64,000 nucleotides of DNA, taken from Planctomycetaceae bacterium. GTDB lineage: Bacteria; Planctomycetota; Planctomycetia; Planctomycetales; Planctomycetaceae. The notes under the pieces are model-generated. The model was not told the DNA's origin, did not search any database, and worked only from the letters and a program-made list of their open reading frames with translations. Shown in pieces: positions 1-64,000 of this stretch. Made by a program: the position numbers and the translations under genes. The stretch is taken from assembly GCA_024742875.1 (NCBI GenBank), contig JANSXP010000008.1, positions 124,001 to 188,000 of the forward strand, written 5' to 3'. How positions within the stretch are numbered: the stretch's first letter is position 1; each line of letters starts with the position of its first letter.

Positions 1-1
1 C

Positions 2-466
2 AACACGGCAATTGCCTCTAACAGTGGCGGCAACGAGGGCATCGGCTTCAGCATCCCCAGCAACCTGGCACAACACGTCTTTGAGCAGTTGGTCTCTTAC
101 GGTCGAGTCCGTCGCGCCTATCTGGGCGTGGAACTGGACAACAACTTCAATACGGAAGCCGCGCGACGTCTCGGTTTGCCACGTCCGGTTGGGGCTCACG
201 TGATGAAGGTCTATCGTCCTCAGAACAATCCCACTCCGGCCTACCTGGCGGGCGTGCGACCCGGTGATGTCATTCTGACATTCAATGGTGTGTCCGTGAT
301 TGATGAAAACCATCTGATCAATCTGGTCAGTCTGGCCGAGATCGGCAAAGCGACGAAGATCGAAGTATTCCGCAGCGGCCGTCGTATGGCGATGGAACTG
401 CGACTGACCGATCGCTACAGCTACCGCACGGCCGAAGATCCGAGCAACCCGTTTGCCACACGATAA
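2..466 (+). CDS. HtrA/Deg-family serine protease, C-terminal part (5' end outside window)
   Basis: The reading frame is open from the window edge to a TAA at 464-466. The first codons read NTAIASNSGGNEGIGFSIPS, the end of a trypsin-like HtrA/DegP protease domain (the GIGFSIP segment after the catalytic Ser region). A PDZ domain follows: RRAYLGVEL near its start and GVRPGDVILTFNGVSV as the typical PDZ core, and the protein ends about 20 residues after it. HtrA enzymes degrade or refold damaged envelope proteins. The catalytic triad and any signal peptide lie upstream of the window, so activity cannot be judged. Only one PDZ is present after the protease domain, as in DegS/HtrA1-type proteins, unless the N-terminus is unusual. 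Confidence 0.88.
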   Translation, partial: NTAIASNSGGNEGIGFSIPSNLAQHVFEQLVSYGRVRRAYLGVELDNNFNTEAARRLGLPRPVGAHVMKVYRPQNNPTPAYLAGVRPGDVILTFNGVSVIDENHLINLVSLAEIGKATKIEVFRSGRRMAMELRLTDRYSYRTAEDPSNPFATR

Positions 467-500
467 CTCTGGACCGGCAGGCAGTTCCGCACGTGCAATG

Positions 501-527
501 GGCGACCTTTGGAGGTCGCCTTTTTTT
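501..527 (+). terminator. Rho-independent terminator of the htrA-like gene
   Basis: A perfect 7-bp stem GGCGACC / GGTCGCC with loop TTTGGA is followed at once by seven T residues. It lies 35 bp after the protease stop codon. Confidence 0.93.
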
Positions 528-1000
528 GTGTGTGCTCAGATAGGTGCCCGCCCAGGCGTCGGATGAGCCCCGGGTATCGTTTCCGCAGCCGCCCGGCAGG
601 ATCTCACGGACTTTGGCACTGGGGCAGCGTACCTGAGATGGCGCAGATTGCTGCGTCCTCGTTTCGCGGGACTTTTCCTCTCAGAGGGCACGGCCAACAC
701 CTGTTGCCAGGCGATAGAAAGGTCCGAACAGTGAGAATGGGCAAAAAAGGTGCGGAAACGGGTGATTCGACGCGACCACAGCGGAGGATCGACCGATCAG
801 GTTCAGATCTCGATTGATCGTGCGCAAACCGACGATACAATCCTGCCTCCTGAAGCAAAAACGCTGTGTTTTTGCTCTTTACTGCCCCTCCATCTCGACG
901 CTCAGGGCTTTAGAGGTTGCCGTCAGCAGTGCTGGCCGTGATTCACTGATCACCCCGTCGACTGGAATCGCGTCTTTCACGACGCACAGACTGGAATATC
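528..1000. other. Intergenic region upstream of rpsO, no convincing gene
   Basis: About 470 bp lie between the terminator and rpsO. Short open frames exist on both strands, but none has a recognisable protein sequence, a good ribosome binding site or conserved composition. It presumably holds the rpsO promoter and leader. I could not identify an S15-binding pseudoknot by eye. Confidence 0.5.
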
Positions 1001-1270
1001 ATGCCCATTTCCGTGGAAATGAAAGCGAAGCTTCGCAAAGAGTTCGGACAGAGTGATAACGACACCGGGTCACCACAGGTGCAGATTGCCTGCCTGACCT
1101 ACCAGATCAACGTCCTGACAGAACACCTGCGAAGCAACAAGAAGGACCATTCGTCCCGACGTGGACTGCTGAGAATGGTTAGCCGACGCCGTCGGCACCT
1201 TGATTACCTCAAGGCCACCGCTCCAGACCAGTATCTGGATATGATTTCTCGTCTTGGAATTCGAAAGTAG
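1001..1270 (+). CDS. rpsO: 30S ribosomal protein S15
   Basis: An 89-residue protein, the normal length for S15. S15 binds the 16S rRNA central domain early in 30S assembly and bridges to the 50S subunit. Diagnostic segments are GSPQVQIACLTYQINVLTEHL, LRSNKKDHSSRRGLLRMVSRRRRHLDYL and the C-terminal SRLGIRK. The ATG start matches the family N-terminus (MPIS followed by the first helix); no strong Shine-Dalgarno is seen before it. The gene is upstream of pnp, the classic rpsO-pnp order, but a hairpin terminator and about 370 bp separate the two. Confidence 0.97.
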   Translation: MPISVEMKAKLRKEFGQSDNDTGSPQVQIACLTYQINVLTEHLRSNKKDHSSRRGLLRMVSRRRRHLDYLKATAPDQYLDMISRLGIRK

Positions 1271-1276
1271 CTGGAT

Positions 1277-1304
1277 GGGCGTTCGCCGTTGCGGACGCCC
1301 TTGA
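1277..1304 (+). terminator. Hairpin terminator after rpsO
   Basis: A 10-bp stem GGGCGTTCGC / GCGGACGCCC (one G-U pair) with a 4-nt loop starts 7 bp after the rpsO stop, followed by TTGATTTTGT. The arms resemble those of the hairpin that follows pnp at 3793-3820. Confidence 0.8.
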
Positions 1305-1639
1305 TTTTGTATCTGGCGGGCTGCGGATTCTGTGCCGCATCATGTTTGGTTGCCCGCAATGCTGGTAAGTCGTTTATCTTTTTGTGTTGATTGATTGCTG
1401 CCACAGGTTCGTCGCGGATTGCCGCCACCTGGGGCGACTTTAAAGTTGTCGGAATTTGCAGGCAGGAAAAAGTTTGCAGACGGATCGGTCCGCCGATGAT
1501 CGCCTGGTGAGGCGCATGGAACGGACGACCGGGCTGAAGGGAAGCCTTGCTGTTTTGATGCCGTGAAGTTGCTACACGTGCCGAATGTCTGATGAGAACC
1601 GCGATCAGCAATCTCATTCCGGCTGCTGCCGGGTAAGGA
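1305..1639. other. rpsO-pnp intergenic region / pnp leader
   Basis: About 335 bp without a believable gene. A 170-residue minus-strand open frame (1204-1716) crosses rpsO and pnp and looks like a chance frame. The pnp ribosome binding site TAAGGA is at 1634-1639. Confidence 0.5.
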
Positions 1640-1645
1640 TTGATC

Positions 1646-3781
<2,136 letters not shown>

Positions 3782-3792
3782 ATTCGGCTGGG

Positions 3793-3820
3793 TGGGCGTT
3801 CTGCTGCGGCAGGACGCCCA
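3793..3820 (+). terminator. Hairpin after pnp
   Basis: A 12-bp stem (arms TGGGCGTTCTGC and GCAGGACGCCCA, one G-U pair) with a 4-nt loop lies 12 bp after the pnp stop. The T-run after it is poor (TCGCCCGTACTTTCT), so it may act mainly as an mRNA 3'-end stabiliser or a partial terminator before the kinase gene. Confidence 0.6.
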
Positions 3821-3856
3821 TCGCCCGTACTTTCTCTGCTGCAAAAAGCGGAACCT

Positions 3857-4588
3857 ATGGCCGAGGCGCTCAACGACAGCGAACGCGAGCGATTGCAGGC
3901 TCAAAGTACTGAGCTGGCAACGCTGGCTGGTGGACTTGCGCACGAGATTCGCAATCCGCTGTCGACGATTCGCATGAATCTGGAGCTGTTGTCGGAAGAT
4001 CTGAGCGAGCAGGATTCGGGGAACGCCCGACGAATGCTCAATCGTGTATCGCGGGTGCAGTCGGAATGCCTCAACCTGGAGGGCGTGCTGAACGCCTTTT
4101 TGCAGTTTGCCAAAGCAGGAGAACTGTCACTGCAGGCTGGCAGCCTGAACGATGAAGTTGCCGACTTTCTCAATTTCCTGACGGCCGAAGCGGCGGACGC
4201 CGGGGTCCAGCTGAGCTCTCATCTGGATGCCAATCTGCCACCCGTGCGGATGGACCGGGCCCTGATTCGTCAGGTGTTGTCCAATCTGGCGAGAAACGCA
4301 CTGCAGGCTATGCCCGAAGGCGGCACACTGGAATTTCTGACGATGGTTCGTGATGGCGAAGTCGTGCTGGAAGTGATCGACACCGGTGAGGGCATGGATG
4401 CGAAGACCGTGGAACACATGTTTCGCGCCTTCTTTTCCACGCGGTCAGCCGGCAGCGGACTGGGATTGCCGACCGTTCGTCGTATCATTGAAGCACACGG
4501 AGGCACGATTGCCTGCGACAGCGAACCCGGACGAGGCACGCGATTCACCATCGTCCTGCCTGAAAAACCGGATGCTGCGGGCGTCTGA
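3857..4588 (+). CDS. soluble NtrB-type sensor histidine kinase without a sensor domain
   Basis: A 243-residue protein made of little more than a transmitter module. The HisKA H-box [11 protein letters not shown] carries the predicted phospho-His at residue 29; the HATPase_c domain shows [11 protein letters not shown] (N box), DTGEGM (G1) and [12 protein letters not shown] (G2). There is no transmembrane segment, PAS or GAF domain, so the signal must come through a partner protein or the short N-terminus. It is the obvious phosphodonor for the sigma-54 response regulator 29 bp downstream. The start ATG at 3857 is the first in frame; the site before it (GCGGAAC) is weak. Confidence 0.9.
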
Positions 4589-4617
4589 TCGAGTCACGAA
4601 AAAACTGCCCTGGGACT

Positions 4618-6036
4618 ATGGCGGAATCCAAAAACGAAACTCCGGATCTTAGCACCATCCCCATTCGCGTCCTTGTCGTGGACGACGATGAGGGACACGC
4701 TCAGGCTGTGGCCGACAGTCTGGAACGAATCAACTGTGACTGCAAGGTCGCCACCTCCGGCGAAGCCGGATCGCAGATGATCTCCAGCGAATCCTGGGAC
4801 GTGGTGGTCACCGATCTGCAGATGGGCAATGTCGACGGAATTGAAATCCTGCAGCATGCCAAGGAGGAATTGCCGGACGCGGAAGTGATTGTGCTGACCG
4901 GCCACGGTTCGATCACGTCGGCCGTGACTGCCATGCAGCATGGAGCCTACACCTACCTGACCAAACCACTGGACATTGGCGAACTTCGCTCCGCCGTTGA
5001 GAAAGCGGCCGCACGACTGAGGCTGATTCGCCGCAATGCCGAACTGCGACGCTCGCTGGAGGAACGCTTCGGATTTGAAGGCGTCATCGGCAACAGCCCG
5101 CAGATGCACCGCATCATTGAGATCCTCAAAAATGTGGCGCCCACCGATACAACTGTGCTGATTCAGGGCGAGAACGGCACCGGGAAGGAACTGGTGGCCA
5201 AAGCACTGCACCACAACAGCCCGCGCAAGAGCAAGCCGTTTGTGCCTCTGAACATCTCGGCCCTGCCAGACAGCACACTCGAGAGCGAACTGTTTGGGCA
5301 CGAACAGGGCGCCTTCACGGGAGCATCCGGTCGTCGTGTGGGCAAGTTTGAATACGCCAACGGCGGCACACTGTTCCTGGATGAAGTGGGCGAGATGCCC
5401 ATGGACACGCAGGTGAAGCTGCTGCGTGTTCTGGAGGATCGTCGCATCACGCGTCTGGGTGCGAATGATGAAATGGAGATCAACGTGCGTCTGGTGGCTG
5501 CCACCAACGCCAATCTCAAAAAGATGGTGGAAGACGGCACCTTCCGTGAAGACCTTTATTACCGATTGAATGTGGTATCGCTGCAGCTGCCGCCTCTGCG
5601 GGAACGACCGGCGGACATCCCTCTGCTGATGGAGCACTTCCTGAAGGAGATGACTCGCAAGACGGGCCGTGAAGTGAGCGGTTTCTCGCGAACTGCCCGG
5701 CGGGCACTGTTGAGCTACCACTGGCCTGGCAACATTCGCCAGTTGCGAAACAGCATTGAAAGCATGGTCGTCATGGACATCGACGGGCTGCTGGATGTCG
5801 ATGATCTGCCGGCAGAGATCGCTCCGCTGGTGGAAAGTGAAGACACGCTCGCCGAGGTCGAAGGCATCTCAGGGGCTGACTCGCTGATTGGTCGGCCCAT
5901 GGACGAGGTGGAAAAATACTACATCCAGCGAGCTCTGGAACTGACGGACGGCAACCGGGAAGAAACATCACGACTTCTTGGCATCGGCGAACGCACGCTG
6001 TATCGCAAGATCAACGGCTACGGTTTGCGGAAGTAG
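4618..6036 (+). CDS. sigma-54-dependent response regulator, NtrC family
   Basis: A 472-residue three-domain activator: receiver (about 16-130, VVDDDE acidic pocket, phospho-Asp D66 in VVTDLQM, Lys in TKPLD), AAA+ domain (about 158-385) and a Fis-type HTH (about 430-470, ending [20 protein letters not shown]). The AAA+ domain has Walker A GENGTGKE, the sigma-54 contact loop GAFTGA, Walker [13 protein letters not shown] and the arginine-finger region [11 protein letters not shown]. It should hydrolyse ATP to open sigma-54 promoters after phosphorylation by the kinase upstream. Target genes are not evident; I saw no convincing -24/-12 element in the window. Confidence 0.95.
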
Positions 6037-6136
6037 CGGTCTGCGATCCACCACCTGCTCGCAGCGGACCTTCTGCCGGGGAACCGTGCCAATCTGCTGA
6101 TCGAACGATCATTTGACAACAGGAACGAGGAACGCC

Positions 6137-7174
6137 ATGAAAGCCCTGCTGCTGGCCGAATACAAAAAGCTCGAACTGACCGACATCCCCACACCGGAAA
6201 TCGGTCCGGACGACATTCTGGTGCAGGTGGCCGCCTGTGGCATCTGCGGCAGTGACATCCATGGCTGGGATGGCAGCAGCGGCCGACGTCAGCCTCCCCT
6301 GGTGATGGGGCACGAGGCGGCCGGCACTGTTGCGGCCGTTGGCAAAAATGTCACAGGATACGCCGAAGGGGATCGCATCACGTTTGATTCCACCGTCTGG
6401 TGTGGCAAGTGCGCGTACTGCCTGAGCGGTCGGCCCAACCTGTGTGACAACCGAATGGTTCTGGGCGTCAGTTGTGACGACTACCGTCGTTATGGCTGCT
6501 TTGCTGAGTATGTCAGTGTGCCGGCCCGCATCTGCTGCAAACTGCCGGACAGTCTGCCGTTTGAACACGCCGCGTTGATTGAAGCGGTTTCTGTGGCCGT
6601 TCACGCCGCCAATCGCACGCCCGTTTCCCTGGGAGACACGGCCGTTGTTGTTGGCAGCGGCATGATTGGTCTGCTCGTGATTCAGGCGATCAAACAGAAA
6701 GGCTGCGCCCAGGTCATCGCCACGGACCTGAATGACCAGCGTCTGGAAGTTGCCAAAAAACTGGGCGCCGACGTGACGATCAACGTCGGTAAAGAAGATG
6801 CGGTCGCCCGCGTGGCCGAACTGACGAACGGTCGAGGGGCCGATGTGGCCCTGGAAGTGGTGGGCGCCACGCCCACCATCAAGTCGGCCATCGACTGCAC
6901 TCGCAAAGGCGGCTCCGTCACCATCGTGGGCAATCTGGCTCCGACCATCGAACTGCCGCTGCAGTCTGTCGTCACGCGGGAACTGAATGTCTTCGGCTCC
7001 TGTGCGTCCAGCGGTGAATATCCGGCCTGTGTGGATCTTCTGGCCGGTGGCATGATCCGCGTGGAAGAACTGATCACCGCCAAAGCTCCGCTGGAACAGG
7101 GGCACGACTGGTTTGAACGGCTGTATGCGGGCGAACCTGAAGCGATGAAAGTTGTCCTTTGTCCGTCGCTTTAA
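6137..7174 (+). CDS. zinc-dependent alcohol dehydrogenase (sorbitol/threonine dehydrogenase-like)
   Basis: A 345-residue medium-chain dehydrogenase. The GroES-like half has the catalytic zinc site CGICGSDIHG and GHEAAG, and the structural zinc lobe CGKCAYCLSGRPNLC. The Rossmann half has VVGSGMIGLLVIQA for NAD(P) binding. The sequence is closest to the polyol/threonine dehydrogenase branch (2,3-butanediol, sorbitol, galactitol enzymes), but substrate cannot be set from sequence. I start at ATG 6137, which has GAGG at 6127-6130; a TTG at 6113 extends the frame by 8 residues with no good site. It stands alone, on the same strand as its neighbours. Confidence 0.9.
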   Translation: MKALLLAEYKKLELTDIPTPEIGPDDILVQVAACGICGSDIHGWDGSSGRRQPPLVMGHEAAGTVAAVGKNVTGYAEGDRITFDSTVWCGKCAYCLSGRPNLCDNRMVLGVSCDDYRRYGCFAEYVSVPARICCKLPDSLPFEHAALIEAVSVAVHAANRTPVSLGDTAVVVGSGMIGLLVIQAIKQKGCAQVIATDLNDQRLEVAKKLGADVTINVGKEDAVARVAELTNGRGADVALEVVGATPTIKSAIDCTRKGGSVTIVGNLAPTIELPLQSVVTRELNVFGSCASSGEYPACVDLLAGGMIRVEELITAKAPLEQGHDWFERLYAGEPEAMKVVLCPSL

Positions 7175-7337
7175 CGGACGTCTGTTCCTGATTTCTGTCA
7201 GCAAACCAGGCATTCACGTCCGTGGGCCGAATTTCGATCCGCTGGACGTTTGGTCCTGGCTATGATGGAACGTCCGGCGGACAGTGATCGGTCTGAACTG
7301 AAACATTCCCCGGTTCGCTCTGAATTGCCGCAACAGG

Positions 7338-7628
7338 ATGCCAGACATGCAGCTTCCTTCCGTTGACATTCTCGAAGCCCATCACGACTTCCCGTGCGAG
7401 TACACGTTCAAAGTGATTGGTTCGGCCAGTGACAATTTCACGGGACGAGTGGTCGCCTGCGTTCGTGACGAACTGGGGCTGGAAGTGGATCCACCGTTCA
7501 CTTTGCGGGCTACGAAAAACGGCCTGCACGTTTCCATCTCGCTGACACCACTGTGTGAGTCACCGCAGAAGGTGCTGGCGATTTACAGCCGGCTGGCCGG
7601 AATGGACGGCGTAGTCATGCTGCTGTGA
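7338..7628 (+). CDS. DUF493/YbeD-family small protein
   Basis: A 96-residue protein that matches the YbeD (UPF0250) fold: FPCEYTFKVIGSASDNFTGRVV at the front, VDPPFTLRATKNGLHVSISLT in the middle and a last strand VVMLL. YbeD-like proteins are small ACT-like alpha/beta domains whose role is still poorly defined; in E. coli the gene sits near lipoate genes. Here no lipoate gene is near. The start could be ATG 7338 or 7347 (M4); the first is taken. Confidence 0.82.
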   Translation: MPDMQLPSVDILEAHHDFPCEYTFKVIGSASDNFTGRVVACVRDELGLEVDPPFTLRATKNGLHVSISLTPLCESPQKVLAIYSRLAGMDGVVMLL

Positions 7629-7734
7629 GGGGCGGCCCCGCCGTCTGAACGAATCTGCCGGCAGAAACCCACACATTACAGATCCGTCGCAGGGCACAAT
7701 TGGCGAGGCAGCAGCCGGCGGGTAAAACACAGGG

Positions 7735-10700
7735 ATGGCTGTCGACGTGACCACATCCGCGCTGGACAATTTCCATTCGTGCACACGCGAGTGGTTTGAG
7801 CAGTCCTTCGCTGAGCCCACGCGGATTCAGCGGGAAGCCTGGCCCTTTATTTCGCACAATCACAGCGCGCTGCTGCTGGCCCCGACGGGTTCGGGTAAGA
7901 CACTCGCCGCTTTCATGGCGGCCATTGACCGTCTGTTCTTCCGGGAAGATCTCATCGCTGCAAGCCGTTTGCGGGCCGAACAGGCAAACGCAGGGGCGCG
8001 TGCCAGGAAAAAGAACACGCCCCCCGGCCGCATTCGCGTGGTCTACGTGTCCCCGCTGAAAGCGCTGGGCGTGGATGTGGATCGGAATCTGCGATCTCCC
8101 ATCGCCGGGCTGCGGGCGTTTGCACAGCGCAACGAAATCGCTCATCACACGCCCACCGTGGCTGTGCGATCCGGAGACACCACTCAAAAACAGCGGGCGC
8201 TGATCAACAAAGAACCGCCCGACATTCTGATCACGACTCCGGAATCACTGTACCTGATGCTCACCTCGCAGGCCGAGTCGGTGCTGAGCAAAGTGGAAAC
8301 TGTCATCGTGGACGAAATCCACGCCATGGCGGGCACCAAGCGGGGCACGCACCTGTTTACGACACTGGAACGCCTGGAACTGCTGCGGCAGAAGACGGCC
8401 GGTGAGTCTTTCGTTCCTCCGCTCCAGCGCATTGGCCTGTCAGCGACGCAAAGGCCGCTGGAAGAAATTGCCTGTTTGCTGGGCGGTGGGCAGGCCACAG
8501 CAGCCCCGGCGACACCCGTCCAGCCACGTCCGGTGCAGATTGTGGACGCCTCGGAGAAACGCCGCTTCGCCGTCACCATTGAAACTCCGGCCGAAGATCT
8601 GCAACAGGACGACGACGAACCGGACGACATCCCGATTGGCAACGCCGCCTCGGCGCCGTCGATCCCTTCTGTCTGGCCGTCCATTCACCCACGGCTGGTG
8701 GAACTGATTCGGCAGAATCGCTCCACCATGATCTTTGTGAACAGTCGTCGCCTCGCCGAACGTCTGGCGACCGCCATCAATGAAACGGCCGAGGAAGAAA
8801 TCGCGCTGGCGCATCATGGGTCCATCGCCAAAGACATCCGGGCGGAAATTGAAGATCGACTCAAACGCGGCGATCTGCCGGCCATGGTGGCCACCTCGTC
8901 GATGGAACTGGGCATCGATATGGGGGCCGTGGATCTGGTGATTCAGATTGAGGCCCCGCCCTCGATTGCATCGGGCACCCAGCGCATCGGCCGCGCTGGT
9001 CATCAGGTGGGTGCCCTGAGCACGGGAATTATCTTCCCCAAGTATCGCGGCGATCTGGTGGCCTGCAGCGCGGCGGCAGGCGCAATGCTGGAGGGGTGGG
9101 TTGAGGAAACCAAATATCCTCGCAACCCGCTGGATGTGCTGGCTCAGCAGATCGTCGCCATGACGTGCCGCGATGCGCTGCACGTGGACGAAATCTATGC
9201 GACACTGCGCAGCGCGGCTCCGTTTTTTGAATTGCCACATGCGTCATTCGTGAGCGTGCTGGATCTGCTGTCGGGGCGTTATCCGTCCGATGAATTCTCC
9301 GAACTGCGACCGCGCATCAACTGGGATCGCGTCAGCGGCATGGTTTCGCCGCGCAAAGGCGCCCAGCGGCTGGCGATCCTCAACGGCGGCACAATTCCTG
9401 ACCGGGGACTTTACGGTGTCTTTCTGGTCGGTGCTGACGGCGAAACCACGGGGGGCCGCGTGGGCGAACTGGATGAGGAGATGGTGTTTGAATGTCGGCC
9501 CGGCGACGTGTTTCTGCTGGGTGCCTCATCGTGGCGGGTCATGGACATCACCCGCGATCGGGTCCTCGTGTCACCGGCCCCCGGTGAACCGGGTCGCATG
9601 CCGTTCTGGCGCGGCGATGGCCCGGGACGGCCGTTTGAATTTGGCAAAGCCATTGGAGGCCTGTCCCGAGAGCTGGCGGGCGTCACACGCACCGACGCGC
9701 TCGATCGGCTTACGCAGCAGCACGGACTGCAGGAGTCGGCAGCTGAGTCACTGCTGGGCTATCTGGAGGATCAGCGGGAAGCCGTTGAAGAACTGCCGAC
9801 CGATAACACGATTGTGATCGAGAGTTTCCTGGACGAAATTGGCGACTGGCGGATCGTCATTCTCAGCCCGTTTGGTTCGCGCGTGCACGCCCCGTGGGCG
9901 CTGCTTGTCTCCGCCAGACTGCGGGCAGAGACCGACGACGATGTGGACGTGATGTGGACGGACGACGGCATCGTCTTTCGTATTCCGGAAGCATTTGATC
10001 TGCCGCCGGAAGCCACGTTTTTTCCGAATCCTGAAGACGTGGAGGAAGATCTGATTCGGGAAATCGGCGGCACCGCGCTGTTTGCGGCTCGGTTTCGCGA
10101 AAACGCGGCCCGTTCTCTGCTGCTGCCGCGTCGCAGTCCGCAGAAACGCTCACCGCTGTGGCTGCAGCGACGAAAGTCGGCCGACCTTTTGAAAGTTGCC
10201 TCACGGTTTCCCGCGTTTCCCATTCTTATCGAAACTTACCGTGAGTGTTTGCAGGATGTGTTCGATATGCCGGGCTTCATCTCCCTGCTGAAGGACATCC
10301 GCACCCGCAACATTCGTGTGCGCTCAGTCCGCACGGAACACCCCTCACCGTACTCCGGTGCCGTGCTGTTCAACTATGTTGGCAACTACATCTACGACGG
10401 CGATGCCCCCCTGGCCGAACGCCGCGCGCAGACGCTGTCGCTGGATCACGCCCAGCTGCGGGAGCTGCTGGGCACTGTCGATTTCCGTGAACTGTTCGAT
10501 CCACAGGTCGTTGTGGACGTGGAACGCGACCTGCAGCGTTTGAATGACTACAAACTGCGGCACGATGATGACCTGCATTCCCTGCTGCTGGACCTGGGCC
10601 CGTTGACGATTGAGGAAACTGGACAGCGATGCCAGCCGGATGATGTGACGGCCGGTCACCTCCAGCAGTGGATCACCCAGCTGATCGGCGGACGACGCGC

Positions 10701-12327
10701 CTTTGAAGTGAAAATCGCGGATCGGGTCACCATCGCCGCCGCTGAGGACGCCAGTCGTCTGCGAGACGCACTGGGCGTGATGCCGCCGCAGGGACTGCCG
10801 GACGCGTTTCTGGAGCCGGTGGAAGAGGCGATGACAGATCTGATCAGTCAGTACGCCCGCACACATGGTCCGTTCACGGCCGATGAAGCGGCACGGCGGT
10901 TTGGCCTTGGTGTCGCGCCGGTGCTGTCGGTGCTGGCACGCTTAAAAGAAGCGGGTCGTGTGCTGGACGGCGAGTTCCTGCCGGGACGGTCCGGGCAGGA
11001 GTGGTGCGATTCCAATGTGCTCAAATCGATTAAGCGAAAGACGCTGGCCGCCCTCCGCAAAGAGGTGGAGCCGGTTGAGCAGGACGCCCTGATCCGCTTT
11101 CTGCCCGACTGGCATGGCATCACCCGCCGCCGCCGTGGTCTGGACGGCCTGCTGGACGTGATTGAGCAGCTGCAGGGCGCTCCGTTACCGGCATCCACGC
11201 TGGAAGATGAAATTCTGCCCGCTCGACTGGAAGGCTTTCGGCCAGCCGACCTGGACGAACTGTGCGTGCAGGGAGAAGTCATCTGGCGGGGGTACGACAG
11301 CACCGGCTCACACGATGGCCGCATCGGCCTGTTCTTGACCGATCATTATGAGCAGCTGGCCCCCGTCATCACACCGGCGGACGATGATCTGAGTGAGCAG
11401 ATTCGGCAGCTGCTGACAGAGCGCGGCGGACTGCTGTTTGATCAGATCGCCACGTCGCTGCGGCAGTTTCCCAACGACCTGCTGGGCGTGCTGTGGGATA
11501 TGGTCTGGAATGGTGAAGTCACCAACGACACGCTCACCCCGCTGCGGTCACTGCGACGAGCGGCTGCGGGAAGATCCAGCCGAGACCGACGCGCTGTCCG
11601 CTCGTTTCGTTCTCGACGACAAAACAGACTGCCGGGCAGTGAAGGGCGATGGACACTGCTGCCCACGTTTACGGACGGCCCCAGCACGACGGAGCGGCAG
11701 ACAGCCATTTCGGCGCAACTCGTGGAACGGCACGGCGTGCTCACACGTGATATGCTGGCGCGGGAAGAAGTGGCCGGTGGATTTGCTGGTCTTTATCCTG
11801 TGCTCAAGGCAATGGAAGAATCGGCGCGGGTACGACGTGGCTATTTCGTGGCCGGCCTGGGGGCCGCTCAGTTTGCTGCCCCGGGCGCCGAGGATCGACT
11901 GCGTGGGTGTCGGCGGGAGGTTCAGGAGGATGAGGAAGCGGTCACGCTGATACTGGCTGCCACAGACCCGGCCAGTCCGTGGGGCAACGCGCTGGCATGG
12001 CCGGACACCACCGATGACGCCCAGCGTCCGCAGCGCGTTGCTGGCGCCCGCGTGATCGTTCGCGATGGAATCCTGCTCGGTTATTTGGGACGCACGCGAC
12101 AAAACCTGCTGACGTTTCGTGGAGATGACGGAGCGATGGAGGATGCAAGTGCCCGTGACCTCGCCGTGGGACTGGCTTCACTGGCTCGCCCCGGCAAGCC
12201 TGTGGTGCTGGTAAAAATTGACGGTGACAGCGCGGCAAAGTCGGACCTGCTGCCCGTACTGGAGGAGGCCGGCTTTCACAAAACGTCGCAGGGTCTGCGG
12301 CACAAAGGACAGGGATCGGATGCCTGA
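7735..12327 (+). CDS. lhr: Lhr-type superfamily 2 ATP-dependent DNA helicase (long form)
   Basis: A 1,530-residue protein, the length of full Lhr. The N-terminal helicase core has Walker A APTGSGKT (about residue 50), motif Ia YVSPLKALG, motif II DEIH (VDEIHAMAGTKRGTH), motif III SATQ and motif VI QRIGRAGH. The Lhr core continues through the winged-helix and beta-barrel part to about 870 and is followed by the long Lhr-CTD, which ends with the typical segments GYFVAGLGAAQFAAPGAEDRLR and ATDPASPWGNALAWP. Lhr translocates 3'-5' on ssDNA and unwinds RNA:DNA hybrids in DNA repair. An Arg/Ser-rich stretch near residue 1,270 is probably a linker, not a frameshift. The stop overlaps the next gene's start. 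Confidence 0.95.
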   Translation: MAVDVTTSALDNFHSCTREWFEQSFAEPTRIQREAWPFISHNHSALLLAPTGSGKTLAAFMAAIDRLFFREDLIAASRLRAEQANAGARARKKNTPPGRIRVVYVSPLKALGVDVDRNLRSPIAGLRAFAQRNEIAHHTPTVAVRSGDTTQKQRALINKEPPDILITTPESLYLMLTSQAESVLSKVETVIVDEIHAMAGTKRGTHLFTTLERLELLRQKTAGESFVPPLQRIGLSATQRPLEEIACLLGGGQATAAPATPVQPRPVQIVDASEKRRFAVTIETPAEDLQQDDDEPDDIPIGNAASAPSIPSVWPSIHPRLVELIRQNRSTMIFVNSRRLAERLATAINETAEEEIALAHHGSIAKDIRAEIEDRLKRGDLPAMVATSSMELGIDMGAVDLVIQIEAPPSIASGTQRIGRAGHQVGALSTGIIFPKYRGDLVACSAAAGAMLEGWVEETKYPRNPLDVLAQQIVAMTCRDALHVDEIYATLRSAAPFFELPHASFVSVLDLLSGRYPSDEFSELRPRINWDRVSGMVSPRKGAQRLAILNGGTIPDRGLYGVFLVGADGETTGGRVGELDEEMVFECRPGDVFLLGASSWRVMDITRDRVLVSPAPGEPGRMPFWRGDGPGRPFEFGKAIGGLSRELAGVTRTDALDRLTQQHGLQESAAESLLGYLEDQREAVEELPTDNTIVIESFLDEIGDWRIVILSPFGSRVHAPWALLVSARLRAETDDDVDVMWTDDGIVFRIPEAFDLPPEATFFPNPEDVEEDLIREIGGTALFAARFRENAARSLLLPRRSPQKRSPLWLQRRKSADLLKVASRFPAFPILIETYRECLQDVFDMPGFISLLKDIRTRNIRVRSVRTEHPSPYSGAVLFNYVGNYIYDGDAPLAERRAQTLSLDHAQLRELLGTVDFRELFDPQVVVDVERDLQRLNDYKLRHDDDLHSLLLDLGPLTIEETGQRCQPDDVTAGHLQQWITQLIGGRRAFEVKIADRVTIAAAEDASRLRDALGVMPPQGLPDAFLEPVEEAMTDLISQYARTHGPFTADEAARRFGLGVAPVLSVLARLKEAGRVLDGEFLPGRSGQEWCDSNVLKSIKRKTLAALRKEVEPVEQDALIRFLPDWHGITRRRRGLDGLLDVIEQLQGAPLPASTLEDEILPARLEGFRPADLDELCVQGEVIWRGYDSTGSHDGRIGLFLTDHYEQLAPVITPADDDLSEQIRQLLTERGGLLFDQIATSLRQFPNDLLGVLWDMVWNGEVTNDTLTPLRSLRRAAAGRSSRDRRAVRSFRSRRQNRLPGSEGRWTLLPTFTDGPSTTERQTAISAQLVERHGVLTRDMLAREEVAGGFAGLYPVLKAMEESARVRRGYFVAGLGAAQFAAPGAEDRLRGCRREVQEDEEAVTLILAATDPASPWGNALAWPDTTDDAQRPQRVAGARVIVRDGILLGYLGRTRQNLLTFRGDDGAMEDASARDLAVGLASLARPGKPVVLVKIDGDSAAKSDLLPVLEEAGFHKTSQGLRHKGQGSDA

Positions 12328-13108
12328 AGGAGACACAGTTTTTCGCGCAGCTGTGAGTGTCCGCAAAGCGCTGGACGGCCAGACTGTGGTGACAGCGACC
12401 GGTCGGCGCGAAGTGGGCGCCGAATCACTCGCTGGCAGCACAGTGACCGGCGTGGAGACTCGCGGCAAACACCTGCTGATTCACTTTGACAACCAGCTGG
12501 TCCTGCACTCGCATCTGGGAATGACGGGTGCATGGCACATCTACCCCGTCAATCATGAATGGTACAAGCCCCGACAGCAGGCGTGCGTGCAACTGACCAC
12601 GCGCAGGCACGACATTGTCTGCTTCACCCCCGACCTTCTGGAGGTGGTCAGCGAGCAGCGAATTCGCCGCAATCCGTACCTGAATCGACTCGGCCCTGAC
12701 CTGCTGGGCCCGCCCATTTCCGACCAGGTCTTTCTGTCTCGGATGCGAACGCAGCGGCGCACACCGATCGGTCAGGCCGTAATGAACCAGACGGTCGTTT
12801 GCGGAATTGGCAACGTTTACAAATCTGAGATTCTGTTTCTCGAACGCGTGCACCCGCTGACGCCGGTCAGGCACATTGATGACGAATCCTTGCTGAGCCT
12901 GCGGGATCGTAGTCGTCTGCTAATGAGCCGCAATCTTGAAAATGGCCCGCGGCGAACTCGTTTTCGCCCTGACGAGCAGTTGCTGTGGGTCTACGGCCGC
13001 CGGGGGGAGAGCTGCCTGAAATGCGGCACGGCCGTACGGATGATTCGTCAGGGAGATCAGGCCAGATCCACGTATTTCTGCCCGACATGCCAGCCGTCGG
13101 CAGCATAG
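12320..13108 (+). CDS. nei: Fpg/Nei-family DNA glycosylase (Nei2-like, endonuclease VIII type)
   Basis: A 262-residue bifunctional glycosylase/AP lyase for oxidised bases. It begins MPEGDT, the Nei-type N-terminus with catalytic Pro2 and Glu3; GKHLLI supplies the conserved Lys, LHSHLGMTGAW is typical of the Nei2 subgroup, VCGIGNVYKSEILF is the helix-two-turn-helix, and the C-terminus has a four-Cys zinc finger (CLKCG...CPTC). The start is ATG 12320, which overlaps the lhr stop by 8 bp, so the two are translationally coupled. The same lhr-nei pairing is known in actinobacteria (mycobacterial lhr and nei2), which supports a joint repair role. Confidence 0.93.
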   Translation: MPEGDTVFRAAVSVRKALDGQTVVTATGRREVGAESLAGSTVTGVETRGKHLLIHFDNQLVLHSHLGMTGAWHIYPVNHEWYKPRQQACVQLTTRRHDIVCFTPDLLEVVSEQRIRRNPYLNRLGPDLLGPPISDQVFLSRMRTQRRTPIGQAVMNQTVVCGIGNVYKSEILFLERVHPLTPVRHIDDESLLSLRDRSRLLMSRNLENGPRRTRFRPDEQLLWVYGRRGESCLKCGTAVRMIRQGDQARSTYFCPTCQPSAA

Positions 13109-13317
13109 GAATCCGTCGCCACGGCGCGTGAAAATGCCGAGTGACGCCTGGCAACACTGAGATTCCCGCTGATCGCCGTGAGAATCCTGTGAAACTCGCA
13201 ATCGGCAGATGCATTTTTCCAGGTGGCTGCTAACATTACCCCGCAACACGGCGACGCACCGAAGCTGGATTCGGTTTCCGCACGTGTCGAACACGACACT
13301 TCTGTTGCACGGCGAAC

Positions 13318-13968
13318 ATGTTTACGGGTCTGGTTGAAGGGCAGGGTACAGTCAGGGTCCTCAGGAAGGACGCCAACGGCGTGCGCCTGACCATCGCCCC
13401 CGACACTGAGTGCTTTCCCGTTTCGGAAACTTCTCTGGGCGACAGCATCTCCATCTGCGGCTGCTGTCTGACGGTCGTCTCTTACGATGGCGACACGTTT
13501 GACTTTGAGGCCGGCGAGGAGACGCTGTCCAAAACCAGCATCGGCAGCCTCATTGAAGGCAGCCGAGTCAATCTGGAGCGGTCTTTAGCCGTGGGCGCAA
13601 GACTCGGCGGGCACTTCGTGCAGGGACATGTTGATGGCGTGGGCCACGTGGACGTGATCGACCGCAGCGGCGAGTGGGTCGACATGTGGTTTCGCGTGCC
13701 GCCGGAACTGACCGCCCTGATGGTGCCCAAAGGGTCTGTTTGTGTAGACGGCATCAGCCTCACGCTGGTCAACGTCACGGAAGATCGCTTCTCCGTCGCC
13801 CTGATTCCCCACACCCTGGACGTCACGACCCTTGGACAGCGGGCCATTGGTGATCCGGTCAACATCGAAGTCGATATACTCGGCAAATACGTGGCCCGCC
13901 TGCTGGCTGGCAAACGCGAGGGGACGATCTGGGATTTTGCCGCACCAGACGACACCCCGCAGACCTAG
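13318..13968 (+). CDS. ribE: riboflavin synthase, alpha subunit
   Basis: A 216-residue protein with the two tandem lumazine-binding domains of riboflavin synthase. Domain 1 starts MFTGLVEGQGTV and includes SISICGCCLTVVSYD; domain 2 starts GGHFVQGHVDGVGHV and includes VCVDGISLTLVNV. The enzyme dismutates two 6,7-dimethyl-8-ribityllumazines to riboflavin. No other rib gene is next to it. I looked for an FMN riboswitch in the 209 bp upstream and saw none. The ATG is preceded by CGGCGAAC, without a clear Shine-Dalgarno. Confidence 0.96.
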   Translation: MFTGLVEGQGTVRVLRKDANGVRLTIAPDTECFPVSETSLGDSISICGCCLTVVSYDGDTFDFEAGEETLSKTSIGSLIEGSRVNLERSLAVGARLGGHFVQGHVDGVGHVDVIDRSGEWVDMWFRVPPELTALMVPKGSVCVDGISLTLVNVTEDRFSVALIPHTLDVTTLGQRAIGDPVNIEVDILGKYVARLLAGKREGTIWDFAAPDDTPQT

Positions 13969-14038
13969 TCCGTTCCATCCCCGATTCCTCTCCCCGACAA
14001 CGCCAAACCAATCTCCCTTCTGACTGAATTGGAACTGA

Positions 14039-14971
14039 GTGAAAGACGAAGCCCGGCAAACTCGATCGTACCTGATGCAGCTGTTCAAAGATCACGGGTT
14101 CAATCCGCGCGGTGATCTGGGCCAGAATTTCCTGATCGATATCAATCTGATTGAATTTGCTGTGCGTGCAGCCGACCTTTCCGAAAACGACGTGGTGTTG
14201 GAAGTGGGACCTGGCACGGGCGGCATGACCACATTTTTGGCGCAGCAGGCCGGACGTGTGATCAGCGTTGAAGTGGATCGCAACATGTATGCTCTGGCCA
14301 CCAAAGCGACCGAGAATTACGACAACGCGACAATTATCCACCGAGACATTCTGAAAAACAAAAACCGGATCGCACCGGAAATCACAGACATGCTGAAAGA
14401 GGAGCTGGCCTCCCGTCCGGGCAGCCAGCTGAAACTGGTCGCCAACCTCCCGTACAACGTGGCCACTCCCGTGATTTCCAATCTGGTGGCCTCTGATCTT
14501 CCCTGGCAGAAGATGGTGTGCACCATTCAGCTGGAACTGGGCGAACGCATGATTGCCGAGCCTGGGCAGTCCAGCTACGGCGCGCTGTCAGTGTGGCTGC
14601 AGTCACAAACGAGTGTGAAAATCATCCGACGACTGGGACCAAAAGTTTTCTGGCCGCGGCCGAAAGTCAACTCGGCGATTGTCAGTCTGTGGCGACATGA
14701 TGGGCGCGGTGACCGCATCGTCGACAAGCCGTTCTTTCTCGATTTTCTCAGGCGGCTGTTTCATCATCGCCGCAAGCTGCTGCGACGAGTGCTTGTCGGT
14801 ATGTACAGCAAGCAGCTGAGCAAGACCGAAGTGGACGAACTTCTGGCGGCCGAAGGTCATGATCAGGACACAAGAGCGGAAGCACTGGATGTGCCGACGC
14901 TGATCAAGCTCGCCAACCGCTTTCAGGCGGCTTTGTCGTCACCCAACTCTGAACCACAACAGGAAGACTGA
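14039..14971 (+). CDS. rsmA: 16S rRNA (adenine1518/1519-N6)-dimethyltransferase
   Basis: A 310-residue KsgA/Dim1-family methyltransferase that dimethylates the two adenines of the 16S helix 45 loop during late 30S assembly. Motifs: [11 protein letters not shown] near the N-terminus, SAM-binding [15 protein letters not shown], acidic [11 protein letters not shown], and catalytic [11 protein letters not shown]. The C-terminal helical domain follows ([14 protein letters not shown]). GTG at 14039 is the start that keeps the usual N-terminus. The C-terminal tail is a little longer than in E. coli KsgA. It ends 1 bp before guaB, so the two are probably cotranscribed. Confidence 0.94.
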
Positions 14972-14972
14972 G

Positions 14973-16451
14973 ATGCAGGATCGCATTGCCTACAAGGGAT
15001 ACACGTTTGACGATGTGCTGCTGGAACCTGGCTTCAGCCAGCTGCTGCCATCCGACGTGCATCTGGATTCCCGGGTCACTCGCAATATTTCCGTCAGCAC
15101 GCCGATCATCAGCAGTCCAATGGACACGGTGACGGAAAGCGAAATGGCAATTGCGATGGCCCAGCTGGGCGGAATCGGCATTATTCACAAGAACATGACG
15201 GCCGAGCAGCAGGCATTGCAGGTTGACCGTGTGAAACGCAGTGAACACGGTGTGATTGTCGATCCAGTGACGCTCCCCCCGGAAACGAGCGTCGGCGAAG
15301 CGTCTCGCATCATGGACGAGCGCAACATTGGCGGCGTTCCAATTACCGTGGATGGCCGTCTGGTGGGCATTTTGACCCGGCGGGATCTGCGGTTTCTCGA
15401 ATCCCGCGAGCGCCCTGTGGAAGAGGTGATGACCAAGGACGTGCTGGTCACCGCTCCGGAAAACACAAGCCTGGAAGAAGCTGAGCGAATTCTCCTGCAA
15501 AACAGGGTCGAGAAACTCCTGTTGGTAGACGATCAATACCAGTTGAAGGGACTGATCACGATCAAGGATATCGACAAGAACCTGCAGTTTCCGCAGGCGT
15601 CGAAGGATCCTCGAGGGCGATTGCGGGTCGGAGCTGCGGTTGGTGTCCACGATTTGGAACGAGTCTCTCAGTTGGTCGACAAGGGTGTCGATGTAATAGT
15701 TGTGGACAGTGCTCACGGGCATTCCCACAACGTGATCGAAACCATCGTCAGCATTAAGAAACAGTTTGAAATTGATGTCATCGCAGGCAATGTGGCGACG
15801 TCCGAGGGTGCAAAAGCACTGGCCGATGCTGGTGCAGATGCCGTGAAAGTGGGCATTGGTCCCGGGTCGATTTGCACGACGCGAATCATTTCCGGAATCG
15901 GTGTTCCTCAGCTTTCCGCCATCAACAACGCGGCCAAAGCGCTGGCCGGCTCGGACATACCCATCATTGCCGACGGGGGCATTCGTTTTAGTGGTGATAT
16001 GACCAAGGCACTTGCTGCCGGAGCATGGACCGTGATGGTCGGTGGTCTGCTGGCAGGTGTCGACGAAAGCCCGGGGGAAATGATTCTTTACCAGGGCCGC
16101 AGCTTCAAGCGGTACCGGGGCATGGGATCGCTCGGAGCTATGGTGAAGGGGAGCAGCGAACGCTATCGACAGGGTAAAGTTGATGGCGGGGACACGTCCA
16201 AACTGGTGCCGGAAGGCGTCGAAGGCCGAGTTGCCTATAAGGGGGCACTGCAACCCGTGATCTACCAAATGACCGGCGGTCTGCGATCCGGAATGGGATA
16301 CGTCGGTGTGGGATCAATCAAGGATCTCCGCGAGAAGGCTCGTTTCATCGAGATTTCCGCGGCTTCGGTTAGGGAAAACCATCCTCATGACATCGCTATC
16401 ACTCAGGAAGCACCGAACTATTCGGTCGAACATTCGCAGGACAACGCCTAG
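14973..16451 (+). CDS. guaB: inosine-5'-monophosphate dehydrogenase
   Basis: A 492-residue IMPDH, the first committed enzyme of GMP synthesis (IMP to XMP with NAD). The barrel starts [10 protein letters not shown] and has the P-loop/active-site Cys in [21 protein letters not shown] for phosphate binding, and the flap [11 protein letters not shown]. Two CBS domains (about 95-205) are inserted at the usual place. Spacing of 1 bp from rsmA with AGGAAGA at 14961-14967 as binding site supports an operon. Its last 65 bp overlap the start of the next gene in another frame. Confidence 0.97.
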
Positions 16452-17664
16452 GTTTGTCTCCCGGTTTTTCTGCGGGACGGCTCTGCTGGCCTGTTCCTGT
16501 CTGGCCGTTTCCGGCACTGCCCGATCGGCAGACAGTCAGCCTCCGGTCGATGTCACGGAAACAACCATCCCGGAGCCACCGGGCGATGTCGGTCGCGTGC
16601 TGCTTGACGACCTGGCGGCAGAATATGCCGCTCAGCTATCGGTCCCCTCGGCCCACGAAAACGAGAAGTCCTCTTCGGCCGAGACGCCAGAACCGGCTGC
16701 ATCCACTCAGCCTGTCGTCACGCCCGGTCAGCTGGCAGTTTCAGCCGCTCGCGCCGCACAGCAGAACCATGGTGCTCTTAAAGCCGGAGCACCCGTTTCT
16801 GTGTCGCTGACGTGTGGTCCCGTCACTCCCATCGTCCTGGCGGCGGCCGGCGATGGCGGTTCAGGGGTGATCACCATTCCGTCCACGCCTCAGCCGCCCG
16901 CTGCACAGACCGTGGAAGAAGCAACTCCCCTCATCAGTCCGCCTGCCGTGAACAGCCCACAACTTGCCGGCAGCTATCAGGTCTGGAGCCAGCCGTCGAA
17001 AAAGGCGGTGAAAAAACAGGTACGACAGCAGAAACGTGAGCAACGTCGGGCCCAGCCGGTTCGCCGATTTGGTTTTGTCGAGTTCTTTGATCCGGACCTG
17101 GAGCGTTTGGATGTTGACTCTTATGAACGTCAAATCCTGCTGACCAGCGGCGACGAAGCCGCCATGCCCGTCCCTCCCGAGCCAACAGAAGATGAAGACG
17201 GCCAGGAGCCCAACCTGTTTGATCGTCGCATCACGTCCATCAAACCCACACTGGACTTCGCCTGGGGAGATATCAAGCCATCCAGCCTGCCGCCGAATTT
17301 CTTCGTGAATGAAATGGACAAGGGCGAATACTCGGAACGCGTTGTGTCTCGTACCGTGCTGCAGTGGGAACCCACAAATCTCTGGTACCATCCCGTGTAT
17401 TTCGAAGACGTGGGTCTGGAACGCTACGGGCATTCTCATCGCCCCATGCTGCAGCCGTTTGTTTCGTCGGGTCGCTTCTTCGGCCAGGTGGCCACACTGC
17501 CATATCAGATGGCTCTTCGACCAGCGTCCAGCCGAGAGTTTGCCCTGGGTTACTATCAGCCTGGCGAATGGGCGCCTAAAAAGAAGTACCAGTTGCCATT
17601 CAACGAAGAAGCATCCGCGGCCGAATTTCTGTGGATCACGGGCCTGGTCCTGTTGATTCCATAG
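16387..17664 (+). CDS. secreted planctomycete protein of unknown function
   Basis: I do not recognise a named family. From ATG 16387 the protein is 425 residues: a long basic N-region ([12 protein letters not shown]), hydrophobic core [13 protein letters not shown] and a likely signal-peptidase site SGTARSADS, then a Pro/Ala/Thr-rich stretch of about 150 residues and a basic segment ([17 protein letters not shown]). The C-terminal 200 residues look folded and rich in aromatics ([39 protein letters not shown]) and end in a hydrophobic stretch. The start codon lies 65 bp inside guaB; the frame is open further upstream, but 16387 is the start that gives a signal peptide. Translation coupled to guaB is likely. 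Confidence 0.75.
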
Positions 17665-17809
17665 CATGGTGTCTGCGGCGATGCTCAGCCACTTCGCCGA
17701 CACACGGAAAAGGTCCGCGCAACGACATGATTGTCTATGGCCCGCTTTTCGAAGGCCTGCTTTCACCCGATGGCGGCCACTGACCATCGACGCCGCGTTG
17801 AAGCAAATC

Positions 17810-17845
17810 AAAAGGGCCAGCTGGAATCCGCCAGCTGGCCCTTTT
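17810..17845. terminator. Bidirectional hairpin terminator between convergent genes
   Basis: A perfect 15-bp inverted repeat, AAAAGGGCCAGCTGG / CCAGCTGGCCCTTTT, with loop AATCCG. It has T-runs on both strands and lies between the plus-strand gene ending at 17664 and the minus-strand gene ending at 17915, so it should serve both. Confidence 0.93.
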
Positions 17846-17914
17846 CTGTTTGAACATGTCGGAATCTGTGTGTGTCTGTCTGCCGGCAAACCGCTGCCGG
17901 ACTGCAGACCGATC

Positions 17915-18634
17915 TCAGCGCCCCGTTTTGGCGGACTGGATATAACCGGACACCATCATATCCAGATTTCCCGTGCAGCGGGCGCCTTCGGGCACGTTGA
18001 CCTTAACAAAGAACTTGCCTGATTTTTTAGGCGTATGTTCCATCTCAGCCTTCAGCGGGAAAGGGCGGCCTGGCTTGCCATCCACCACTATCACGCCCAT
18101 CAGACAGCCCAGTGGTGCGGTCGGCAGATAGTCCTTGTTCTCTTTGTCCACCACCATCCCGTCGATTCCCACCACGGTGGTGACCGTCAGCTTATACTCG
18201 CCGCGGGCCGCCACCCGAAAGGGCCGTTCGGCCGCCACGTCGCCGATGAACTGCCAGCTCTTGCGGGTATCAATCTTGATGGTGTTGGAATTCTCCTGCA
18301 TCAACTCTTCACTGATGGACTTGATGCGATCATCGAGGCCCGACAGTTTGGGATTAAGAGTCTTCAGACGACGGAGCATGTCCATCGCCTTCTCCTTGTT
18401 CCCCTGGTTGTAAAACTCGACAACCACAGACTTGTACTCTTCGACGAGTGCTTCCTCTGCTTTCTCCAGTCGCAGTTCCAGAGATTTCTCGCTCGGCGGA
18501 TCGGCATCCCGCCGGGAACTGCGCGAAGGCTGGGCACTGGCCGCGGGCAGAGCCAGAAGCAGGCAGCAACCAAAGACGGTCAGTCGGATCAGGGATCGGC
18601 AGGGCAGTGACAGGCGGTGCGGTGTGGCGGTCAC
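17915..18634 (-). CDS. secreted protein with coiled-coil segment, unknown function
   Basis: A 239-residue protein starting at GTG 18634 with GGAGAG just upstream. A signal peptide is clear (LTVFGCCLLLALPAASAQ). It is followed by a charged, probably coiled-coil helix (KSLELRLEKAEEALVEEYKSV) and a TPR-like pair of helices (YNQGNKEKAMDMLRRLKTLNPK). The C-terminal 130 residues look beta-rich (WQFIGDVAAERPFRVAARGEYKL) and resemble a sugar- or ligand-binding sandwich, but no motif is diagnostic. It is monocistronic, divergent from the membrane protein at 19004. Confidence 0.75.
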   Translation of the reverse strand: MTATPHRLSLPCRSLIRLTVFGCCLLLALPAASAQPSRSSRRDADPPSEKSLELRLEKAEEALVEEYKSVVVEFYNQGNKEKAMDMLRRLKTLNPKLSGLDDRIKSISEELMQENSNTIKIDTRKSWQFIGDVAAERPFRVAARGEYKLTVTTVVGIDGMVVDKENKDYLPTAPLGCLMGVIVVDGKPGRPFPLKAEMEHTPKKSGKFFVKVNVPEGARCTGNLDMMVSGYIQSAKTGR

Positions 18635-19003
18635 AGAAGTCTCTCCAATGAGTAAACCTGGGTTTTCCGGGGTTCAACGTCGTCAGAACTCAAATTGTTC
18701 GCGGGAATTCCGACAGCTCAAGTACGGATTTTCCTGTGGAGTTAACGGGATTCTGATCCATGGCTCCGGGTCCCTAAAGTCAACCTGTTTGGCATCGAAG
18801 GGCTCCCGGAGACTCGATTTGGCCATTTTCCCAGTGAAATGGTTGCTATTTGCAGTCGTCCGACGTCCAATTCGGTCTGGGGAAATACTTTTGCTGGGCA
18901 GGCAACAGGGGTGTTGTCTGAATTGCGTACCTGCATCTACCGATTCTGCGTCATCAGGAATGATCGTGGCAGAAGCTGGTTGGTATGTGCATGGCTTCGT
19001 GCG
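18635..19003. other. Divergent promoter region
   Basis: About 370 bp between two divergent starts (18634 minus, 19004 plus). Base composition is more AT-rich than the genes. Open frames that cross it continue into neighbours and have no protein-like features. Promoters for both genes must lie here; I could not assign -35/-10 elements with confidence. Confidence 0.5.
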
Positions 19004-20422
19004 ATGGATAACAAACAATTCCTGTTCGTCACAATTTCGGATCCGACGTGGCTGCTGTACGTCGCCGTCCTGCTTGTGGCTGTGTTCTTCCGATTCTCGC
19101 GGCTGTGGTCCGTGCGGAATCTGGATCTCACGCTCACGCTGCTGCTTTCCACGGCACTCGTGCTCGAAGGCGATGCGCGCCTGCAGCTGGAAGACAAAGA
19201 CGCCGCCCTGACAGACGCAATGGCAGGCTACTACACAGCGATGACCGGCTGGTGTTCCATCGCCATCCTCAGTTTGTCCATCCTGCTTGTGTTTCGTCTG
19301 ATCTTTGACGAATGGCTGACCCGTCGCCCGCGTCTGGAACAAAACCTCAATCAGGCGGGGCTAACTTTCTTACTGATTCCGGCGTTCTCCATTTTGATGT
19401 CCGGCGTCTTTCTGAAAGAACCACCTGAGGACAACGTGGACTCCGTGAAAGCGGGTGTGGCTTTGCTGGGCGGACACGAGAGCGCTCAGGCAGAAGACGG
19501 CGAGGAGGCGACGCCCACCCCCACGGAGACGATTCTGGCAGCAGGCGCCGCAAAAGTGGCCGAACTATCAGGTCACGTCACGGCATCCGATGTGCAGTCA
19601 GACGCCCCTCCTTCCGGGCCCGAGCAGTTTCTGGCACGCACGCTGGTCGTCTTTGCGCACACGTGTGTTGTGCTGGGGCTGATGTACATCGGCAGGCGGC
19701 ACTTCAACAGCGTTCAACTGGGCGTCTCCATGAGCTGCCTGTACTTGTTGCTGCCATGTACCGCGTTCAACGTGCATCAACTGACGCACGTGATTCCGGC
19801 CGCCTGCCTGACCTGGGCAGTCGCCATGTATCGCAAGCCGGCCGTGGCCGGCATCCTGCTGGGCGCAGCCTGCGGCACGCTGTTTTTTGCCGTCTTTCTG
19901 CTGCCAGTGTGGGTCGTGTTTTACTCCAGTAAAGCGCGACTTCGATTCTGTGTTTCGGTGGCGGCGGCCGCGGCCGTACTGATGCTGGCTCTGGCGTTCA
20001 CATCCGAAAACACGGACTCATTTGTCAACAAGCTGGTGATGACGGCCAACTGGAGCGTCTATCGACTGTTTGACGCGGCATCTCCGCTGCCCGAACAGCC
20101 CACCGGAACTATCTTTTTGCGGATCACACTGGCCGCTCTGTTCTTTGTGCTGCTGGTCGCCATGACGGTCATCCCGAGAAAACGAAATCTGGAAAACCTG
20201 CTTGCGAATTCTACGGCCCTGATCGTGATGGCTCAGCTGTGGTATCCGGACGATGTGGGCAGCTACGTGCTGTGGTACCTGCCTCTGATGCTGATTGTTG
20301 TTTTCCGACCGCGTCTGGACAGATTCGTGCCTCCTGAGGATCCGCACGCAACGCTGGCGAAAGACCGGGATGACGTCGGCAAGTCAGCCGGGCCGATGTC
20401 GCGGGTGACACTCTACAGCTAG
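19004..20422 (+). CDS. polytopic integral membrane protein, unknown function
   Basis: I do not recognise a specific family. From ATG 19004 the protein is 472 residues with about ten predicted transmembrane helices, for example WLLYVAVLLVAVFF, LTLTLLLSTALVL, ILSLSILLVFRLIF and LYLLLPCTAFNVHQLTHVIPA. A soluble acidic, Ala/Thr-rich loop of about 90 residues separates helices near residues 140-210. The later part, with short hydrophobic hairpins and DDVGSYVLWYLPLMLIVVFRP, is reminiscent of GT87/ArnT-like polytopic glycosyltransferases, but no catalytic motif is evident. The frame is open upstream to 18839; M at 19004 starts the first helix. Confidence 0.75.
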   Translation: MDNKQFLFVTISDPTWLLYVAVLLVAVFFRFSRLWSVRNLDLTLTLLLSTALVLEGDARLQLEDKDAALTDAMAGYYTAMTGWCSIAILSLSILLVFRLIFDEWLTRRPRLEQNLNQAGLTFLLIPAFSILMSGVFLKEPPEDNVDSVKAGVALLGGHESAQAEDGEEATPTPTETILAAGAAKVAELSGHVTASDVQSDAPPSGPEQFLARTLVVFAHTCVVLGLMYIGRRHFNSVQLGVSMSCLYLLLPCTAFNVHQLTHVIPAACLTWAVAMYRKPAVAGILLGAACGTLFFAVFLLPVWVVFYSSKARLRFCVSVAAAAAVLMLALAFTSENTDSFVNKLVMTANWSVYRLFDAASPLPEQPTGTIFLRITLAALFFVLLVAMTVIPRKRNLENLLANSTALIVMAQLWYPDDVGSYVLWYLPLMLIVVFRPRLDRFVPPEDPHATLAKDRDDVGKSAGPMSRVTLYS

Positions 20423-20456
20423 ATGCCGAGAAAGATCGGCCGGCAAAACGGCTGAC

Positions 20457-20630
20457 TCATGCAGCACGTCGGATGCGATAGTCCGGACACAGGGGCTGTC
20501 GATTCTGCTCTTTTTTGCGGCGTTCAATCTGCAGTTTGATCTGCTGCAGTTCGCGGTCGTAGCCGTCGATGATCCGATCAAAGACGAGCAGTCGAATGGC
20601 GGCTGGTTCGTTTTGAGAACTCTCAGGCAT
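20457..20630 (-). CDS. small charged protein (57 aa), unknown function
   Basis: A short open frame found by reading the minus strand: ATG at 20630-20628, stop TGA at 20459-20457. The product begins MPESSQNEPAAIRLLVFDRI, continues with a strongly charged helix (DGYDRELQQIKLQIERRKKEQ) and ends in RRAA, so it is a predicted single basic coiled-coil. It starts 27 bp after the larC stop codon in the same direction, which suggests it is the last gene of the larC transcript. Codon use and amphipathic helix pattern favour a real gene, but homologues would have to be shown. Confidence 0.5.
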   Translation of the reverse strand: MPESSQNEPAAIRLLVFDRIIDGYDRELQQIKLQIERRKKEQNRQPLCPDYRIRRAA

Positions 20631-20657
20631 TCGATATCGTCTCAGACAGATGATGAG

Positions 20658-21992
20658 TTAGTGATGGTCATGACCGTGGTGATCATGATCATGCGAGTGA
20701 CTGTCATGGGTATGACCATCTTGGGTATGGCTGTCGTGCGTGTGACCGTCATGATCATGGCTGTGAGAGTCCTGACTATCGGCCAAACGGTCGGCACCTG
20801 ACAGCGGTGTCATCGTCGCCGATTGGCCGGATTGCTGAAAGGCCGATTCAGCCGCCAGGTAGACTTCACGCAGCGGAACACCGTGTTGTCTTGCCACTTT
20901 GGCGCAGTCTTCGAACTCCGGAGAAAACGCCGCGGAATACCCAGTCCGCCATGCCACTTTTCCACCAACAGTGCCCCACGGGGTCTGGACCTGACAGATC
21001 CGTCGATTCTGCGTCCGGCGCTCGACCAGCGTTCGGCGAATTCCCAGCGTTTTGGTTTCCGCAAACACGATCGCCTCCAGACCGTCGCACGTCTCCGGCC
21101 GACAGATGACGCTCAGCAGCGTGCCAGGCCGATCTTTCTTGCTGTCAATGGCCAGTGAGTACACATCAAGCGCCCCGCCATCCATCAGACGGCTGCGTGT
21201 GTGTCCAATGACTTCCGGTGAGACATCATCCAGGTTGGTTTCCAGCAGCGAGACGTATTCCACACCCGGCTCCGGCGTGCAGTGGCCGACGAAAATTCGC
21301 AGCACATTCGCCCGCTGAGGAAACGTCATGGTGCCGGCCCCGTAGCCCACCTGCTCGATGGTCATCGCTGGCAGAGGGCCAAAACTGTCAGCCAGCGTCT
21401 TTACGATGGCGGCTCCTGTGGGCGTTGTCAGTTCCGCCTCCACAGGAATGTCGGCCAGAGGAACTCCCTTGAGGATCTCCGCTGTGCCCGGCGCCGGAAC
21501 CGGACAGATGCCATGGTCGATGTGAACAAATCCTCGCCCCGTGGGCACGGGACTGCAGACGATGCGGTCCACTCCCAGCAGATCGAACGCCACAGCGACT
21601 CCGACAATATCCACTATGGAATCCACGGCGCCGACTTCATGAAAATGAACCTGCTCGACGGTGGAACCGTGCACGCGGGCTTCGGATTCGGCAACCGCCA
21701 GAAACAGCCGCTGTGCAAGGTGCTTTTGCGTCTCAGTGAGTGCGGACTGATCCAGAATCGCACAGATGTCCGAATAGTGCCGGTGCGCGTGCTGCTCGGG
21801 ATGATCGACCAGCACATGCGTCGATCGAAATCCATTCTTGATCACCGTCTCGACACGCAGCACAACGTCGGGCAGATGCAGCGATTCAACAGCCTCACGA
21901 ATCGCCTTCAGGTCGACTCCAAGGTCGATCAGGGCGCCGAGTGTCATGTCGCCACTGATCCCGGTTGCGCACTCCAGCCAGGCAATCTTCAT
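20658..21992 (-). CDS. larC: LarC-type nickel pincer cofactor synthase / DUF111 protein with His-rich tail
   Basis: A 444-residue LarC (DUF111) protein: CATGISGDMTLGALIDLG at the N-terminus, VHFHEVGAVDSIVDIVG, TPTGAAIVKTLA and LETNLDDVSPEVIGH. LarC inserts nickel into the pyridinium dithiodicarboxylate cofactor of lactate racemase and related enzymes in a CTP-dependent step. Here it is one uninterrupted frame; in some lactobacilli larC needs a ribosomal frameshift. The last 35 residues are almost only His, Asp, Ser, Gly and Thr (about 15 His), a likely metal-buffering tail. No larA, larB or larE lies in the window. Confidence 0.9.
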   Translation of the reverse strand: MKIAWLECATGISGDMTLGALIDLGVDLKAIREAVESLHLPDVVLRVETVIKNGFRSTHVLVDHPEQHAHRHYSDICAILDQSALTETQKHLAQRLFLAVAESEARVHGSTVEQVHFHEVGAVDSIVDIVGVAVAFDLLGVDRIVCSPVPTGRGFVHIDHGICPVPAPGTAEILKGVPLADIPVEAELTTPTGAAIVKTLADSFGPLPAMTIEQVGYGAGTMTFPQRANVLRIFVGHCTPEPGVEYVSLLETNLDDVSPEVIGHTRSRLMDGGALDVYSLAIDSKKDRPGTLLSVICRPETCDGLEAIVFAETKTLGIRRTLVERRTQNRRICQVQTPWGTVGGKVAWRTGYSAAFSPEFEDCAKVARQHGVPLREVYLAAESAFQQSGQSATMTPLSGADRLADSQDSHSHDHDGHTHDSHTQDGHTHDSHSHDHDHHGHDHH

Positions 21993-22024
21993 ATGTCCGT
22001 CCTGCCGATGTCGGCACCAAAAGG

Positions 22025-22053
22025 AAAACGCCCGAGGAAACCACCTCGGGCGT
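22025..22053 (-). terminator. Terminator of the SPLDAIR-repeat gene
   Basis: On the minus strand a 9-bp stem CGCCCGAGG / CCTCGGGCG with a 6-nt loop is followed by TTTTCC. It lies between the repeat-protein stop (22117) and the larC start (21992), so larC should have its own promoter or depend on readthrough. Confidence 0.88.
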
Positions 22054-22116
22054 CATGCCAGAATGTGATGAGTCATCCCGCCGCTCCCGGACAGGAAGCG
22101 GCAGAAGGCCGGTTCG

Positions 22117-22785
22117 CTATCCCTTGAAGCCACCCTGGGAACGAATCTGATCGAGAGGATTGCCGGTGGGAGCCGGTTTGGCTTTTTCTTCTGCCACCGG
22201 TGTCTCGTTTTCCGCGGGCGCCTCGTCTGCCGCGGGCGCTGCGTCCGCTTCCGCTGCACCGCCGGCAGCCTGGGCTCGGATGGCATCCAGTGGTGAGCCA
22301 CCTGCGGGTGCAGCCGGTTTCGCTGCGGCTCCGGCTCCACCGGCGCGAATCGCGTCCAGCGGAGAGCCGCCTGCTGCGGCCGCACCTGCTGCGCCACCAA
22401 CGCGGATGGCGTCCAGTGGAGAACCACCTGTGGCAGCTGGTTTCGCCGGTGCTGCCGCTCCGCCAGCCCGGATCGCGTCCAGCGGAGAACCGCCGCCAGC
22501 GGCCGCCGCCTTTTTCGGTGCGGCCTGCGCCGCTTTGGCTTTGGCTGGTTCTTCTTTTTTCTTCGGTCGTGGACCGTCAACGATTGTCAGAAACTGTGGA
22601 TCGATGTCGTACCACGAAATGTCTTCAACGTCATCAAACTCCACGAGCGCCCGACAGTTCATATTGACTGTTTTGACCTTACCGGTGAGCTCCGCAAATC
22701 GCCGCAGTTCGGGAACATCTTCCGCCACGACAACCCACTTGTCGGTCAGTTCGACCTTCAGCTTTTCCGCTTGTGTAATTGACAT
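22117..22785 (-). CDS. SH3-like small protein with five SPLDxIR repeats, unknown function
   Basis: From ATG 22785 (M13 of the longest frame) the protein is 222 residues. Residues 1-70 look like a compact beta domain (LTDKWVVVAEDVPELRRFAEL, VKTVNMNCRALVEFDDVEDI), possibly an SH3-like barrel. A basic linker (KKKEEPAKAKAAQ) follows, then an Ala/Gly/Pro-rich tail with GGSPLDAIRAGG-type units at residues 98-109, 120-131, 139-150 and 162-173, and a last variant, NPLDQIRSQGG, at 208-219. The same unit occurs five times in the Rieske protein at 54140. There is no signal peptide, so it is probably cytoplasmic. Function unknown; the tail suggests multivalent binding. Confidence 0.85.
   Translation of the reverse strand: MSITQAEKLKVELTDKWVVVAEDVPELRRFAELTGKVKTVNMNCRALVEFDDVEDISWYDIDPQFLTIVDGPRPKKKEEPAKAKAAQAAPKKAAAAGGGSPLDAIRAGGAAAPAKPAATGGSPLDAIRVGGAAGAAAAGGSPLDAIRAGGAGAAAKPAAPAGGSPLDAIRAQAAGGAAEADAAPAADEAPAENETPVAEEKAKPAPTGNPLDQIRSQGGFKG
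22129..22494 (-). repeat. Coding repeat, SPLDAIR units x5
   Basis: Five copies of a 36-bp unit coding for [G]GSPLDAIRAGG separated by Ala/Lys/Pro codons. The copies differ in third-codon positions, so they are maintained at protein level and are not a recent exact duplication. Confidence 0.85.
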
Positions 22786-22930
22786 CTCTGTCTCGTTCGG
22801 TGAAGTTGTGAATGCCAGCATTTTGCTGAAGAATCGCTCTGAATCAACCTAATCCGGGATACCATAGGCTCCCCTGGGCCCGTTCCGAAGAGTGAGAACC
22901 GGCGAGCACCGGGGAAATCGCCGGACTTCC

Positions 22931-22960
22931 CCAATCTTCACCCAACTTCACACAACTTCA
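22931..22960 (+). repeat. Three tandem 10-bp repeats upstream of the DUF5009 gene
   Basis: The decamers CCAATCTTCA, CCCAACTTCA and CACAACTTCA follow each other without a gap, 48 bp before the ATG at 23008, in a divergent intergenic region. A 10-bp period puts each copy on the same face of the helix, as for a multimeric regulator, but this could also be chance. Confidence 0.4.
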
Positions 22961-23007
22961 CCGTTTCCCGGCCACACGGGTTTGCGACGGGCACAGAAAG
23001 CAGGCTG

Positions 23008-24525
23008 ATGGCAAACACGTCGTCCGACAGGGAAATCGCGGCTCCCGTCGCCCCTCGCAAAACGAGGCGTCCCAAAGCCAAACGACTCGTGTCTCTCGAC
23101 GCTTTTCGCGGGTTCATCATGATTATGCTGGCCGCCAGCGGTTTCGGCATTGCTCGTCTGACCGACCTGCCGCAAGACAATCAGGTGTGGCGGTGGCTGG
23201 ACTACCCAACGTGGTCGAAGATCGGATTCCACTTTCGTCATCCCCCCTGGGAAAGCGTGCATGGGCTGGCGACAGTCTCATTCTGGGATCTGATCCAGCC
23301 GGCCTTCATGCTGATGGTGGGAGTCGCGATGCCGTTCTCCTACGCACACCGGTCCAAAGCCGGAGACAGCGTTTTGCGACAGCATTTGCATGCGATCCGG
23401 CGAGCCCTCATTCTCGTGCTGCTGGGCGTGTTTCTTTACTCCCTGAAGAACGACCACACGAACTGGGTGTTCACAAATGTGCTGGCCCAGATTGGACTGG
23501 GCTATTACGTCGCTTACCTGCTGCTGGGACGTTCGGCGCGTGTGCAGTTTGCAGCGCTGATCGTCATTCTGGCTGGCACCTGGACCATCTTCAAATTCAG
23601 TGAACCGCCAGCGGACTATAACTATGCCAGTGTGAACGCTTCGGTTGAGGCCGGAGAAGTGTACGAGGGCGCATACCGGCCGTGGTCGAAGAACGGCAAC
23701 GCGGCGCATTTTTTTGACGTGTGGCTGCTGAACACCCTGCGGTCTCAGCTGACATCATCCGCTTCGCCACAGTCGGAACTCACCTCAGAAGAAGCGGAAG
23801 ATGCGGCTGCTGCCGCAGAGCCGGGTGACCAGGGGTCGCCGGCTGTGGGCGACGACAGCCGGGGGAGTCCAGCGATCCCCGAAAATGCAGACACGGCAGA
23901 CGCCGCAGATCCTGTCGACAACAACCCGGTGACAGCCGCGCTGGGAAACATCCGCGATTGGTGGTTTGCTGACTCCGAGCGTTTCGAGTTCAATGGCGGG
24001 GGATACGCGACGCTGAGTTTCCTGCCGTCGATTGCCACCACACTGCTGGGGATCTTCTGCGGGCAGTTGCTCATGCAGCCTGTGTCGCATCGTGACAAGA
24101 TTTTGTATCTGCTGCTGTGGGCCAGTCTCTGCCTGGGCTTCGGACTGCTCGCACATCACACCGTGTGCCCCATCGTCAAACGTATCTGGACCCCCAGCTG
24201 GGTCCTGTTCAGCGGAGGCTACTGTATCGCCCTGCTGCTCGTGTTCTACATTTTGTTTGATGCGCTGCCGCTGAAGCGGCTGGCCTTTCCCCTGATCGTG
24301 GTGGGTATGAACTCCATCGTGATGTATCTGATGGGACAGATGCTGCGTCCCTGGGTGATCGAGAAAATCGTGGGCACTCATTTCGGCCGGGCGCTCGATG
24401 GTCTGGCCGGCTATCCGCTGGATGACTCCAACATTGGCACCGTTGTGTTCCCCACGAGTGCCTTTATCGTCTTCTGGCTGGTCGCGTGGTGGATGTACCG
24501 TCGAAAGTACTTCGTTCGCGTTTGA
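23008..24525 (+). CDS. DUF5009 / heparan-alpha-glucosaminide N-acetyltransferase-like membrane protein
   Basis: A 505-residue polytopic membrane protein of the COG4299 acyltransferase type. The signature RLVSLDAFRGFIMIMLAASG opens the first helix, FWDLIQPAFMLMVGVAMPFSYAHR follows, and several hydrophobic helices reach VLFSGGYCIALLLVFYILF and NSIVMYLMGQMLR near the end. Relatives transfer acetyl groups to sugars across the membrane (eukaryotic HGSNAT acts on heparan glucosamine). A soluble Ala/Glu/Asp-rich insert of about 70 residues splits the protein near residues 250-320. Start ATG 23008 has AGCAGG upstream. Substrate unknown; a role in surface glycan decoration would fit. Confidence 0.85.
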   Translation: MANTSSDREIAAPVAPRKTRRPKAKRLVSLDAFRGFIMIMLAASGFGIARLTDLPQDNQVWRWLDYPTWSKIGFHFRHPPWESVHGLATVSFWDLIQPAFMLMVGVAMPFSYAHRSKAGDSVLRQHLHAIRRALILVLLGVFLYSLKNDHTNWVFTNVLAQIGLGYYVAYLLLGRSARVQFAALIVILAGTWTIFKFSEPPADYNYASVNASVEAGEVYEGAYRPWSKNGNAAHFFDVWLLNTLRSQLTSSASPQSELTSEEAEDAAAAAEPGDQGSPAVGDDSRGSPAIPENADTADAADPVDNNPVTAALGNIRDWWFADSERFEFNGGGYATLSFLPSIATTLLGIFCGQLLMQPVSHRDKILYLLLWASLCLGFGLLAHHTVCPIVKRIWTPSWVLFSGGYCIALLLVFYILFDALPLKRLAFPLIVVGMNSIVMYLMGQMLRPWVIEKIVGTHFGRALDGLAGYPLDDSNIGTVVFPTSAFIVFWLVAWWMYRRKYFVRV

Positions 24526-24577
24526 CCCATCACTGAGGCGCGTCCCGGGGATGCTTCCCGGAACGCGATGGCGCATC

Positions 24578-24613
24578 AAAAAAGCCTTTTGGCCGGTTTG
24601 GCCAAAAGGCTTT
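24578..24613. terminator. Bidirectional hairpin terminator
   Basis: A perfect 14-bp inverted repeat AAAGCCTTTTGGCC / GGCCAAAAGGCTTT with loop GGTTT lies between the convergent genes ending at 24525 (plus) and 24800 (minus). Upstream A's give a good T-run on the minus strand; on plus the run is TTT only. Confidence 0.85.
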
Positions 24614-24799
24614 CCTGAAACAGAAGCCAGATCTTCGGAGGCTGGCGTCGGGCGGGATTCAGGCAGGCTTCCCTGCGGTCATCCATAAACACCCTTGCGA
24701 TGGCCGCAGCACTCCGGAACTGGCGTAGCGTGGCTCGTCTGAGATCCGCCTGAGTCCGCCTGTCTTCGTGAGACGCGCTGCTGGCGACTCGTGGGGCAC

Positions 24800-25102
24800 C
24801 TAAGCAGGGTTGGCGCAGTTGCCGTCGGTTTCTGCCATGGATGTCTTCTGCTCGGTGATCACCGGCCACTGAGGAGCCATTTCCGCGTTCAGTGCGGTGT
24901 AGCCGGCCCACTGCTCAGGCACGTTGTCCTCGTGGAAGATAGCTTCGACGGGACATTCCGGGACGCACGCTTCGCAGTCGATGCATTCTTCGGGATGAAT
25001 CACGAGAATCGACTCGCCTTCGTAGAAGCACTCCACAGGGCAGACGACTACGCAGTCAGTGTATTTGCAATTGAAGCATGGCTCAGCAACAACGTGAGTC
25101 AT
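24800..25102 (-). CDS. fdxA: 7Fe ferredoxin ([3Fe-4S][4Fe-4S], FdxA type)
   Basis: A 100-residue ferredoxin. The N-terminal cluster segment [18 protein letters not shown] is typical of 7Fe ferredoxins that carry one [3Fe-4S] and one [4Fe-4S] cluster, and the second motif [16 protein letters not shown] completes the sites. The C-terminal extension ([20 protein letters not shown]) is the FdxA tail. It is a small cytosolic electron carrier. ATG 25102 is preceded by GGAAAGGT. It is monocistronic; upstream about 500 bp are non-coding. Confidence 0.95.
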
Positions 25103-25599
25103 CTCAATACCTTTCCTCAGTTCGCGGAGCCACCTCGTGGGCTCCAGATAAATTCGAAAAACAACTCGACCGGGTTTCCCGATCCATCACGTCTACCGTG
25201 ACATACCACGCAAAATTCGCGTCTGTGGCGTTTTACGTCAGTTTCGTCGTCATTTTCTACCTCAGTTTTTGCTTCAAACTGCAACGAGCTGAATTGAGAC
25301 AGAATCTCGCTACCGGTTAGGAAATCCGGGCCACTGTCGTGGCCAACATTGCCGGTATTTTCAGTAATTCTCCTGACACGAACGTTATCCGCCAACGATC
25401 GTCGCGTCTTTCCAATAGCAGTTATTGCCTCAGGTGGTCGTTTTCGGCACAATAGATGCTGTGCCATTACGAATGATGTGACAATCATCCCGAAGGGAAC
25501 GGAGGCGGAGACACCAGCCACTGAACTAAGGGCCGTCGCGTGAACGGTCCGTACTTCTTCCAGACAATGCGGCCAACCGCGGTGACGGAGGGTTGAAAC
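25103..25599. other. Intergenic region between fdxA and the ECF sigma gene
   Basis: About 500 bp with divergent flanking genes. An 80-residue plus-strand frame (25078-25320) carries one hydrophobic segment (FYVSFVVIFYLSFCF), but it begins inside fdxA and has no ribosome binding site; I do not call it. The region should hold the fdxA and sigma-factor promoters. Confidence 0.5.
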
Positions 25600-26178
25600 A
25601 TGCCACTGACAGAAACCGATCGCCAGCTCATCAACCGACTGCTGTCCGGCTCGTCTGCCGGCTGGGCGGATTTCGTTGAGCGGTACGCCCCCCTGGTGAC
25701 CCAGGTGATTCGTCACACGGCTCATGCCCACAGCCTGAAACTAAATTCGGACGATCTGGATGACCTGACGGCTGACGTCTTTGCCGCCCTGCTGGAACGC
25801 GACATGGGAGCGATCCGCGGTTTTCGCGGTCGAAGTTCTCTGGCCACCTACCTGACTGTGGTCATTCGACGTATCGCCCTGCGAAAACTGACACAGCGTC
25901 GATACCTGCAGGCATTCGGTCACGTGAAGGCACACCAGGCGAGCCTGGCCAGTGGAGAACCGGATTCCGGCAGCCGACAGGTCGATGCCAAAGATGAGGT
26001 CGACAGTCTGATGGTCCGACTGCCCGAATCCATGCGGAATGTCGTGTCGCTGTTTTTCCTGAAAGGCAAGTCTTACAGGGCAATCAGCCGCACACTGGGG
26101 ATTCCGTTCAATTCCATCGGCCCCACCATTGCCCGTGCGAAAGAGATCCTGAGACAGTCCCATCGACCAACCTCGTGA
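25600..26178 (+). CDS. RNA polymerase sigma factor, sigma-70/ECF family
   Basis: A 192-residue ECF-type sigma factor. Region 2 is LINRLLSGSSAGWADFVERYAPLV...DDLDDLTADVFAALLERDMGAIRGFRGRSSLATYLTVVIRRIALRKL, with the core-binding and -10 recognition helices; region 4 is LPESMRNVVSLFFLKGKSYRAISRTLGIPFNSIGPTIARAKEIL, the -35 HTH. The spacer between the regions is about 25 residues. Binding site GGAGGG at 25587-25592 suits ATG 25600. No anti-sigma factor is recognisable beside it; the next frame, a lipoprotein-like methyltransferase, overlaps its 3' end if its true start is upstream. Confidence 0.92.
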   Translation: MPLTETDRQLINRLLSGSSAGWADFVERYAPLVTQVIRHTAHAHSLKLNSDDLDDLTADVFAALLERDMGAIRGFRGRSSLATYLTVVIRRIALRKLTQRRYLQAFGHVKAHQASLASGEPDSGSRQVDAKDEVDSLMVRLPESMRNVVSLFFLKGKSYRAISRTLGIPFNSIGPTIARAKEILRQSHRPTS

Positions 26179-26203
26179 TCAGCGTCTGACGTTCGTTTTT
26201 TGC

Positions 26204-27079
26204 GTGCCCATACTGCTGGCAGCCACCGGCTGTGGGCGTGCCGCACCGGATTCCGATGTCACGGCACGTGATTCCGACGCCCGCCCGTCGTCATCTGCAC
26301 AGGGGGAAAAAGGCGGGGCCGGCGGTCATCCTGCGAGTCATGTGGCCGACATCGACGTCTCTCACTGTGAATCACTGCTGCAGAGCGAAGAAGACGTGGG
26401 ACTGCCACAGCCCATTGGTCTGCTGGAACACGTCTTCTGGGAACCGGATGACTCCAGCACGTTTCGCCAGCTGCTGATCTCGGAGAACCTCGCCCGGGAC
26501 CGAACGGTGCTGGAGATCGGCACCGGCTCCGGACTGGTCTCACTCTGCTGCCTGCATGGCGGAGCAACATCTGCTGTGGCCACAGACATCAATCCGTGGG
26601 CTTTTCGGAACGCCATTCTGAACGCCCAAAGGCACGGTGTGGCCGAGCGACTGTCCGTACGACTGGTGCCGCCGGAGCAGCCCGGAGCCTGGACTGTGAT
26701 CCAGGACGACGAGCGTTTCGATATCATCTACTCCAACCCACCGTGGCAGCCTGGCAAGCCAACTCATGTCGAAGATTATGCGTTCTACGATCCTGGTTTT
26801 GGCCTGATGGCTTCGATCCTCGACGGAGCGCCGCAGCATCTGAAACCCGGGGGACGACTCCTGCTTTCTTACGGCTGCCGGGAGGCCATCATCAAGCTGC
26901 AACAGCAGGCAGCGCGACGCGGATACACGAGTCGCCTGCTGGATGAACGCGACCTGAAAACACTCCCCAACCTGTTTCTGCCCGGCATGCTGATTGAGAT
27001 CGACGTGCGGCCCCCCGAACCAGCGCCTGACTCCGGTGGTCGACGGTCACGATCAAGAGCAGCGGCAGGAAAACGCTGA
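26204..27079 (+). CDS. class I SAM-dependent methyltransferase with an N-terminal lipobox-like segment
   Basis: The methyltransferase core is clear: VLEIGTGSGLVSLCCLHGGA (SAM binding), ATDINPWAFRNAILNAQRHG, and the catalytic NPPW motif FDIIYSNPPWQPG typical of RsmC/PrmC-like N-methyltransferases of amides and exocyclic amines. The N-terminus is odd. GTG 26204 gives MPILLAATGCGR, and the frame is open upstream to 26153 with QRLTFVFCVPILLAATGC, which looks like a lipoprotein signal with lipobox Cys. No ATG/GTG/TTG exists in that extension (only CTG 26186 and ATC 26162), so the start is unresolved. A Ser/Asp/Gly-rich linker of 40 residues joins the two parts. A lipid-anchored SAM enzyme would be unusual. 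Confidence 0.8.
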   Translation: MPILLAATGCGRAAPDSDVTARDSDARPSSSAQGEKGGAGGHPASHVADIDVSHCESLLQSEEDVGLPQPIGLLEHVFWEPDDSSTFRQLLISENLARDRTVLEIGTGSGLVSLCCLHGGATSAVATDINPWAFRNAILNAQRHGVAERLSVRLVPPEQPGAWTVIQDDERFDIIYSNPPWQPGKPTHVEDYAFYDPGFGLMASILDGAPQHLKPGGRLLLSYGCREAIIKLQQQAARRGYTSRLLDERDLKTLPNLFLPGMLIEIDVRPPEPAPDSGGRRSRSRAAAGKR

Positions 27080-27124
27080 GCCGTCCTGTTAAGAAAGCAC
27101 TTCGGCGGCGAGTGGCAGCGTTAA

Positions 27125-28069
27125 TCAACGCTGCAGACCGAAGTTACGGGCGTGAAATCGCATGATGTCACGGCCATTCTTTTCGTAAATGCGAGCGGCG
27201 CTGTGGGGTGCGCCATCCACAATGAGCTTCTGATACGGGATCTTCAATTCATCCAGAAACTTCATATAGGCCAGGTTGTTCTCGTAGTTGAAGCCCTTCG
27301 TTCCCACATGAATCAGAATCGGCAGATCCGGATGCGGTCGGGAGGCAAACTTCCTTGCCAAATCGTACGTGTTGTAGCCACGTGTGAAGATCAAACTGTC
27401 AGATTCACGACCACCGTTTTCTGAAATGGACTTTTCGGTGGCATGGCCGGCACCGCCGGGCGCGGCACTGCCAAACAGCGCCGGATGACGAAACATGATC
27501 CGCGTTGTGCCACGTCCGCCCTGAGAGAACCCTTCCAGCCCACGACCGCTTCGCGTAGCGATGGTGCGATACGTCTGGTCGATATGCGGGATCAGCTCGT
27601 CGATAAACACATCTTCGCCCATCGCATTTTCGCGATCGGGCATGTTGTAGTGACTCACGGGACCGCCGTTGACAAACACATAGATCATCGGTGGCACATC
27701 GCCGCTTTCGATATGCTCATGAATGAAGCCTGCCAGTCGTACGCTTTTTGTCTCACTTCCCGGGCGACCTCCATGCAGGTAATAGACAACCGGGAATCGG
27801 CGCTCCGGCAGCCGTTCATAGGCAGTGGGCAGATAAATGCAGTAGCCGACATCCAGCTCCATGCTCTCGCTGCGAAACGTCTGGTGCCTGACGCCGGGCA
27901 GTTTGGACTTCAGCGGGTTGACCCACTGGAACGGCGGTTGCTTCTTTTTCGGATTCTTTCGCCTGGCACTGGCCGGGGCGGCCTCCTGAGCCACAGCCGA
28001 CGGAAGACAACGGCCGTCTCCACCGAGCGCAATGGCGGCGGCCAGCAGCAGGCACATGCGTACAGACAT
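27125..28069 (-). CDS. secreted alpha/beta-hydrolase esterase (esterase D / Fes-like)
   Basis: A 314-residue protein with a signal peptide (CLLLAAAIALGG...AVAQE), so it acts outside the cytoplasm. It belongs to the PF00756 esterase type: FPVVYYLHGGRPGSE (oxyanion region), nucleophile elbow GFSQGGRGT, and PHSAARIYEKNG near the C-terminus with the probable catalytic His. Relatives hydrolyse feruloyl, acetyl-xylan or siderophore esters. Start ATG 28069 has GGAGAG upstream. It is 51 bp behind pgsA on the same strand and may share its transcript; otherwise the neighbours give no substrate clue. Confidence 0.88.
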   Translation of the reverse strand: MSVRMCLLLAAAIALGGDGRCLPSAVAQEAAPASARRKNPKKKQPPFQWVNPLKSKLPGVRHQTFRSESMELDVGYCIYLPTAYERLPERRFPVVYYLHGGRPGSETKSVRLAGFIHEHIESGDVPPMIYVFVNGGPVSHYNMPDRENAMGEDVFIDELIPHIDQTYRTIATRSGRGLEGFSQGGRGTTRIMFRHPALFGSAAPGGAGHATEKSISENGGRESDSLIFTRGYNTYDLARKFASRPHPDLPILIHVGTKGFNYENNLAYMKFLDELKIPYQKLIVDGAPHSAARIYEKNGRDIMRFHARNFGLQR

Positions 28070-28120
28070 CAGGACTCTCCGGCAAAAGTTAGGTGCAGGC
28101 CCGTTAGGCGCCCGGATCAG

Positions 28121-28759
28121 TTAAGGCTGTCGGAGCAGCTTGACTCCGCGCACAACGTAGACCATTCCACTCCAGACGGTGACCGCCACAGCGGACCACA
28201 GCAGGATATCTCGTGTCAGCGGCAGCCACGGAAAATCGGCCTGGTCACTCATGGACAGCAGACTGGCCGTCAAAGCGACGCACTGCAGCATCATTTTGGC
28301 CTTGCCCGACCAGCTGGCGGAAAAGTCCCTGCCCTGCTGCTCCAGAAATCCACGCAGGCTGCTGACAAACATTTCCCTGCCGATCACGATGATCACCATC
28401 CAGGCGTTCACGCCTGACTGCACGATCTGCTCGCCGGAGGTCTGCCCGTTCTTTTCCAACAGGAACAGAAAGGTGCCGCCCACGATGATCTTGTCGACAA
28501 ATGGATCCATGATTCGGCCCAGTGTTGTGACCTGGCCGTACTTGCGGGCAAGGTATCCGTCAATCCAGTCGGTCGCTGCAGCAATCACAAACAGTGCGGT
28601 GGCCGACAGCCAGTACTGGCCGTGGTCAATCAGCGCAAACAGCACAATGGCCAGCAGCAGCCGACTGAGGGTGATCAGATTCGGGATGTTCAGCGATTCG
28701 CGCCCCAGCCGAGCGGGCGGGCTGGAAGTACTGACATGAGTTTGCTGCGAGTCGGGCAT
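28121..28759 (-). CDS. pgsA: CDP-diacylglycerol-glycerol-3-phosphate 3-phosphatidyltransferase
   Basis: A 212-residue polytopic CDP-alcohol phosphatidyltransferase. The catalytic signature DG-x2-AR-x8-G-x3-D-x3-D is present as DGYLARKYGQVTTLGRIMDP with the final Asp in FVDK. N-terminal NIPNLITLSRLLLAIVLF is typical of PgsA. It makes phosphatidylglycerol phosphate for phosphatidylglycerol and cardiolipin. The longest frame starts at TTG 28780; ATG 28759 is preferred. rimO ends 46 bp upstream, so rimO-pgsA is a likely operon. Confidence 0.93.
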   Translation of the reverse strand: MPDSQQTHVSTSSPPARLGRESLNIPNLITLSRLLLAIVLFALIDHGQYWLSATALFVIAAATDWIDGYLARKYGQVTTLGRIMDPFVDKIIVGGTFLFLLEKNGQTSGEQIVQSGVNAWMVIIVIGREMFVSSLRGFLEQQGRDFSASWSGKAKMMLQCVALTASLLSMSDQADFPWLPLTRDILLWSAVAVTVWSGMVYVVRGVKLLRQP

Positions 28760-28804
28760 CAACCTGCAATCTGTCTGCAATCTGTTGGCGGCAGGGCCAC
28801 GAAG

Positions 28805-30223
28805 CTAATCGATCAGTTCGGCCTGATGGGCAACACCGATCAGGTCATAATCTTCTCGACGGACAATTTCCACCGGCACCATGCTGCCAACTTCCAGACC
28901 TTCGGCCGACACAAACACACTGGCATCAATCTCCGGTGCGTCAGCGAAAGAGCGACCGATGTAGACATTGTCTTCTACCTGGTCGTCAATCAGCACGTCC
29001 AGTTCGTAGCCGACCAGCGACTCGGCATGCTCAAAGGCGATCTGTTGCTGCAGCTTCATCAGTGCGTCACGACGAGATTCCTTCACGTCTTCGGGCAGGT
29101 GTCCGTCCAGTTTGACAGCCGGTGTGCCAGGCTCTTTGGAGTAGGTGAACACGCCCATGCGTTCAAAACGCGTCTCTGCCACGAAGTCGTACAGTTCCTG
29201 AAACTGTTCATCGGTTTCGCCCGGAAAGCCGGTAATAAAGGTTGTCCGCAGCACCAAATTGGGAACCCGTTCCCGCAGGCGGGCCACCAGTTCTTTGGTC
29301 TGCTCACCGTTCACACGGCGCTGCATACGTTTGAGTACCGGGCTGCTGATGTGCTGCAGTGGCATGTCCAGATACGGCAGCACTTTGGGAGACGCGACGA
29401 TCTGATCAATCAGTTCATCTGTGAAATGCTCCGGATAGAGGTACATCAGCCGGATCCAGTCCAGTCCGTCGACCTTGTCCAGTTCCTGCAGCAGTTCCAC
29501 CAGCCGGGTCTCGCCGTACAAATCCATGCCGTAGTAGGTGGTATCCTGAGCGACAATATTCAGTTCCCGCACGCCATCTGCGGCCAGTTCCCGTGCTTCT
29601 TCCACCACCATCTCGATGGGCTTGGTGATGTGTTTGCCCCGCATCATGGGAATCGAACAGAACGTGCACGTGCGATTGCAGCCTTCGGAAATTTTCAAAT
29701 AGGCAAAGTGACCGGGCGTAATCCGCAGACGAGCGCGGTCATCCAGAGCCTGAATGGGGGCCGGACGAAACAACTCCCGCTGTTCGTTAATGCCCCCCAG
29801 CAGACGATCGGCCACCTTGCTGATTTCATCGCGACCAAACACGCCGACCACGTGATCGATTTCGGGCATCTCGCTGGCCAGGCCGCCTTCTTCCAGACGC
29901 TCGGGCAAACAGCCGGCCACGATCACACCGCGCGTCTTACCGGCACGTTTCAGATCAAGCATTTCCTGAATCACAGACCGTGACTCAGCCCGGCTGCTTT
30001 CGATGAAGCCGCACGTGTTGACGATGACGAAATCCGATTCCGCCGGATCGGGCACCAGGGAGTACCCGTCCATCGCCAGCGTGCCCAGCATCTTCTCACT
30101 GTCCACCAGATTCTTCGGACAGCCGAGACTGACAAACGCGTAAGATCCTTTTGCCTTTCCGTCCACGTCCGGAACACTCGGACCGGGATTGGGGGCATCA
30201 GGGTCAATAATCGGAAGGGACAT
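28805..30223 (-). CDS. rimO: ribosomal protein S12 methylthiotransferase
   Basis: A 472-residue radical SAM methylthiotransferase. The UPF0004 domain opens with FVSLGCPKNLVDSEKMLGTL and holds the auxiliary-cluster Cys residues (including NTCGFIESS and AGCLPER). The radical SAM core has CNRTCTFC (CxxxCxxC) and ISEGCNRT. A TRAM domain closes the protein (LVGYELDVLIDD...). RimO adds a methylthio group to the conserved Asp of S12; the LGCPKNLVDSE start separates it from MiaB. ATG 30223 is preceded by TGCAGATG without a strong site. Head of the rimO-pgsA-esterase run on the minus strand. Confidence 0.96.
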   Translation of the reverse strand: MSLPIIDPDAPNPGPSVPDVDGKAKGSYAFVSLGCPKNLVDSEKMLGTLAMDGYSLVPDPAESDFVIVNTCGFIESSRAESRSVIQEMLDLKRAGKTRGVIVAGCLPERLEEGGLASEMPEIDHVVGVFGRDEISKVADRLLGGINEQRELFRPAPIQALDDRARLRITPGHFAYLKISEGCNRTCTFCSIPMMRGKHITKPIEMVVEEARELAADGVRELNIVAQDTTYYGMDLYGETRLVELLQELDKVDGLDWIRLMYLYPEHFTDELIDQIVASPKVLPYLDMPLQHISSPVLKRMQRRVNGEQTKELVARLRERVPNLVLRTTFITGFPGETDEQFQELYDFVAETRFERMGVFTYSKEPGTPAVKLDGHLPEDVKESRRDALMKLQQQIAFEHAESLVGYELDVLIDDQVEDNVYIGRSFADAPEIDASVFVSAEGLEVGSMVPVEIVRREDYDLIGVAHQAELID

Positions 30224-30500
30224 CTGCAGTCAGCCTGAACGGGTGCGTGGAAAAAGACTCCGGCCGGAGTCTCAACAGTCGGCGAGTGTATCCGCCCGCC
30301 GGGGAACGCTCAAAACAGAGACCCCCTGGAAGACCGGGAATTCGCCGAAGATGACGAATTGCGACACCAGAGACCACAATTGAGACAAATCGGGAAGGGC
30401 AACCATGCCGATTCACGGGAATTGCCAATCCACTGAGTTTGGGCGGGCATCTCTGCGTCCGAAAGACTACAACGCAGGTTCTCTCAACTGGAATACAGTC

Positions 30501-31508
30501 ATGACAGACGCTCCCAGCCCATCGCCTCCACCGTCGCCTCCCAACACGGCTCCGGCGAAAGCCGACAGCCTGCTGACCAGACGCACCAAAAAGATCCTGC
30601 GACTGCTCGTCATCTGCTACATAGTGATTCTCACCGTGCTCGGATTCTTCCAACGCAAACTGCTGTACCACCCCTCGACCGCTGACGCTCTGCCGGTGGC
30701 CGAGCATCAGAAGGCGACGGCAGGATTCGAATCCTGCCAGGACGTGCAGATGACGTGCGGCAACGGCGAGACCATTCACGGCTGGCTGCTGCAGCAGCAG
30801 TCCGACGTCAAACGTCCCCTGGTTTTGTACTTTCATGGCAATGCCAGAAATCGGTCAGATCGCGGTCCCTGGTACGAACTGCTCCGGCAGGCCGGACTCG
30901 ACGTCCTGGCGATTGACTATCAGGGGTATGGTGATTCCGGCGGCCAAACCACCGAAGACACCATCGAGCAAAGCTGCGACGCCACCTGGCAGTACGCCAT
31001 CAGTGAACTGGGCTATCAGCCAGCTGAACTGGGCATTGCTGGAACATCCCTGGGCGGAGCGGCGGCTGTGTACCTGGCAGAACGACAGTCACAGGCAGAG
31101 ACACCGCCCGCGTTCCTGTTTGTGACGGCCACTTTTTCTTCCATGGGCGATGTAGCCAGCAGTCTCTACTGGTGGCTGCCAGTTCGCGCTTTGCTGGTCG
31201 ACACATTTCCCTCCGCCGAACGGGCCGCGCGAGTGACGTGTCCTGTGCTCGTGATGCACGGCGACCAGGACACGCTCGTCGATCAGAAATTTGGCCAGCG
31301 ACTGTTTGAGGCGTTTCCCAAACAGTCGTCCAGCGCGGTGCCACGTCAGTGGGTGAACCTAACCGATATCGGACACAAAGACATTGTTGCGAAGGGGCAG
31401 AGGATGATCCTTAGCGGCATTCGCAAACTGCTGGAAGACAGTCGGGCAGTGCGGGTCGACGGAGATCAGCAGACAGCCGACGATCCAGTCACGGCGCCCG
31501 ATGAGTAA
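30501..31508 (+). CDS. membrane-anchored alpha/beta hydrolase (BEM46/ABHD13-like)
   Basis: From ATG 30501 the protein has 335 residues: a Pro/Ser-rich N-terminus, one transmembrane anchor (LLVICYIVILTVLGFFQ) and an alpha/beta-hydrolase domain. The domain shows VLYFHGNARNRSD (oxyanion), DYQGYGDSGG, the nucleophile elbow GTSLGGAAAV, HGDQDTLVD with the acid residue and DIGHKDIV with the catalytic His. The pattern RKLLYHPS...G..WLL matches the BEM46-type family often found beside membrane lipid genes. The frame is open upstream to 30405, but that region shows no protein character. Substrate unknown. Confidence 0.85.
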   Translation: MTDAPSPSPPPSPPNTAPAKADSLLTRRTKKILRLLVICYIVILTVLGFFQRKLLYHPSTADALPVAEHQKATAGFESCQDVQMTCGNGETIHGWLLQQQSDVKRPLVLYFHGNARNRSDRGPWYELLRQAGLDVLAIDYQGYGDSGGQTTEDTIEQSCDATWQYAISELGYQPAELGIAGTSLGGAAAVYLAERQSQAETPPAFLFVTATFSSMGDVASSLYWWLPVRALLVDTFPSAERAARVTCPVLVMHGDQDTLVDQKFGQRLFEAFPKQSSSAVPRQWVNLTDIGHKDIVAKGQRMILSGIRKLLEDSRAVRVDGDQQTADDPVTAPDE

Positions 31509-31525
31509 CGGCTGCCGGATCGCTC

Positions 31526-31978
31526 CTACTTTGCCTGTAGTTTGTCTTCCACGATCAGCAGCTTGTGGTTCTGCACGTCGTATTCGTACGACTGCCCCGC
31601 GCCCAGCGACGGCAGCTTAATGTGATTCTCTTTGATGACCCGCGTCATGAACTCGTCGAGGTCTTTGGGATAGCGGCCTTCCAGAGCATGGAATAACTGG
31701 ATGGCGTGATCGATCCCCATCCCAATGACCTGCTGCTTCAGCGGCTGGTAAGCTTCCAGCGGGCCGGTAATGGGATTGGACATGGTGATTGAGTCATCGG
31801 CTTCCTGCTTGTTCCCATTCGGATCGAATTCGCCCACCTGCTCCGGCGGCTTTGCCTGTTTGCCTTCCGGCGGCAGTGGCAACTGCTTGACGGTCTGCGT
31901 TCCTGAACCGCAGCCGGTCGCCAGAAAAAGGCTGACAAGGCAGATCAGGCGATGGAGGGGGGCCGCATTCAGAAGCAT
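31526..31978 (-). CDS. putative lipoprotein, unknown function
   Basis: From ATG 31978 the protein is 150 residues (an in-frame TTG at 31993 adds 5). The N-terminus HRLICLVSLFLATGCGSG is a lipoprotein signal with lipobox ATGC. A Pro/Gln/Lys-rich linker follows, and the C-terminal 90 residues (IDHAIQLFHALEGRYPKDLDEF...SLGAGQSYEYDVQNHKLLIVE) resemble the soluble part of type II pseudopilin-like proteins seen in many planctomycetes. It follows lnt directly (the lnt stop is at 31994-31996), so it is made from the same message as the enzyme that would acylate it. Confidence 0.78.
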   Translation of the reverse strand: MLLNAAPLHRLICLVSLFLATGCGSGTQTVKQLPLPPEGKQAKPPEQVGEFDPNGNKQEADDSITMSNPITGPLEAYQPLKQQVIGMGIDHAIQLFHALEGRYPKDLDEFMTRVIKENHIKLPSLGAGQSYEYDVQNHKLLIVEDKLQAK

Positions 31979-31993
31979 GGGAGTGTCCGACAA

Positions 31994-33934
31994 TCAGGCG
32001 GTAACCTTCAATTCCGGCACAGCTTCTGAACCGGAAGTACTGCCGTCCCCGCGGCGAACCAACAGCAGCCCGATTGTCGCGATCGCACACAGAATGGCAA
32101 ACCAGTCACCAAACTGCCCGTAGAGTGTGGTCCGACCATCCAGCGGTATCTGGCCGCAAAGAACGGCCGAACACTGGCGATAACGCTGTCCGGTGGCGGG
32201 ATCAATCATGGATTTGGCGGGACGAAAATCGGCCGTCACACCCATCTCCTGCTGCTGCATGACAAGGAAGTGCTCGGGCTGTCGGATCCGACCGCTGGAA
32301 TCAATCAACGCGGACACCCCGCCGTTGACAGAGCGAACCATCGGACGACGATTCTCAATACAGCGGAACGTCGAAGTAATCAGGTGCTGATCCAGTTCGC
32401 TGGATCCGTGAAACCAGGCGTCGTTGGTCAGATTCACCAGTACGTCAGGCTGCTTTCCTTCCGCGTCTGTGGCGGCCACGCAGTCGCGAATCAGGTGCGG
32501 CACAGTGTCCTCAAAACAGATAACCGGAGAATAGCGGATCCCGCCGTACTCAAAGACTTTGGGCTCCTCACCGGCATCCAGACCAAACCCTCCGCCGTAG
32601 GGCGACAGACTGGCCATCCAGGGAAGAATGCTCTTGAGTGGTATGTACTCTCCAAAAACGACAAGGTGCTGTTTGTCGTAACGGTCGACGAAGCCCTGAT
32701 CCGGACGAATGAATGCGGCCGAATTAAAACGCTGACGACCATTCACCTGGGCCAGCTCGGTGGCCATACCAACCATCAGCGCCGCGCCGGCTTCCTGAGA
32801 GCGATTCAGCAGCAGTTCACGGGCATAGCCACTATGCCAGCGTTTTTTTTCCTCGTCCGCCAGGTCACTGTTGGAAACCGAGTTATGAAGGTTGAGATAG
32901 GACTCCAGATCATCGTCGGTGACTCCCTCACCAATAATCTGGTTGGGAACGGGAAACATGGATTCCGGCCAGACAATCAGATCCGGTCGCAGGCCGGCCG
33001 CACGACGGGTCAGGATGTCGTGCTCGCGCACCATGCGCAGCCATTTGTCAGGGTCGTGTTTGACCTCAGGTGTAAAGTTGCCCTGCACGACGGCCACCAC
33101 TGGCCCATTTCCCACAGACTCCGGGGAGGGGGCTTCCATGCGAAACACGCCATACAAACACGAAACAACAATAAGTGACACGGCGGAAATCAGCCCCGGA
33201 CGCTGACTGCCACGACGGTCGATCACGACGTCCGATTCCGCTGACGCCAGCCGCAGTCGCACCAGTGCAGTCGCCGGCATGGCGGCGGCAATCGCACCTG
33301 TGAAGAGCATCATCACAAAGGAAATCCCATAGGCTCCGGTCACGTCGGCAATCTGCACCAGTGATGTCCAGCGGTATTGCGTGTGACCCAGATAGTACCA
33401 GGCGAAGCCCGTCATCAGATGGGCACGCAGGTACTCCAGCGAGGTCCAGACCAACGGCGCTGCCAGCCAAACCGGCACACCGGCGCGCACCAATCGGCGA
33501 CTGCCGGCAACAAAGACAGGAAGATACAGGGCCATGTAGCACGACAGCGCCAGCAGCGCGCCGTACATCGTCCAGTGTCCCAGTCGCATCCACTGCAAAG
33601 TGGCGGCCGCCCAGACGAATCCGACCAGTGTGAGGCCGCGGTAAGCGCGACGGGGCAGGGCGGCAAGTCGCAGCAGCAAACACAGCGGGACCAGCGCCAC
33701 CCAGGCCAGGGGACCAAAATCAACAGGCGTAAAACTGGTCCACAGCAACAGCATGCTGCCGCCGGAAACGGCGAGCACGGGCCACACGGTGCCGGAAGAG
33801 AACTCCATCTGCTGCCCGGAATCTATGATGCGGGCAATTTCCGGACGAAGCGTGGGAGTCGAGTCGGTAGAGTCGGTCACTGGGAGGGGGCGTGCCGCGG
33901 ACACTGTGGAAATTCCTGTTTTCTGACTGTGCAA
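31994..33934 (-). CDS. lnt: apolipoprotein N-acyltransferase
   Basis: A polytopic enzyme that adds the third acyl chain to lipoproteins. The N-terminal half has several helices (WVALVPLCLLLRLAAL, LLALSCYMALYLPVFV, GISFVMMLFTGAIAAAM). The nitrilase-like periplasmic domain contains the full triad context: Glu in DLIVWPESMFPVP, Lys in YDKQHLVVFGEYIP and Cys in PVICFEDTVPHLI. At 646 residues it is longer than E. coli Lnt (512) because of a disordered N-terminus. The start is uncertain: TTG 33934 (used) or ATG 33808, which would give 604 residues. Downstream lipoprotein overlaps in operon. Confidence 0.93.
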   Translation of the reverse strand: MHSQKTGISTVSAARPLPVTDSTDSTPTLRPEIARIIDSGQQMEFSSGTVWPVLAVSGGSMLLLWTSFTPVDFGPLAWVALVPLCLLLRLAALPRRAYRGLTLVGFVWAAATLQWMRLGHWTMYGALLALSCYMALYLPVFVAGSRRLVRAGVPVWLAAPLVWTSLEYLRAHLMTGFAWYYLGHTQYRWTSLVQIADVTGAYGISFVMMLFTGAIAAAMPATALVRLRLASAESDVVIDRRGSQRPGLISAVSLIVVSCLYGVFRMEAPSPESVGNGPVVAVVQGNFTPEVKHDPDKWLRMVREHDILTRRAAGLRPDLIVWPESMFPVPNQIIGEGVTDDDLESYLNLHNSVSNSDLADEEKKRWHSGYARELLLNRSQEAGAALMVGMATELAQVNGRQRFNSAAFIRPDQGFVDRYDKQHLVVFGEYIPLKSILPWMASLSPYGGGFGLDAGEEPKVFEYGGIRYSPVICFEDTVPHLIRDCVAATDAEGKQPDVLVNLTNDAWFHGSSELDQHLITSTFRCIENRRPMVRSVNGGVSALIDSSGRIRQPEHFLVMQQQEMGVTADFRPAKSMIDPATGQRYRQCSAVLCGQIPLDGRTTLYGQFGDWFAILCAIATIGLLLVRRGDGSTSGSEAVPELKVTA

Positions 33935-34159
33935 TCATGCAGTCCCTGCGTCAGAAACATAGCACAAAGCCAATTTCGCCGTTACCCGGATCCGGAACCG
34001 ACCGTGAACGACGCAATTGCCGGCCAGAGACCGGCATGGGCCCCAAAAATTACTGAATCCAGGCGGACCGCGCTGGAAAACCAGGGGGCCCCTGGGATCC
34101 TGTTCGCCCGGGCCACTTCTCCCTAAGGACCATTCGAAACGGAAATTCGACCACTTTTG

Positions 34160-34975
34160 ATGACTGAAGAAACTCCCCTGCCAACGCCGCATTCGAGCCT
34201 GGAATCCGGCATCGACGAACTCGCACAGCTGCAAAAGTCGCTGCTGTTCGCCGAACTGTCGAGCATCTCCTACTACGACATCGAGGCGGCCCGTGGGCTG
34301 GTCAGCCAGATTGGCTTTTCTGATCTGCAGTTCTTTGAGCGGGACGGCGCTCAGGCTTACATGTTCTGGAATGAAACAGACTGCGTGGTCGCCTGTCGCG
34401 GCACCGAACCCCATGAGTGGAATGACATCAAGGCGGATGCGAACGCCGTTTCTGTCCTGACGGAAACGTTTGGTCGTGTTCACAAGGGCTTCAACCAGGA
34501 GGTCGATGATCTGTGGCCGATGCTGGAAGACGCACTGGAAGCCAACGAAAAACCGCTGTGGTTCACCGGCCATTCCCTGGGTGGCGCCATGGCCACCATC
34601 TGTGCCGGCCGCTGTTATCTGTCAGAGATCCCATCCATGCCGAAGTCGCTGTACACCTACGGCAGTCCCCGCGTGGGCGACAAACGCTTTGTCAACTTCA
34701 TTGACCTGGACCATTCCCGCTGGGTCAACAACAATGACCTGGTGACACGTGTCCCTCCGGCGTGGCTGGGGTACCGACACAGCGGCACCGAGTGGTACCT
34801 GAATCGTCACGGCCGCATCAAAAGCGTCAACGGCTGGACGCGTACGCTTGATCGCCTGCGAGGCTTTGCCAGCGGCCTGCTGAAGTTTCAGGTGGACCAC
34901 TTTGCCGACCATTCCATCGACCGCTATATCGATTACATCAAGGCAGCCGTTGAGGAGTCGTCGGAAGCAGGCTAA
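34160..34975 (+). CDS. class 3 lipase family protein
   Basis: A 271-residue protein of the Lipase_3 (PF01764) type: CVVACRGTEPHEWNDIKADANAV, VHKGFNQEVDDLWPML, nucleophile elbow FTGHSLGGAMATICAGR, then LYTYGSPRVGDKRF and NNNDLVTRVPP with the acid residue; the catalytic His is probably the one in DHFADHSIDRY. There is no signal peptide, so it seems intracellular, unlike fungal lipases. ATG 34160 is used; the codon before it is an alternative TTG. Its 3' end overlaps the convergent gene at 34972 by 4 bp. Substrate, triglyceride or phospholipid, cannot be told. Confidence 0.9.
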   Translation: MTEETPLPTPHSSLESGIDELAQLQKSLLFAELSSISYYDIEAARGLVSQIGFSDLQFFERDGAQAYMFWNETDCVVACRGTEPHEWNDIKADANAVSVLTETFGRVHKGFNQEVDDLWPMLEDALEANEKPLWFTGHSLGGAMATICAGRCYLSEIPSMPKSLYTYGSPRVGDKRFVNFIDLDHSRWVNNNDLVTRVPPAWLGYRHSGTEWYLNRHGRIKSVNGWTRTLDRLRGFASGLLKFQVDHFADHSIDRYIDYIKAAVEESSEAG

Positions 34976-35307
34976 CCGGGAACAATCGTCTGAATGTCAT
35001 CAGACGCGTCAATGACCGACTCCACTTTAATCAGCCAGCGACCGCCCACACCAGATATCGACCACATTCCCGTCATGGTGCCTTCGCCGTCGACCGCTCC
35101 GGCATACAACACCTGATGAGCGTCGACGTACTGTTTCATGATGCTGACACTGGTTCCCTCAATTTCCCCCCGCAGCTCAAAGACGCCCACACAGTCTGAA
35201 CCGCTGCCGACAAAGTGCAGGTCCGTGTAGACCAGCTGCAGATTATTCATCGGCTGGCGTCCGTAGCCGGACTGCTCCCACCAGCCTGCACAGCGAATTG
35301 CCGTCAT
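34972..35307 (-). CDS. conserved small protein, unknown function
   Basis: A 111-residue protein with a very good ribosome binding site (GGAGGAAAAACG before ATG 35307). It looks like an all-beta fold with glycine turns: MNNLQLVYTDLHFVGSGSDCVGVF, ELRGEIEGTSVSIMKQYV, HQVLYAGAVDGEGTMTGMWSI. I recall similar short sequences (GxGxDxVGxF ... KQY ... GEGxxxGxW) in other bacteria, without an assigned function. It has no signal peptide and no catalytic motif. Both neighbours are unrelated, so context gives no clue. Confidence 0.75.
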   Translation of the reverse strand: MTAIRCAGWWEQSGYGRQPMNNLQLVYTDLHFVGSGSDCVGVFELRGEIEGTSVSIMKQYVDAHQVLYAGAVDGEGTMTGMWSISGVGGRWLIKVESVIDASDDIQTIVPG

Positions 35308-35477
35308 TCGTTTTTCCTCCCACTGAACGCCCCGTCCCGCGGCACGGTGGGAAGTGTGCGGGCGGGATGTGGTCTCGTCCAGTGATTTTTCGGTGGGCTC
35401 GATACCGAGCGACGAACGCAGGCCTGCGCCCGTCTCATGGCAGCGGTGGCGAACAGCGCCGCGGGAGGCAGCGTCGA

Positions 35478-36338
35478 TTAATAGAAGGCGGTTGCCAGCT
35501 GGCGGCGATAATCGGCCGCCTGTCGCGATTTGGGTCCCATCGCCCCGAGAATGGCGACCATCGCTTCTTTCGCCCGCTCTCGCACTTCCGTGCGATCTTT
35601 GCGGACCACATCCAGCAGCAGCTCACAAGCCTCGGGGTAACGTTTTTCCACGCTCATTGCTTCAGCCAGCTGAATGATCAATGTCAGATTATCGGGGTCT
35701 GCCTCGAGCGCCGCCTTTGCAGTCGTGATGCCGCCAGAGTCCTCCACATTGGCCCGCAACTCCAGCTGCTCTTTCAGTGACTCCGCATCCGGCTCCAGAA
35801 AACCGCGACCTTCCAGGTCTTCAATGATCTCCCGACATTCCTGCTCGCGGTCCAGCTGCAGCAGAGCACGGGCGTGCGCAATCCGAAACTGCGACGTTTC
35901 GCCGTCGAGTGCCACCGCCTGGGCAAAATGGGTCTCTGCTGTCGCAAAGTCCTCAGCGGCTTCCGCCTCCACTCCCGCGTTGAACGCCTCGACGGCCGGA
36001 GACGGAATAAAGGATTCCAGCCATTTTCGAATCTCGGGTTCCGGCATCACGCCGGGCAGTTGGCTGACCGGCTGACCGTTGATCATGGCCAGAACAAAGG
36101 GAATCGACTGCACGCCGAAAGCGCCCGCCAGTTCGGGTTGCTCATCCACATTGATCTTCATCAGGATGAAACGACCGTCAAACTCCGCCGCCAGTTTCTC
36201 CAGCAGCGGCATCAGTTGCTGGCACGGCTGGCACCACTCAGCCCAGAAGTCCACCACGATGGGGACATTCTGTGACTGCTCCACCACGTCTTCGCGGAAG
36301 GTTTCTGCTGTTGTCGTGCGAATCCACTGGCTTTCCAT
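35478..36338 (-). CDS. thioredoxin-TPR protein, CnoX/YbbN family
   Basis: From ATG 36338 the protein is 286 residues. A thioredoxin domain (1-110) with active site WCQPCQ in DFWAEWCQPCQQLMPLLEKL is followed by a TPR/helical domain (FNAGVEAEAAEDFATAETHFAQAVAL; ALEADPDNLTLIIQLAEAMS), the CnoX arrangement. E. coli CnoX has lost the first Cys (SxxC) and works as a holdase activated by chlorination; here both Cys are present, so it should be a redox-active oxidoreductase as in Caulobacter-type CnoX. The C-terminal RQAADYRRQLATAFY ending is standard. No signal peptide, cytosolic. Confidence 0.92.
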   Translation of the reverse strand: MESQWIRTTTAETFREDVVEQSQNVPIVVDFWAEWCQPCQQLMPLLEKLAAEFDGRFILMKINVDEQPELAGAFGVQSIPFVLAMINGQPVSQLPGVMPEPEIRKWLESFIPSPAVEAFNAGVEAEAAEDFATAETHFAQAVALDGETSQFRIAHARALLQLDREQECREIIEDLEGRGFLEPDAESLKEQLELRANVEDSGGITTAKAALEADPDNLTLIIQLAEAMSVEKRYPEACELLLDVVRKDRTEVRERAKEAMVAILGAMGPKSRQAADYRRQLATAFY

Positions 36339-36516
36339 GGCGGGCCTTCGATGAGCGGCCTGCAATGGCCAGCTTCAGAGAGCGAGGTAGCAATTGACTT
36401 GTCGCGGTCCGCATTTTCTGCAGACGGCGATTGCCGCGGATTTTAGCAGGCCAGCGGCAGGATGCATGTCAGGTGACGCGGAAAAACGATCCGGTCGATT
36501 AATCGCCGACCGCCAC

Positions 36517-37185
36517 TCAGGGAGTGACGTCAAAGATTTCCGAGGCGGAATACACACGATCTGTCCCCAGGTCCAGACTGGCAGCCACAGCCAGGCGAGC
36601 ATCGCCGGGTCGCGCTGGCCACTGTGATTTGTCGAGAGGCACATCCAGCTGAAAACCGGACGAGACCAGCCCGCGCACCCAGGTGCGGCGGCTGTCAGTG
36701 AGAGACAGTGAATATGTGGCCAGCCCCACCGGCGGCTGGCCGGGCTCAAGCAGCGTCACAGAAACTTCGATCCGCCCGGCCACTTTTCGCAGTTCCTGAT
36801 CACTGTCCAGCGGCTGCAGCACCAGATGAAAGGCCGAGTGGTCTTTGCTCAGGCCCGATGTGAGTCGGTGAATTCGCAATCCGCTCACACCCGCCCAGTC
36901 CGCCATCACCTCAGGCGCCATTCCTGAAGACATATGAGTCTCTGGCGAGTCACCGACAAATCCCACCTGAACAACGCCGTCCGCGGGCCGACTTCGCAGA
37001 GCCTGCAGTTCCCGATCCTGATCAGCCAGCAAACGTTCGGATTCTGCCAGACGATTCTCGAGTTCCGTGATGCGCTGACTTTGTCGGCGCGACTCGGCTT
37101 CAACCGTCTCCTGCGGCGCAGTGGACTGGCAACCAGTCAGTGATCCGACGACTGTCAGACACAGGATAAGGGAAAGTCGCTTCAT
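36517..37185 (-). CDS. lipoprotein with coiled coil and beta domain, unknown function
   Basis: From ATG 37185 the protein is 222 residues. Signal MKRLSLILCLTVVGSLTGCQS has the lipobox LTGC. A coiled coil follows (SRRQSQRITELENRLAESERLLADQ), then a beta-rich C-terminal domain of about 130 residues (GLRIHRLTSGLSKDHSAFHLVLQPLDSD, RIEVSVTLLEPGQPPVGLATYSLS). The longest frame starts at 37305 but its first 40 residues are not protein-like. It lies 151 bp after tsaE on the same strand. No enzyme motif is visible; a structural envelope protein is plausible. Confidence 0.8.
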   Translation of the reverse strand: MKRLSLILCLTVVGSLTGCQSTAPQETVEAESRRQSQRITELENRLAESERLLADQDRELQALRSRPADGVVQVGFVGDSPETHMSSGMAPEVMADWAGVSGLRIHRLTSGLSKDHSAFHLVLQPLDSDQELRKVAGRIEVSVTLLEPGQPPVGLATYSLSLTDSRRTWVRGLVSSGFQLDVPLDKSQWPARPGDARLAVAASLDLGTDRVYSASEIFDVTP

Positions 37186-37335
37186 CGATCCGTCGATGGG
37201 CAGGGAATTCGAATGCTCCTGGGGAGGCCGCTGGCCCGCAGAATATCCGATCCCGCAAACACAGCCTACTTCAGTTTCCCGCTGACCGGCCCTCTGGTGA
37301 GCCAAAACACGGCTATCACCGAAACACAGCTCTCA

Positions 37336-37857
37336 TCAGTTCGCAGTGCCACCAAAACCGGGCGACAGGTCAGAACGGTCAAATTGCCGATCAAGTTCCT
37401 GCAGCACGCGACGACTTTGGGGGCCGGCTGCGAGAACCTCATATCGACGCGAGGATTCTCCCGCATGAGCTATGCGAATTTGCAAATGGTCCGGCGGCAG
37501 AGCGTCAGAAATTCGCTCGGCCCACTCGACAAAACACACGGTTTCTTCGTCCAGAAGGTAATCTTCTCCGCCAATGGCCAGAAATTCGTCGACGTCCCCC
37601 AGACGGTAGGTGTCGAAGTGGGCGACGGGCAGGCGACCATCCACGTACAACTGCAGCAACACAAATGTGGGGCTGTTGACCTGGTCAGGATCTGCCCCCA
37701 AATACGAACTGACGGACCGCACGAGCGCCGTTTTGCCGGCGCCTAACTCGCCATTCAGGGCCACCGTCAGTCCGGGAAGCAGTGACTGCGCGAGCGCCCG
37801 TCCAAACCGGTCGGACTGCTCCAGAGACTGACTGACAAATCTCAGCGACTCACCCAT
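37336..37857 (-). CDS. tsaE: tRNA threonylcarbamoyladenosine biosynthesis ATPase
   Basis: A 173-residue P-loop ATPase that, with TsaB and TsaD, makes the t6A modification of ANN-decoding tRNAs. Motifs: Walker A NGELGAGKTALVRSVSSYLG, switch-like NSPTFVLLQLY, HFDTYRL and FVEWAERISDALP. ATG 37857 is preferred, because GGAAGG lies at the right distance; ATG 37875 would place that site inside the gene. The C-terminus is about 20 residues longer than usual. tsaB and tsaD are not in the window. Confidence 0.93.
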   Translation of the reverse strand: MGESLRFVSQSLEQSDRFGRALAQSLLPGLTVALNGELGAGKTALVRSVSSYLGADPDQVNSPTFVLLQLYVDGRLPVAHFDTYRLGDVDEFLAIGGEDYLLDEETVCFVEWAERISDALPPDHLQIRIAHAGESSRRYEVLAAGPQSRRVLQELDRQFDRSDLSPGFGGTAN

Positions 37858-37929
37858 CACATCCGCCCTTCCCATTGGCGTGTGACCACAGTCGGCGATT
37901 TTCGCTTACGGCGCCAGACGATGTGATGC

Positions 37930-38676
<747 letters not shown>

Positions 38677-39123
38677 GAATGCCCTCCGTGACGTTGCAGA
38701 TAGATGGCGGGAGTTTGACAAAGTCCGGCAATTGCACAAGGCAGAATGCAGTCGGCGTCGATGTGACGTCAGAAATCCGGTTCTGCCCCCCACGGCGGCT
38801 TCCGGAGAATGGAAAAGCCCTTTATCGAGCCCGGTTTATGTGTTGTGGGGCATTCGAGCCTTTCCTAAACTCCGCGACCGACCAGAGATCGGATTGACGT
38901 CACCGGGACCGTTTGAGAGTGAACGGCAGCAAAACAGAACACGTCTGTCCTACCACTCCGGGCATCAGGCAACTGCTGTCCATGGCGTCATCGGTGCCAC
39001 GACATCCTCGGAGTCACTGGCATTCTGACGCCACCATGGCCAGCCGGAATCGCCTGGCCCGTTACGACTGTCGTTGCACCTGACCACATTCACCTACTCA
39101 CGCACACAGGGTACGAATCACAG
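38677..39123. other. Divergent intergenic region between pyrH and metK
   Basis: About 450 bp without a credible gene. A 120-residue plus-strand frame (38666-39028) overlaps the pyrH start and has no protein-like segments. I searched for SAM-I, SAM-II and SAH riboswitch cores upstream of metK by eye and found none. Confidence 0.5.
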
Positions 39124-40260
39124 ATGGCAAACTACTTCTTCACCAGCGAATCTGTCAGCATGGGGCACCCGGACAAGGTGTCTGACCAGGTTTCCGACGG
39201 CATCCTGGACGCCCTGCTGGCTCAGGACCCCATGTCGCGCGTCGCCTGTGAAACCCTCTGCACCACAGACCTGGTGGTTCTGTCCGGAGAAATTACGACC
39301 CAGGCGAAAATCGACTATGTGGAAGTCGCCCGACAGGTCATCCGGGAAATCGGCTACACCAGCGATGACATTGGCTTCAACGCCGATAGCTGTCGCGTCT
39401 TCAGCGCTCTGCACAGCCAGAGTGGTGACATTGCTCAGGGTGTCGACCGCGATGGCGCCGGAGACCAGGGGCTGATGTTCGGCTATGCGTGCAATCAGAC
39501 GGATGAGCTGATGCCCGTGCCCATCGCTTTCTCTCACCGCATCATCAATCTGCTGGCCGAAAAACGCCTCAAGGGTGACGTCAACTGGCTGCGTCCTGAC
39601 AGCAAAAGTCAGGTCACTGTGGAGTACGACGGTCCAAAGCCCGTACGAATCGATGCCATCGTCGTCTCCACCCAGCACTCAGACGATGTCAGCCAGGAGG
39701 ACATCGCCACGTATGTGAAGGAAGTTGTTAAGGAAGCAATTCCCAACGACCTGCTGGACGAAAACACCAAGTACCACATTAACCCGACGGGACGTTTCGT
39801 TGTCGGTGGTCCTCACGGTGACACCGGACTAACCGGCCGCAAGATCATCGTCGACACCTATGGTGGCTGGGGCCGCCATGGTGGTGGTGCGTTCTCGGGC
39901 AAGGACTCCACGAAAGTTGACCGTTCGGCCGCTTACATGGGTCGCTACGTTGCCAAGAATATTGTCGCCGCGGAACTGGCGTCTGAGTGCGAAGTCCAGC
40001 TCGCCTACGCGATCGGCGTAGCAGATCCGGTCAGCGTACGAGTTGATACGTTCGGCACCGCGACGGTGGCTGAAGAGACCATCCAAAACGCTGTCCAGGA
40101 AATCTTCCCGCTGAACCCCAAAGGGATCATCGAACACCTGGGACTGCGGTCTCCCATTTTCCGCCACACGGCCCACGGCGGTCACTTCGGTCGCAGCGAG
40201 AAGGAATTCAAGTGGGAAGCCACCGATATGGTCGACTCTCTCAAGAGCGCCTGCAGCTAA
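39124..40260 (+). CDS. metK: S-adenosylmethionine synthetase
   Basis: A 378-residue protein with all MetK landmarks: [26 protein letters not shown] (methionine/ATP His), [12 protein letters not shown] hexapeptide region, [21 protein letters not shown] and the P-loop-like [19 protein letters not shown]. It makes SAM from ATP and methionine and so supplies the methyltransferases and radical SAM enzymes elsewhere. ATG 39124 is the natural start; the upstream site (AGGGT) is weak. The last codons and stop are part of a 22-bp tandem repeat that continues into the 3' UTR. Confidence 0.97.
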
Positions 40261-40311
40261 CGCAGCAGCGGCCTGCAGCTAACGCAGCAGCGGCCTGCAG
40301 CTAACGCAGCA
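40250..40311 (+). repeat. 22-bp tandem repeat spanning the metK stop codon (2.8 copies)
   Basis: A 22-bp unit beginning CCTGCAGCTAACGC occurs at 40250-40271 and 40272-40293 without mismatch, and its first 18 bp again at 40294-40311. The first copy contains the last metK codons and the TAA. Each copy repeats the stop in another position. Confidence 0.93.
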
Positions 40312-40332
40312 CGGGAAAGACAATAAGACGAG

Positions 40333-40357
40333 GACGGGCTTCGGCCCGTCTTTTTTT
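40333..40357 (+). terminator. Rho-independent terminator of metK
   Basis: A 7-bp stem GACGGGC / GCCCGTC with the stable tetraloop TTCG is followed by seven T residues. Confidence 0.95.
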
Positions 40358-40507
40358 GCGCGCCGGTGGCTGCAGGGGCCACGCTGAGCCAGAACTCTGT
40401 GAAGGACAGACAATCCCGGCAGACGGGGAGTTTTATTGAATCAAAGTGGTCTGCCAACTAGGATTCGGCCTCACGGATCGATCGCTGCATTTTTCAGGCA
40501 CGAGGCC

Positions 40508-42316
40508 ATGGCAGATAAACTTCCGCACTCCCGCACGTCCCGCACTCGCCAGGCCATCGCCATTATTGCCTGGATCTGCCTTGTGGGCACCGCATTTCTG
40601 CTGTGGAACGCCAGACAGTCGGGGCTGCTTGTGCAGTCCACCGATCCTGGCACCGCCTCATTTCTGGCGGCCTTCAGCGCCTTTGTAAGCGTTTTCGCCT
40701 GGATGCTGTTTAACCCGACGCAGACACGAACAGCCGACTCATTGACTCTGTTCATCGCAGCCACAGCCACCCTGTTTCCGCCGCCGCTGATTGCCTTCAA
40801 TCTCATTTCCCCTGCCTCGCCGCTGCGATGGTGGGTAGCGCTGGGCATTTTTCTGCTGATGGTGATCGCCGTTTTGAGTCATGTGCCGGACGAGTTTTTT
40901 GGCGTGCCTCGTGGCCGGTCAACATACATCATGCCGCTGCCCGTGTTTGATCGCGTGGAAAACAGCGTCATGGATCCTAATGCCAGCTGGTTCAAGTTCA
41001 ACGATCTGCGGGATGTCGTCGAAGACTGCGAACGTCCGTCGCTGGCGCCCCGGGCGTATCTCGGCCAGGACAACGCGTTTGCCGACACCACAACGGCCGC
41101 CACGGCAAGCTACAGCCCCACGCGCCCCGCCAGCGAGGTGGATGACATCCTCGGCTCCGACTTTGATCTGGGTCTGCTCGATGACCCCATGATGGAAATG
41201 GACCTGCAGCGGGAGACACTCGATGACTACACCCCGGCGCGGCGAAAACCTCAGCAACGTCAGCACCACACGGACCGCCCGCCGTCCTCACAGTCAGTTC
41301 GCAAACAGGCGCGCCCATCTCGTCGCGCAGCCGCCTACCCGACGCCTGCGACGCCAAGTACCTATCGACAGCAGAAACTGGTCGAACGCAAGGCGTCTCT
41401 CCGACGCCCCAGCGCTCTGAATCGTCCCAATCGGCAGACGCGATTTGCCGCCTCGCTGCGGCCAGCTTCCGCTGACGATGTCACACCTCCAACCACGTTT
41501 CGCACCGCACCGCCACCGCCACCGTCGCCAGTCACTCGCCACGAACCAGACCCGCTGGATGAGACACCACTGCAGCAGCGGGAGGCGCAAAGTCGCCGCA
41601 GTGAAGCCCCGCCGGAGTACCTGCAGCAGACCAACCGCCACCGCGGTGAACGTCACCGCAGCCCGCGTCGTGACGATGTTCGTCGCCCCGCTCGCTCGGA
41701 CAACAGCACTGCCAATCCGCCGGCGGAGGCTAATTCAACTCCGCGTCGTCAGGTGACTGATCGTGGCGGGCGAGAACCCGACGACGCCGTTTTCGGAGCT
41801 CAAACCGGCCAGGAAACGTCGAAGTCAGGCCAGGGGCGTTCGATTTTTGGGATCCCCCTGCCATTTGGGCGTTCCGCATCAGATTCGGAGACAACCGCGC
41901 ACCCGGAAGCAACGGCGAAAGTCAGGGAACGTGAGGCGCCGTCCGTCACAGCGCCGCAAAAGACCACGGAACAGCGGCAGCGGACCGACTCAACCACACA
42001 CAGCAGACCTGGAGCGACACCCGCCGTCCCCGAATTTGAACGCACCAGCGATGCCCACGGCGGAGAGCTGGTGGAAGGCGTCATGACGGTGCGATTCGAC
42101 AAGGGCCAGAAACGCGCCAATTTGCACATCCCGTTTTCGCCACCACTGAAGGGCATGCCCGACGTGGAATGCGAGTGCGTGGACGACGTGCCGGTCCGCC
42201 TGAAAGTTCCCGTGCGTCAGTCCTACGGCATTCGCATTGAAGCTCGGCGATCGGATGCGTCTGAGGCTCTCGAAGCCGATGTCGGCTTTGCTGCCATGTA
42301 CTCGCCCGAGTCATAA
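40508..42316 (+). CDS. membrane protein with long disordered Arg/Pro-rich region, unknown function
   Basis: From ATG 40508 the protein is 602 residues. About four transmembrane helices occupy the first 130 (IAIIAWICLVGTAFLLW, SFLAAFSAFVSVFAWML, LTLFIAATATLFPPPLIAFNL, WWVALGIFLLMVIAVLS). Then comes a probably unstructured stretch of about 330 residues rich in Arg, Pro, Ser, Thr and Gln, and a small folded C-terminal domain (GELVEGVMTVRFDKGQKRANL, LKGMPDVECECVDDVPVRLKV). I know no family name. The topology suggests a cytoplasmic scaffold tethered to the membrane. The frame continues upstream to 40436 but 40508 fits the first helix. Confidence 0.8.
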   Translation: MADKLPHSRTSRTRQAIAIIAWICLVGTAFLLWNARQSGLLVQSTDPGTASFLAAFSAFVSVFAWMLFNPTQTRTADSLTLFIAATATLFPPPLIAFNLISPASPLRWWVALGIFLLMVIAVLSHVPDEFFGVPRGRSTYIMPLPVFDRVENSVMDPNASWFKFNDLRDVVEDCERPSLAPRAYLGQDNAFADTTTAATASYSPTRPASEVDDILGSDFDLGLLDDPMMEMDLQRETLDDYTPARRKPQQRQHHTDRPPSSQSVRKQARPSRRAAAYPTPATPSTYRQQKLVERKASLRRPSALNRPNRQTRFAASLRPASADDVTPPTTFRTAPPPPPSPVTRHEPDPLDETPLQQREAQSRRSEAPPEYLQQTNRHRGERHRSPRRDDVRRPARSDNSTANPPAEANSTPRRQVTDRGGREPDDAVFGAQTGQETSKSGQGRSIFGIPLPFGRSASDSETTAHPEATAKVREREAPSVTAPQKTTEQRQRTDSTTHSRPGATPAVPEFERTSDAHGGELVEGVMTVRFDKGQKRANLHIPFSPPLKGMPDVECECVDDVPVRLKVPVRQSYGIRIEARRSDASEALEADVGFAAMYSPES

Positions 42317-42363
42317 CAAGGTTGCCTCAACCGGCGGCCCAGGCACCATCGCTGTGCCGTCAA

Positions 42364-44286
42364 TTAGCGGCGTAGTTTGTCGAGCAGCTTGTTCTGCCAC
42401 TTATTTTGCAGGCTGGGGAGCGCATCCTGGAGTGCTCGATCCGGTGCGTTCAAACCGCGCAGGATCTCGTTGGCCGTGCCACGAATCTTATCGGCCTTCT
42501 TCTGGTCACCGTCCGACAGCACTCCTGACTGAGACACCGCCTGAAAGACGGCATCGGGATTGGCACGACCGGATTTCAGGTCGGCCAGCAACTGTCGCGT
42601 GGAAGTGATGCTCGCCAGCAGCTGCTGATGGTCTGTCAGAATGTGTTTGTACTGATCTCCCAGTTTGCCGTACAGCTTCTGCTTTTGCTGATCCACATAG
42701 CCGTCAAAGGCCGTCAGCAGCTGCCCCTGAACCTCGGGCAGAAAACTGGCCATGGCTGACTCCAGCCCGCTGGCCACCTGCGTTCCCAGGTCCGACTCAA
42801 ATCGCACATCCGGGCGTTTGGCATCCCCCGTGAGACGAATGGTGCCGTTGATCTGTCGGACACCTGACAGCGTGGTCTCCGCCAGTCCGGAGAGACTGGC
42901 CAGCAGCGGCTTGTCCGACTCGGTTTGCAGATGGGCATCACCAAAGTCGGACTGCATCTGAACAGTGCCGTCAATTTTTCCATCACGCAAAGTCACGCGA
43001 GCGTTCCAGTGCATCTTGTTCAGACGAGCCGTCAGCCGATTGCCGTTCGGTTTTCCGGCCGACAGCTCCTGCCCATTGTGATCGGTGAAGTCGGTCGCAA
43101 ACTGCGTGACGGCCACGTCCGATGTGGCATCATGCTGCACGACCAGCCGAACTGGTGATTTGCCATCCGTGGCAACATCCAGCACTGCCGGTTTGCCCAG
43201 CAGCCGGGGATCACTGGTGATGTCACGAACCTCTGCATGAAAGGGCGTGGGACTGTCTGACAGCGGCAGTTCCCCGGTCAGCAGCATTTTGCGCACCAGG
43301 AACTTTGGCGTGGGGTGAAACAGGGGAAACTCAAACTCCCGCCCACGGCTGCGTTCCGGCGGTGGCGGTTGTTTGATCTTGTGCTGATAGTCCTGCAGCG
43401 TCTCCAGCCACGACAGCATTTGATGCAGCTGCAGATACATCGATTCGCCAATCAATGATTCGGTGATTCGGCGTGGATCGGGCTTGAGCATCCGCAGACT
43501 GTGCGCAACCATTTGCCGGTCGTTCTTTTGAGCGTCATTCAGCTTTGCCAGATCCGCGCGAATTTCCGCCGGCACTTTCTGTCGAAATTCGTTGACCGTC
43601 GCCCGCGTACTGCGGAGCAAAAGATCTGCATCCTGAGCCAGCTGCAGGTAGTTCTGAATCTGGTCGAGCGTGTCGCCTTTTCGGGCAGCCTCCATCTGCT
43701 GCTTCAACAGCTTCAGTTGGGCTGCTGCGGTTTTGATCTGATCGTTAACGTCGTGAAACCGTCCGTCCCATTTGACGTACAGCTGGTTCCCCAGTCGATA
43801 GGACTCCAGTACGTTGGGATCGAGTTTTTCCTTCACGTCGGCGGTCAGGCTGTCCAGCCATTCGTCCCCGAAGCTCTCCAGTTGATCGGAGACCCAGCCG
43901 GGAATCGCCGAGCCTTCCGACTGTTCCTCAACAGGCAGCTGGCCATCGTCAGCGCGTGGTGTCCCCAGACGCACGCCCGTCATTTCGGCGGTTTCCACAA
44001 CGTAACTGCGACGGAGCAGCGCGTCACCGTTGAGGTGAAACTTGATTTCGCCAAATTCCACCAGATTGCGGCCGGGCTTACTGCGATCTGCCAGCTGCAC
44101 ATCAGAGACGGTCAGCATCGGTGGAAAGAACTGTGTGTCGAGCTGCCGCACGTCCACTTTGGCACCGGTCACTGACTGCAGCGTCTGTGTGGCCGAGTAT
44201 CGCAGCAGCGGATCAAAGCCGAAGGCAAAAAACGCCCACACGATCGCCACAATGAACAACCGGGGCAGAAGATAAGACCATCGCAC
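42364..44286 (-). CDS. TIGR03545-type AsmA-like envelope protein
   Basis: A 640-residue protein that begins with one transmembrane helix (LLPRLFIVAIVWAFFAFGF) followed by an AsmA-like start (YSATQTLQSVTGAKVDVRQLDTQFFPPMLTVSDVQLADRS). A long charged helical segment follows (residues about 130-290) and then beta-repeat-like parts (SDVAVTQFATDFTDHNGQE...). This order, with the neighbouring small membrane protein, fits the TIGR03545/TIGR03546 pair known from several phyla. AsmA-like proteins bridge the periplasm and move phospholipids. GTG 44286 has GGAGGT 6-7 nt upstream. Assignment is from memory of the family and moderately sure. Confidence 0.78.
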   Translation of the reverse strand: MRWSYLLPRLFIVAIVWAFFAFGFDPLLRYSATQTLQSVTGAKVDVRQLDTQFFPPMLTVSDVQLADRSKPGRNLVEFGEIKFHLNGDALLRRSYVVETAEMTGVRLGTPRADDGQLPVEEQSEGSAIPGWVSDQLESFGDEWLDSLTADVKEKLDPNVLESYRLGNQLYVKWDGRFHDVNDQIKTAAAQLKLLKQQMEAARKGDTLDQIQNYLQLAQDADLLLRSTRATVNEFRQKVPAEIRADLAKLNDAQKNDRQMVAHSLRMLKPDPRRITESLIGESMYLQLHQMLSWLETLQDYQHKIKQPPPPERSRGREFEFPLFHPTPKFLVRKMLLTGELPLSDSPTPFHAEVRDITSDPRLLGKPAVLDVATDGKSPVRLVVQHDATSDVAVTQFATDFTDHNGQELSAGKPNGNRLTARLNKMHWNARVTLRDGKIDGTVQMQSDFGDAHLQTESDKPLLASLSGLAETTLSGVRQINGTIRLTGDAKRPDVRFESDLGTQVASGLESAMASFLPEVQGQLLTAFDGYVDQQKQKLYGKLGDQYKHILTDHQQLLASITSTRQLLADLKSGRANPDAVFQAVSQSGVLSDGDQKKADKIRGTANEILRGLNAPDRALQDALPSLQNKWQNKLLDKLRR

Positions 44287-44353
44287 GATGCACCTCCGTG
44301 TGCATTCGAAGAAAACGTGTGAGACCGCTTAGTGAACTGGCAGGGAACGAGCA

Positions 44354-44866
44354 TCAGCCCGATACGGTCAGGCGATCGGCCCACTCGACTCCCATCAGCA
44401 ATCGCGTCAGCCAGTAACGCCGCGCCCATTTGCCAGCGACTTCTGAGTATTTCTTAAACCAGGGTTTGGTGTAGTGGTAACAGGGGAACACGACAGCCAG
44501 CCCTATAAGAAAACTGCCGAGCACGATGGAGTTGTTAAACCCGGTCCACGGCATCACCGGCATGTTGTACAGCTCGGTCCACAGAGACTGCAGAGCCGGG
44601 TGCGACAGCAGAAATCCGCCGACAGCGTCAAACACAGGATCCAGCAGGGTGGCCCCCAGGCTGGTCAGCAATATCGTTGCCGTCGCAATTCCCAGGTTGG
44701 CCCGTGTCGACGCCATGATGACGCCCAGCACAATGGCCGTGAGGTTTCCCTTGGGCAGCATGCCAATCCACAGGCCGAACGCAAATCCCAGCGCCAACTG
44801 ACCGGCTTTGGCTTCGCCCAGCACGGCCTTCAGCAGCATTCGAAAAGGTCGAATCAGAAAATACAC
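44354..44866 (-). CDS. TIGR03546-type small membrane protein (DUF2062-like)
   Basis: A 170-residue protein with three or four helices. GQLALGFAFGLWIGMLPKGNL, AIVLGVIMASTRANLGIATATILLTSLGATLLDPVFDAVGGFLL and LWTELYNMPVMPWTGFNNSIVLGSF match the TIGR03546 family, related to DUF2062, always seen beside TIGR03545. Here it precedes that gene by 67 bp on the same strand, so the two form an operon. Function is unknown; the partner's AsmA-like look suggests envelope lipid handling. Start GTG 44866. Confidence 0.8.
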   Translation of the reverse strand: MYFLIRPFRMLLKAVLGEAKAGQLALGFAFGLWIGMLPKGNLTAIVLGVIMASTRANLGIATATILLTSLGATLLDPVFDAVGGFLLSHPALQSLWTELYNMPVMPWTGFNNSIVLGSFLIGLAVVFPCYHYTKPWFKKYSEVAGKWARRYWLTRLLMGVEWADRLTVSG

Positions 44867-45335
44867 AAGCGCACCTCGTGCCCGGCGTTAGAGAAAGCGG
44901 CCTGAGCGGACTTTCCGCCGGGATCACGCAATGGTCAATATCACGGCGTCTCTCGATTGCCAGGCCTGGCAACGCTCTGTGACCACCACAGGCAACAGCG
45001 GCAAATTGGCAGCGATCCGTGCAGTCGGCAGCAGGATCTGCGCCTTTTCCGCCGTGTGAGCTGTGCACCGCTCACTCTGGTCGAATTGAAAATGAAGGCA
45101 GTATTTGTGGGACAGAATACGGAACGAAATATCGAGCTGCAGGACAAGGTTGGCAATTCGGCCGATACTTTCGGCCCTGTGGCACGTTTGGAAAGGCAGA
45201 TCTGACATGCGTCTGACAGCCCCGCCTGGGAAATGGGCGGCAAGTTGTTGTTCTGCTGGGCCAGGCATATAATCACGGTCCTCCCACCTCCCCGTCCTCC
45301 CGCTTCTGCGGGGCAGAGACCAGCCCAAAATACCA
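44867..45335. other. Divergent intergenic region
   Basis: About 470 bp between the TIGR03546-type gene (minus) and the iron alcohol dehydrogenase (plus). Open frames on both strands have no protein-like composition. Promoters for both genes should be here. Confidence 0.5.
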
Positions 45336-46547
45336 ATGAATTCAGCAGCTCAAACCGTCGACCACGCGAACGTGGCAGCGCCGTTGACGATGGCCTTTGA
45401 CTATCAACCACGCACACGCGTGGTGTTCGGAGCTGGCTGTTTCGCACAACTGGGGCAGGTTGCCGCAGAATTTGACTCAGCGCGCGTCCTTCTCGTCACC
45501 GACCCTGGGCTGAAGCAGGCTGGCCATGCCGAAAAAGCGGTCCAGTATCTGGAACAGGCAGGACGCAACGTCGCTGTGTTTGATGACGTTTCGCCCAATC
45601 CCACCACGGACGATGTGGACCGCTGCGTGGCGTTCGCCAAAAGAGAGAACATCGGTCTGATCGTGGGGCTGGGCGGCGGCAGCAGCATGGACTGCGCTAA
45701 GGGCGCCAACTTTCTTTTGACCAATGGCGGACGGATGCAGGACTACCGCGGGGTCGGCAAAGCGACCCAGGAAATGCTGCCGATGATCGCCGTGCCCACC
45801 ACCTCCGGAACGGGCAGCGAAGCGCAGTCGTTTGCCGTGATTGCCGATGCGGAAACGCACATGAAAATGCCATGTGGCGACCCCAAAGCCGCCTGCCGCG
45901 TGGCCATTCTGGACCCGGAATTGACGGTCACCATGCCGCGTTCGGTCGCGTCCGCAACGGGCATCGACGCCATGACCCACGCGATCGAAAGCTACGTCAC
46001 CAAAAAACGCAACCCGATTTCCAAGATGTTTGCCCGTCAGGCCTGGCAACTGTTGTCATCCTCCTTTCAGACCGTGATGGAACAGCCGGATGATGTTGAG
46101 GCTCGCGGCAATATGCTGCTGGGAGCGCACTTTGCCGGTGCTGCCATTGAAAACAGCATGCTGGGAGCCGCCCACGCAACGGCCAATCCACTCACCGCGC
46201 ACTTCAATACCACTCACGGAGTTGCCGTGGGCCTGATGCTGCCGCACGTGATTCGCTGGAATTCTTCGGAGGTGGGACTGTTGTATCGGGAACTGGCGCA
46301 GTCCGCCGGCTGGGCGGGCCGCAACGACTCAGACGAACAGGCGGCCGAACTGCTGGCCAGTGGCTTTGCCGGATTTCTGGAGGTCGCAGGCATGCCGGTG
46401 TCGTTATCGCAGGCCATTTCCCAGCCCATTGACGACGAAATGGTCGTTCAGCTGGGAATTGAGGCCTCCAGCCAATGGACGGGAACGTTCAATCCACGAA
46501 CAATGGACGCAGATTCGTTCAGCCGTATCTATCGAAATGCCATGTAA
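45336..46547 (+). CDS. iron-containing alcohol dehydrogenase
   Basis: A 403-residue group III (Fe-dependent) dehydrogenase. NAD-binding GLGGGSSMDCAKGANFLL, the PTTSGTGSEAQSFAVI segment and the metal-binding part DAMTHAIESYVTKKRNPISK ... GAAHATANPLTAHFNTTHGVAVGLMLPHV are all present, with Asp and three His ligands in the usual places. Possible substrates are short-chain alcohols or lactaldehyde; lactaldehyde dehydrogenation is common in planctomycete fucose/rhamnose degradation, but no such genes are adjacent. ATG 45336 is the first in frame; no strong binding site is seen. Confidence 0.92.
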   Translation: MNSAAQTVDHANVAAPLTMAFDYQPRTRVVFGAGCFAQLGQVAAEFDSARVLLVTDPGLKQAGHAEKAVQYLEQAGRNVAVFDDVSPNPTTDDVDRCVAFAKRENIGLIVGLGGGSSMDCAKGANFLLTNGGRMQDYRGVGKATQEMLPMIAVPTTSGTGSEAQSFAVIADAETHMKMPCGDPKAACRVAILDPELTVTMPRSVASATGIDAMTHAIESYVTKKRNPISKMFARQAWQLLSSSFQTVMEQPDDVEARGNMLLGAHFAGAAIENSMLGAAHATANPLTAHFNTTHGVAVGLMLPHVIRWNSSEVGLLYRELAQSAGWAGRNDSDEQAAELLASGFAGFLEVAGMPVSLSQAISQPIDDEMVVQLGIEASSQWTGTFNPRTMDADSFSRIYRNAM

Positions 46548-46652
46548 TGCTGGCGGTTGGCCGCCGGAATCACGCCACGATTCCCAGCAGCAACTGCTGC
46601 ATGTCTCGCCTGTTCCTCCTTAATAACCTGATCCCGCCTGAAAGGGAACGCC

Positions 46653-47822
46653 ATGAACCGCATGACCCGCCGTCAGACTCTGGGGATTTGCTTGGGCACT
46701 CTCGCCGCCGGCACACGACTGCCCGCACTTTGGGGTGAAGACCAGGCAGTTGCAACGCCTGAAACCGGCTGGACATCGTTTCGCAACGGTCCGGCACAGC
46801 AGGGCATTGCCACCACTCAGTTGGCCGCCGATCCGCAGTTGAAGTGGGAGCTAAGTTCAGCGGATGGCTGGATCTCCACCTGCGCGATCGCCGGTGGCCA
46901 TGTTTACGCTCCCGCACTGAGAGGCTACCTGCACTGCCTGGACAAAGAGACGGGCAAAGAGCTGTGGCGTTACCGCTCGATAGAAAGCAAAGACGAGGAC
47001 GAATTTGCGCCCGGGTTCAAAGCGGCCCCGCTGGTTACTGACGACACCATCTACATTGGCGACGAAGACGGCATTCTGCACGCGGTCGATCGCAGCAGTG
47101 GCAAGCTGCGGTGGAAGTACGTCACTGATGCGGAAATCGCAGGCGGGGTGGCGGCCTTTGAAGACAAAGTGCTGCTGGCTTCGCACGATGCGTATCTGTA
47201 CTGCCTGACCCGCGACGGTGAAGAGGCGTGGAAATTTGAAACGAACGATCGCATCAACTGTTCGCCCGGCATCGTGGAGGGCTTCACGTTCGTCAGTGGC
47301 TGCGACGAACACCTCCGCGTCATTGATTTGAAAAGCGGTAAAGAATCGCGAGACGTAGAGATGGGGTCGTATCTGATTGCCTCTCCCGCGATTTACGACG
47401 ACATGCTGTACGTCGGCTCGCACGCTGGTGATGTGGCGGCCCTCAACTGGAAGACGGGCGAGATTGTCTGGCGATATCGCGGCCGCCGTGACCTGCCGTA
47501 TCATGCCTCCGCCGCTGTCACTGACGAACTGGTGCTGGTCGGCGGGCACGACAAAGTCATGCACGCCATTGACCGCAAAACGGGCGAAGGCCGCTGGGCG
47601 TTTGCCACAAAAGCCCGCATCGACAGTTCCCCGGCTGTGGTCGATGAGCGTGTATTTTTTGGCGGGGGGGACGGCAACATCTACGGCCTGAAGCTGAGCG
47701 ACGGCACGCCCGTGTGGAAATACAACGCGGGCAAGCCTGTCAACGCGGGCATCGCCATTGGAGACGGCTGCCTGGTAGTGGGCGAAGATGACACCAACGG
47801 CAAACTGCGGTGCTTTGGCTAG
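46653..47822 (+). CDS. exported PQQ-type beta-propeller protein
   Basis: A 389-residue protein with a twin-arginine-like signal (MNRMTRRQTLGICLGTLAAG) and then seven or eight beta-propeller blades of the PQQ/YncE type, each with a W-rich turn such as HCLDKETGKELWRYRSIE, HAVDRSSGKLRWKYVTDA, AALNWKTGEIVWRYRG and HAIDRKTGEGRWAFATKA. The active-site residues of PQQ dehydrogenases are not evident, so it is more likely a binding or assembly propeller (BamB-like) than an enzyme. It lies 105 bp behind the iron alcohol dehydrogenase; a joint transcript is possible but not shown. Confidence 0.88.
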   Translation: MNRMTRRQTLGICLGTLAAGTRLPALWGEDQAVATPETGWTSFRNGPAQQGIATTQLAADPQLKWELSSADGWISTCAIAGGHVYAPALRGYLHCLDKETGKELWRYRSIESKDEDEFAPGFKAAPLVTDDTIYIGDEDGILHAVDRSSGKLRWKYVTDAEIAGGVAAFEDKVLLASHDAYLYCLTRDGEEAWKFETNDRINCSPGIVEGFTFVSGCDEHLRVIDLKSGKESRDVEMGSYLIASPAIYDDMLYVGSHAGDVAALNWKTGEIVWRYRGRRDLPYHASAAVTDELVLVGGHDKVMHAIDRKTGEGRWAFATKARIDSSPAVVDERVFFGGGDGNIYGLKLSDGTPVWKYNAGKPVNAGIAIGDGCLVVGEDDTNGKLRCFG

Positions 47823-47913
47823 CAGCGGTCGCTGCACAAAGCCGGCCGCTGCACGCGGCGCCACATGAATGACACCTGTCCTGTGCCCCATAGAACAGAA
47901 TTCGACACTGGTG

Positions 47914-47953
47914 TTCCCCCGGGATTTCGACGATGATCAAATCCCCGGGAATC
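47914..47953. other. Imperfect hairpin upstream of the radical SAM gene
   Basis: Arms TTCCCCCGGGATTT and AAATCCCCGGGAA pair over 5 plus 7 bp around a small internal loop, with an 11-nt loop. It lies about 50 bp before ATG 48004 and has no T-run, so it could be a leader structure or an operator. Confidence 0.4.
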
Positions 47954-48003
47954 AAATTTGTACTGCCCGCCCGATCGCACTCGCGAGACAGAAAACACCG
48001 CTC

Positions 48004-49323
48004 ATGACCACCACAGACGTTTCAAAAACCACTGAAGTCGGCAGCTACTTCATTTCCAACTACCCGCCGTTTTCGCTGTGGAATAAGGACAATGTCCCGT
48101 CGGTGTTTGAAGGGTTTGAGCGACCTCTGACCGAGACGAAGCAGACGCCGCTCGGTTTGTACATTCACATTCCATTCTGTCGCAAACGCTGCAAATTCTG
48201 CTACTTCCGCGTCTACACCAACCAAAATGCTAAGGCCATTGAGGACTATGTGCAGGCACTGATTCGAGAAATCGAAACGATCAGCCAGCAGGCGGGGGTG
48301 GCGGGGCGCGAACTCGAGTTCGTCTACTTCGGCGGTGGCACGCCATCCTATCTGGGCTCTAAACAACTGCGGTCTCTGCGGGAACGCATGAGTGAGCACG
48401 TGACGTGGGAGAAGGCTCGGGAGGTGACGTTCGAATGCGAACCGGGCACACTCAGCCTGGAGAAACTGAAGACACTCAAAGACATCGGCATCACACGTAT
48501 CTCTTTGGGCGTGGAAAACTTTGACGACAAGATCCTGGAAGAGAACGGCCGCGCTCACCTGTCTCCGGAAGTGCTGCGTGCCTACGACTGGATTCAGCAG
48601 GTTGGCTTTCCGCAGGTGAACATTGACCTGATCGCCGGCATGGTGGGAGAGACGGACGCCAACTGGCAAAGCTGTGTCGAAAAGGCGATCGACATGAAGC
48701 CGGACAACGTCACGATCTACCAGATGGAACTGCCGTTCAACACGGTTTACTCCAAAGAAATGAAGGAAAGCGGCATTGAGTCGCCGGTCGCCAACTGGCC
48801 CACGAAACGTCGCTGGGTCAGCGAGGCGATGGATCAGCTGATCGCGGCCGGCTATCACGTTTCCAGTGGCAATGAGATGATCCGCAATCCCGAGACGGAT
48901 CACTTCGTGTATCGTGACAACGTCTGGCGGGGCTGCGATCTTCTGGCCACCGGCGTGTCATCGTTTGGCCACTTTCAGGGCGTGCACTACCAGAACCTCG
49001 ATAAGATCGAAGACTACACGGCGACCGTCAACGCGGGAGAACTGCCAATCAACCGCGCGTTGAAACCCACGCCGCATCAGATTCTGATCCGCGAGTTTGT
49101 GCTGCAGATGAAGGAAGGCCACATCGACGCCGCCACCTTCCGCGAGAAGTTTGGAGTTGACGTCACCGAGCAGTTTGCCGAACCACTGGCCAATCAGGCC
49201 AAAGCTGGCTACCTGACGGTGGATGGCGATCGCATCGAACTGACCCGCAAAGGTCTGCTGCAGGCGGACAGCCTGCTGCCGGAATACTTCGAAGAAGAAC
49301 ACAGGGCCGTTCGCTACACCTGA
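48004..49323 (+). CDS. HemW/HemN-like radical SAM protein
   Basis: From ATG 48004 the protein is 439 residues. The radical SAM motif CRKRCKFC (Cys 59, 63, 66) follows GLYIHIPF, as in HemN/Hem[43 protein letters not shown] and [10 protein letters not shown] are family segments, and a HemN_C-like domain closes the protein. After the cluster the sequence is YF, without the extra Cys of true HemN (CxC), so it is not an ordinary coproporphyrinogen dehydrogenase. The unusual N-terminus ([17 protein letters not shown]) marks a distinct subgroup. Gene context (chorismate lyase, halogenase-like enzyme) suggests a biosynthetic role. Confidence 0.88.
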
Positions 49324-49658
49324 TCCCGACCGTCACGCGCAGCTTTCGGGCAGGCACAGCGGGTCAGATGCGTTGAGGCCCTGAGAAACTGCGGCATGGC
49401 TTCCCTGCGGCATCGCGAGCTGCAGAGCCACGCGGCTCCAGCGGGTTCTGTGGACCGCTGCTACCAGGCGTGTCCGGCCAGATGGGGCGCGGATCGTCAT
49501 GTGCTGTCCCGGCACGTCCGGGCGATCGAGCTCAATTCCCCGCTGGCAACGGTGGGCGACTTCTCGGTGCTGTGCAGGTGGGCTAGACTTCCGGTTGGCG
49601 CCGGCAAACGACGCAGCGCCTGTGCACTCACATTTTACCGTGAAGGAATCCCGGCTCC
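49324..49658. other. Intergenic region before the chorismate lyase-like gene
   Basis: About 335 bp. An 88-residue plus-strand frame (49396-49662) has no recognisable features. No hairpin terminator was found, so the downstream gene may or may not be cotranscribed with the radical SAM gene. Confidence 0.5.
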
Positions 49659-50201
49659 GTGAACCCACTGATCGAACTGGAACAACTGTGCGCCCTGTTC
49701 CCTGAACCGGACGGTGACGCGCTGTACCTGAATGCCGAACACATCGCTCGGGAAGCGACTCCGGAGCCCTACCACCGCATGCTGGTGCACGAGCACCACA
49801 TGACGGTGACGATGGAGAGTTTCCACGACTGCTCGGTCGAAGTTCAGGTGGTCGAATCAAAGGTTGTGGACGATCTGTACTGCCGCAAGATCCTGCTCAA
49901 CAAAGAGGGCACGTCGCAAAACGTGCAGTTCGGCATTGTGCGATTCAACTTCAGTTTTGTGACCGATTCGGTCCGTGAACAGATTGAATCCGAATCCATT
50001 CCCCTGGGCCGCGTTTTAATTCAGCATAACGTTCTTCGGCACATTGATCTGGGTGCAATCGTTAAGTTTCAGGCCGGACCGGGGTTAAGTCGATACCTCC
50101 AGATGGAGGTCGGCCAGGAGACGTTCGGACGCATGGCGACCATCTTCTGTAATGGCTCCCCGGCCGTGGATTTACTGGAAATTTCGGCCCCGCTGACGTA
50201 G
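49659..50201 (+). CDS. UbiC-like chorismate pyruvate-lyase family protein
   Basis: A 180-residue protein of the chorismate lyase-like fold: [65 protein letters not shown] and [24 protein letters not shown]. The residues that bind the carboxylates in UbiC (Arg in VRFNF/GIVR, Glu near DLLEI) seem present. UbiC removes pyruvate from chorismate to give 4-hydroxybenzoate; the family also contains 3-hydroxybenzoate formers. GTG 49659 has GAAGGAAT upstream. Placed between a radical SAM gene and a halogenase-like gene, it probably supplies an aromatic acid. Confidence 0.8.
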
Positions 50202-50357
50202 AACAAGTCGCAGGAATGCGTGTCAGCGGACACATTGCGCTCTGGCGGAAACGATCACGGAAAACGATCATCTGCATGGTCATTCGAATCGCTCAGTCAG
50301 CGTCGTCCACAACGTCATTCACCCGCTTCGTTCACCTCGCCTGTCGGACCGCCATCC

Positions 50358-51668
50358 ATGATTCAGCCCAACCCCGAATCCCCGGTTAACTATCTGCCTG
50401 AGATCGACAACTCTTACGACGTGATCGTTGTCGGCGGAGGTCCGGCGGGATCCTCAACGGCCGCACTGGTCGCTGAGCATGGACACAGCACGCTGCTGCT
50501 CGAACGAGCTGAACTGCCGCGATTTCACGTGGGTGAGTCGCTCATTCCGGAAACCTACTGGCCTCTCAAACGACTGGGCCTGATCGACCGCCTGAAGGAA
50601 TCGGCCTTCCCGCGCAAGTACAGCGTGCAGTTTGTCAGCGAAGGCGTGAAGGAATCCGCTCCCTTCTACTTCGACATGTACAACCCTCACGAAAGCAGCG
50701 TCACATGGCAGGTCGAGCGTGGCAAGTTTGATCAGATGGTGATGGACCGGGCTCGTGAACTGGGCGCCGTAGTGCACACATCTGCTCAGGTGACGGACGT
50801 GATTTTTGAAGACGACGTGGCCGTCGGTGTCAAAGTCCGACTGCTGAACGAAGACGGTGGTCGCACAGAGCGTGAGATTCGCTCCAAAGTGGTCGTAGAT
50901 GCCACAGGACAGTCCGCGTTCATCAGCAACCGCCGAGGCCAGCGTGACGCCGATCCGCGCCTCAAAAAGGGCACCATCTGGACTTACTGGAAAGGCGCCC
51001 ACCGTGATCCCGGCAAGGACGAGGGGGCCACGCTCATCATGCAGACACCTGGCAAGAAGTCGTGGTTCTGGTACATCCCGCTGCAGGACGATGTCGTGAG
51101 CGTCGGTTGCACGGGCAGCATGAGTCACATGTTCGGCAAAGAGAACGGTGACGCAGAAACCGTTTATACGCGAGAGCTGGATCTGTGCCCCGCCATGACA
51201 AAGCGACTGGCGAATGCGGAACGCTGCACGGACTACTTCACCACCAAAGACTTCTCGTATTATTCTCGCGAGGGCGCTGGCAATGGCTGGGTGCTTGTGG
51301 GCGATTCTTTCGGCTTCATTGACCCTGTTTACTCCAGCGGTGTTTTTCTGGCCCTCAAAGGCGGCGAGTTTGCCGCAGACGCCATCCACGACGCCCTGCA
51401 GCGATGCGACCTCACCGGCCCTCGCCTCGGCCAGTGGCAGCCTCTCTACAAGCAGGGCATCGAAAACTTCCGTAAACTGGTCTACGCGTTCTATGCAGAA
51501 GACTTCAGCTTCGGTGCCTTCCTGAAAGAGAACCCTCAGTACAAGTCCAACATGGTCGACATTCTTGTGGGTGACGTCTTCAAGCCCGGCGTCGGCGACA
51601 TCTTCGACGCCATGGGCGTTGTGGAACCGGAACTTGACGAGCCACTCAAGCCGGTGATGGCCTCCTGA
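50358..51668 (+). CDS. FAD-dependent halogenase-like oxidoreductase
   Basis: From ATG 50358 the protein is 436 residues. The FAD site is YDVIVVGGGPAGSSTAALVA (26-31 GGGPAG), followed by LPRFHVGESLIPETYW, DATGQSAFISNR and LVGDSFGFIDPVYSSGVFLALKGGE. The halogenase signature WxWxIP is present as WFWYIP (236-241), and K87 in FPRKYSVQF sits where CndH/CmlS-type halogenases have their conserved Lys. Monooxygenases and geranylgeranyl reductases of the same fold lack WxWxIP. I cannot exclude a non-halogenating variant common in this phylum. The longest frame starts 50220, but its first 46 residues are not protein-like. Partner flavin reductase not found nearby. Confidence 0.85.
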   Translation: MIQPNPESPVNYLPEIDNSYDVIVVGGGPAGSSTAALVAEHGHSTLLLERAELPRFHVGESLIPETYWPLKRLGLIDRLKESAFPRKYSVQFVSEGVKESAPFYFDMYNPHESSVTWQVERGKFDQMVMDRARELGAVVHTSAQVTDVIFEDDVAVGVKVRLLNEDGGRTEREIRSKVVVDATGQSAFISNRRGQRDADPRLKKGTIWTYWKGAHRDPGKDEGATLIMQTPGKKSWFWYIPLQDDVVSVGCTGSMSHMFGKENGDAETVYTRELDLCPAMTKRLANAERCTDYFTTKDFSYYSREGAGNGWVLVGDSFGFIDPVYSSGVFLALKGGEFAADAIHDALQRCDLTGPRLGQWQPLYKQGIENFRKLVYAFYAEDFSFGAFLKENPQYKSNMVDILVGDVFKPGVGDIFDAMGVVEPELDEPLKPVMAS

Positions 51669-51721
51669 CAGGGCCTCGCCAAAACGGCAGGCACCTGCGT
51701 TGTTCAAACAAGAACTCGCTG

Positions 51722-51753
51722 CGGCGACCGGCATTCTGTCTGGTCGCCGTTTT
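51722..51753 (+). terminator. Hairpin terminator after the halogenase-like gene
   Basis: An 8-bp stem CGGCGACC / GGTCGCCG with a 12-nt loop is followed by TTTTCG. It is only 15 bp before the start of the Rieske ferredoxin gene, so it could also attenuate that gene. Confidence 0.75.
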
Positions 51754-51768
51754 CGTTATGCTGTCGCC

Positions 51769-52095
51769 ATGCCCACACCCGTCCCCCTGATAGCTGCCAG
51801 TGAAATTCCGCCCGGCGAGGGCCGCGAAGTGGTCGCGGCGGGACGCATTTTTGCCGTGTTTAATGTCGAAGGCACTTTTGAAGTGCTTGACGGCATCTGC
51901 CCTCACGCGGGTGGGCCTCTCGGCAAAGGAACGCTCAACGGCGGCACGGTCACCTGCCCCTGGCATGGCTGGCAGTTTGACGTGACGTCCGGCCAGCACT
52001 GCCTGAACGACACCCTTTGTCAGCAGCATTTCCCGGCCGAAGTGCGAGACGGACAGGTCACAGTACTGCTCGAGGAAACGCCACCTGCGTCCTGA
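51769..52095 (+). CDS. Rieske-type [2Fe-2S] ferredoxin
   Basis: From ATG 51769 the protein is 108 residues, a stand-alone soluble Rieske domain: FNVEGTFEVLDGICPHAGGPLG (Cys-x-His) and VTCPWHGWQFDVTSGQ (Cys-x2-His) bind the 2Fe-2S cluster. Such proteins pass electrons to dioxygenases, or are the small subunit of nitrite reductases (NirD-like). The longest frame begins at 51700 and includes a terminator hairpin, so the later ATG is preferred. It follows the halogenase-like gene and could be its redox partner, but the hairpin between them weakens that link. Confidence 0.9.
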   Translation: MPTPVPLIAASEIPPGEGREVVAAGRIFAVFNVEGTFEVLDGICPHAGGPLGKGTLNGGTVTCPWHGWQFDVTSGQHCLNDTLCQQHFPAEVRDGQVTVLLEETPPAS

Positions 52096-52240
52096 AACAC
52101 GAGCAGCCGGGACGTACCAGCGGCCGCCGCTCGATGCCTTCTGCGCGCATCACGGCAGCCTGATGACAGACGTGCTAGGCGGCCCCCCGAACATCTGATA
52201 GTGTGCCGCGTCCTTCTGCCTCCTGTCGGATTCACGTCGG

Positions 52241-53665
52241 ATGTCCAATCCCTACAAGTCGCCGGACGCCAAACAGCACCCCGCCTCGCTGGCCGCAGAC
52301 ACGGTGTTCTGGGGACTGCTGATCACCCAGTTTCTGGGTGCATTCAACGACAACTATTTTAAACAGATGGTGCTGCTTAAATGCACCGACCTGGTATCCC
52401 GCAACGGGCCGGACCTCCAGCCCTGGGCTCTGGGCGCCTTTGCTCTCCCATTTGTGCTGCTGTCAGGTCTGGGAGGCTATTTGTCTGATCGATACTCCAA
52501 ACGTCGCATTGTCGTTCTGTGCAAAGTGCTGGAAATCGTGGTGATGGCAGCCGCGCTGCAGGTACTGCTGATCAGCAGCCTCAGCGACACCACACAACTG
52601 GCGCTGCTGATCGCCGTCCTGGCATTGATGGGTGCCCAAAGCGCGATATTTGGCCCCTCCAAGTACGGTATCCTGCCAGAACTGTTCACCAGCAAAAAGC
52701 TGCTGCCTGTCAATGGCGCCATTCAGATGACCACATTTGTGGCCATTATCTTTGGTATGGCGGGAGCTGGCTTTGCGCTGGACAGCCTGGGAAATTCTCT
52801 GTGGCTGTGCAGTTCAATCGCGGTGGCCATCGCCGTGCTGGGAACCCTGACATCATTTCTGGTCCGACCAACACCAGTTGCTGATCCCGGCATCCGGTTG
52901 AAACTTGACAACCTGTTCATCCCCAAAGATATACGCCGCCTGTTTGGCTCAGACAAATCGCTCTTCAAAGCCATTCTGGTGATGACGTTGTTCTGGTTCA
53001 TTGGCGGATATGCGCAGCCGGCCATCAACACGCTGGGCGAAAACGTGCTCAATCTCAACAAAACACGCACCAGCCTGATGGCCGCCTCTGTGGGAGTGGG
53101 CATTGCGCTGGGCTGTGTGATTGCCGGCTTCACCAGCCGCGGCGGCAGCAAAGACGGGGGACGCTGGACCACCCGCGGCAGCTGGATGATTGTCGGATCG
53201 CTGCTGTTGATTACGGTGCTTGGAAGCGGCTGGCTGGGCCGCCCTGCCGAATCCGCGAACACTACGCAATCATTGCTGACCTGCCTGCTGTCCGCCGATG
53301 CGATGGAGTGGGCGCTGCGATTCGCCATGCTGTCGCTGGGAATCTCGGCAGGCGTTTTTGTTGTCCCGATTCAGGTGTTTTTGCAGTCAAAACCACCTGC
53401 TGAACAGAAGGGAAGACTCATCGGTGCGATGAATTTCATGACATGGCTTGGAATTCTGGGATCTGCGGTCTATCTAGGAGTGTTCAACGCTGCCTGCACG
53501 GCCATCAGCCCCGCAGGGGAAAGCCTGCAGCATCAGTATCTTGGCTTCCTGACGCTTGCCGTTTTCATGTTGCCTGTCGCGTTGTTCTATCGCCTGCCAG
53601 TCGCTCAGGCTGCTGCCGCCAATGCGACCTCGTCGCCGTCCGAGGCCCCGGACGACAACGCTTGA
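52241..53665 (+). CDS. MFS transporter, LplT-like
   Basis: A 474-residue major facilitator protein with about 12 helices. The first helix has the LplT/lysophospholipid transporter signature FWGLLITQFLGAFNDNYFKQM, followed by the loop motif GYLSDRYSKRRIVV and FGPSKYGILPELF. LplT flips lysophospholipids inward for reacylation; related domains are fused to acyl-ACP synthetases. No acyltransferase is fused here or adjacent. ATG 52241 has no strong binding site. It may instead export a product of the preceding gene group, an inference from position only. Confidence 0.88.
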   Translation: MSNPYKSPDAKQHPASLAADTVFWGLLITQFLGAFNDNYFKQMVLLKCTDLVSRNGPDLQPWALGAFALPFVLLSGLGGYLSDRYSKRRIVVLCKVLEIVVMAAALQVLLISSLSDTTQLALLIAVLALMGAQSAIFGPSKYGILPELFTSKKLLPVNGAIQMTTFVAIIFGMAGAGFALDSLGNSLWLCSSIAVAIAVLGTLTSFLVRPTPVADPGIRLKLDNLFIPKDIRRLFGSDKSLFKAILVMTLFWFIGGYAQPAINTLGENVLNLNKTRTSLMAASVGVGIALGCVIAGFTSRGGSKDGGRWTTRGSWMIVGSLLLITVLGSGWLGRPAESANTTQSLLTCLLSADAMEWALRFAMLSLGISAGVFVVPIQVFLQSKPPAEQKGRLIGAMNFMTWLGILGSAVYLGVFNAACTAISPAGESLQHQYLGFLTLAVFMLPVALFYRLPVAQAAAANATSSPSEAPDDNA

Positions 53666-54139
53666 GCGCGCCGTTTGTTTTCTCAAAACTGCCTCACGCA
53701 GGCTGTCGTCATCTAATCTCAGCAAGCGTGCCAATGACCGTTTCCTGAATTGTCGTCAGCGACCGCTGTACCAAAACGGCAAAATCCGGTCATTTTGAGG
53801 GTAGAAACGGACGCCCAACACTCATGATGACGGCCGCTGAAACCCAGCAAATTGGCTGTTTTTCTGCTTCCCGGGCCTGAGAAGCTCGTTTTTTTGCACT
53901 TCCGTCTTATGAGAAAAGAATTCAGCGTTTTTCCATACAACTTGTCACCTTGGTTCTGCAGGTGCAGAATCCCACAGGGGCTGGAGGGAAAGGCTGTCTT
54001 CCACGCTTGAAGAGGCCAAACCAAGACCGTTTCAGGCCCCTGCAAGTTTCGCTGGCTGATGTCCGATGTCTGACTGAACAGGCGTTTTCCGGCGTCCCCA
54101 TCGATTTTGCACCTGGCACCTTGTGGGTGAACCCTGAAT
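53666..54139. other. Intergenic region upstream of the bc-complex operon
   Basis: About 470 bp, more AT-rich than the surroundings, with several T-runs (for example TTTTTTTGCAC near 53890). Minus-strand frames across it run into the Rieske gene and are rich in Arg/His/Gln, typical of antisense chance frames. The operon promoter should be here. Confidence 0.5.
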
Positions 54140-55339
54140 ATGAGCGGCGACAAACCAAGCACAGACGACATCCTCGCCAAGCTGCGTGGCGGTGGTGCAC
54201 CGGCCCCAGAGCAGGCGGACGATTCCGCCGCAGAAGCGTCCGCTGCTGAAGAATCCGCGCCCGCGGAGTCGGCCGCACCAGCTGCTGGCGGATCGCCACT
54301 TGATCAAATTCGCGCTGGTGGTGGCGGCGGAGCGGCCAAACCCGCGGAAGCCAAGCCTGCCGCCAGTGGTTCGCCGCTCGATCAAATTCGTGCCGGTGGT
54401 GGTGGAGCAGCAAAGCCAGCGGCAGCCAAACCCGCCGCTGGTGGTTCGCCCCTGGATCAGATTCGCGCTGGTGGTGCCGGGGCAGCCAAACCGGCTGCCG
54501 GTGGGTCTCCGCTGGATCAAATTCGAGCGGGCGGTGGTGGAGCAGCCAAACCAGCTGCCGGCGGTTCACCTCTAGACCAGATTCGTGGCGGTGGCGCGGC
54601 CAAACCGGCCGCTGCTGCAAAGCCGGCAGTGGCTGCCAAAGCAGCGCCCGTCGACACCGCCAAAGCGTCAGGCATGTCAGCTGCTGAGATGATCGAAGCG
54701 GCCCGCAAGGGCGTCGTCACGGCAGATCCGGCAACTGGTGAGCCCAAAGAAGCGGCACCTAAGAAAGTCGCACTTCCGAAAAAACCGCTGCCAGGCAAAG
54801 CAGCAAAGAAGGCAGCCGAGCAGCCCCGTCGAGATTTCCTGGCACTGCTGCTGGGAATCATCTGCAGCCCGCTGGTTTGGGCATGGGGCTCTCTGGTGGC
54901 TGCGACCGCAGCGTCCAGCCTCGCCATTGCCCGTTTCATGATGCCCAACGTGCTTGTGGAACCACCAACAAAATTCAAAATTGGCCCGCCAACGGATTAC
55001 GGTCCGGGCACGGTCAGCACCAAGTGGAAGGCTCAGTACGGAGTCTGGATCGTCAACGCCGAAGTCGATGGCCAGCCTCTCATCTATGCCTTGTCCACGG
55101 TCTGCACCCATCTGGGATGTACCCCGAACTGGCTGGAAGGCGAACAGAAGTTCAAGTGCCCCTGCCATGGTTCAGGTTTCTATAAGACCGGCGTGAACTT
55201 CGAAGGTCCCGCCCCCCGACCACTGGAACGTCACGGCATCCGACTGGCAGAAGACGGCATGCTGGAAGTGGACAAGAGCATCAAGTTCCAGAAAGAGCTT
55301 GGTCAGTGGGAAAACGCGTCGTCCTTTGTCTCTGTCTGA
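54140..55339 (+). CDS. Rieske iron-sulfur subunit of a bc-type complex with repeat-bearing N-terminus
   Basis: A 399-residue protein. The C-terminal half is a normal respiratory Rieske protein: one transmembrane helix (FLALLLGIICSPLVWAWGSL, about 232-255) and the cluster ligands CTHLGC (322-327) and CPCHGSGF (340-347), including the disulfide Cys pair. The N-terminal 225 residues are unusual: an initial helix (STDDILAKLRGGG), then GGSPLDQIRAGG units at residues 50-61, 76-87, 101-112, 121-132 and 141-152 in an Ala/Gly/Lys/Pro linker, and a last segment (SAAEMIEAARKG). That arm should be cytoplasmic. First gene of the complex operon; ATG 54140. Confidence 0.95.
   Translation: MSGDKPSTDDILAKLRGGGAPAPEQADDSAAEASAAEESAPAESAAPAAGGSPLDQIRAGGGGGAAKPAEAKPAASGSPLDQIRAGGGGAAKPAAAKPAAGGSPLDQIRAGGAGAAKPAAGGSPLDQIRAGGGGAAKPAAGGSPLDQIRGGGAAKPAAAAKPAVAAKAAPVDTAKASGMSAAEMIEAARKGVVTADPATGEPKEAAPKKVALPKKPLPGKAAKKAAEQPRRDFLALLLGIICSPLVWAWGSLVAATAASSLAIARFMMPNVLVEPPTKFKIGPPTDYGPGTVSTKWKAQYGVWIVNAEVDGQPLIYALSTVCTHLGCTPNWLEGEQKFKCPCHGSGFYKTGVNFEGPAPRPLERHGIRLAEDGMLEVDKSIKFQKELGQWENASSFVSV
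54287..54595 (+). repeat. Coding repeat, SPLDQIR units x5
   Basis: Five units coding for [GS]GSPLDQIR[AG]GG, spaced 20-26 residues apart, with synonymous differences between copies. The same peptide unit (with A for Q) is coded at 22129-22494. Confidence 0.9.
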
Positions 55340-55398
55340 TCACACCGTTTCTCGGGTGATTCGGTCCTGTTTAGATCACTGTTTAAGGAAGCACGGCT

Positions 55399-56172
55399 GT
55401 GTCCGTAGGCGAATACATTCGTAACTCGCAGATCTGGAAGAGTATCTTCCGGCACCCCGCGCCGACAGATCGTCGAAACCGCGTCGTGGTGATGCTGACC
55501 AACTTCTTCCTGCACCTGCACCCGGTGTCCATCAAGCAACAGGGAATCGCGCTGTCCTACACATGGTGTATGGGCGGCATTACGTTCTTCCTGTTCCTGG
55601 TGGAAGCACTGACGGGCGTACTGCTGATGTTCTATTACCGTCCCACACTGGAGTGGGCGTTCTACGACATTCAGGCACTGCGAGACGTTCAGACACTGGG
55701 AATCATGCGTGAGATTCACCGCTGGGGTGCACACGCAATGGTGATTACCGTGTGGCTCCATATGTACCGCGTGTTCCTGACAGGCAGTTACAAACCACCG
55801 CGAGAATTTAACTGGGTGGTGGGCGTCCTTTTGCTTGTGCTGACGCTCCTGCTGTCTTTTACCGGATACCTCCTGCCATGGGACCAACTTGCGATCTGGG
55901 CGATCACCGTAGGGTCCAACATGGCCCGCGCCCATCCTTTCCTCGGTGGCGAAGGGCCCGGTTTTCAGATTTTGAACATGGGTGGCTACGACCTGATCAC
56001 CAATGCCAGTGACGCGAAGTTTCTGCTGCTGGGTGGACGGTTTGTGGGCGAAGCGACGCTGAACCGGTTCTATATCCTCCATTGTGTGGCTATTCCGATC
56101 GTTGTCGCGGGACTCATCGCCATTCACTTTTGGCGTGTCCGCAAAGATGGTGGCATCAGCCAGCCTCTGTAG
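55399..56172 (+). CDS. cytochrome b, N-terminal (b6-like) subunit
   Basis: A 257-residue protein with four transmembrane helices that match the haem-carrying half of cytochrome b: GGITFFLFLVEALTGVLLMFYYRP, REIHRWGAHAMVITVWLHMYRVFLTGSY, GVLLLVLTLLLSFTGYLLPWDQ and FYILHCVAIPIVVAGLIAIHFWRVRKDG. The His pairs in helices B and D (HRWGAH..., HMYR; HCVAIP, HFWR) bind the two b haems. As in b6f complexes, the C-terminal helices are on a separate gene, the next one. GTG 55399 begins 59 bp after the Rieske stop with AAGGAAGC upstream. Confidence 0.95.
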   Translation: MSVGEYIRNSQIWKSIFRHPAPTDRRNRVVVMLTNFFLHLHPVSIKQQGIALSYTWCMGGITFFLFLVEALTGVLLMFYYRPTLEWAFYDIQALRDVQTLGIMREIHRWGAHAMVITVWLHMYRVFLTGSYKPPREFNWVVGVLLLVLTLLLSFTGYLLPWDQLAIWAITVGSNMARAHPFLGGEGPGFQILNMGGYDLITNASDAKFLLLGGRFVGEATLNRFYILHCVAIPIVVAGLIAIHFWRVRKDGGISQPL

Positions 56173-56251
56173 GCTGTTCTGTGCTTCGACTGTTCGTCGG
56201 CCGTTGTCGACGATGAACCTCACGTGATCCTTAACTGATTCGGTTCACTCG

Positions 56252-57625
56252 ATGAATCCCCATCCTGATTTAACGTCCAGCGTCCTGCACGGCCTTGGCT
56301 GGTTCTACCTCATCCTGTTCGTGATGAACTTGTGGTGGACGGCCCGCAGCTACAAGCTGGATGGCGAGTTTTCCAAAGACACTCCCATTCTGGGCGGCGT
56401 ACCTGTGGCCACCATCTGGGCCGTCCTGTCAGCCATCCTGCTGATGGTTTCAGCCGCTCATTTTACCGGCACCAGCAGCCCGGATACGTTCCTGATTCGA
56501 CTCCCGGAGTGGTTCAAGAACCCGGTCGATGCCTTCTTTGCTGATCCCAAGATCTATTTCGCGGGCTCTCTGGTCCTGTTCTGGGCCATGATTCAATTCC
56601 GTGAATGGTGGATCAAAGACACCGTCGCCTGGTCACTTCTGCAGGGATCTTTGATCTTCCTCGCCCTGTCCATGAGTGACTACGACTTCCGCCAGATCGT
56701 CGGCAAGCCGGACAATGTTCCCATTGTCGCCATGTTGTTCATCGTCAGCTTCCTGACATGGATCTACTTCCGCCGTGCGTGCGACAACGACCGCCGCATC
56801 GAAGAGGGTCGGCCGCTGTTTGAGCAGGAGAACAACGAGAAAGTGCTCGTCTGGCCTGACCTGGTTTACACAGAGCTGATCTGCATGGTGCTTCTGACCG
56901 TTGTGCTCGTGTTCTGGGGCATCGCGTTGAAAGCTCCTCTGGAAGAACCCGCCTCCTCGGTGAAGACCCCCAACCCTTCGAAAGCTCCCTGGTACTTCCT
57001 GGGACTGCAGGAAATGCTGGTCTATTTCGACCCATGGCTGGCCGGAGTGGTGCTGCCGGGCATTATTCTTGGTGGCCTGATGGCGATTCCTTACATCGAC
57101 TTCAACAAGACGGGCAACGGTTACTACGTGTTTAAAGAACGAGCCTTCGCCGTCACGACATTCCTGTTTGGCTTCTTCCCATTGTGGATCGCTCTGATCG
57201 TTCTGGGAACGTTTCTGCGAGGCCCGAACTGGAACTTCTACGGAATCTATGAGGTCTGGGACGTGCACAAGGTCGAAGCGGCCAACAACGTCAACCTCTC
57301 GGAATTCTTCTGGGGCTTCCCCGGAATCAGCGCCATTTATGGCGGCATGCCCAAGGGAGATGCTTTCCTCGGTAGTCCCGTCGCCACCATGCTGCTGCGG
57401 GAATCCCCGGGCATCGTGTTGATCTTTCTGTACTTCGCCGTACTGCCACCGATTCTCGGTCTGACAGTGCTCCGTAAGTACTTTGTGAAAATGGGGATCT
57501 TCCGTTTCCTCGTATTCTCCAATCTCGCACTGTGGATGGCCGTCTTGCCAATCAAGATGGTTCTCCGCTGGGCGTTTTCGTTGAAGTACATCGTGGGTAT
57601 CCCCGAGTGGTTCTTTAACATTTAG
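56252..57625 (+). CDS. cytochrome b C-terminal (subunit IV-like) subunit, long form
   Basis: A 457-residue polytopic protein, far longer than plant subunit IV (about 160). Its central part, NPSKAPWYFLGLQEMLVYFDPWLAGVVLPG, is the subunit IV quinol-site segment with APWY in place of the usual PEWY motif. The N-terminal 200 residues add about five helices (LHGLGWFYLILFVMNLWWTAR, FAGSLVLFWAMIQFREWW) not found in classical subunit IV; the C-terminus adds more (GIVLIFLYFAVLPPILGLTVL). It pairs with the b6-like protein upstream to build the quinol oxidation site. The replaced motif may alter quinol specificity or midpoint potential. Confidence 0.9.
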   Translation: MNPHPDLTSSVLHGLGWFYLILFVMNLWWTARSYKLDGEFSKDTPILGGVPVATIWAVLSAILLMVSAAHFTGTSSPDTFLIRLPEWFKNPVDAFFADPKIYFAGSLVLFWAMIQFREWWIKDTVAWSLLQGSLIFLALSMSDYDFRQIVGKPDNVPIVAMLFIVSFLTWIYFRRACDNDRRIEEGRPLFEQENNEKVLVWPDLVYTELICMVLLTVVLVFWGIALKAPLEEPASSVKTPNPSKAPWYFLGLQEMLVYFDPWLAGVVLPGIILGGLMAIPYIDFNKTGNGYYVFKERAFAVTTFLFGFFPLWIALIVLGTFLRGPNWNFYGIYEVWDVHKVEAANNVNLSEFFWGFPGISAIYGGMPKGDAFLGSPVATMLLRESPGIVLIFLYFAVLPPILGLTVLRKYFVKMGIFRFLVFSNLALWMAVLPIKMVLRWAFSLKYIVGIPEWFFNI

Positions 57626-57722
57626 AATCCTTTCGTTTGTCAATTCTCGCGCGTGATGTGCGATCGTCTCCCACGGTTTTCTCTGTGGACAGACATAACT
57701 CCTCGCTGGAGCCTTTTCTGAC

Positions 57723-60700
57723 ATGCCGGCAACTGAACAATATTTCTGGAACCAGAAAAAGCTGCACAAAGTCTTCGCGGGCACTTGTGTGGCGTTGCTC
57801 GTGGCTGTGATCTGGACCATGGTCCAGGACTACTCAGACCCATGGCGCTCTTACCAATCCACCAACTTCGAGCTTCAAGCGAAGAAGAAAGAGCGTGACA
57901 TCGCTCAGATGAAGACGTGGGAGTACGAGACTCGCATGGAAGAACTCACGACCGAAAGGCGAGAGATCTCCACGGCGATGAAAGAGCTGAGCGACATTGA
58001 CGCCAAGGTGGCTAAGCAGCTTGATATGGCCACTCGCAAGTTCGACGCTCTGGCGTTGAAACTCAAAAGCCAGAATGCGTTGCGTGACGAGGCCCGAGCG
58101 GGATACGACCTCGCCATTCGTGACACGCTGCCACAGGATGTGCTTGCCAAACGCTTCGCAGGCTTCGAGGCAGCGCAGACGGCAGCCGACGAGATTCAGC
58201 TGGAACTGGAAGCTGCACAGCGAGAACTGGACGATGTGGGCATGCCAAAAGGGCTCGACCCAGACGGTGAGCCACTTTACACAGCTGAGGAAGCGACACT
58301 CGTCGTCAAACTGGCTGATGTGCAGGCGCGTGCCGCTGAAAACAAAAAGCAGATGGACAAGCTGGAAGCGGACATCAAGCTGGCAGAGGATGCGCTGGAC
58401 GACATTGCTCCGGAAGGCACCTGGAAGAAAGTGAAGCGAAAAATCATGGAGGCACCGATCATTGATGGCTTCAATGGTCACCTGAAGGTCACTCAGGACT
58501 GGCTTCCAGATCTGCACCAGACACTGGGCATGACAGAAATTGCTCGTTTTGACCGCTGTCGAACGTGCCACATGAACATGGATCGCACGGCGCCTGGCAA
58601 CAAGCCTGCTTTCCCTCACGGCATCGCCAGCGAGAACAACGTCGATACGTGGGTCAAAGAGAACAAGTTTCCACACCCCTACACGACCCATCCAAATCAC
58701 GAACTGTTTGTGACGGCATCCAGTCCGCACCCCGTGTCCAAATTTGGCTGTACGGTGTGCCACGACGGTCAGGGCTCGGGCACAACATTCGGAAATGCGG
58801 AACACACACCCAACGATCCGAATCAGGCGCACCAGTGGGAAGAGGAATTCGGTTACCACCCCAATCATTTCTGGGAGTACCCGATGCAGCCGGACCGCTT
58901 CCAGGAATCCACCTGCATCAAATGTCACCATGACGTTGTTGAGCTGGGCATCAATCCCCAATTTGGAGCGTCAGCTCCCAAGGCTTACAAGGGCTTCACG
59001 CTGATCCAAAAGTACGGCTGCTTTGGCTGCCACGAGATCCATGGGTATGACGGTGGTGATGCAATCGGCCCCGACATGCGTCTTGAACCGCAGACAGAAG
59101 GCCAGATGGCCCGCGTGGAAGCGGACCCCGCTCAGCACGCTGGTAAGTACCGCAAAGTGGGCCCGGCCCTGCGGCACATCGCTGCCAAAACCTCCGCCGG
59201 CTTTATCTACGACTGGACGCAGGAACCCAAGCGTTTCCGTCCCAGCACAAAGATGCCGCAGTTCTTTAACCTGCGAAGTCACTTGAACAAAGAGCAGGGC
59301 GATGAAACCGACGGCTACGAGGAAGTTGAGCTGGCAGGTCTGACCTCGGTACTGCTGAACGGGTCAGAGGATATCGATTTGCTCCAGCCGGCCGCAGATT
59401 ACGTCGCCAACGCCGAGCGAGGCAAGCAGTTGTTCACAGAGCGAGGCTGTCTCGCCTGTCACCAGCACGATGCCACTCCCGGCTCAACGGCCGATTTTGG
59501 TCCTGATATCAGCAAGATTCATCAGAAGGTGAATCGCAATGCAGACAACGCAGAGTTCAGCGACTGGCTGTACACGTGGGTCAAGGAGCCCACACGCTAC
59601 CACGCACGAACTCGCATGCCTCACCTGTATCTCGATCCCTACACAGTGGGCGAAGAGACCATCGACCCCGCCGCAGACATCACGGCCTTCCTGCTGGCTC
59701 AGGGAGAACCCGGTGAGTTTATGCAGGCTGATCCCTCCAGCTTCGAGCTTTCCAAGCTGGATGAGCTGGTCACTCTGTACCTGAAGAAGGCTCGCTACAG
59801 CGAAAAAGCTGTGGAAGCCATTCTGAGCAGTAAGAAATTCCCCGCTTTGGCGGAAGACCTGGCGGGCGATGAACGCGTGCTGGCTACGGCCAACGGCGAT
59901 GCGGTTGAGAGTGACGAGGACTGGAAGCAGCGAAAGCTGGAGTACATCGGTCGCCGATCGGTGTCGCGTTACGGCTGTTACGGCTGCCATGACATCCCCG
60001 GATATGAAGACTCTCGTCCGATCGGTGTTGCTCTTCAGGACTGGGGTCGTAAAGACACCAGCAAGCTGGGCATCGAGCACATTGAAGAATTCCTGCACCA
60101 TCATGGGGAACCTGATGGATCATCCACCATGGATCGCGTCGAGGACGCAATGGCAATGGCGAAGGATGGCACCTACGGTGAAGAAGAAGTCGCTCCAGAG
60201 CTGACGCAAGCCTACTTCTACGACAGTCTGATCCACCACGGTCGACCGGGATTCATCTGGCAGAAACTTCGTGATCCACGCAGCTACGACTACGAGAAGA
60301 CGGATACCAAAGGCTACGACGAACGCCTGCGAATGCCTAAGTTCCCACTGAAAGAAGACGAAGTGGAAGCAATCGCCACCTTCGTTCTGGGTCTGGTCGC
60401 TGAGCCTCCCGCTGAGCAGTACATCTATCAGCCGGACGTGCGTGAGAAGACCCGCATCGATGGTGAGTTCCTGCTGGCGAAGTACAACTGCACCGGCTGC
60501 CACATGATCGAACTCCCGAAGGTCACGTACGGAGTCGATATCGAGGAGGACGTGCTCCCGACACAGCTCTCCCCAGCTGACTACGAAAACGCCCGCGATC
60601 TGCTGCTGAAGTTCCGCAAACCGAAGAACGCGTTGACGGGCGAGAAACGGACCTTCCTCGTGGATGGAGAGGAAATGGAACTTCCATTAGCCTCATTCCA

Positions 60701-61631
60701 CGGCATCCGCATGGTCCTGCCGGATCCTGAGGAAGAAGACCCGGAATATCGTGAGTCTGGTTTTGACACATGGGAGACCCTCGACTTCGGCAGTGAGGAA
60801 GACGCGCCGCGAGTTCTGCCAAGTTCTCGAATCACAATTACTGACACCAAGATGGTGGACTATCAGCCGTCACGGGGCGGAGCTTACGCCGAGATGCTGG
60901 TCGACTATCTGACCGAAAACGTCACCGGCGGAAACCGCAATCTGGCATGGCAGGCTTCACCGCCTCCGCTGTACCAGGAAGGCTTCAAAGTACAGACACC
61001 GTGGCTCTACCAGTTCCTGCTGGAGCCAGAAAAACTGCGCTACACCACAGTGCTGCGGATGCCGAGATTCACGCTTTCTGACGAAGAAGCGAGGGCTCTG
61101 GCCAATTACTTTGCTGCCGTCGACGGGGCTGCCTTCCCCTATCAGGAAGTGCTTCCGACAGACGGCGACTACGTCGCCGAAAAGACACAGCAGTTGGAAA
61201 CTGAAGGGCTGCTGACACAAAACGAGGACTACCTGAGTGAGTGCTGGAAGACCATCAATGGGCCTTTGTGCATCAAGTGTCATTCCGTGGGCGCCCGTAA
61301 GTTCAAAGCCTCCGATCCCAAAAAGGACATTCAGGGGCCGAACCTGAATCGAGTCGAAAGACGACTTCGATCTGACTGGGTGAAGCTCTGGATCTACAAG
61401 CCGACTTGGATCACGCCTTACACGTCGATGCCTGTCAACTTCCCGAAGAACAACACGACTCAGTTCCCTGATCTGTTCAAGGGTGACCCGGAGGCGCAGG
61501 TCGGTGCGGTCCGTGACGGTCTGTTCAACTACTCCAAACTACTGGAAGACGTTGGTCCCACGGTCTACGCTCCACCAGTCGCAACACCAGACGCCGCGGC
61601 TGACACAACAGCTGCCGGAGCGGAGGAATAG
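57723..61631 (+). CDS. membrane-anchored octahaem cytochrome c, 1,302 aa
   Basis: A very large subunit. One N-terminal anchor (KVFAGTCVALLVAVIWTMVQ) is followed by a charged coiled coil of about 200 residues (ERDIAQMKTWEYETRMEELT...) and eight CxxCH haem sites starting at residues 279 (CRTCH), 343 (CTVCH), 398 (CIKCH), 433 (CFGCH), 576 (CLACH), 752 (CYGCH), 923 (CTGCH) and 1183 (CIKCH). Several cytochrome c folds repeat (GCFGCHEI..., distal Met in TKMPQF, TRMPHL, LRMPKF, LRMPRF). It replaces cytochrome c1/f as electron acceptor of the Rieske protein. Located in the periplasm, fixed at the membrane. Third partner of the complex; 97 bp after the cytochrome b gene. Confidence 0.95.
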   Translation: MPATEQYFWNQKKLHKVFAGTCVALLVAVIWTMVQDYSDPWRSYQSTNFELQAKKKERDIAQMKTWEYETRMEELTTERREISTAMKELSDIDAKVAKQLDMATRKFDALALKLKSQNALRDEARAGYDLAIRDTLPQDVLAKRFAGFEAAQTAADEIQLELEAAQRELDDVGMPKGLDPDGEPLYTAEEATLVVKLADVQARAAENKKQMDKLEADIKLAEDALDDIAPEGTWKKVKRKIMEAPIIDGFNGHLKVTQDWLPDLHQTLGMTEIARFDRCRTCHMNMDRTAPGNKPAFPHGIASENNVDTWVKENKFPHPYTTHPNHELFVTASSPHPVSKFGCTVCHDGQGSGTTFGNAEHTPNDPNQAHQWEEEFGYHPNHFWEYPMQPDRFQESTCIKCHHDVVELGINPQFGASAPKAYKGFTLIQKYGCFGCHEIHGYDGGDAIGPDMRLEPQTEGQMARVEADPAQHAGKYRKVGPALRHIAAKTSAGFIYDWTQEPKRFRPSTKMPQFFNLRSHLNKEQGDETDGYEEVELAGLTSVLLNGSEDIDLLQPAADYVANAERGKQLFTERGCLACHQHDATPGSTADFGPDISKIHQKVNRNADNAEFSDWLYTWVKEPTRYHARTRMPHLYLDPYTVGEETIDPAADITAFLLAQGEPGEFMQADPSSFELSKLDELVTLYLKKARYSEKAVEAILSSKKFPALAEDLAGDERVLATANGDAVESDEDWKQRKLEYIGRRSVSRYGCYGCHDIPGYEDSRPIGVALQDWGRKDTSKLGIEHIEEFLHHHGEPDGSSTMDRVEDAMAMAKDGTYGEEEVAPELTQAYFYDSLIHHGRPGFIWQKLRDPRSYDYEKTDTKGYDERLRMPKFPLKEDEVEAIATFVLGLVAEPPAEQYIYQPDVREKTRIDGEFLLAKYNCTGCHMIELPKVTYGVDIEEDVLPTQLSPADYENARDLLLKFRKPKNALTGEKRTFLVDGEEMELPLASFHGIRMVLPDPEEEDPEYRESGFDTWETLDFGSEEDAPRVLPSSRITITDTKMVDYQPSRGGAYAEMLVDYLTENVTGGNRNLAWQASPPPLYQEGFKVQTPWLYQFLLEPEKLRYTTVLRMPRFTLSDEEARALANYFAAVDGAAFPYQEVLPTDGDYVAEKTQQLETEGLLTQNEDYLSECWKTINGPLCIKCHSVGARKFKASDPKKDIQGPNLNRVERRLRSDWVKLWIYKPTWITPYTSMPVNFPKNNTTQFPDLFKGDPEAQVGAVRDGLFNYSKLLEDVGPTVYAPPVATPDAAADTTAAGAEE

Positions 61632-61633
61632 TC

Positions 61634-62494
61634 ATGCAAAAGTTTCAGATAATCACGCTCCTCTCCCTCGCGTCCCTGGCGGGCTGCGGGGAATACGGTG
61701 GAGGCTCTGCCGTCGTTCCGGAAGTCACCGTTCTACCTGCTGACCTGAGTGGCGGTGAAGTCGTTGCCGCCGAGACTGGTGATGGAGGAAGCCAGCCTGC
61801 GACCGAATCAGGCGGCTCAGGGCCGGGCACACTGACTGGCCGAGTCGTCATGGTTGGCGATTATCCACAGTTGAAACCTCTGTTTGCACAGGGCGCGGAT
61901 ATCAAAGACAAAGAGGTTTGCGCGGCCGTCGAAGTCCCCAATGAACAGCTTGTCGTGGGAACGGACAACGGAGTGCAGAACGTCTTTGTCTTCATGCGAA
62001 AGGCGCCGAAGGGTTCACCGAAACTCGAATCAGCGGAACCGCTGTACTTCGACCAGAAGAACTGCCGATTTCTGCCTCGCGCCATGATTGTGCCTGTTGG
62101 AGCCACACTGAAAGTTCTCAGCGGAGATGCTGTCGCTCACAACACACACACCAATCCGGCTCGCAACAACGGTGTTTCCAGTCTGGTTCCAGCGAACGAC
62201 CGCGAGGGAACACTGGAACTGGTTTACAAGACCGCGGAAAACCCATTCGCCGTCACATGCGACTTCCACTCATGGATGAAGGCTTATCACCTGCCACTCG
62301 ACCATCCCTACGGTGCCGTTACAGACGAGAATGGTCGATTTGAGATCAAGGACATCCCATCCGGGACACACGACTTCGTCGTCTGGCACGAATCCGCTAC
62401 CGGCAACTTCGTTGAACGCAAGTTGAAGGTTACGATCAAGCCCGGCCAAAACGAGCTGGAAATCCCTTACGCCTCCTCCAAGTTGGCGCTTTAA
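61634..62494 (+). CDS. cupredoxin-like lipoprotein of the bc operon
   Basis: A 286-residue lipoprotein: signal IITLLSLASLAGCGEY with lipobox LAGC (Cys18). The C-terminal part looks like a plastocyanin-type cupredoxin: VPVGATLKVLSGDAVAHNTHTNP (first His), then FAVTCDFHSWMKAYHLPLDHPYGAV (Cys-x2-His with further His) and a carboxypeptidase-regulatory-like strand set (VTDENGRFEIKDIPSGTHDFVVWHE). A Met axial ligand is possible in HSWM. If copper binds, it could carry electrons from the octahaem subunit to an oxidase. Starts 2 bp after the previous stop, with GGAGGAA as binding site. Confidence 0.85.
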   Translation: MQKFQIITLLSLASLAGCGEYGGGSAVVPEVTVLPADLSGGEVVAAETGDGGSQPATESGGSGPGTLTGRVVMVGDYPQLKPLFAQGADIKDKEVCAAVEVPNEQLVVGTDNGVQNVFVFMRKAPKGSPKLESAEPLYFDQKNCRFLPRAMIVPVGATLKVLSGDAVAHNTHTNPARNNGVSSLVPANDREGTLELVYKTAENPFAVTCDFHSWMKAYHLPLDHPYGAVTDENGRFEIKDIPSGTHDFVVWHESATGNFVERKLKVTIKPGQNELEIPYASSKLAL

Positions 62495-62551
62495 AGAATC
62501 ACGAGCTGACGTGCCGTCAGTAAAGAAACTGGCCGTCGAGGGTATAAATTG

Positions 62552-63985
62552 ATGTTTTTGAAGAACAGACATTTCAGCATTGTGACCTGCGGGCTCCTGC
62601 TTGCTGTCGTCGCAGGTTGTTCTGGCTCAGACCTCCCTGACTCTTTCAAAGCCCGGTTTGTCTACAGCGACCGTACCGAAGGCTTGATGAAGGAAGCTCA
62701 AAACGGTGTCGAAGACCTGCCGGGTGTCAAAGAACTGCTGGATGAGCGTTTCGGAGACCCTCAGCACCTTTTGGCATGGAGCCAGTTGCCCGTTGATTTC
62801 GGTGGTCTGTCGGGAACAGTTGCTGAGACTCCCGCTGGCGACGTTGTGAAGGATCTCAAGCTCAACCTGAGTGACAGCTTCACGCTGGAAGAAGGGCAGA
62901 CGGCTGTTGCCCAGTTTGTGACGGGCGAAGCAGCGCCGGCGGTCGTCATCATCACAGGCTGGGATGCGGAAAAGAGCGAAGCCATTCTGGCCTCTGCCAT
63001 GGAGACCGCTCCGGCACAGGGAGATCTGGTGGTCATCGGCGCGGGAGAGCGTCTTCAGACCGGGCGTTCGCTGTACATGCAGCATTGTTCACACTGCCAT
63101 GGAACCAGCGGCGATGGAAACGGCCCAACAGCGGAGTATCTGTACCCGCGTCCACGTGACTATCGTCATGGAGTATTTAAGTTCACGTCCACCAAGCCGC
63201 AGTCCAAAGTGAGTCGCGATGATCTCACGCGGGTGCTGCGAAACGGCGTGGCTGGCACCTATATGCCATCGTTCGTCCCGATGCTTAATGATGAACAGCT
63301 GTACGACGTGGTTGAATACGTCCGCTTCCTTTCCATGCGAGGCGAGTTTGAACGAAAGCTGGCTGGAGAGCTGTCTGCCGATTACTCGCAGGATGCCGTC
63401 GATGCCCGCAAAGCGGACGGGGAGTCGTACAAAGACATCGTTTCCGAGCTCAAGGATTTCCTCGCCGAAGACATGGCTGACAGTCTGGAGTTTGTGTCAG
63501 ATGACCTGGCCACATCATGGACTGAGGCCGATACCGACGACGCACTGATTACGCCCAACTCTCCGCGTGTTCCCGACTCGCCGGAGTCGCGGCGACTTGG
63601 TCGAGAGCTTTACCTCAGCAAGGCCATCAACTGCGCTGACTGCCACGGCGTCGCCGGCAACGGCAACGGCCCTCAGACCACAATCTACGAAAAAAATCCG
63701 GTCACACAGGAACTGTACTCCGAGCCGGGACTGCACGATGTTTGGGACAACCTGAATCAGCCACGAAATCTGACATACGGCATCTACCGCGGTGGGCGTC
63801 GACCGATCGATCTTTACCGCCGCATTTACGCTGGCATTAAAGGTTCTCGAATGCCGTCATTCAAGAACCTGAAAGACGACGAGATCTGGCACATCGTGAA
63901 TTACGTGCTCAGCATTCCATTTGAGCCGGAACCCGGACACGCACCGCTGCCTGCCGGCGATGTTGCGACCGCTTCGAACAACTAA
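62552..63985 (+). CDS. dihaem cytochrome c lipoprotein
   Basis: From ATG 62552 the protein is 477 residues (a TTG at 62549 is one codon upstream). Signal FSIVTCGLLLAVVAGCSGSD has lipobox VAGC, so it is lipid-anchored on the periplasmic side. Two class I cytochrome c domains follow: QHCSHCHGTSGDGNGPTAEYL with distal Met in TYMPSF, and INCADCHGVAGNGNGPQTT with distal Met in SRMPSF. Residues 30-160 have no haem motif and resemble nothing I know. It is the last complete gene of the operon in this window and a likely electron shuttle between the complex and a terminal oxidase. Binding site GAGGGT at 62538-62543. Confidence 0.93.
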   Translation: MFLKNRHFSIVTCGLLLAVVAGCSGSDLPDSFKARFVYSDRTEGLMKEAQNGVEDLPGVKELLDERFGDPQHLLAWSQLPVDFGGLSGTVAETPAGDVVKDLKLNLSDSFTLEEGQTAVAQFVTGEAAPAVVIITGWDAEKSEAILASAMETAPAQGDLVVIGAGERLQTGRSLYMQHCSHCHGTSGDGNGPTAEYLYPRPRDYRHGVFKFTSTKPQSKVSRDDLTRVLRNGVAGTYMPSFVPMLNDEQLYDVVEYVRFLSMRGEFERKLAGELSADYSQDAVDARKADGESYKDIVSELKDFLAEDMADSLEFVSDDLATSWTEADTDDALITPNSPRVPDSPESRRLGRELYLSKAINCADCHGVAGNGNGPQTTIYEKNPVTQELYSEPGLHDVWDNLNQPRNLTYGIYRGGRRPIDLYRRIYAGIKGSRMPSFKNLKDDEIWHIVNYVLSIPFEPEPGHAPLPAGDVATASNN

Positions 63986-64000
63986 CGCGAACGCGTTTTG

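Follow-up and report, generated by a model that had tools for sequence, protein, structure and literature searches.

The Rieske protein encoded in a 64,000-nucleotide stretch of a Planctomycetaceae genome (the window, by which we mean that whole stretch) carries seven copies of a seven-residue motif on a long N-terminal arm. The motif recurs in several copies on the tail of a small protein, A (22117..22785, reverse strand), on a paralogue of A (B), and in many relatives within a large loop of a membrane protein (C); its version changes together on the Rieske arm and the A tail across genomes. The carriers have little else in common, and the spelling of their multicopy motif tends to change together; the simplest reading is a single co-evolving binding site. 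We give about an even chance to the units being a multivalent docking code, in which one site on a common cytoplasmic hub would read Rieske, A, B and C.

The Rieske protein and its arm

The Rieske gene (54140..55339, forward strand) encodes 399 residues, matches Pfam PF00355 (34.3 bits, cut-off 20.3) and contains both cluster-binding boxes, read in the sequence as CTHLGC and CPCHGSGF. The best NCBIfam models are of the PetC type, with the equivalog cut-offs missed (PetC 61.6 versus 250, Rieske_proteo 55.5 versus 97.4), and by these profile scores the protein is b6f-like and no equivalog. As would be expected next to a Rieske gene of a bc or b6f complex, a split cytochrome b adjoins it (55399-57625), with a b6-like N-terminal half (PF00033) at 55399..56172 and a subunit IV-like C-terminal half (PF00032, 21.7 versus a cut-off of 20.7) at 56252..57625; a large cytochrome c protein (57723..61631) belongs to the same gene run, and all of these lie on the forward strand. 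By eye, a second, small Rieske-type ferredoxin-like ORF is present at 51700-52095 (forward strand), behind an ORF resembling an FAD-dependent enzyme (50220-51668).

Instead of the short N-terminus of a classical Rieske protein there is an arm of about 229 residues upstream of a twin-arginine pair (R230, R231; 54827..54832, forward strand) that is invariant across 46 aligned orthologues, followed by a transmembrane helix at residues 244-267. Rieske proteins are anchored in the membrane with the N-terminus inside, so the arm, with the twin-arginine pair and the helix downstream of it, should by topology face the cytoplasm, as the initial annotation had proposed.

Seven units are recognized on this arm by pattern, all on the forward strand. 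Five read SPLDQIR, with 21-nucleotide cores at 54293..54313, 54371..54391, 54446..54466, 54506..54526 and 54566..54586, which confirms the claim of five such units (54293-54586) ahead of the Tat and membrane anchor. The longer form GGSPLDQIRAGG is not exact in all five, since unit 2 is SGSPLDQIRAGG and unit 5 is GGSPLDQIRGGG. The start (STDDILAKLR) and end (SAAEMIEAAR) of the arm, suspected in the initial annotation of being diverged relatives of the unit, both fit the same motif pattern: the first unit is DILAKLR (residues 10-16, 54167..54187) and the last EMIEAAR (residues 183-189, 54686..54706). AF2 places these two in helices (residues 8-16, pLDDT about 66, and residues 181-189), and the five SPLDQIR units in none (pLDDT blocks of 42-53).

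Core-pattern matches in the arm number six, against a mean of 0.07 in shuffled arms. Comparing the five SPLDQIR units codon by codon gives 70 pairs, 43 of them with a synonymous difference and none with a residue change; this restriction to synonymous differences points to selection on the peptide, and not to fresh DNA duplication. Searching the genome (8.18 Mb) with a DNA pattern for approximately xPLDxIR gave 14 matches (five for a control pattern), 12 of which fall in just three proteins (five in Rieske, four in A and three in B). SPLDQIR is the window lineage's spelling of a seven-residue motif of the approximate form [DES][IPM]Lxx[AI]R.

Arms and other carriers across the phylum

All comparisons were made within the phylum, where class and family are groups of the genome collection and relatives with names carry labels such as Planctomycetaceae and Pirellulales. 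An orthologous Rieske protein was found at high score in 17 of 24 genomes of the window's family (a tally from 39 genomes searched). We read 129 Rieske frames with 116 distinct arms, a class-biased, non-random sample of loci found via Rieske-domain searches from armed relatives. As many as 109 of the 116 distinct N-termini are at least 130 residues long and hold 2-6 pattern matches (at least three in 107), and most long arms hold 3-6, against 0.1-0.3 in shuffles. The remaining seven are shorter: in two the contig ends within the frame, and the other five (L027, L028, L030, L226, L250) are genuinely short and carry no unit. A frequent unit form across relatives is [D/E/S]-I/M-L-A-A-A/I-R; the middle units read DILASIK in close relatives and DILAAAR in others, and the letters SPLDQIR are absent from the Rieske arm of close relatives. 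Linkers are rich in Ala, Pro, Gly and Lys and look arbitrary. The initial annotation had proposed to test whether arm and repeat number vary among relatives while the motif stays, and the arms read bear this out, with 2-6 pattern matches and the motif kept in most relatives; far from lacking the units or replacing them with arbitrary sequence, these relatives keep DILASIK or DILAAAR versions between arbitrary linkers. In a 46-sequence alignment the first unit keeps I11, L12 and R16, but these sequences were chosen from 106 frames by a pattern requiring a first-type unit, so that this conservation is partly built in.

Against the general retention of units, a minority of in-class Rieske proteins has no arm at all (at least seven: G026, G028, G032, G242, G282, L226, L250). 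In this phylum the arm looks like a plug-in site. Out of class, 20 of 117 Rieske proteins were read, mostly chosen for long frames, and none has three or more pattern matches; L361 instead holds a different module in two copies, repeats of DLIITSKISGQKMSW, and three others have a single chance-like match. By eye, a ferredoxin-like cysteine segment (CIVCDACE..., later Cys-Pro) takes the place of the unit array at six out-of-class loci (L366-L371), and the arm of L360 has two CPSCG/CPACG zinc-ribbon-like modules.

Protein A consists of a head and a disordered tail with five units on the reverse strand: four SPLDAIR (22468..22488, 22402..22422, 22345..22365 and 22276..22296) and a last NPLDQIR (22141..22161) directly before the C-terminus (SQGGFKG). 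The claim that Rieske and this small protein have their units in common therefore holds for the kind of motif and fails for its exact letters. The four SPLDAIR units differ synonymously in 22 of 42 codon pairs, again with no residue change. The AF2 model of the head (residues 1-70) has a pLDDT of 84-97 by block, and its structure matches reach Z 7.9 against KOW domains, NdhS and PsaE, all tied and below 8; PetP, at Z 6.9 (rmsd 3.2, 66 aligned residues), is likewise tied with KOW domains. The fold class of the modelled head is thus likely SH3-like, and such ties below 8 show no closer relation. Sequence searches of Pfam, NCBIfam and PDB gave no accepted relative of A, and PetP no sequence match. 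In the tail, AF2 predicts helices at four of the five units (unit-region block pLDDT 52-70). The tail units follow lineage: the genus spells them SPLDxIR, most of the family SPLELAR and other families DILAAAR, and in G316 both types stand in one tail. At the C-terminus EILALARQQGPFKG and SPLELARxQGxFKG interchange among relatives, so two spellings occupy one slot. One tail (G021) comes from a contig piece (L118) that lacks the head and was assigned to A by its C-terminus. Comparing the genes around A at six loci gave no hint, with LarC near A only in the window and G011. In the window a ferredoxin gene (DUF3470, Fer4; 24803-25102, reverse strand) lies roughly 2 kb from A; none was seen next to A at the remaining loci of this comparison.

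Searched against 393 genomes of the phylum, the Rieske profile had matches in 164 and the profile of the A head in 75. Of the 47 in-class genomes with this Rieske, all but G033 (46) also have A; none of the 117 out-of-class genomes with a Rieske match does. Reading all 47 in-class Rieske N-termini gave 43 armed and four unarmed (G028, G032, G242, G282). In each of the 42 genomes with an armed Rieske and A, the A tail holds one unit or more; where the Rieske is unarmed, the A tail has one unit in two genomes and none in the other two. A without this Rieske occurs in 29 genomes, 19 with at least one tail unit and ten (family f3) without a unit-bearing tail; in f3, f4 and f6 the A head comes without a tail, and no arrays were seen there. 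Family f2 (G033, G037) has an armed Rieske and no detectable A, and no convincing second array carrier was found in its two genomes. Both this Rieske and A are absent in 11 family genomes (genus g31, G144).

B (L008:88-1926, reverse strand; 612 residues) has the head of A, SPLD/NPLD units and, at the C-terminus, a helix-hairpin-helix region; proteins similar to B were read in G003, G004 and G005. A search with a SPLELAR array found arrays also in B and in the membrane protein C, within the large loop of the latter, together with an in-class match (G033:C132, E 0.0087) that is apparently neither A, B nor C. Pfam hints for C are Ferric_reduct and cytochrome b561, both below cut-off. C is present in 48 of 170 family genomes and not in the window's own. 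At least three pattern matches were counted at 21 of 35 C-type loci, two of these (L451, L452) chance-like only, with several loops cut by locus ends; by eye, the L451 loop has TPLEIMR-type repeats that the pattern missed. The five short homologues (L146-L150) have none or two chance-like matches. The gene run of C in G017 includes a cyclic-nucleotide/4Fe-4S protein and three multihaem cytochromes c. An array-bearing C likewise stands beside a cyclic-nucleotide/4Fe-4S protein and multihaem cytochromes c in L159, L160 and L161 (domains searched in L160 only). A search of the 393 genomes with a DILAAAR array matched 36, of which 23 are in class, with every match in Rieske or A by coordinates, and 13 out of class, with weak matches only (E 0.002-0.01); this search missed known arrays, those of the window's own genome included, and further carriers may exist.

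Joint change of the motif version

Joint change was measured in 53 genomes with both Rieske and A as the share of units with I, L, V, M or F at position 6, a measure chosen after the sequences were seen. Between Rieske arm and A tail the Spearman correlation is 0.76 over the 53 genomes and 0.65 over 38 genus groups, with some false units (e.g. SPVSDAK, EAMKSGK, DKIRAAK, SAMADSK) kept in the counts. The position-6 class (Ile-like or Ala) is concordant in 47 of the 53 and discordant in six (G017, G168, G382, G253, G375, G379). Independent contrasts, on trees from single FastTree runs with midpoint rooting, gave r 0.61 (p 1e-6), the sign agreeing in 22 of the 26 contrasts that were informative; when the A-head tree was used, r was 0.52 (16 of 22). 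Within the family the two values were 0.68 (21 of 23) and 0.58 (15 of 18). The largest of 404 residue-column tests in the Rieske and A domains was 0.48, below the motif correlation. By majority of units, C and A agree in all five genomes compared (G013, G017, G019, G296, G382), a comparison that leaves out C of G300, G337, G361 and G405. We rejected GC content as the cause of the change between Ile and Ala, as the partial correlation on GC is still 0.61.

What may read the units

We hypothesize that the units act as short docking helices in an otherwise disordered chain, where the weak contacts of several copies would add up. The same site of a common cytoplasmic hub would read the Rieske arm, the A tail, the B tail and, in many relatives, the C loop, and the hub would gather redox membrane complexes and A into one assembly on the cytoplasmic side; the head of A, whose fold is as close to KOW domains as to NdhS, PsaE and PetP, may serve electron-transfer complexes. 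Both the single site reading all carriers and the clustering as its outcome are inferred from purifying selection on the units within a gene, their conservation across species, the small set of carriers found and the joint change of the motif version. Against the docking code stand the failure to find a reader, an A head whose best column follows the motif class no better than a Rieske control (0.45 against 0.48), the f2 arms without A, the 19 A tails with units in genomes without this Rieske, the armless in-class Rieske proteins, the SPLDQIR units without an AF2 helix and the six of 53 genomes discordant at position 6. The initial annotation had suggested that one cytoplasmic partner could gather Rieske and A, perhaps clustering bc complexes. 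A shared partner gains indirect support from the co-variation of the motif versions and from the cytochrome b-like membrane protein C as a further type of carrier; a single bc-centred one sits poorly with the 19 genomes and with f2.

The single-carrier genomes (f2 with Rieske only, the 19 with A units and no such Rieske) would be accounted for if the units bound each other, pairing as short helices with the acidic cap against the terminal Arg into a network with no separate reader. Several copies per chain and the joint change of what would be a packing position also fit such pairing. Seven residues are short for self-association, however, and the near-constant R/K with an acidic or Ser cap resembles a pocket ligand, so we hold this to be unlikely. 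The reader might also be A itself: SH3-like folds often bind peptides, A has a conserved head that accompanies this Rieske within the class (46 of 47), and binding in cis and trans could polymerize A head to tail and recruit Rieske and C. The lack of any head column beyond the control and the presence of f2 arms without A make the head less likely as reader; heads also occur without tails in the array-free families f3, f4 and f6, as far as their arrays were read, and AF2 gives the unit regions of A a block pLDDT of only 52-70, which leaves this in our estimate decidedly improbable.

That the arm is mainly a spacer or an element of Tat biogenesis, its units binding only general chaperones or the membrane, is suggested by the twin-arginine pair and membrane segment right after it and by the Ala/Pro/Lys-rich linkers. 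In the sequence read, A and B show no such segment for export and yet carry the same units; arrays are lacking from out-of-class arms of comparable length (0 of 20 read with at least three pattern matches), and the Rieske units change jointly with A, so we regard this as very unlikely. Low-complexity tails are common, and Ala/Pro-rich tails in these genomes might simply drift into similar repeats, as the 13 out-of-class genomes with weak array matches could suggest. The excess of matches over shuffles in most long arms, purifying selection on the units, their presence on the same few proteins across many families, and the finding that none of the armed relatives read has its units replaced by arbitrary residues together make coincidence extremely improbable.

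A broader proposal, which we put forward tentatively and at somewhat less than an even chance, is that a hub or a self-assembling network reads this class-specific helix motif and thereby organizes electron transport into an assembly at the cytoplasmic face. Such a respiratory-organizing code would mark the bc complex, a second system of haem b and multihaem cytochromes, and an SH3-fold protein resembling PetP or NdhS, with its motif dialect (Ala or Ile type) co-evolving in each lineage. In our judgement the arrangement of respiratory complexes in bacterial membranes is poorly explained, and the arrays offer a concrete candidate peptide code on two unrelated redox membrane proteins and one soluble protein. 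The natural variants (Ala and Ile dialects, single-carrier genomes and carrier-free genomes) make the question of a shared reader directly testable. Literature searches, judged by titles, turned up nothing pointing to such an array, and a search on the motif letters had no match.

The closest working model for these planctomycete arrays, by analogy only, is the Chlamydomonas pyrenoid. There (PMC10473226) a Rubisco-binding motif on the linker EPYC1 and on the membrane proteins RBMP1/2 is held to build the assembly, and its reader is the Rubisco small subunit; as here, a short multicopy motif sits on a repeat protein and also on membrane proteins. The motif and the organisms differ, however, and the membrane carriers here are redox proteins and the reader is only postulated. 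PetP (PMC9342900) is an SH3-fold peripheral subunit on the cytoplasmic face of the cyanobacterial cytochrome b6f complex and, with NdhS and PsaE, one of the small subunits of electron-transfer complexes; the A head may share the fold of all three, its match to PetP being tied with those to KOW domains. In contrast to PetP, A has a unit-bearing tail and no sequence match to it, and occurs also without this Rieske. In the alphaproteobacterial polar hub PopZ, a short N-terminal stretch binds clients (PMC5182065). Here, unlike in PopZ, arrays sit on several proteins. The letters of that stretch presumably resemble the DILASIK form; a Pfam scan at E up to 10, in which very weak matches may be filtered, gave no DUF2497 (PopZ) match in Rieske or A. 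In work on clustering and localization of the Escherichia coli nitrate reductase, the position of a respiratory complex reportedly matters for respiration, and the likeness to the present case is one of topic, the localization of a respiratory complex.
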